Positions 1 to 21,466 of a stretch of 21,466 nucleotides of DNA are shown in pieces (position 1 is the stretch's first letter; each line of letters starts with the position of its first letter). Location: positions 1 through 21,466 of the IMG/VR virus record IMGVR_UViG_3300030117_005502, one strand, 5' to 3'. Under the pieces are notes generated by a model, which did not search any database, had not been told where the DNA came from, and saw only the letters and a list, made by a program, of their open reading frames with translations. This stretch comes from a virus. Both the position numbers and the translations under genes were made by a program.

Positions 1-699
1 CTCTTCAAAAAATACTAATTCTCCTGCTTTACCCCTTACTTTATCTGGAGCATCTTTTAATGATACTCCCATTATTTGAGATTTCATTCCCATTTCAATT
101 TCTACACCATTAACTTTCTTTTTATACCCAGACATTTTATGCATTTCTCTGTCTCTTAATCTTGGTTGAGTCCAAGCAGTATGATCATCAATGAATGATA
201 AAAAATCCCAAGCCTTAGAAAGTAAACCATCTCCAATTAAATATTCTTTTTGGGAAGCAAACACAAAATTTTTAGAATTACGTACAAAAAAATAATTACG
301 AGCAAGCATAGCACCAGCTTTATAGGAGTACCCCTTACGACGTGCTTTTAAAACAATCATATGTTTATTCTTTGCTCTTGCAGTATCTATTTCTTGAAAG
401 TATTCCCAATCACCGTCATAAAATCTAGGAAATGTACGCTCACGTTTAGCTTGAATTGTGCCGTCAGGAAGTTCTTCATCCACAGCTCTATCAATAGGAC
501 AATAATTTAAATAAAAATAATGAAATCCAGTAACACTTATATCACCATCAGTATAACCATATAAACATCTTTTTCTTTCCTCATCCCAAAAATCATAATA
601 CTCTTTTGTTCCAGGTAAAGCATTAGTAAAATATCCATTTTTTAAAAAAGATATTGCTGCTGGTCGTATTCTATCTATATCTCTGAATCGTTTTCGCAC
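1..699 (-). CDS. terL: Terminase large subunit (TerL), N-terminal part, cut by window edge
   Basis: This is the ATPase/nuclease motor that packages phage DNA into the prohead. I translated 233 codons in one open frame to the window edge; the C-terminal nuclease domain lies outside. A Walker A-like motif KARRKGYSYK sits at residues 118-127, and LVFFEE (228-233), the Walker B with the catalytic acid, ends exactly at the edge. The spacing and the ARRKG form resemble TerL of crAss-like phages (family recall, not a search). No ATG is available: an in-frame TAA lies three codons upstream, so the start must be the GTG at 699-697, preceded by AAAGAGGA. It overlaps the upstream gene by 25 nt, which suggests translational coupling. 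The ATPase call is secure; the exact start is nearly forced by the upstream stop. Confidence 0.9.
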   Translation of the reverse strand, partial: MRKRFRDIDRIRPAAISFLKNGYFTNALPGTKEYYDFWDEERKRCLYGYTDGDISVTGFHYFYLNYCPIDRAVDEELPDGTIQAKRERTFPRFYDGDWEYFQEIDTARAKNKHMIVLKARRKGYSYKAGAMLARNYFFVRNSKNFVFASQKEYLIGDGLLSKAWDFLSFIDDHTAWTQPRLRDREMHKMSGYKKKVNGVEIEMGMKSQIMGVSLKDAPDKVRGKAGELVFFEE

Positions 700-950
700 T
701 CCTCTTTAATTTTAGTTAATTCTGCACATTTTTCATACTCCTCTAAAGTTATAAAATGAGATATAACTATATCTATTACTGCAGAAGATTTTCCATCTTC
801 TTCGTAAGGATTAAAAGGTAAAGGGTAATCTTCTAGATCATCATAATTCATTCTATCTTCTAAATAATCTAGATCAGTTCGTCCAGTTATAAAATCATAA
901 GCGTTGTACATAGCATTATTATATAATTCTAAATCTTCTAAAAAGTTCAT
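675..950 (-). CDS. Small acidic protein of unknown function, upstream of terL
   Basis: A 91-residue protein rich in Asp, Glu and Tyr, especially in the first 50 residues (MNFLEDLELYNN, DLDYLEDRMNYDDLED). I see no membrane segment or known motif. The start ATG shares one base with the stop of the upstream gene (TAATG), and its 3' end runs 25 nt into terL, so it is tightly coupled on both sides. Its position directly before TerL makes a packaging accessory or small-terminase role possible, but nothing in the sequence shows that. The coding call rests on the overlaps and the compact operon. The function is unknown. Confidence 0.75.
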   Translation of the reverse strand: MNFLEDLELYNNAMYNAYDFITGRTDLDYLEDRMNYDDLEDYPLPFNPYEEDGKSSAVIDIVISHFITLEEYEKCAELTKIKEECENDSEI

Positions 951-1471
951 TACATACTATATTTATTTACTTCTATTCCACCTCTATTTGTATTAGCGGC
1001 CTGTTCTTCTTTCTTCACTATATCTTCTAGTCTTGTTAACCCATCTACAACTTTTCCCATTTTTTCTAGGTTATTTATTAAATCTTTAGCGTGATAAATA
1101 GGTTTACCATTATCATCCATTAAAGTTAAATCTATTGTTCTAAAATATTTTTCTAATTTAACAACAGATTCTTTAGCTGCTTTTAAAAGTCTAACAGCTG
1201 AAGTTTCAATTAATTTTTCATATTTATCACAAGCTGCAAGTACTTTTACAGAAGGTGTCCATTTTTTTTCTTTACCAAAGATACTAAATTTTACCTCATC
1301 AATTCTTTTTTCCCATTCATAAACAGCAAAAGGAGATCTATGATCACACATAAAATACACAAAAGATAATTCTTGTGCAGACAAACTTTTAAACTCTAGT
1401 ATAGTTTTTGCATACGGGCTTGAAATAGCTTTATTATCTTGAATATATATTAAATCGTCTTGTAGTTTCAT
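950..1471 (-). CDS. Hypothetical helical protein, possible packaging accessory
   Basis: A 173-residue protein I do not recognise. It looks mainly alpha-helical, with a long charged helix in the middle (KVLAACDKYEKLIETSAVRLLKAAKE) likely to form a coiled coil, and a second helix near residues 133-160 (INNLEKMGKVVDGLTRLEDI). There is no membrane segment or catalytic motif. It lies two genes upstream of TerL and shares a base with the next gene's start. Small terminase subunits are often helical, oligomeric and encoded just before TerL, so that is a reasonable hypothesis, but no DNA-binding motif is evident. The first Met follows a 10-nt gap from the gene before it. Confidence 0.75.
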   Translation of the reverse strand: MKLQDDLIYIQDNKAISSPYAKTILEFKSLSAQELSFVYFMCDHRSPFAVYEWEKRIDEVKFSIFGKEKKWTPSVKVLAACDKYEKLIETSAVRLLKAAKESVVKLEKYFRTIDLTLMDDNGKPIYHAKDLINNLEKMGKVVDGLTRLEDIVKKEEQAANTNRGGIEVNKYSM

Positions 1472-1481
1472 TTTAATTTTA

Positions 1482-1928
1482 TTATTTTAAACGAGGGCCA
1501 TAAAAACATTTTTCTATTGATTTACTTTTAATAATTTCTTCAATATTAAAAAATATATTTTTAAAAAGAAGCACTTTTATTTTTTTATACATATCCTCTT
1601 TATAAATAAATTGTAAAACGGCAATTCTATGACTACCATCTATAATCTCATATAAAGATCCATTTAAAATAGCTTTTACTAATTCTTTATCAGTTCTCGC
1701 ATTTGCAAGTAATAAACAAATTCCTACAGGAGAATAATTTTCATAATCTAACTCTTTATTACTTTCTAGTATACTAAAATATAACTTATCCCATGGATAA
1801 GAACAATCTTCTAAATCAAATTTATCATCACACTTAATATCATGTAAAAAAACTTCTTTCTCTTTAAAGAATATTTTTTTTAATATCCATATAGGTATAA
1901 GATTTATAAATTTATTTATTCTTTTCAC
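1482..1928 (-). CDS. ParB/sulfiredoxin-fold domain protein
   Basis: A 148-residue protein with the signature of the ParB/Srx fold: a central segment IIDGSHRIAVLQF (residues 95-107) matches the D-G-x-H-R motif that binds nucleotide in ParB-like domains. Phage members of this fold act as partition-like DNA binders, nucleases or modifiers; which applies here cannot be told. The N-terminus (FINLIPIWILKKIFF) is hydrophobic and aromatic but too short and charged to be a clear membrane anchor. It overlaps the HU/IHF-like gene by 17 nt, suggesting a co-translated pair of DNA-associated proteins. The fold call rests on one motif. Confidence 0.65.
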   Translation of the reverse strand: MKRINKFINLIPIWILKKIFFKEKEVFLHDIKCDDKFDLEDCSYPWDKLYFSILESNKELDYENYSPVGICLLLANARTDKELVKAILNGSLYEIIDGSHRIAVLQFIYKEDMYKKIKVLLFKNIFFNIEEIIKSKSIEKCFYGPRLK

Positions 1929-2130
1929 TTTTTTCTTTTATATATTTTAATCTTCTAGGTTTAACTGAAAATTTTCCAAAATATGGTAATCTTATAGCTT
2001 CAAATTTACCTTTGCGCATTGTATTAGAAATATACTTAAATTGATAATCTACAACTTCAGTTACTTTTTTTAATGGTAATTTATATTTAGTTGCTAGTTT
2101 ATGTATAATCTCTTCTTTATTTTTTGCCAT
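1912..2130 (-). CDS. Short HU/IHF-like DNA-binding protein
   Basis: A 72-residue protein resembling the HU/IHF family of DNA-bending dimers. Residues 5-40 form the expected two-helix dimerisation part, and IRLPYFGKFSVKPRRL (46-61) corresponds to the conserved beta segment of HU (usual motif GFGxF). Family members are normally about 90 residues and continue into a long beta-arm ending in a proline that kinks DNA. Here the chain ends in a Lys-rich tail instead, so the arm appears missing or replaced. Small IHF-like proteins are known in crAss-like phages (established). It overlaps both neighbours (17 and 14 nt). It may organise DNA for packaging or transcription; that is inference. Confidence 0.75.
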   Translation of the reverse strand: MAKNKEEIIHKLATKYKLPLKKVTEVVDYQFKYISNTMRKGKFEAIRLPYFGKFSVKPRRLKYIKEKSEKNK

Positions 2131-2413
2131 TAGGATTTTTCTTTTCTATACCGTTTTCCCATTTACCTAAAGGACAATGAGCAGTTTTCATTCTAGCTTT
2201 AGCTTGTAATAAACATCCACATTGCCCGCATCTCATAGATTTACGTATTAAATGTTCACATTTATTACATTCTAATAATCTTATTGAATATTCTTCCGTA
2301 GAAATTATAGGTGCTCCTGCTTCTATAAATTTTTTAGTTTCTTTTGCAAAACCTTTAACCATTTCCATAAATGTAGGAGGTTTTACATAATTATCTTTAT
2401 TTTCTTTACTCAT
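2117..2413 (-). CDS. Zinc-finger protein (phage CGxCGC family)
   Basis: A 98-residue protein with six cysteines in a compact array: C49 and C52, then C62, C65 and C67 in the motif RCGQCGC, and C80 in HCPLGKW. The pattern CxxC...CGxCGC...CPxxKW recurs in small phage proteins of unknown function (recalled, no search). It probably binds zinc, with the fold stabilising a protein or nucleic-acid contact. The N-terminal 40 residues are helical and charged. Its ATG overlaps the stop of the 44-residue gene upstream (ATGA), and its end overlaps the HU/IHF-like gene by 14 nt. Zinc binding is likely; role unknown. Confidence 0.75.
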   Translation of the reverse strand: MSKENKDNYVKPPTFMEMVKGFAKETKKFIEAGAPIISTEEYSIRLLECNKCEHLIRKSMRCGQCGCLLQAKARMKTAHCPLGKWENGIEKKNPNGKK

Positions 2414-2544
2414 ATTTCTATTACTTTAATATCCAAAAGATTTCCTTTACAATCTTGTATTATTACAAAATCATAAAAATCATTTGAATAAAATGATATT
2501 ACAACTTTAACTTTTATTGATAGTAATTTCAATAACTCCTCCAT
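2410..2544 (-). CDS. Small hypothetical protein (44 aa)
   Basis: This short gene sits between the winged-helix gene and the zinc-finger gene. Translation from the ATG at 2544 gives 44 residues, starting MEELLKLLSIKVKVV and ending LDIKVIEI. Two things support it. Its TGA overlaps the ATG of the next gene in the typical ATGA arrangement, and without it there would be a 93-nt gap in an otherwise overlapping operon. It overlaps the upstream gene by 38 nt in another frame. The alternating hydrophobic pattern suggests a beta-sheet protein. No function can be assigned. Confidence 0.55.
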   Translation of the reverse strand: MEELLKLLSIKVKVVISFYSNDFYDFVIIQDCKGNLLDIKVIEI

Positions 2545-2842
2545 TCTCACTTGGTGATAATAATTTATTTAATACATAATTTGATCCTACTTTAGAAATA
2601 ACTTTCTTATCTTTAAATTTTTTAATATAGTTATTTAACGTATTAGGATCTTTAATACCTACAATTCTAGCAACTGCTTTCTTTATTTCAATAGAACAAA
2701 AATTATTATATTTTGTTAATTTATCTACATCAATAAAAGTTGATAAAATATTAAGTTCTGTATTAGTTAAATTAAAAATACCATTCCACAACTGCAAATA
2801 TTTGTATGTACTATCAATATTAACTGTTATCTTTTTTTTCAT
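2507..2842 (-). CDS. Winged-helix DNA-binding protein (putative)
   Basis: A 111-residue protein with the layout of a winged helix: TNTELNILSTFI (27-38) as a first helix, a helix-turn-helix region around AVARIVGIKDPNTLNNYIKKFKDK (57-80), and a short beta hairpin KVISKVGSNYVLN as the wing. The T-N-T-E-L-x-I-L pattern is common in phage replication and regulatory winged helices. It would bind DNA, acting as a regulator of this leftward operon or in replication or packaging; the sequence does not decide. It overlaps the upstream gene by 23 nt. Confidence 0.65.
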   Translation of the reverse strand: MKKKITVNIDSTYKYLQLWNGIFNLTNTELNILSTFIDVDKLTKYNNFCSIEIKKAVARIVGIKDPNTLNNYIKKFKDKKVISKVGSNYVLNKLLSPSENGGVIEITINKS

Positions 2843-3095
2843 CTTCTTGGTTTTTTAAATGTTCTAAAGTATTTACAACGCTTCTAATTTGCATACAATA
2901 CTGATAAATTACTTTTTCGTCTTTATTAGGCTTTTTCTTTTTTAAATATGTTTGAACATACTTTAATAATGCACTTTCATGACTTTTAAGCATTTCATCT
3001 TGATTGCGTACTAACATAAAAACATCATGATCAAGTTTTTTAATTTGACCATTTATATTTACTTTCTTTTTAGTTTTCTTTTTATTTTTAATCAT
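2820..3095 (-). CDS. Basic hypothetical protein
   Basis: A 91-residue protein with a strongly basic N-terminal tail (MIKNKKKTKKKVN) and a second Lys-rich patch near residue 52 (YLKKKKPNKDEK), joined by helices rich in charged residues. The tail resembles a nucleic-acid-binding extension. No known motif. It overlaps its neighbours by 23 and 8 nt. The C-terminus (HLKNQEDEKKDNS) is acidic, giving a bipolar charge pattern. Role unknown. Confidence 0.7.
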   Translation of the reverse strand: MIKNKKKTKKKVNINGQIKKLDHDVFMLVRNQDEMLKSHESALLKYVQTYLKKKKPNKDEKVIYQYCMQIRSVVNTLEHLKNQEDEKKDNS

Positions 3096-3333
3096 CTTCC
3101 ATGTTAAATTTTATTTGGGCACGCCCGTTTACAATAATAATTTGAGATGTTTTAGATTGCTTATTAAATTCCTCAGTGTATTTAGATATATTTTCTCTAT
3201 CACATAAAAAAGTTAAAAAGACCTGCAATTCTTTAGCAGCCCTTTGAGTAGAACTTTTAATATCATCAGCTTTTTTACTAGCTTCTAATAGAGAAGTAAA
3301 ATCTTCTAAGGAAATAGTTACTGTTCCGTTCAT
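3088..3333 (-). CDS. Hypothetical helical protein
   Basis: An 81-residue protein starting MNGTVTISLEDFTSLLEASKKADD. The first residues form a beta strand followed by a helical, coiled-coil-like segment (residues 9-45), a single cysteine (C44), and a short C-terminal strand pair (IIIVNGRAQIKFN). The opening TVTISLEDFxxLLEA pattern is common in small phage proteins that oligomerise, but I cannot name a family. It begins 4 nt inside the co-chaperonin gene (overlap 3330-3333), so the two are probably translated together. Confidence 0.7.
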   Translation of the reverse strand: MNGTVTISLEDFTSLLEASKKADDIKSSTQRAAKELQVFLTFLCDRENISKYTEEFNKQSKTSQIIIVNGRAQIKFNMEDD

Positions 3334-3599
3334 TTATTTAACTTTCCCAATAACTGATGCTCCCCAACCATTAAATACTCTTGTTTTTCTATAGTTGCTA
3401 CTACAGCTTCTGTTCTAGGATCTACCATAACAGTATCTCCTACTTTACAAAAAGTACATTGAGGACCTACAGCTAAAACTTCTAATATATTAGTAGATTT
3501 CTCTTTAGCTGTTTGTTCATCTAAATAAATACCTGATTTTGTTTTTCTAACTGTTGGATCTGGTAAAATGACCCAACTTCCACTTGGTGTAAAATTCAT
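3330..3599 (-). CDS. GroES-like co-chaperonin
   Basis: An 89-residue Cpn10 homologue; E. coli GroES has 97. WVILPDP (9-15) matches the first strand. TKSGIYL (20-26) matches the mobile loop, with the hydrophobic tripeptide IYL where GroES has IVL, the part that docks on GroEL. EVLAVGP (40-46) and VGDTVMVDP (53-61) match conserved core strands, and MVGEHQLLGKL the C-terminal strand. The roof hairpin between VGP and VGD is shortened, as in phage versions. No GroEL gene is visible here, so it would partner with the host chaperonin, probably to fold the capsid protein, like T4 gp31 (established precedent). It is the first gene of the leftward operon, 25 nt from a good promoter. Confidence 0.85.
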   Translation of the reverse strand: MNFTPSGSWVILPDPTVRKTKSGIYLDEQTAKEKSTNILEVLAVGPQCTFCKVGDTVMVDPRTEAVVATIEKQEYLMVGEHQLLGKLNK

Positions 3600-3623
3600 A
3601 GTCTATATAATTTAATTTATATG

Positions 3624-3656
3624 CAAAGATATATATAAATTTTTTATATAAACAAA
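3624..3656 (-). promoter_or_regulatory. Bacteroidota-type promoter for the leftward operon
   Basis: Read on the minus strand, TATCTTTG (3631-3624) matches the Bacteroidota -7 consensus TAnnTTTG. A TTTG (3656-3653) lies 21 nt upstream, in the right place for the -33 element. Transcription would start near 3617, shortly before the co-chaperonin ATG at 3599. Confidence 0.7.
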
Positions 3657-3679
3657 TTTTTTAGAAATTTTATTAAAGG

Positions 3680-3925
3680 ATATAGGAATCCCCCCTTGGA
3701 AATTCTTTTTCAAGTTTGGATTTCACTCTAGCAGTGCTCCGTTTTACGGGACCCAAGGATACTAATACCGTTGTTAATTCAACACACATACCTATGTGGT
3801 TATGTACCCTAACTAGAGCTTATACGCTCACTCTTTTGCAACTACCGGAGAAAACTCTAATCCTATTTGGATCTACAATCCGATGTCTTTTCCCATTTTT
3901 GGTTACCGTGGGATGAAATTGTTGC
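3680..3925 (-). ncRNA. Candidate structured RNA in the divergent control region
   Basis: This stretch has no minus-strand ORF and is less AT-rich than its surroundings. It follows a TATATTTG promoter. Read on the minus strand, hairpins include TCCCA/TGGGA, ATCC-AAATA-GGAT, GAGC-GTATAA-GCTC, CACAT-AGGT-ATGTG, GTTG-AATTAA-CAAC, CCGT-AAA-ACGG, and a last 8-bp stem GAATTTCC-AAGG-GGGGATTC (3705-3686). That stem needs two G-U pairs, which form only in the minus-strand RNA, and this favours that strand. A further CTCCG/CGGAG pairing is possible at longer range. It could be an independent sRNA or a long leader of the operon starting at 3599. It matches no class I can name. Confidence 0.5.
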
Positions 3926-3929
3926 GATG

Positions 3930-3937
3930 CAAATATA
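3930..3937 (-). promoter_or_regulatory. Promoter -7 box for the candidate RNA
   Basis: TATATTTG on the minus strand matches TAnnTTTG exactly. It lies between the stop of the 41-residue gene (3949) and the structured region, placing a transcription start near 3923. I see no clear -33 TTTG at the right spacing, so strength is uncertain. Confidence 0.5.
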
Positions 3938-3948
3938 TAAATTTTTTT

Positions 3949-4074
3949 TTACTTTCCTTGACCTCGATACTTTTTTTTGTATGCATTTTGTCCTTTAGAT
4001 GCATTTTTACTGTGTACCCCAGGTCTTTTTTTATTCTTAGTGAATCTAAATGTGAATGTGCTTCTAGATGCCAT
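3949..4074 (-). CDS. Small basic protein (41 aa), KKYRGQGK family
   Basis: A short gene on the minus strand encoding 41 residues with no acidic residue. It contains KNKKRPGVHSKNASKG (14-29) and ends AYKKKYRGQGK. The pattern RPGVHxKxxxxK...YKKKYRGQGK is one I recall from many small phage proteins of unknown function, which supports it being real. The basic, Gly/Arg-rich ending suggests RNA or ribosome contact, as in small ribosomal proteins; this is inference. The start ATG follows a TATTTTTG box by 15 nt. An overlapping plus-strand frame (3883-4077) is the shadow of this gene. Confidence 0.7.
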   Translation of the reverse strand: MASRSTFTFRFTKNKKRPGVHSKNASKGQNAYKKKYRGQGK

Positions 4075-4088
4075 TAATTTGTTTTCTA

Positions 4089-4096
4089 CAAAAATA
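4089..4096 (-). promoter_or_regulatory. Promoter -7 box for the 41-residue gene
   Basis: TATTTTTG on the minus strand fits TAnnTTTG and lies 15 nt before the ATG at 4074. A TTTG occurs upstream, but only 11 nt away rather than the usual 19-21, so only the -7 box is supported. Confidence 0.45.
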
Positions 4097-4154
4097 TAAA
4101 AATAAGTCAAATAAAAAAATTTACCAAAAAAATTTTTTCAACATTGTTTTTGTG

Positions 4155-4171
4155 AAAGTGGGAACCACTTT
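4155..4171. promoter_or_regulatory. Perfect hairpin between the divergent operons
   Basis: AAAGTGG-GAA-CCACTTT is a 7-bp perfect inverted repeat, equivalent on both strands. Right after it, CAAAG and CTTTG (4175-4179 and 4188-4192) can form a second hairpin. It lies between the minus-strand promoters and the first rightward gene. It could be an operator for a dimeric regulator or an RNA hairpin in the leader of the gene at 4239. There is no U-run on either side, so a terminator is unlikely. Confidence 0.4.
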
Positions 4172-4238
4172 GATCAAAGACCCCTACTTTGTTTCGATTA
4201 TTAGATAGCCCGTGTATTAACTTTAAAATTTAGAAATT

Positions 4239-4466
4239 ATGGTAGGTAAATTAATTTTAGCTGTTGTATCTGAAATCATCGACACAAAGAATGGGAATAA
4301 CGACTACAAAGTTCTTGTATTTGAGAGCACTGTATCTGAAAATGATAATGAGGTTGTTATCCTAGACTATGAAGCAAAAGTTATTCCCACTTCACAAGCC
4401 AAAGTAATTGAAAAGGCAATGAAGGAAGGGAAGACTGTGAAGATGAATGCAGTTGTTAGGCAGTAG
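4239..4466 (+). CDS. Hypothetical small protein, first rightward gene
   Basis: A 75-residue protein that looks mostly beta (KLILAVVSEIIDTKNG, YKVLVFESTVSEND, EVVILDYEAKVI) followed by a helix (SQAKVIEKAMKEG) and a final strand. The pattern is consistent with a small barrel, but I cannot assign a family. It is the first rightward gene, with an A/T-rich leader, and is followed directly by a stem-loop terminator, so it appears to be a single-gene transcript, perhaps early. It ends in TAG, as do several genes here, arguing against TAG recoding. Confidence 0.65.
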   Translation: MVGKLILAVVSEIIDTKNGNNDYKVLVFESTVSENDNEVVILDYEAKVIPTSQAKVIEKAMKEGKTVKMNAVVRQ

Positions 4467-4469
4467 AAA

Positions 4470-4502
4470 GAAAGGGAGGCTTGTGAAAGCCTTTCCTTTT
4501 AC
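4470..4502 (+). terminator. Intrinsic terminator after the first rightward gene
   Basis: A purine-rich strand ending GGGAGGCTT pairs across a GTGA tetraloop with AAGCC and a CTTTCC tract. The stem is about 11 bp with one bulged T and ends in a short TTTT run. It begins four bases after the TAG stop. Confidence 0.65.
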
Positions 4503-4593
4503 AATTTAGAATATTTCACATTAATTATCTCACGACTATTGCTACTTTGATAGATGATAGCGATGATGAATTGATGTTTCCAAGGAATTAGTT

Positions 4594-4632
4594 GTGTGAG
4601 TACGACAAGTAAGTCTCTCACACCACTTTTTC
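4594..4632 (+). terminator. Possible terminator or attenuator stem
   Basis: GTGTGAG (4594-4600) pairs with CTCACAC (4617-4623), followed within a few bases by a run of six T (4627-4632). An upstream CTCAC (4529-4533) could pair instead with GTGAG in the 5' arm, so two exclusive folds are possible. The surrounding 4503-4593 has no ORF; it holds short complementary segments such as GCTA/TAGC but nothing I can name. Confidence 0.4.
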
Positions 4633-4682
4633 CGCTTTTTTGTAAAACTATTTTTAAAAACTATTAAATAAATATAACATTT

Positions 4683-4793
4683 TAATAAAGAAAGTACAGC
4701 TAGGTGGTAGACGGCTATATAAACCGTTGTAAGATTTGGACACGTGATCTGAAGCCAGCACCTGAAACATATATACTAGCACTTTCTTTATTA
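4683..4793 (+). ncRNA. Structured intergenic RNA A, closed by an 18-bp stem
   Basis: The 13-nt TAATAAAGAAAGT (4683-4695) is perfectly complementary to 4781-4793, and after a 3-nt bulge GCTAG/CTAGC adds five pairs. Inside, ACGG/CCGT (4711-4714 with 4724-4727), AGAT/ATCT (4732-4735 with 4747-4750) and an alternative AGGTG/CACCT (4702-4706 with 4759-4763) give a multibranch, cloverleaf-like layout. There is no tRNA T-loop, CCA or anticodon arm, so it is not a tRNA. It ends 16 nt before the next ATG. It may be a processed sRNA or a cis element controlling the next gene. Confidence 0.6.
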
Positions 4794-4809
4794 CTTTAAA
4801 TTAAATATA

Positions 4810-5046
4810 ATGACAGAAAAAACAGCAAAGAGAATAGCAAGAGCATTAGAACAATTAGCAGGGAATGCTACTACTAAGAGTATTAATATAAATAGAATAA
4901 TTAAATCTCTTGTAAAGACACATGATAAATTACAAATAGTAAGAGTAATTAAAGAAATAGAAGTTTGTAGCCTTCAACGCGCAAAAGAAATAGTAGATCC
5001 TATTTACGAAGAATGTAAAAGAAAATTAGGAGGATATAATAGATAA
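4810..5046 (+). CDS. Small protein with a ribosomal L7/L12-like C-terminal motif
   Basis: A 78-residue protein. Its middle, KLQIVRVIKEIEVCSLQRAKEIVD (residues 40-63), follows the pattern of the L7/L12 C-terminal domain (K-x-x-V-I-K-x-[VI]-x-x-x-x-x-x-L-x-x-A-K-[ED]-[IL]-V), the part that in ribosomes recruits translation factors. The usual GLGL turn is replaced by VCSL. The N-terminus is a helical, basic segment (MTEKTAKRIARALEQLAG). Similar domains occur in phage proteins outside ribosomes, so a role in translation is only a suggestion. It is flanked on both sides by the structured RNAs A and B. Confidence 0.65.
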   Translation: MTEKTAKRIARALEQLAGNATTKSININRIIKSLVKTHDKLQIVRVIKEIEVCSLQRAKEIVDPIYEECKRKLGGYNR

Positions 5047-5064
5047 AATATTAACCAAATTAAT

Positions 5065-5174
5065 TAAATGAATGAGTTAGGAGTAATTACCTAAGTAATG
5101 GTGTTCTAGACACTTTGGGAAACTAAATATAGCCTTGCAAGACGCTGGAGATACATTACGTACTCATTCATTTA
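5065..5174 (+). ncRNA. Structured intergenic RNA B, closed by a 13-bp stem
   Basis: TAAATGAATGAGT (5065-5077) is perfectly complementary to 5162-5174. Internal helices include GTAAT/ATTAC (5083-5087 with 5155-5159) and the hairpin GTGT-TCTAG-ACAC (5101-5113). It occupies nearly the whole gap between two genes, starting 18 nt after a stop and ending 24 nt before the next ATG. It shares size and design with RNA A but little sequence. Confidence 0.55.
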
Positions 5175-5198
5175 GTACTGTTCTACAAACTAAATACA

Positions 5199-5339
5199 AT
5201 GAAACTAACTAATAAACATAAAAGAAAAATTAAAAGACAATTAGATTTAGAATTAGGTGTTAAACCTTATAAATCTAAAATACATAAAAATAAAAAGAAA
5301 TATAATCGTAAATCAAAACATAAAAATCATGAGCAATAA
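5199..5339 (+). CDS. Small, very basic protein (46 aa)
   Basis: Translation from the ATG at 5199 gives 46 residues, over a third Lys/Arg: it starts MKLTNKHKRKIKRQLDLELG and ends in repeated Lys/His/Asn (HKNKKKYNRKSKHKNHEQ). Only a short amphipathic middle is not basic. The composition suggests RNA or DNA binding, as in small ribosome-associated or nucleoid proteins; no family recognised. The stop overlaps the next gene's start by 11 nt, and the leader is A-rich, which supports it as real. It follows RNA B immediately. Confidence 0.6.
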   Translation: MKLTNKHKRKIKRQLDLELGVKPYKSKIHKNKKKYNRKSKHKNHEQ

Positions 5340-5514
5340 TAGAGGAAATGTATCATTAGCTAAAGAATTAGCTTTAAAAGATATTGCAAAATATATGAAA
5401 AAGAAATTAAAGAAACAAACAAATTGTTATTGGCTTGGTATTAATATTATTACTGCAAGTAAATTACGGGAATGTAGAGAAATAACTCAACTCAATAGAG
5501 AATTAGGGTTATAA
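5329..5514 (+). CDS. Small hypothetical protein (61 aa), upstream of the large RNA
   Basis: A 61-residue protein (MSNNRGNVSLAKELALKDIAK...) with a basic helical middle (YMKKKLKKQTN) and a C-terminal helix. The frame is open further upstream to 5257, but those codons lie inside the 46-residue gene and read as low-quality sequence. The ATG at 5329 is preferred because it overlaps the upstream stop by 11 nt, as elsewhere in this genome. The stop at 5514 abuts the large RNA. Confidence 0.55.
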   Translation: MSNNRGNVSLAKELALKDIAKYMKKKLKKQTNCYWLGINIITASKLRECREITQLNRELGL

Positions 5515-6266
5515 GTCGTCTGAGCGACTATAAATAGACTTTAGGCTCAGAGCGTGTTAGATTTATATCTAACGGTAGTAGGCTTGACTAGATAAGCACA
5601 GTAATGTGCCCAAAGATGAATATAGGAACGAAGAAACTATATTTGTTGCCAGCAATGGTCAATTCAAGCAAGCAGTATATCATACAGCACCAACGGGGTA
5701 GTCCCTGAGAGTAAGTATGTTTCCTTGTTATTAGGGAAATGAGCTAGTGATAGCAATAAGAAAAACTGTAGATTTAGTGTCGAGTTAACTCTCCAAGTTA
5801 ATTAGATGTATAAATCAGTATAAATGGTAGTCTTAGAGAATAAGATTATCATAAAATACGATGACGATGGAAAGTCATACGTGAGTAGTATAGTATTTTG
5901 TCTCTCAAAAGGAGATGAAGCTATTAAATAGCTACTACTTGCATGATAGCTTCACACATAATAATAACAAAGAGAAAATGCTATTTCGTTAAACATTGAA
6001 AGATGACTAATTCTGAGCACATATAAGTGAACTTAGATGCATTGATGCCTCAAGCTGATATGTATTTCAAAAGAAAGTCAGGTATGGGACGGCCATCCTA
6101 TCACCTCGTATGAGTATTTTGTGAGTAAATGTTAACGTTAAGAGTGATTAGCTATACTAATCGTCATTGCACATTACTATTGGAGACAATAGTGGATAAG
6201 TTGTAAACCCATTAATGGAATTAAGCAACGAAAGATGTGTCGTAATAACTGTAATCTCAGGTTATT
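5515..6266 (+). ncRNA. Large ornate structured RNA, about 750 nt
   Basis: No frame is open here, yet local helices cover most of the stretch: TCTGAGC/GCTCAGA (5519-5525 with 5545-5551); GTTAGAT-TTAT-ATCTAAC (5556-5573); GCACA-GTAA-TGTGC, a GNRA loop (5596-5609); AATATAG/CTATATT (5619-5643); an 8-bp stem (5720-5739); an 8-bp stem (5783-5803); a 12-bp stem with GAGAA loop (5824-5852); AAAATAC/GTATTTT around ATGAC/GTCAT (5853-5899); TGAAGCTAT/ATAGCTTCA (5916-5954); GGTATGGGA with a bulged partner (6081-6105); an 8-bp stem (6144-6164); a 9-bp stem with a GAGA loop (6174-6195); and AATAAC/GTTATT (6244-6266). Size and phage setting recall the GOLLD and ROOL classes of large RNAs, but I cannot confirm membership. 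Strand is inferred from the flanking genes and from G-U pairs. Confidence 0.75.
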
Positions 6267-6293
6267 TATTATTAACATTTAAGCATTAAAAGT

Positions 6294-6599
6294 ATGAAAA
6301 AAGATTCAGCAATATATCAATATGAAAAAGATAAAAAACAAACTAATAATAAAATGAAAAATAAAAAATCAAGTTATATTGGATCAGCTATTGGATTTAT
6401 AGGACTTTTATTAATTACATTAATATTATTATTTAGTTCTTGTAGCGGCACAGCGCATTTAACAATAGAGCAAGAACAAAAGTTAAATAAAATAGATTAT
6501 CAATTAAGTAAATTATGGGATACATATCAATATGAATCTGATAGTTTAATATTAGAATACGATAATATAATTAATAAACCTAAAAAACCTAAAAAATGA
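6294..6599 (+). CDS. Small membrane-anchored or lipoprotein-like protein
   Basis: A 101-residue protein. Residues 28-47 (YIGSAIGFIGLLLITLILLF) form a hydrophobic segment followed directly by SSCSG, a plausible lipobox (F-S-S-C) for signal peptidase II. The rest is a hydrophilic, helical tail ending in KPKKPKK. If it is a lipoprotein, the better start is the internal ATG at 6354, which gives a short MKNKKSS n-region; the start at 6294 has the usual leader but puts 27 polar residues before the membrane segment. Phage lipoproteins of this size often block superinfection or act in lysis (o-spanins). It starts 27 nt after the large RNA and overlaps the next gene (ATGA). Confidence 0.65.
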   Translation: MKKDSAIYQYEKDKKQTNNKMKNKKSSYIGSAIGFIGLLLITLILLFSSCSGTAHLTIEQEQKLNKIDYQLSKLWDTYQYESDSLILEYDNIINKPKKPKK

Positions 6600-6799
6600 A
6601 AGATTTTAAAGAATTAGAGCACATTGATAAAATATTACATTGTGCTCGTAAACAGGCAACAGAATTTTCAAGAATTGGAGAACCCAATTTTTGGACAGAT
6701 GAAGAATTTGAGTTCAAAAATGAGAATTATGAGATTATATTAAAAATATCACAAGCTCTTTATGAACATCTATACTTACCTTTTGCATCTAAAATTTAA
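6596..6799 (+). CDS. Hypothetical acidic protein
   Basis: A 67-residue, helical protein rich in Glu, Phe and Tyr (PNFWTDEEFEFKNENYEIILKI). No motif or membrane segment. It starts with an ATGA overlap on the lipoprotein-like gene, so the pair is co-translated and may act together. No function can be assigned. Confidence 0.6.
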   Translation: MKDFKELEHIDKILHCARKQATEFSRIGEPNFWTDEEFEFKNENYEIILKISQALYEHLYLPFASKI

Positions 6800-6834
6800 A
6801 GATGCGAAGGGTATTTTAATTATCAATTTAATAT

Positions 6835-6851
6835 TAACCAATTAAACATTA
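6835..6851 (+). repeat. Repeated leader element before the start codon
   Basis: The 17-mer TAACCAATTAAACATTA lies just before the ATG at 6857 and is repeated exactly at 18982-18998 before the ATG at 19003. A shorter relative, AACCAATTAAATT, precedes the ATG at 15066. In Bacteroidota, A-rich leaders without Shine-Dalgarno favour translation, so this may be a translation enhancer or a processing site. Confidence 0.5.
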
Positions 6852-6856
6852 TTAAC

Positions 6857-7453
6857 ATGGCAAATTATGCAAAAGGTTCCATGGATACCTTAAATCCTGG
6901 AGACACTCTACTTGTAGGTGCAAGAAAAGTAAATGGCGATAAAATTCAATTAGAATTTGCTGAGATTGTACAAACTTCTGACAGACCTGCAAGTTTATTA
7001 ACATTATTAAACAAATCTGATGAAAGATTTGCAACTAGAGCTCGTAGAGCTTGGATTACAGCTACTCCAAGTGATGCTTCTGAGATATTTTCAATAAATT
7101 TTGGAGATGATGGGGAGTGGTATATGAGTGAAAAAGGTGAAATAATGGATATTAATCTTCTTAATCCTGAAAATAATGGAATGAGAATGAAATTAAGAAT
7201 CTATGAAACAACTACTCCTAGCAAGTGGCAAGAGCAAAATCTTGAAACTTCTGCAAAGCGTAGAGGTAGAGATGGTGATTATATAACTCACAACGGTGAT
7301 TATATTTTCAGCAACACGGACATGATATTAACTAATGATGAAGTTAAACATGTTTTGCTAGAATCAGATAGTAATGCAATTAAAATTGAAGATGAAAAAG
7401 TTGAAGAAAAGAAGGAAGTTTTTGATAATGCAGAAGCTAATTTAGGATTCTAA
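6857..7453 (+). CDS. Hypothetical protein with an acidic SSB-like tail
   Basis: A 198-residue protein I do not recognise. The first 130 residues look mainly beta (TLLVGARKVNGDKIQLEFAE, WITATPSDASEIFSINF, MRMKLRIYETT), followed by a basic stretch (SAKRRGRDGDYI) and a very acidic end (IKIEDEKVEEKKEVFDNAEANLGF). A folded core plus an acidic tail ending in Gly-Phe resembles ssDNA-binding proteins, whose last residues recruit partners (compare the SSB at 15473, ending DLPF). No OB-fold motif is clear. It has the strong leader element and is followed by a terminator, suggesting high expression as the last gene of its transcript. Confidence 0.75.
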   Translation: MANYAKGSMDTLNPGDTLLVGARKVNGDKIQLEFAEIVQTSDRPASLLTLLNKSDERFATRARRAWITATPSDASEIFSINFGDDGEWYMSEKGEIMDINLLNPENNGMRMKLRIYETTTPSKWQEQNLETSAKRRGRDGDYITHNGDYIFSNTDMILTNDEVKHVLLESDSNAIKIEDEKVEEKKEVFDNAEANLGF

Positions 7454-7466
7454 TAATCAATTAAAT

Positions 7467-7504
7467 GTAGAGAGAGTGCTGTAATAGGCACTTTCTCTGC
7501 TTTT
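7467..7504 (+). terminator. Strong intrinsic terminator
   Basis: GTAGAGAGAGTGCT pairs with GGCACTTTCTCTGC across a GTAATA loop. The stem is 14 bp with a few G-U pairs, followed by TTTT. It begins 14 nt after the stop codon at 7453 and ends the accessory block. Confidence 0.8.
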
Positions 7505-7539
7505 ATAAATATAATAAGTATAAATATATACAATTTTAT

Positions 7540-7547
7540 TATATTTG
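7540..7547 (+). promoter_or_regulatory. Bacteroidota-type promoter for the replication block
   Basis: TATATTTG matches TAnnTTTG exactly and lies between a terminator and the first gene of the replication block (ATG at 7576). The expected start is near 7554. I see no TTTG at -33. This is the only full plus-strand match I found in an intergenic position. Confidence 0.65.
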
Positions 7548-7575
7548 TGTATTATTAAAAATAAATTTAAGTATT

Positions 7576-7815
7576 ATGACGGGAAGGAAAAACACAAAGA
7601 TTGTTTTTAGCGAAATTGTAGAAGAAGAAATAGAATTTCGTGGTGAAAAAATATTAAGAGAAAAAGTAGAAAAAAAATGGAAAATCCCAAAAACAATAAC
7701 TACCGATATAGGTTTTCAGTTAATGTTTGGATTTGATCCTCCTAGCTCTTATAATAATTCAAAAGGGAAAACAGAATTATTGGTATCAAAATTACCTGGG
7801 GGTTTCTTTGAATAG
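7576..7815 (+). CDS. Hypothetical protein, first gene of the replication block
   Basis: A 79-residue protein, strongly charged in the first half (KIVFSEIVEEEIEFRGEKILREKVEKKWKIPK) and ending in a Gly/Ser/Pro-rich part (GFDPPSSYNNSKGK, LPGGFFE). No recognised motif. It stands right after the promoter at 7540 and before the polymerase genes, which suggests an early replication-linked or host-takeover role; this is inference only. Confidence 0.65.
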   Translation: MTGRKNTKIVFSEIVEEEIEFRGEKILREKVEKKWKIPKTITTDIGFQLMFGFDPPSSYNNSKGKTELLVSKLPGGFFE

Positions 7816-7844
7816 AAATAAAATATTAATTTAAAAATTTAATT

Positions 7845-8090
7845 ATGGGACACATGAGTTGGATATATTCGATGATAATGGATGGCAGTTATCATCATTT
7901 TAAAAATTTATATAATGAAGCTATAGAATCTAAACAAAATAAATTTAAATGGGGTTCAGAAGATATAGATACAAATTATGCTAAATATGTAGTATTTTTT
8001 ATTGATAAACATCTCATGAAAGAATATGAAGAACATTTAGAAGCGCAAGCAGAGTTATATAGTGAATATGAAGCAAATAAACACAAATGA
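7845..8090 (+). CDS. Hypothetical protein upstream of the DNA polymerase
   Basis: An 81-residue protein, aromatic and helical (MGHMSWIYSMIMDGSYHHFKNLYNEAIES), with an acidic, coiled-coil-like C-terminus (MKEYEEHLEAQAELYSEYEANKHK). It overlaps the polymerase gene by 4 nt (ATGA), so the two are translationally coupled and may act together, for example as a polymerase accessory. I cannot assign a family. Confidence 0.65.
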   Translation: MGHMSWIYSMIMDGSYHHFKNLYNEAIESKQNKFKWGSEDIDTNYAKYVVFFIDKHLMKEYEEHLEAQAELYSEYEANKHK

Positions 8091-9985
8091 TTGTTTTAGT
8101 TAGTAATCATAAATATGCAATAACTTCACCATATTATCAAAAAGGAACAATTGATGATGTGGTAAGTTACTGTATAGATAAGGATGTGTTAGGCCTAGAC
8201 ACAGAAACTGAAGGATTTGATTTTACATGTAAAAAAATGATTATGCTTCAAATAGGCGATAAAGAAAAACAATTTGTAATAGATACTAGAAATGTAGAGA
8301 TAGAAAAACTTAGACCAATTCTTGAGTCTAAAAAAATTATAAAAATACTTCATAATGCCAAGTTTGATTACAAGTTTATAAAGAACACGAGTAAAATAGA
8401 GCTTGAGTGTGTCTATGACACTTTTCTTGCAGAAAGGGTTTTAAACTGCGGTAAGGATGGAGTGAGGTATGGACTCAAGGATGTATGTAAAAAATATTTA
8501 AATGTAGAACTAAATAAAGAAGTACGTAATCAATTTATAGGATTAAGTGGTGAACCATATAGAGATGACCAAATTATATATGGAGCTAAAGATGTAGAAT
8601 ATCTATTAGGTGTGAGAGATTCACAATTACCATTAATTAAAGAATATAAATTAGAGAAAGTAATAGAATTAGAAAACAAATCAACATTAGCTTTTGCTGA
8701 TATAGAGTATAACGGTTTAAATATAGATAAAGATGCCTGGGAAGTTATTGCTAAACATAGTGAAAAAGAAGCAATACAAATGGCAGAGAATTTAGATAAT
8801 ATGATTTTAAGTAATTATAAATTATCTGATTTTATATCTAAAACTATACAAACAAATTTATTTACACCTGTAGATGAATTAAGAAAAGTTGATGTTAAAT
8901 GGAGTAGTCCTACACAAGTATTAAAAGTATTTAAAAAGCTTATTCCAGAGCTAGAAAATGTTAACAGCAAAGAAATGTATAAATATAGGCGTCAATTTTC
9001 TATTATAGATAAATATGTTAGATATAAAGAAAAAATGAAATTAGCTACCTCTTATGGTAAAGATTTCTTCAAATTTGTATCTAGTGACGGTAAAGTTCAT
9101 ACTAGTTTCAATCAAATATTAGATACAGGTCGTGTTGCAAGCAGTAAACCCAATATGCAACAAATACCTGCAGATAATAGTTTTAGAAATTGCTTTGTTG
9201 CTCCCGAAGGATATTGTTTTGTATCTTCAGATTATAGTAGTCAAGAGTTGAATGTCATAGCTTTTGGTAGTAAGGATCCTGTATGGATTGATGCTCTGAA
9301 TAAGGGACAAGATTTACATAGCGTATGTGCTGAACTTGTATATGGAGCGCAATGGAATAATGCTGCTGAGGATGATTGCTACTTTCTCTCAAATAGAAGG
9401 AAGTGCAATTGTCCAAAGCATTCTACTTTACGTACTAATGTAAAGACAATTAACTTTGGCCTTGCCTACGGGATGGGCCCACATAAGTTATCAAATACAT
9501 TAGATATTAGTATAAAAGAAGCGCAAGAGTTAATAAATAAGTATTTTGAAGCTTTTCCTAAAATTGGAGGATTTTTAAATAAACTAGGTAACTATGGTAA
9601 GAAATATGGATATATTAAAACATTTCCACCATTTAGTAGAAAAAGATGGTTTTCAACATGGTATCCTAGAATATGGAATAATCCACAATCTAAAATGGAA
9701 TTAGGTTCAATAGAACGAGCAAGTAAAAATACACCTATTCAAGGTGCATCTGCAGATATGACTAAATTAGCATTATGTCTTATGAGAAATTATATTAAAA
9801 TGACAAATGTTCCTGTTAAGTTAGTTATGACTGTTCATGATCAGATAGATACAATATGTAAACTTGAATATGCTGAAGAGTGGGTGGACAAAATGACAGA
9901 GCTTATGGAATTAGCTGCCTTGCAAGTAGTAACTAACGGTCTGTTAAAAGCAGACACAAATATTAGTAAATCATGGGAAAAATAA
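8087..9985 (+). CDS. polA: Family A DNA polymerase with 3'-5' exonuclease
   Basis: The phage replicative polymerase, 632 residues, with a DEDDy-type proofreading domain and no 5'-3' nuclease. Exonuclease motifs: DTE (38-40), NAKFD with D94, and YGAKD with D169. Polymerase motif A is DYSSQEL (382-388, catalytic D382 and E387). Motif B is RTNVKTINFGLAYG with R449, K453, F457 and Y461; the Phe is the residue that disfavours dideoxynucleotides. Motif C is VHDQ (583-586) with catalytic D585, where most family members have HDE. Between motifs A and B is a Cys/His cluster, C431, C440, C442 and H445, that could bind zinc. It overlaps both neighbours, by 4 nt upstream and 13 nt into the DnaA-domain gene. 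Confidence 0.95.
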   Translation: MIVLVSNHKYAITSPYYQKGTIDDVVSYCIDKDVLGLDTETEGFDFTCKKMIMLQIGDKEKQFVIDTRNVEIEKLRPILESKKIIKILHNAKFDYKFIKNTSKIELECVYDTFLAERVLNCGKDGVRYGLKDVCKKYLNVELNKEVRNQFIGLSGEPYRDDQIIYGAKDVEYLLGVRDSQLPLIKEYKLEKVIELENKSTLAFADIEYNGLNIDKDAWEVIAKHSEKEAIQMAENLDNMILSNYKLSDFISKTIQTNLFTPVDELRKVDVKWSSPTQVLKVFKKLIPELENVNSKEMYKYRRQFSIIDKYVRYKEKMKLATSYGKDFFKFVSSDGKVHTSFNQILDTGRVASSKPNMQQIPADNSFRNCFVAPEGYCFVSSDYSSQELNVIAFGSKDPVWIDALNKGQDLHSVCAELVYGAQWNNAAEDDCYFLSNRRKCNCPKHSTLRTNVKTINFGLAYGMGPHKLSNTLDISIKEAQELINKYFEAFPKIGGFLNKLGNYGKKYGYIKTFPPFSRKRWFSTWYPRIWNNPQSKMELGSIERASKNTPIQGASADMTKLALCLMRNYIKMTNVPVKLVMTVHDQIDTICKLEYAEEWVDKMTELMELAALQVVTNGLLKADTNISKSWEK

Positions 9986-10443
9986 GTGCAAAAGACAGGT
10001 ATTCAGACGAAGAACAATTATCTGTTATAGGTAGATATAGAAAAATTTCTAAAGTATTAGATCTAGTTTCAGATGTCTGCGGAGTAGATAGAAAAAGTTT
10101 AAAGAGTCCTGTAAGATCTCGTAAAATTGTAGATGCTAGAAGAGTATATGCAGTTTTATGTAGAAATAATTTTGGATTACCTTTACAATTTATAGGTCAT
10201 TTTATTAAAAAGGATCATGCAACTATTTTATATTATGTAAGACAACATGAAGGTTTAATGCAAACTGATATGTTATATAAACATAATTATAGTGTAGCAG
10301 CATATGCTTTAGAAGAAAATGAAATAAGTTTAGAAGATGATGGAAGTTATATAGATGCTCTAATTGCAGAAAATAAAATGCTAAGAGAAGAAAACAAAAC
10401 TTTAGAATCTAAACTAGAAACTATACAAGAAGCTATAAAATAA
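9973..10443 (+). CDS. DnaA domain IV-like protein with a coiled-coil tail
   Basis: A 156-residue protein without the ATPase part of DnaA. Residues 45-95 follow the DnaA-box binding domain: RKIVDARRVYAVLCRNNFGLP, then LQFIGHFIKKDHATILYYVR, where IGxFxKKDHATI matches the DnaA signature (usually IGxxFGxRDHTTV). The C-terminus (LIAENKMLREENKTLESKLETI) is a clear coiled coil with heptad leucines, so it should be a dimer. It would bind specific DNA sites, as an origin-recognition protein or as a regulator of the adjacent polymerase. It overlaps polA by 13 nt and is followed by RNA C. Confidence 0.8.
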   Translation: MGKISAKDRYSDEEQLSVIGRYRKISKVLDLVSDVCGVDRKSLKSPVRSRKIVDARRVYAVLCRNNFGLPLQFIGHFIKKDHATILYYVRQHEGLMQTDMLYKHNYSVAAYALEENEISLEDDGSYIDALIAENKMLREENKTLESKLETIQEAIK

Positions 10444-10454
10444 GAAAACAAAAT

Positions 10455-10551
10455 GAAAGTAGCCTAATTAACATATTAACATATAGTTATTAATATAGAC
10501 TTATTAATAACATAAGGGATATATGTTGCATACCTGAATTAGGCTGCTTTC
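10455..10551 (+). ncRNA. Structured intergenic RNA C, long rod-like fold
   Basis: GAAAGTAGCCTAATT (10455-10469) pairs with 10537-10551 over 15 bp, with one G-U in place of A-U. Nested inside are AACATAT/ATATGTT (10479-10485 with 10521-10527) and a perfect 10-bp hairpin, GTTATTAATA with TATTAATAAC, around the loop TAGACT (10486-10511). Three stacked helices account for most of the 97 nt. It starts 11 nt after a stop and ends 23 nt before an ATG. No U-run follows, so it is not a simple terminator. Confidence 0.65.
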
Positions 10552-10574
10552 TAGTTATTAATAAAAATAGTAAA

Positions 10575-10787
10575 ATGAAATTCACAACAATTAAAACTGT
10601 TCTTAAACATCAAATTAAGAACAACAACCAAGTACTTTGGACTTGGACAAATAATCACTTTAATATGATTTGGAAAGTATATGATCCAAAGCTTAGAATA
10701 TATACTCCAATTCAACTTTTAGAAAAAATAGAAAAATATGAAAAAACTATTAAACAAAACCAAAAAACACAAAGAACTGATAAATAA
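10575..10787 (+). CDS. Hypothetical protein
   Basis: A 70-residue basic protein (MKFTTIKTVLKHQIKNNNQ) with a Trp-rich middle (VLWTWTNNHFNMIWKVYD) and a helical, Lys-rich end. No recognised motif. It follows RNA C by 23 nt and its last 50 nt overlap a 45-residue membrane protein gene in another frame. Confidence 0.55.
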   Translation: MKFTTIKTVLKHQIKNNNQVLWTWTNNHFNMIWKVYDPKLRIYTPIQLLEKIEKYEKTIKQNQKTQRTDK

Positions 10788-10875
10788 AGTATTAGGCGCA
10801 GTAGTTGCTTATCTTTTTTTAACGTTTATTGTGTTTACACTTATGTATAACATTATAAAATATGGATTATGGTAA
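10738..10875 (+). CDS. Small single-span membrane protein (45 aa)
   Basis: Translation from the ATG at 10738 gives 45 residues: a basic cytoplasmic start (MKKLLNKTKKHKELINK) followed by one membrane segment (VLGAVVAYLFLTFIVFTLMY) and a short end IIKYGLW. The positive-inside rule places the N-terminus in the cytoplasm. It overlaps the upstream gene by 50 nt and the winged-helix gene by 7 nt; it fills what would otherwise be an 81-nt gap. Small phage proteins of this kind include holin-like and host-inhibitor proteins, but it is too short to decide. Confidence 0.55.
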   Translation: MKKLLNKTKKHKELINKVLGAVVAYLFLTFIVFTLMYNIIKYGLW

Positions 10876-11132
10876 ACAATAAATCAATAGAATCATATAT
10901 ACAGCTTACAGAAGATAATATGTTAAGTAAAAGACAGTTGCAAGTATTAATATGCCTAAAAAATGAACTTGGTATGGCTACAAATCGTATGATTGCCAAA
11001 AAACTAGAGTGGGACATTAATAGAGTAACTGGTCGTATTACTGAGCTTAGAGATAAAGGATTTATAGAACATGCAGGCGATTATTATGATACAGAAACCG
11101 ATAGAACAGTAAATTTATGGAAGTGCAAATAA
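10869..11132 (+). CDS. Winged-helix DNA-binding protein
   Basis: An 87-residue protein. Residues 18-65 read as a MarR-like winged helix: LSKRQLQVLICLKNELG, MATNRMIAKKLEWDINRVTGRITELRDKGFIEHAG, where the recognition helix follows the turn after KKLEWD and RDKGFIE leads into the wing. Phage proteins with this layout act as transcription regulators or replisome organisers. It ends 16 nt inside the helicase gene. The domain call is good; target unknown. Confidence 0.75.
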   Translation: MVNNKSIESYIQLTEDNMLSKRQLQVLICLKNELGMATNRMIAKKLEWDINRVTGRITELRDKGFIEHAGDYYDTETDRTVNLWKCK

Positions 11133-12289
11133 ACAATTTAAACAAAATTAAAGATGAACAACAAAGAATGGCGCTCAATAATTGGGTCAAAAAAGGTCAA
11201 ATTGGTAGCATTATTGCTGGTACTGGCTTTGGCAAATCAAGATGCGGGTGCCTCGCTATTAGAAAAATGCTTAATAGTAATTCTAATGGTAGTGCTCTTA
11301 TATTAGTGCCAACACAAAACTTACAGACACAATTTAAAGAAGAGCTTATAAAATGGGGATGCGAAGATGTATTAGATAGAGTAGAAATATTATGCTATCA
11401 ATCTGCATATAAACTAAAAGATAATCATTATCATATAGTTGTATGCGATGAAATACATCTTGGTCTTTCTCCTGAATATAGAAAATTCTTTGAAAACAAC
11501 ACTTGGGATAAATTATTATGTATGACTGCTACTCCTCCAGAGGAATTAGAATATAAAGAATATTTATATAAATTAGCACCAATAGCTTACAAAATAACTT
11601 TAGATCAATGTGTAAAATTAGAATTAGTATCCCCTTATGAAGTAATATGTATACCTATAAAATTAAGTGAAGAAGAGAAAAAAGAGTATAAAAAAGCAAA
11701 CAATTTGTTTGTTTACACTAAATATAAATTAGGTCAGTTTGATGCTTTTGATCAAGCAAAATATATATTAAAGAATAAAACTTCTAGTTCTGAAGAGAAA
11801 CAACATGCCGTACAGTTTTATAGAGCTATTCGTCAACGTAAAGCAGTTGTAGATCATGCTATTGGAAAGATAGAAATGCTACAAAAAATAGTTATAAATA
11901 ATACAGGCGAAAAGATTCTAGTATTTGGAGGCTCTAATGAGTTTACAAATCAATTAGCTGAGGCAACATGTTGTGTTTCAACTATATATCATAGTGGTAA
12001 AACTAAAAAACAGAGAGAAAAAGCATTAGAAGATTTTAAATCAGGTGATAAACCTGTTTTATGTTCTACTAAAGCTCTTAATCAAGGTTTTGATGTTGCT
12101 GACGCCACAACAGCCGTGATATGTGGGCTTACTTCTAAAAGTTTGACTATGATCCAGCGTGTAGGTAGAATTATTAGATACCAAGAAAATAAAATTGGTA
12201 AAATAATTATACTATATGTTAAAGATAGTCAGGAGGAAAAATGGCTGAAAAATAGCGTTAAATCACTTAAAAATGTGATTTGGAAATAA
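11117..12289 (+). CDS. Superfamily 2 helicase
   Basis: A 390-residue ATP-driven DNA helicase or translocase with both RecA-like lobes. Walker A AGTGFGKS (34-41), motif Ia PTQNLQTQF, motif II DEIH (111-114), motif III TAT (137-139), and in lobe 2 STKALNQGFDV and motif VI QRVGRIIR (347-354). The compact layout resembles RAD25/UvsW-like or SNF2-like phage helicases, used in replication fork remodelling and recombination. crAss-like phages carry an SNF2-family enzyme in this module (established), but I cannot settle the subfamily by eye. It overlaps the winged-helix gene by 16 nt. Confidence 0.9.
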   Translation: MEVQINNLNKIKDEQQRMALNNWVKKGQIGSIIAGTGFGKSRCGCLAIRKMLNSNSNGSALILVPTQNLQTQFKEELIKWGCEDVLDRVEILCYQSAYKLKDNHYHIVVCDEIHLGLSPEYRKFFENNTWDKLLCMTATPPEELEYKEYLYKLAPIAYKITLDQCVKLELVSPYEVICIPIKLSEEEKKEYKKANNLFVYTKYKLGQFDAFDQAKYILKNKTSSSEEKQHAVQFYRAIRQRKAVVDHAIGKIEMLQKIVINNTGEKILVFGGSNEFTNQLAEATCCVSTIYHSGKTKKQREKALEDFKSGDKPVLCSTKALNQGFDVADATTAVICGLTSKSLTMIQRVGRIIRYQENKIGKIIILYVKDSQEEKWLKNSVKSLKNVIWK

Positions 12290-12302
12290 TTATTAATAAA
12301 AT

Positions 12303-12491
12303 TTGTATACTATGTATGAAATTATTATATTTGCAATTGTACTTTATTTGATTATAACAAATTCTTTTATAAGATTACAAATACAGCGAGATGGAGTATT
12401 TCTTATTTTTAAAAGAAAAGAATATACATACGATTTAGAAGAAGGAAAATATAAAGAAGAAATTGTTATATCAATAAGAAGATTAATATAG
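12303..12491 (+). CDS. Small membrane protein
   Basis: A 62-residue protein with an N-terminal membrane segment (IIIFAIVLYLIITNSFI) and a polar, charged remainder (IFKRKEYTYDLEEGKYKEEIV). The in-frame ATG at 12312 (MYEIII) is an equally good start. Its TAG stop shares a base with the GTG start of the next gene. No family recognised. Confidence 0.55.
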   Translation: MYTMYEIIIFAIVLYLIITNSFIRLQIQRDGVFLIFKRKEYTYDLEEGKYKEEIVISIRRLI

Positions 12492-13066
12492 TGTTAACAA
12501 AAATACCTTTTAATATGAAAGTAGAAATAAATTTTGAAGTACTAAGCCAAACAGAAATGAGTGCTGATGATTTTATTTACCTATATATTATATACAGAAA
12601 AGGTTATAATTACCTAGACAATCTTAATCTTAAACCAAATTTAGACGAGTTACAAGCCAAAGGCTATGTACAGTTAGGCGAGACACCTGATCAACATTAT
12701 GTAAGACAAGAGTTTATAGAACTTTTTTCTTCTGATTTTGATCAGATGTTTGCCGAGCTTGTTTCAACATACCCTATGAAAGTTAACTCACCTGGACGTG
12801 GAATTAGAATCTTGCATGCTAAGGATCCAAACGCTAGAGCAAATGAAAAATCTAAAAATAGATACAAAAAAATTGTTAGTGGAAAGCTTTATAAACATAA
12901 ACATATAATAGCTTGTTTAAAAAAACAATTGATTGTAGATAAAGAAAGTTTAGCTTATTTGCAAAATTTAGAAACTTGGATTAATAACCATACTTGGGAA
13001 AAGTATGAAAACTTAGATGAAAATGACACAAGAGAAACTACCACACGCATTACAAGATCCCTTTAA
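12491..13066 (+). CDS. Hypothetical protein upstream of the DnaB helicase
   Basis: A 191-residue protein I do not recognise. The first 75 residues are mixed helix/sheet (EVLSQTEMSADDFIYLYIIY, LDELQAKGYVQLGE), with a look of a winged helix; the rest is helical and basic (RGIRILHAKDPNARANEKSKNRYKK). The start may be the GTG at 12491, coupled to the upstream TAG, or the ATG at 12515 with an A-rich leader. Its 3' end overlaps the helicase gene by 50 nt. Its position suggests a helicase loader or replisome organiser, but no motif confirms this. Confidence 0.65.
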   Translation: MLTKIPFNMKVEINFEVLSQTEMSADDFIYLYIIYRKGYNYLDNLNLKPNLDELQAKGYVQLGETPDQHYVRQEFIELFSSDFDQMFAELVSTYPMKVNSPGRGIRILHAKDPNARANEKSKNRYKKIVSGKLYKHKHIIACLKKQLIVDKESLAYLQNLETWINNHTWEKYENLDENDTRETTTRITRSL

Positions 13067-13967
13067 GGATAGGGGCTTTCAAACTATTGAGAAAGCCGTT
13101 AAACACTCTTTATATCACATTAGAAGTGGTATGAATGGGAATCGTAATGTTTTTCCTACAAAATGGGAAAGATTAAATAAAAATTTGTTAGGTGGATTAC
13201 AGCCTGGAAAAATGTATGTAGTTGCAGGTAGACCTGGAGTTGGAAAGTCTGCATTTAGTAATCAACTTATATTTGATACACTAGATGTAAATAATACTAA
13301 AAAATTATTAGTATTATATTGGACTTTTGAAATGCCTGGGTATCAGCAAATTCTACGAGCTGGCTCAAAAAAAGCTCGAAAACAAGTTTTAGAACTTTTA
13401 TCTGTAGAAGAAAAATTATCAGATAAAGCTTTTAATCAATATAGGGCAGAAGTTATAAAATATAATAACTATCCTATATATTTTAATAATATTCCTAGAG
13501 ATATGGAATTTATTAAAGAAACAAATGTTGAGGTGTGTAATAAAAAACCTGATACTATTGTTATTAATGTTTTTGATCATTCTAGATTAGTGTTAGGAAG
13601 CGCTGAATCAGAATTACAAAGATTAAATACAGTAAGTAAAGGATGTATGTGGATGCAATCTCGTATGGGAGTAATAAACATACTTTTATCACAGCTTAAC
13701 CGTAATATTGAACAAGAACATAGAGCTAAAGCTCAATATCAACCATTGCTAACAGATTTATTTGGCGGTGATAGTATTGGACAAGATGCACATGTTGTTA
13801 TGATGTTACAAAGACCTTTTGATTTATATGGTATTACTGATTTGTACTGTAACGAAGATCCTAGAGGACTTCTTGCATGTCATGTAGAGAAAAACCGTGA
13901 TGGTTTACTTGGTATGATACCTTATGAAGCAAAAATGGAAACATTTACAATAACTGAAAGAAAATAA
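13017..13967 (+). CDS. dnaB: DnaB-family replicative helicase (C-terminal domain only)
   Basis: A 316-residue RecA-like hexameric helicase without the usual N-terminal domain of DnaB (about 450 residues in bacteria). TKWERLNKNLLGGLQPGKMYVVAGRPGVGKS is the standard DnaB entry, with Walker A at 71-78. WTFEMPG corresponds to the conserved SLEM segment, DTIVINVFDHSRL to the Walker B strand, LLSQLNR to motif H3, and DLFGGDSIGQDA with the later HVEKNRDG to H4 and the arginine finger region. It unwinds DNA ahead of the polymerase and would work with the primase at 16325. The start may also be the ATG at 13023. Confidence 0.9.
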   Translation: MKMTQEKLPHALQDPFKDRGFQTIEKAVKHSLYHIRSGMNGNRNVFPTKWERLNKNLLGGLQPGKMYVVAGRPGVGKSAFSNQLIFDTLDVNNTKKLLVLYWTFEMPGYQQILRAGSKKARKQVLELLSVEEKLSDKAFNQYRAEVIKYNNYPIYFNNIPRDMEFIKETNVEVCNKKPDTIVINVFDHSRLVLGSAESELQRLNTVSKGCMWMQSRMGVINILLSQLNRNIEQEHRAKAQYQPLLTDLFGGDSIGQDAHVVMMLQRPFDLYGITDLYCNEDPRGLLACHVEKNRDGLLGMIPYEAKMETFTITERK

Positions 13968-13968
13968 T

Positions 13969-14169
13969 ATGAAAGAATTTATTAAAATACCAGTTTATTA
14001 TTATGAAAATAATGCTGGCGAGATAATTATAGATAAAGATTCTATGTTAAGTGATTTTTATTTAGAAACGCGAAAAGTAATTTTAGAAACAAAAGTAGGT
14101 AAAAGAGCTGCATTTAAAAACCTACATAAAAATAGAAACAATGAAAGAAAAAGCGATAGAGATTTGTAG
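13969..14169 (+). CDS. Hypothetical small protein
   Basis: A 66-residue protein that starts just after the helicase stop (MKEFIKIPVYYYENNAG), beta-like at first and then basic and helical (KVGKRAAFKNLHKNRNNERKSDRDL). It overlaps the next gene by 29 nt. Its position between helicase and Sak4 suggests a replication accessory, without direct evidence. Confidence 0.55.
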   Translation: MKEFIKIPVYYYENNAGEIIIDKDSMLSDFYLETRKVILETKVGKRAAFKNLHKNRNNERKSDRDL

Positions 14170-14338
14170 AAATTTAACACAAACTCTTAAAAAATTAAAA
14201 GAAGCACCAAAAATAATTAAAAGTAGAAGTAGTGCTTATGAACCAACAAGAGCAAGTAGAAGAACTTTATTAAAACAATTAAATTCTTTGAAAGAAAAAT
14301 ATGATTTAACAGAAGAGGATTTAATATTAAAACAATAA
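14141..14338 (+). CDS. Hypothetical small helical protein
   Basis: A 65-residue, basic, helical protein (MKEKAIEICRNLTQTLKKLKEAPK) with a linker (SRSSAYEPTRASRR) and a C-terminal helix (LKQLNSLKEKYDLTEEDLI) suited to coiled-coil formation. It begins 29 nt inside its neighbour and ends 5 nt before the Sak4 gene. No function assigned. Confidence 0.5.
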   Translation: MKEKAIEICRNLTQTLKKLKEAPKIIKSRSSAYEPTRASRRTLLKQLNSLKEKYDLTEEDLILKQ

Positions 14339-14343
14339 TAGAT

Positions 14344-15042
14344 ATGGAATTACCAAAAACAGTGGTTAAGGCGTCCCGTAAATCGCCTAAAAACATGATA
14401 ATATATGGAGCTCCTAAAATAGGTAAAACTACAGTATTATCACAATTAAATGATTGTTTAATTATTGACTTAGAAGATGGATCTGATATGGTAGATGCTT
14501 TAAAAATTAAAGTAAAAAACCTTAAAGAATTAGCTGATGTTGGAAGAGAAATAATTAAACAAGGAAAACCATATAAATATATTGCTATTGACACTATTAG
14601 TAAATTAGAAGAATGGTGTGAAGAAGAAGGCAAACAAATTTATATGAAAACTCCTATGGGTAAAAACTTTGAGACAAAGAATCCTGGCATGTCAATACTA
14701 TCACTGCCTAACGGCGCTGGCTATTTATATTTAAGAATGGCATATAAAAAATGGATAGATAGAATGAATATGTTAGCTGATCACATTATCTTAGTTGGAC
14801 ACTTAAAGGACAAAATGCTTGAGAAAAAAGGCAAAGAGGTTGCTGTAAAGGACCTTGATTTGACTGGTAAAATTAAGCAAATCACATGTGCTAATGCTGA
14901 TGCTGTTGGTTATATTTATAGAGAAGATGATGAAACTATGGTTTCATTTAATTCTTTAGAAGATGTAACTGCAGGATCTAGATGTGAGCACCTAAAAGGT
15001 CAGACTATACCTTTAAAATGGTCAGAAATATTTATAGATTAA
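14344..15042 (+). CDS. Sak4-like recombination ATPase (AAA_24)
   Basis: A 232-residue RecA-core ATPase. Walker A GAPKIGKT is at 22-29, Walker B YIAIDTIS at 79-86 with D83, and the strand HIILVGHLKDK carries H153 where this family has a conserved sensor. Sak4 proteins are short Rad51-like single-strand annealing enzymes used in phage recombination, and work with an SSB (established). Here the SSB is encoded two genes downstream, which fits. The protein acts on ssDNA at forks and ends. It starts 5 nt after the previous stop, with the ATG at 14344. Confidence 0.85.
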   Translation: MELPKTVVKASRKSPKNMIIYGAPKIGKTTVLSQLNDCLIIDLEDGSDMVDALKIKVKNLKELADVGREIIKQGKPYKYIAIDTISKLEEWCEEEGKQIYMKTPMGKNFETKNPGMSILSLPNGAGYLYLRMAYKKWIDRMNMLADHIILVGHLKDKMLEKKGKEVAVKDLDLTGKIKQITCANADAVGYIYREDDETMVSFNSLEDVTAGSRCEHLKGQTIPLKWSEIFID

Positions 15043-15065
15043 TTAACTTAAAAACCAATTAAATT

Positions 15066-15446
15066 ATGATTGAAGTAAGAACGGCTGCTGAGCCTAATAA
15101 TACAGAAACTGTAACAAAACCGACAAGAATTACCACTACTATGATTTTAAATGATTTAGACAATGGAATTGATAGAACAGGAATTCAAGAAAAATACGGT
15201 TTAGAAAAATGGGAAGTAACTCAAATGTTTCAACACCCTACATTAAAAGGTAGAAAAGCTAAAAAAGTTAAAAAACTATCTTTTGAGTTTGTAGATGATA
15301 CTACACCAGATCCTAACCAGACTAGTATTCCTGTAGAAGATACAGTAGAGGAAGCTTCTAGTATGTTATATGGAGTAGATAATACTAATGTAGAATCTAC
15401 AATGAATTCTTTTGATGAAGATGTAGATGATTCTAATCAATATTAA
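15066..15446 (+). CDS. Helix-turn-helix protein with an acidic tail
   Basis: A 126-residue protein. Residues 20-60 (TRITTTMILNDLDNGIDRTGIQEKYGLEKWEVTQMFQHP) have the pattern of a helix-turn-helix of the small-regulator type (IQEKYGLEKWEV as helix-turn-helix), followed by a basic patch (GRKAKKVKKL), then a disordered acidic tail (SFDEDVDDSNQY). The acidic tail suggests interaction with a basic partner, perhaps the SSB or Sak4 that flank it. Leader has the AACCAATTAAATT element. Confidence 0.65.
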   Translation: MIEVRTAAEPNNTETVTKPTRITTTMILNDLDNGIDRTGIQEKYGLEKWEVTQMFQHPTLKGRKAKKVKKLSFEFVDDTTPDPNQTSIPVEDTVEEASSMLYGVDNTNVESTMNSFDEDVDDSNQY

Positions 15447-15472
15447 TTATTAACTTTTAAAAAATAATAAAA

Positions 15473-16252
15473 ATGGCAATACAAAGTAATGCAAGCACCG
15501 AAGAAGTAGTAGGTGGAATTAAAACGTACTCAGGTCTTACTAATGTTAATGTAATAGCTGTTAATCCTTCAATGGCAGAATTACACGCTTTAGACATTAA
15601 TGTTAAACAAGAACCTAACTATACAGTAACTATTGGGGATCAAGATTATAACAAAATTACTTTTTGGGTAAAAAACACAGAAAGTAGTTATAGATTTGAT
15701 ATTCTAGTTCAACCTAATATTAGAGTTTCTCAATCAGGTAAAAATCAATGGATGAATTCTGTTGGTCAAGCTACTTGGTCAGAAAATGAGCCAGAATATG
15801 AATGGTTTAAGAAAGATGGTTTACATAAAGCTTATGTAGGCGAAGAAACTTTAATAAATTTCGTTAAAGCTTGGGCAAACGTTAGACAAGGTGATGAAGT
15901 TTCATTTGATACTTTAGATAACATTGTTAAAGGTAACGTTTCTGAACTTAAAGAACTTGTAAAAGTTTTAAAAGATAACCAAGTTAGAGTACTTATGGGT
16001 GTAAAAGATGATAAATATCAAACTATTTACACTAAGTATTTTGGTAGAGTAAAACCTCAAAGAGATGATTTATTTATTAAAGCTTTAAATGATGACTATG
16101 GTCAATTTAATGCTGATTTTAATGCAGATCTTGTTTGGGGAGAGCATAAATCTACAGCTAGTTTAATTACTCCTGATTCTAATGGACAAGTTACATCAGA
16201 AGATGAGGAGTGGTCAACTGAAGATCAAAAGAAAGCTGATCTACCATTCTAA
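15473..16252 (+). CDS. ssb: Single-stranded DNA-binding protein
   Basis: A 259-residue protein with a beta-rich core (YTVTIGDQDYNKITFWVKN, YRFDILVQPNIRVS), a helical insert (SELKELVKVLKDNQ), and a long acidic, disordered C-terminus ending KKADLPF. The last residues match the SSB tip (E. coli DDDIPF), which recruits partner enzymes. I judge this the phage SSB; crAss-like phages carry one of similar size in this module. It is the last gene before a strong terminator, suggesting high abundance. It would protect ssDNA at the fork and load Sak4. Confidence 0.75.
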   Translation: MAIQSNASTEEVVGGIKTYSGLTNVNVIAVNPSMAELHALDINVKQEPNYTVTIGDQDYNKITFWVKNTESSYRFDILVQPNIRVSQSGKNQWMNSVGQATWSENEPEYEWFKKDGLHKAYVGEETLINFVKAWANVRQGDEVSFDTLDNIVKGNVSELKELVKVLKDNQVRVLMGVKDDKYQTIYTKYFGRVKPQRDDLFIKALNDDYGQFNADFNADLVWGEHKSTASLITPDSNGQVTSEDEEWSTEDQKKADLPF

Positions 16253-16275
16253 ACTAATTTTAATAACAAATATTA

Positions 16276-16307
16276 AGAGGCAGGGATTTCATCTCTGCCT
16301 TTTTTTA
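16276..16307 (+). terminator. Intrinsic terminator after ssb
   Basis: AGGCAGGGA pairs with TCTCTGCCT across a TTTCA loop (9 bp with one G-U), followed by TTTTTT. It lies 24 nt after the SSB stop. The genes after it (primase onward) either need readthrough or their own promoter; only a near match, TAAATTCG, is seen at 16311-16318. Confidence 0.85.
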
Positions 16308-16324
16308 TTTAAATTCGCAAACTT

Positions 16325-17323
16325 ATGATAGAAAATAGAAATAGTAATGATTATCTACATACTGATGTTATTTTGCAAAAAATAAGTGATTATGATATTT
16401 TTAGATATTATTGTCCTAATTTCAAAGAATTAGGTAAAAAATTTAAAAGTGATTTAAGAGAGGATAAAACACCTTCTGTTTCTATTATAAAATGGAATAA
16501 TAAATTATTATATAAAGATTTTGGGTATTCTGAGCATACTTTTGATTGCTTTTCTTATGTAAAAAATAAATTTAATTGTGACTTTTATAGTGCTTTAAGA
16601 ATTATAGATGCTGATTTTAATCTTAAACTCTCTACAAAAGTAGAAGAAATTGCTTTTACTATGGGATATATAGGGTATTCAAGAACAACTCCTGCATATG
16701 AAAAAACAGAAACAATAATACAAAAAAGAAAAAGGAATTGGAATTATGTAGATAAAAAATACTGGTCTAAATATTTGATTAATAAGGAAATATTACTTAA
16801 ATTTGGCGTCGAACCTATAACGCATTATTGGATAAATGGTAATAGATTTACCTGTAAATCAATAACTTATGCATATAGGTTTAAAAATAAATATAAAATA
16901 TATGCACCTTATGAAAAATATAATAAATGGATTAGTAACACGAATAAAAAAGTTATTCAAGGATATAATCAATTACCTGAAAAAGGGAATATCTGTGTTA
17001 TTACATCATCTCTCAAGGATGTTATGTGCTTGTTCAAAATGGGCGTCCCTTCAATCGCCTTGCAATCAGAAATGCAGCTGCCAGAATCAAAAACCATTGA
17101 AGAAATCCAAGAGAGGTTCAAAAAAATAGCAATATTTTATGATAATGATTTTACCAATATAAATAATCCAGGACAAACAATGGCAATGAAAATTTGTAAT
17201 AAATATAAATTTATAAAAAATATTTGTTTACCTGAAGAATATGAAGTAAAAGATATATCAGATTATATTGAAAAATTTCAATCTACAAAACTAGTAAAAA
17301 CCTTAATAAATAATGTAATGTGA
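16325..17323 (+). CDS. DnaG-type primase with TOPRIM domain
   Basis: A 332-residue primase that makes RNA primers for lagging-strand synthesis. The N-terminus keeps the DnaG zinc-domain framework (REDKTPSVSI at 45-54, FDCFSYVK) but has lost the Cys/His ligands. The TOPRIM part begins NICVITSSLKDVMCLFKMG (222-240): D232 is kept, but the catalytic Glu is replaced by Ser (S228). FYDND (271-275) supplies the DxD motif, and KDISDYI (309-315) is the usual end. Fold and position fit a phage primase working with the DnaB helicase. It overlaps the next gene by 4 nt (GTGA). Confidence 0.8.
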   Translation: MIENRNSNDYLHTDVILQKISDYDIFRYYCPNFKELGKKFKSDLREDKTPSVSIIKWNNKLLYKDFGYSEHTFDCFSYVKNKFNCDFYSALRIIDADFNLKLSTKVEEIAFTMGYIGYSRTTPAYEKTETIIQKRKRNWNYVDKKYWSKYLINKEILLKFGVEPITHYWINGNRFTCKSITYAYRFKNKYKIYAPYEKYNKWISNTNKKVIQGYNQLPEKGNICVITSSLKDVMCLFKMGVPSIALQSEMQLPESKTIEEIQERFKKIAIFYDNDFTNINNPGQTMAMKICNKYKFIKNICLPEEYEVKDISDYIEKFQSTKLVKTLINNVM

Positions 17324-18453
17324 AAACAAAAAATGAAATCAAAAAATTTTTAAAAGAAAAACCAGGATATTTAAAAGAAGGAGCAGAAAGATTATCTGAA
17401 AGATTAGACTGTAGTGTAGATACTTGTAGAAATGCGTTAAAAGAAGCAAGAATAGAAGCAAAAGAAAATGGTTTTGATTTAGAAAATATAAATAAATCAG
17501 AAATCTCAGAATTTAAAAAGTTTTTAAAAGAAAATGAGATTAATGAAGAAGATGTAAAGTCTGTTAAATTTTGGCAAAATATGTCAGGAGATCATAGATT
17601 TTCTGTAGTTGTAAAAAGTGAAGATGATGTAATAAAAAAATTAAAAGAAGAATTAGTAGAATATATAGAAAGTTATAGTCCTATAGTAGAAGCAAATTAT
17701 GAAACTAAAAAAGATCCTGTAGCTTATGAAATATCTTTACCAGATATTCATTATGGTAAAATGGATGGACAAACTTTAGATGAATCTGAAGAAGATTATA
17801 TGAATACAGTTAAAGATCTTTTAAATAAAGCAAATGGATTAAACATAGAACGTATTATACTACCTATTGGTAATGATGGGATGAACTCTGAAGGGTACTC
17901 TCGTGCAACAACCAAAGGAACCCCTCAACATGACTCTGCAGAATGGCAAGAAACGTTTGTAGGATATTGTGGCTTAATGGTAAGAACAATTTCATATTTA
18001 GCACGCACTTGCCCTGTAGATGTTGTAATAATACAAGGTAATCATGATTATGAAAGAATGTTTTATGCTGGAGAATTTCTTAAAGCTTTTTTCTTAAGTG
18101 ATGAAAGAATTACAATAGACAATAATTATAATTCAAGAAAATATTACACTTATGGTGTTAATATGATTATGTTTACTCACGGAGATAAAGAAAAGCCTGC
18201 AGAAATGCCTTTAATAATGGCCACAGAAGAGCCAATGATGTTTGCTAAAGCAAAATTTAGAGAAGTTCATTGTGGACATTTACATAAAGAAATGGTAAAT
18301 GAGTATCGAGGAGTTAAAGTTAGATTTATTCCGTCTATTTGTGGCAATGATGCTTGGCATAAAATGATGGGTTATGAAGCAAAAAGAACTGGACAAGCTC
18401 ATATATGGAGTAAGAATAGAGGGTATGAAGGATATTTACAAACTAACTTGTGA
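17320..18453 (+). CDS. Metallophosphoesterase with N-terminal HTH
   Basis: A 377-residue calcineurin-like phosphoesterase, similar in layout to SbcD/Mre11-type phage nucleases. Metal-binding motifs are complete: LPDIH with D142 and H144, PIGND with D186 (in place of GDxxD), QGNHD (239-243), FTHGD with H287, and CGHLH (318-322). The first 50 residues (GYLKEGAERLSERLDCSVDTCRNALKEAR) look like a helix-turn-helix, then comes a linker to about residue 130. It would cut or process DNA or nucleotides; the substrate is unknown. The start is GTG, overlapping the primase stop by 4 nt (GTGA). Such enzymes occur in crAss-like phages (established). Confidence 0.85.
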   Translation: MKTKNEIKKFLKEKPGYLKEGAERLSERLDCSVDTCRNALKEARIEAKENGFDLENINKSEISEFKKFLKENEINEEDVKSVKFWQNMSGDHRFSVVVKSEDDVIKKLKEELVEYIESYSPIVEANYETKKDPVAYEISLPDIHYGKMDGQTLDESEEDYMNTVKDLLNKANGLNIERIILPIGNDGMNSEGYSRATTKGTPQHDSAEWQETFVGYCGLMVRTISYLARTCPVDVVIIQGNHDYERMFYAGEFLKAFFLSDERITIDNNYNSRKYYTYGVNMIMFTHGDKEKPAEMPLIMATEEPMMFAKAKFREVHCGHLHKEMVNEYRGVKVRFIPSICGNDAWHKMMGYEAKRTGQAHIWSKNRGYEGYLQTNL

Positions 18454-18893
18454 GAAGAAAAAGAAAAATAATTAAAAATAAAAAAGTTAGAAATGCTACA
18501 AGTAAAGTATATAAAGGTATAAAATTTAGATCAAAGCTTGAACTTTTTACATATAAAAAATTAGAAGAAGCTGGTATAAAATCATTATACGAAAAGAAAA
18601 AATATATTTTACAAGAAGGATTTCATTATACAACTGATTGTTATGAACCTCATAAATCTAAAGGGTTTATAAACAATACATACAAAATTAGAGATATTAC
18701 ATATACACCTGATTTTGTAGACCCCAATGGTAAATGGATTATAGAAGTTAAAGGATTTGCTAATGATGTATTTCCTATTAAATGGAAATTATTTAAAAAT
18801 TATCTCTTAACTTTAAAAAATCCTCCTATTTTATATTTACCTAAAAATCAAGGTCAAGTTTTAAAAACAATAGATCTTATCAAAAAACCATAA
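18450..18893 (+). CDS. PD-(D/E)XK endonuclease (DUF1064-like)
   Basis: A 147-residue nuclease of the phage DUF1064/Holliday-junction-resolvase type. A basic N-terminus (MRRKRKIIKNKKVRN) precedes KFRSKLELFTYKKLEE, whose E31 is a conserved acid. ITYTPDFVDPNGKWIIEVKGF (83-103) contains D88, E99 and K101, the PD...EVK active site. It would cut branched or double-stranded DNA, resolving recombination or preparing DNA for packaging. GTG start, overlapping the phosphoesterase by 4 nt (GTGA). The catalytic motif is clear; substrate is inference. Confidence 0.8.
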   Translation: MRRKRKIIKNKKVRNATSKVYKGIKFRSKLELFTYKKLEEAGIKSLYEKKKYILQEGFHYTTDCYEPHKSKGFINNTYKIRDITYTPDFVDPNGKWIIEVKGFANDVFPIKWKLFKNYLLTLKNPPILYLPKNQGQVLKTIDLIKKP

Positions 18894-18980
18894 GGATAGA
18901 AAGAAGGCTTTGTAATCATTTTATTAACCTGCTGTTATACTTTGTTAACGATTACCGTTTCCTTCTTTCTTCCTTTTTTA
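18892..18980 (+). ncRNA. Structured intergenic RNA D / terminator
   Basis: AGAAAGAAGG (18898-18907) pairs perfectly with 18961-18970; AAGGA/TCCTT (18892-18896 with 18971-18975) extends it to 15 bp with one bulged T. Inside are GTAATC/GATTAC (18912-18917 with 18950-18955) and TTAAC/GTTAA (18924-18928 with 18944-18948). The T-run (18974-18979) after it makes a terminator function possible, though the loop is unusually long. It resembles RNAs A-C and ends 27 nt before the next ATG. Confidence 0.55.
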
Positions 18981-18981
18981 C

Positions 18982-18998
18982 TAACCAATTAAACATTA
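18982..18998 (+). repeat. Repeated leader element before the zinc-ribbon gene
   Basis: An exact second copy of the TAACCAATTAAACATTA found at 6835-6851, here just before the ATG at 19003. Two identical 17-mers in the same place relative to a start codon suggest a conserved function, probably in translation or RNA processing. Confidence 0.5.
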
Positions 18999-19002
18999 AC
19001 TT

Positions 19003-19245
19003 ATGCTAGATCAAAATTATGATAGGTGGAAAACTGCGTCGCCACCTGAAAACGATGACGTTAGCCCTTGCTGTGGAGATGACTATACAGACGAGGTAGA
19101 TGAAGAAGGTTTTGAAGTTTTCACATGTGATAATTGTGGAGATGAATTTGATGAACCTATTCCACAATGGGAATATGATGAACAAACACGTGATTATTGG
19201 GCTGAATTACGTAGTGATGAAGAAAGATTAGAACGAGATGAATAG
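19003..19245 (+). CDS. Acidic zinc-ribbon protein
   Basis: An 80-residue, strongly acidic protein with two cysteine pairs, C23-C24 in SPCCGDD and C42/C45 in FTCDNCGDEF, spaced like a zinc ribbon (CC or CxxC ... CxxC). The C-terminus (YWAELRSDEERLERDE) is a charged helix. Similar small acidic zinc ribbons are found in phages, function unknown to me. It has the leader element and overlaps the next gene by 8 nt. Confidence 0.65.
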   Translation: MLDQNYDRWKTASPPENDDVSPCCGDDYTDEVDEEGFEVFTCDNCGDEFDEPIPQWEYDEQTRDYWAELRSDEERLERDE

Positions 19246-19633
19246 TCTTAATTATAATAAATGGGTTAAAAATATTAAAGAAGGAGATGTTGTATTACTA
19301 ATGGAAAGTCAACAAGTCTATAGTAATCCTATAATTTTTATAAGCTGGAATGGCCATAGTGCTACTAATGGATATAGAGCTCAATATATTTATATACCAG
19401 ATTATGAAAGTTCATTTGGCCCTTGGTGGAAAGATAAAGATGAAGAAGAAATAAAAAAGGAAGCTGACAAAGCATGGAAAAAGCGTATTAAAGATTATAA
19501 ACCTGGATGTATGCTTGCTACAATAAACGCTAATGCAGAGAAAAAATTATTTCCTTTCCCAAAAGAATTTTTGACTAAAAATCAATTAAAATTTGTTAAA
19601 CTAATTAAACAATTACATTATTATGAGTATTAA
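19238..19633 (+). CDS. Hypothetical protein upstream of rIIA-like gene
   Basis: A 131-residue protein with beta-rich ends (GDVVLLMESQQVYSNPIIFISW) and a helical, acidic middle (WWKDKDEEEIKKEADKAWKKR). The opening (a G-D-V-V-L strand then V-YSNPI) resembles a small SH3-like barrel, but no family is certain. It overlaps its upstream neighbour by 8 nt and the rIIA-like gene by 11 nt. Confidence 0.6.
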   Translation: MNSLNYNKWVKNIKEGDVVLLMESQQVYSNPIIFISWNGHSATNGYRAQYIYIPDYESSFGPWWKDKDEEEIKKEADKAWKKRIKDYKPGCMLATINANAEKKLFPFPKEFLTKNQLKFVKLIKQLHYYEY

Positions 19634-21466
19634 AACAATTGATAAGCCTATGCAAGGTAGCGCCGGCATAGCAAAGAAAATTAACAAAGGCGCTGAAAAG
19701 ATGGTATTTGACATTCTTCAATCCACACAATATTCTATGCCAATTCAATCTACGATTAGAGAACTTGTAACAAATGCATGTGACTCTCAACGTGAGAAAG
19801 AGGTAGCAATAGAAATATTAACTGGAAAAAAGAAAGTTGAAGACTATTATATTGAACGCCACGGTGCTCAATATGAAGATAGTAACTTTGATAAAGATTA
19901 TTATAGCATTGGATACCTCAACACTGAAGCTAATCATATAGATTTAGTATATGAAAAAAATGAGGGTGTAGGTTATTGTGATATATTTAAAGTTACTGAT
20001 TATGGTGTAGGTATAGGAGCAAGACGTTTAGAAGGTATATTAGAACTAGGTTATTCTACGAAAAGAAATACTAGTGAAAATTTTGGAGCCTTTGGTCTTG
20101 GTGCTAAAGCTGCGCTATCAACAGGAGTAGATTTTTATACAATTGAAACTGTATATAATGGTATGAGGTTTAAATGTAATTGTTACAATTATAAAACTGA
20201 TTTCATTATACCTGCCTTTAATGCAAAAGAAGGTAAGCCTAATCCATTTATTACTTTTAGTGATGGTACTAAAGTATATTATGAGCTATATGGCGGTCAG
20301 AATCAAACTACTGTTTCTTTTGGTGTAAAGAAACATAATAGATCTAAATTTGAAGAAGCTGTAGAAGAACAATTATTATATTTTGACAATGTTAATTTTA
20401 TAATTAGAGACAATGAATATGAAGATACTCCAGATAGAGAAATTAAGTTTAAAGCTGAAGTATTACATAATTCTAAGAATCTTATAGTTTCTGATTCATA
20501 CTATTTCAATAAACCACATATTGTACTTGTTAAAGATGAAAATGCTGTAACAGGTATTAATTATGGTCATATTGATTTCCGTGAATTAGAAATGGAGCAA
20601 ATGTATGGTTCTATTGCTTTTAAATGTCCAGCTCGTCAAGTTATTACTAATGACGATGGGACAGAAACTGTATTACAAGAGGGTGTAGATGTTACTCCTT
20701 CTCGTGAGAAAGTTATATGGAATGAAGCCACTAAGAAATACATTAAAGGTGTAATTATGTCAGCTGCTCAAGAAGCCAGTGAGATGGTACAAGAAGAGTT
20801 AAAAGAAACTGATTTCTTAAAATGGATAGATGCTTGTAGATCTATTCTTACAGGTAATAGTAGTGAAAATAGAGTTCTTAATAAACTAGCTCGTATAATT
20901 AATAAAGATGATATTAAACCTAAATATGGGCCTGATCCTAGAATTAAATACGGACCAGCCAAAAAATTATTTGAAGGTCTTAATATTATGAAGCCATATA
21001 TGTATAATAGTGAAATGAAAAGAGAATCTATTAAAGATTGGCAAGGATTTGATGCTAAGCATTTTTATGCTAGAGAAGACAAATGGTCTAAATATAAAGA
21101 TATGTATTTATTAGAATTAGATCAAGAAGATTCTTATCATAAAAATTATGTATGTACTTATACTATTGAAGATTTAGATGAAAAGTTTAATAATGCTTTA
21201 TCTAAAGCTACAGGTAATTCTGATGCTATTCAAAAAGTTATGAAAGAAAAGTCTAGAGTTACAGCTAAACGTAATGCTGTTCTTAAACTTATTGAACAAT
21301 CTGAATGGTATAAATCTTATGATGATGTTGAAATACCTGAAGAGTGGTTAAAAAATTGCAAAGAAGAAGAGGCGGAAATGGAAGAAAAAGCTAAATTTTC
21401 TAATTTATCTCCTACAGAACGTAGAGAAATAGAAAAGAGAATAGTTGCTTATACTCTTAGATATGA
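19623..21466 (+). CDS. rIIA-like GHKL ATPase, 3' end outside the window
   Basis: The frame is open from ATG 19623 to the window edge, 614 codons. The GHKL ATPase motifs are present: N box STIRELVTNACDS (43-55; E47, N51, D54), G1 DYGVGI (126-131), and FGAFGLGAKAAL (154-165) as the lid and G2. The layout matches T4 rIIA-like proteins, common in large phages and in crAss-like phages, linked to lysis timing and to escape from host exclusion systems. The middle (VDVTPSREKVIWNEAT) is a conserved GHKL transducer-type segment. The C-terminal domain is cut off. The gene overlaps its upstream neighbour by 11 nt. Confidence 0.85.
   Translation, partial: MSIKTIDKPMQGSAGIAKKINKGAEKMVFDILQSTQYSMPIQSTIRELVTNACDSQREKEVAIEILTGKKKVEDYYIERHGAQYEDSNFDKDYYSIGYLNTEANHIDLVYEKNEGVGYCDIFKVTDYGVGIGARRLEGILELGYSTKRNTSENFGAFGLGAKAALSTGVDFYTIETVYNGMRFKCNCYNYKTDFIIPAFNAKEGKPNPFITFSDGTKVYYELYGGQNQTTVSFGVKKHNRSKFEEAVEEQLLYFDNVNFIIRDNEYEDTPDREIKFKAEVLHNSKNLIVSDSYYFNKPHIVLVKDENAVTGINYGHIDFRELEMEQMYGSIAFKCPARQVITNDDGTETVLQEGVDVTPSREKVIWNEATKKYIKGVIMSAAQEASEMVQEELKETDFLKWIDACRSILTGNSSENRVLNKLARIINKDDIKPKYGPDPRIKYGPAKKLFEGLNIMKPYMYNSEMKRESIKDWQGFDAKHFYAREDKWSKYKDMYLLELDQEDSYHKNYVCTYTIEDLDEKFNNALSKATGNSDAIQKVMKEKSRVTAKRNAVLKLIEQSEWYKSYDDVEIPEEWLKNCKEEEAEMEEKAKFSNLSPTERREIEKRIVAYTLRY

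Follow-up and report, generated by a model that had tools for sequence, protein, structure and literature searches.

Genes and folded elements of the window

The window analysed here is the whole of a single virus record, 21,466 bases in length. Its minus strand carries a terminase fragment, a GroES-like protein and small genes, and its plus strand carries a replication block (PolA, helicases, primase, exonuclease, resolvase and rIIA-like). The GOLLD RNA described below is therefore phage-encoded, as its record holds terminase, replication and rIIA-like genes. The closest database relatives of the PolA protein come from uncultured faecal and crAss-like phages at ~30% identity, so that kinship with these phages is distant at most. 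No tRNA or tmRNA was found within the window. Matches to sigma-70-type promoters and to Bacteroidetes-type promoter patterns were no more frequent than in shuffled sequence, and we thus claim no promoter. The features of the locus are as follows.

5199..5514, plus strand: two small overlapping ORFs, 5199-5339 (46 aa) and 5329-5514 (61 aa) (ORF scan and sequence)
5514..5580, plus strand: Pistol self-cleaving ribozyme, predicted cut G5575/U5576 in the P3/P2 junction (RF02679)
5576..5880, plus strand: GOLLD 5′ domain, outside the Rfam model, with helix P1 from 5582; homologous in 11 other distinct sequences
5881..6263, plus strand: GOLLD conserved 3′ region, ending in GTAATCTCAG (RF02032, 192.7 bits, model positions 1-416)
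6264..6271, plus strand: probable last GOLLD bases, forming the 3′ side of a long-range helix (helix 10) whose 5′ side lies where the 5′ domain ends
6294..6599, plus strand: next gene, lipoprotein-like (LFSSCSG), outside the RNA (ORF scan)

The sequence-only reading proposed a large structured noncoding RNA at 5515-6266, and the folding energy bears this out. The plus strand folds at -190.8 kcal/mol, compared with -164.0 ± 5.1 kcal/mol for 20 shuffles, none of which is as low (z -5.3; minus strand, z -2.3). The absence of an open frame also holds, with zero ORFs of at least 50 aa on either strand of 5515-6293, and the proposed boundaries are near exact, with the Pistol match starting at 5514 and the GOLLD match running to 6263. 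The two small ORFs lie immediately upstream, the stop codon of the second (5512-5514) sharing its last base with the start of the Pistol; from this spacing and layout they are probably co-transcribed with the Pistol and GOLLD. The lipoprotein-like gene that follows has no PHROG match, and a comparable small lipoprotein-like ORF was seen by inspection upstream of GOLLD in another contig, G042. For the neighbour protein at 6857-7453, two distant relatives were recovered, both without GOLLD.

The same reading held that all intergenic gaps are under 40 nt, which is incorrect: 3600-4238, 4467-4809 and 5047-5198 are stretches of 150-640 nt without convincing genes, and another conserved RNA sits in one of them. 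This second structured RNA (~265 nt; 3660-3932, minus strand) lies upstream of the GroES-like gene, with a Bacteroidetes-type promoter-like motif, TATATTTG, identified by eye just before it. Searched against Rfam up to E 5, it gave nothing beyond a chance hit at E 2.7, and there was no match among 50,697 phage records. Homologues are present in 16 IMG/VR contigs, and the 13 distinct aligned sequences (window included) display 12 compensatory pairs, a count reached by none of 500 shuffles. It is a candidate new RNA class and not a GOLLD accessory, since GOLLD was not found in 13 contigs bearing it (many of which are short). Two further folded stretches lie on the plus strand. The first, 5063-5180 (~120 nt), is closed by a long perfect stem (AAATGAATGAGT / ACTCATTCATTT), with z -4.2 against shuffles and no Rfam match. 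The second, 4684-4795, has a similar layout, in which a 12-bp closing stem (AATAAAGAAAGT / ACTTTCTTTATT) surrounds a folded stretch, and is weaker (z -2.0).

A divergent GOLLD RNA

A scan of the whole window against all Rfam families returned exactly two, Pistol and GOLLD, both on the plus strand, and no ROOL. The GOLLD match covers all 416 of the 416 model positions at a score above the cut-off of 150 bits. RF02032 models the conserved 3′ region alone, so that the 5′ domain lies outside it; the ~300 nt separating the Pistol and RF02032 matches correspond to this 5′ domain. Most GOLLDs on other viral contigs score 250-340 bits, so that the window GOLLD is divergent yet clearly within the family. 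Its 5′ domain gives only weak profile matches in typical GOLLDs (best E 1e-6).

Searching IMG/VR with a 5′-domain pattern recovered 12 stretches, every one with a GOLLD core. Together with the window these form a clade of 13 contigs; as L220 and L222 are identical in sequence, 12 distinct sequences remain, which can be aligned across the entire predicted RNA. The consensus fold comprises 182 pairs, with 97.2% of cells paired and 78 pairs compensatory. Since this fold comes from the very alignment on which it is scored, the paired percentage is biased upwards, and the compensatory counts are the stronger support: none of 500 shuffles reaches 78, and slid controls give 10-16. Helices 1-9, which belong to the 5′ domain, contain 67 pairs, 31 of them compensatory. 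The conserved RNA has its 5′ border at helix P1 (columns 3-8 with 102-107; three compensatory pairs), and the sequence upstream of P1 varies between lineages. At the other end, helix 10 (columns 266-272 with 749-755) is paired in 87% of cells, with two compensatory pairs. The GTAA and GAGA loops picked out earlier cap helices 2 and 25 and form in 12 of 12 homologues. A scan of genome contigs yielded one contig, from a Ruminococcaceae bin, in which the 5′-domain profile found no match.

These results also settle the class of the RNA, which had been proposed as a divergent GOLLD or ROOL or as a new class. The GOLLD assignment stands on the RF02032 match and the covariation; ROOL and a new class do not. 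That the region is a new large-RNA class, a ROOL or a decayed gene is very improbable: its sole support is a score below that of most phage GOLLDs, and it is refuted by a full-length, above-threshold GOLLD match, by compensatory changes throughout, by the lack of an open frame and by the absence of a ROOL match in the Rfam scan. ROOL is likewise a giant cage-forming phage RNA (PMC12286853), unrelated in sequence to the window RNA. The idea of a single large RNA needs amending, since its first 67 nt form an element of their own, the overlooked and less expected Pistol, and the remainder is GOLLD. The region is a divergent member of the known GOLLD family in an apparently new arrangement, with a 5′ end predicted to be ribozyme-made.

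The solved GOLLD structure, that of the marine env-38 RNA, is a closed homo-oligomeric cage of 14 subunits in which the 5′ domains form the caps (PMC12286853). Like env-38, the window RNA is phage-encoded and has a full 3′ region that fits the RF02032 model, with a separate, less conserved 5′ domain upstream. It differs in its length (~695 nt versus 833 nt), in its divergence as measured by the bit score, in the absence of tRNAs from its linker and surroundings, and in the self-cleaving ribozyme directly ahead of it. Proximity to tRNAs is a frequent GOLLD setting, neither obligatory nor family-defining, and tRNA genes inside the GOLLD linker are reported for other GOLLDs. Four of the loci compared here (L157, L159, L160 and L161) carry tRNA genes within the linker of the core, at ~+65 to +140 from the core start.

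The Pistol ribozyme at the GOLLD border

The RF02679 match scores 74.7 bits (cut-off 34.5) over model positions 1-68, the full length of the model, and the conserved Pistol core bases match in the Rfam alignment. As in known Pistols, P1, P2, P3 and the pseudoknot are present, the setting is a phage and a stop codon adjoins the ribozyme (RF02679; PMC4604425). Pistol cleaves at the two-nucleotide junction between P3 and P2, the two bases of which are variable (PMC4604425); they are GU in the window (5575-5576) and AU in G036 and L220. What sets this Pistol apart from known ones is a predicted cut at the point where a giant RNA begins.

The Pistol precedes GOLLD in 5 of the 13 clade contigs (4 distinct sequences: the window, G011, G036 and L220/L222), in all of which the order and strand are the same and the Pistol lies 300-365 nt from the GOLLD core. 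Although there are only four distinct GOLLD-linked copies, 10 of 21 Pistol pairs are compensatory, compared with at most one in slid controls. The ribozyme's P1, pseudoknot, P2 and P3 each include a compensatory change, and 98.8% of cells are paired across these four copies. GOLLD helix P1 starts pairing at 5582, six nucleotides 3′ of the predicted cut, G5575|U5576. This spacing is also six nucleotides in G011; in G036 and L220/L222 a 45-nt hairpin is inserted. With a cut six nucleotides before P1, the ribozyme should release a GOLLD RNA of ~695 nt from the upstream mRNA. By analogy with studied family members, the window Pistol would be expected to cleave.

We surveyed the pairing from both sides. 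A GOLLD 3′-end pattern returned 80 records, 77 with a GOLLD match, and among these only G036 has a Pistol. In an Rfam scan of 60 GOLLD loci including ~1.5 kb upstream, no known ribozyme of any other class was found, and the 58 loci besides G011 and G036 have no known ribozyme ahead of GOLLD. From the other side, two Pistol-core patterns returned 24 contigs, of which four (G011, G036, L220 and L222) contain GOLLD and the remaining 20 have no GOLLD match. The pairing is therefore restricted to one GOLLD clade. An upstream tRNA as the general counterpart of the Pistol was considered and rejected: a tRNA ~380-420 nt before the core occurs in only 2 of the 60 loci (L160 and L161), and in the majority 1.5 kb of upstream sequence contains no tRNA and no ribozyme.

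The Pistols that lack GOLLD bear on what the ribozyme serves. In most such phage contigs, including named Curtobacterium and Microbacterium phages, the Pistol begins 0-12 nt after a stop codon, and beside the Pistols of these phages and of the other contigs no known RNA, GOLLD or other, was found except in G011. This would fit a Pistol that gives the upstream mRNA a defined, structured 3′ end, the 5′ end of GOLLD being a by-product. We consider this unlikely, as in the window and G011 the predicted cut falls right at the conserved 5′ border of GOLLD, and the upstream ORFs of these two are different. The Pistols of Microbacterium phage Count (L224:3002-3070) and Curtobacterium phage Pippin15 (L225:3003-3076) are unannotated in their records; both overlap the end of an annotated gene, and no long gene lies in the stretch after.

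Within the clade, the Pistol is patchy. The tree requires three changes, and well-supported branches alone force at least two gains or losses. Together with the absence of a Pistol from most GOLLDs, this could point to a mobile or neutral hitchhiker, inserted by chance at the GOLLD border, then inherited, and cutting without selected use. Against this, separate lineages have the Pistol at the same position, and compensatory changes maintain all of its helices, pseudoknot included, in copies that have diverged; we rate this explanation as improbable. As most GOLLDs have no Pistol, including those of 8 of the 13 clade contigs, trimming by a ribozyme is not generally required.

Proposed maturation of GOLLD with and without the ribozyme

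A closer comparison is offered by G011, L220, L217 and L219, which have a downstream small gene (MNKVK..) in common and an upstream gene from one family. In G011 and L220, a terminator-like hairpin comes after this upstream gene, and then two more ORFs, the Pistol and GOLLD, with 12 nt (G011) or ~60 nt (L220) between stop codon and Pistol. In L217, which has no Pistol, a terminator (GGGGCACATCCGTGTGTCCC and a T-rich tail, 11890-11909) comes next after the gene, with GOLLD 88 nt further on; L219, also without a Pistol, has the same sequence by inspection. With a terminator directly before GOLLD, transcription start could set the 5′ end in these two contigs. The comparison is no more than suggestive; it fits a division in which a GOLLD behind ORFs is cut free by the Pistol and a GOLLD that is first in its unit needs no cut. 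Several members without a Pistol, G042 among them, have an ORF closely before GOLLD and no evident terminator.

In L214 (2282-2440) and also in L215, L216 and L218, a conserved element of ~155 nt lies directly upstream of GOLLD, in the place that the Pistol takes in other phages. The element has no Rfam match, and its core, CAAGCCTTGACGTGGCGATGNNGCTT, also occurs away from GOLLD in L220, L222, L245 and L246. It is possibly a small structured RNA or ribozyme.

We think it likely that a cis-acting Pistol generates the 5′ end of the phage GOLLD RNA in the window, the freed RNA then probably forming a cage. A single transcript would span the small ORFs, the Pistol and GOLLD, and the folded Pistol would cut at its predicted site. 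The ribozyme would stay behind as a structured 3′ tail of the upstream mRNA, ending in a 2′,3′-cyclic phosphate, and GOLLD would gain a uniform 5′-hydroxyl end just before its first helix. In the freed RNA, the 5′ domain would form a cap and the 3′ region a ring, probably of a closed homo-oligomeric cage such as that of env-38; cage assembly is here suggested by analogy with studied family members. An mRNA leader left on the 5′ domains would be expected to obstruct the caps. Co-transcription and a need for trimming are suggested by the layout of a locus in which the identity, order, spacing, recurrence and covariation of Pistol and GOLLD are observed. We also lean towards a reading in which a dedicated ribozyme can mature GOLLD, a polycistronic transcript thereby yielding the subunits of an RNA-only cage, and in which related lineages swap in a terminator and their own start.

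A related case is that of the theta (HDV-like) ribozymes, which process phage tRNAs (PMC10879173): there too a phage self-cleaving ribozyme lies beside a functional noncoding RNA, but both the ribozyme class and the RNA are different, and GOLLD is not mentioned in the text of that paper. The term 'self-cleav' is absent from the GOLLD structural paper. No paper mentioning both GOLLD and pistol was found in the literature searched, which excludes the discovery papers of Weinberg and colleagues (2009, 2015). GOLLD and Pistol are each known, and their pairing appears new, with the reservation that those papers lie outside the search and an earlier mention is possible.

GOLLD is among the few natural RNA-only cages. 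Its expression goes up as phage-infected cells lyse, and its function is stated as unknown (PMC12286853). A ribozyme at the GOLLD 5′ border predicts the exact mature 5′ end, carrying a 5′-hydroxyl, and a dead ribozyme would provide a simple genetic handle on whether assembly needs removal of the leader. The pairing also suggests one concrete job for the Pistol ribozymes of phages.
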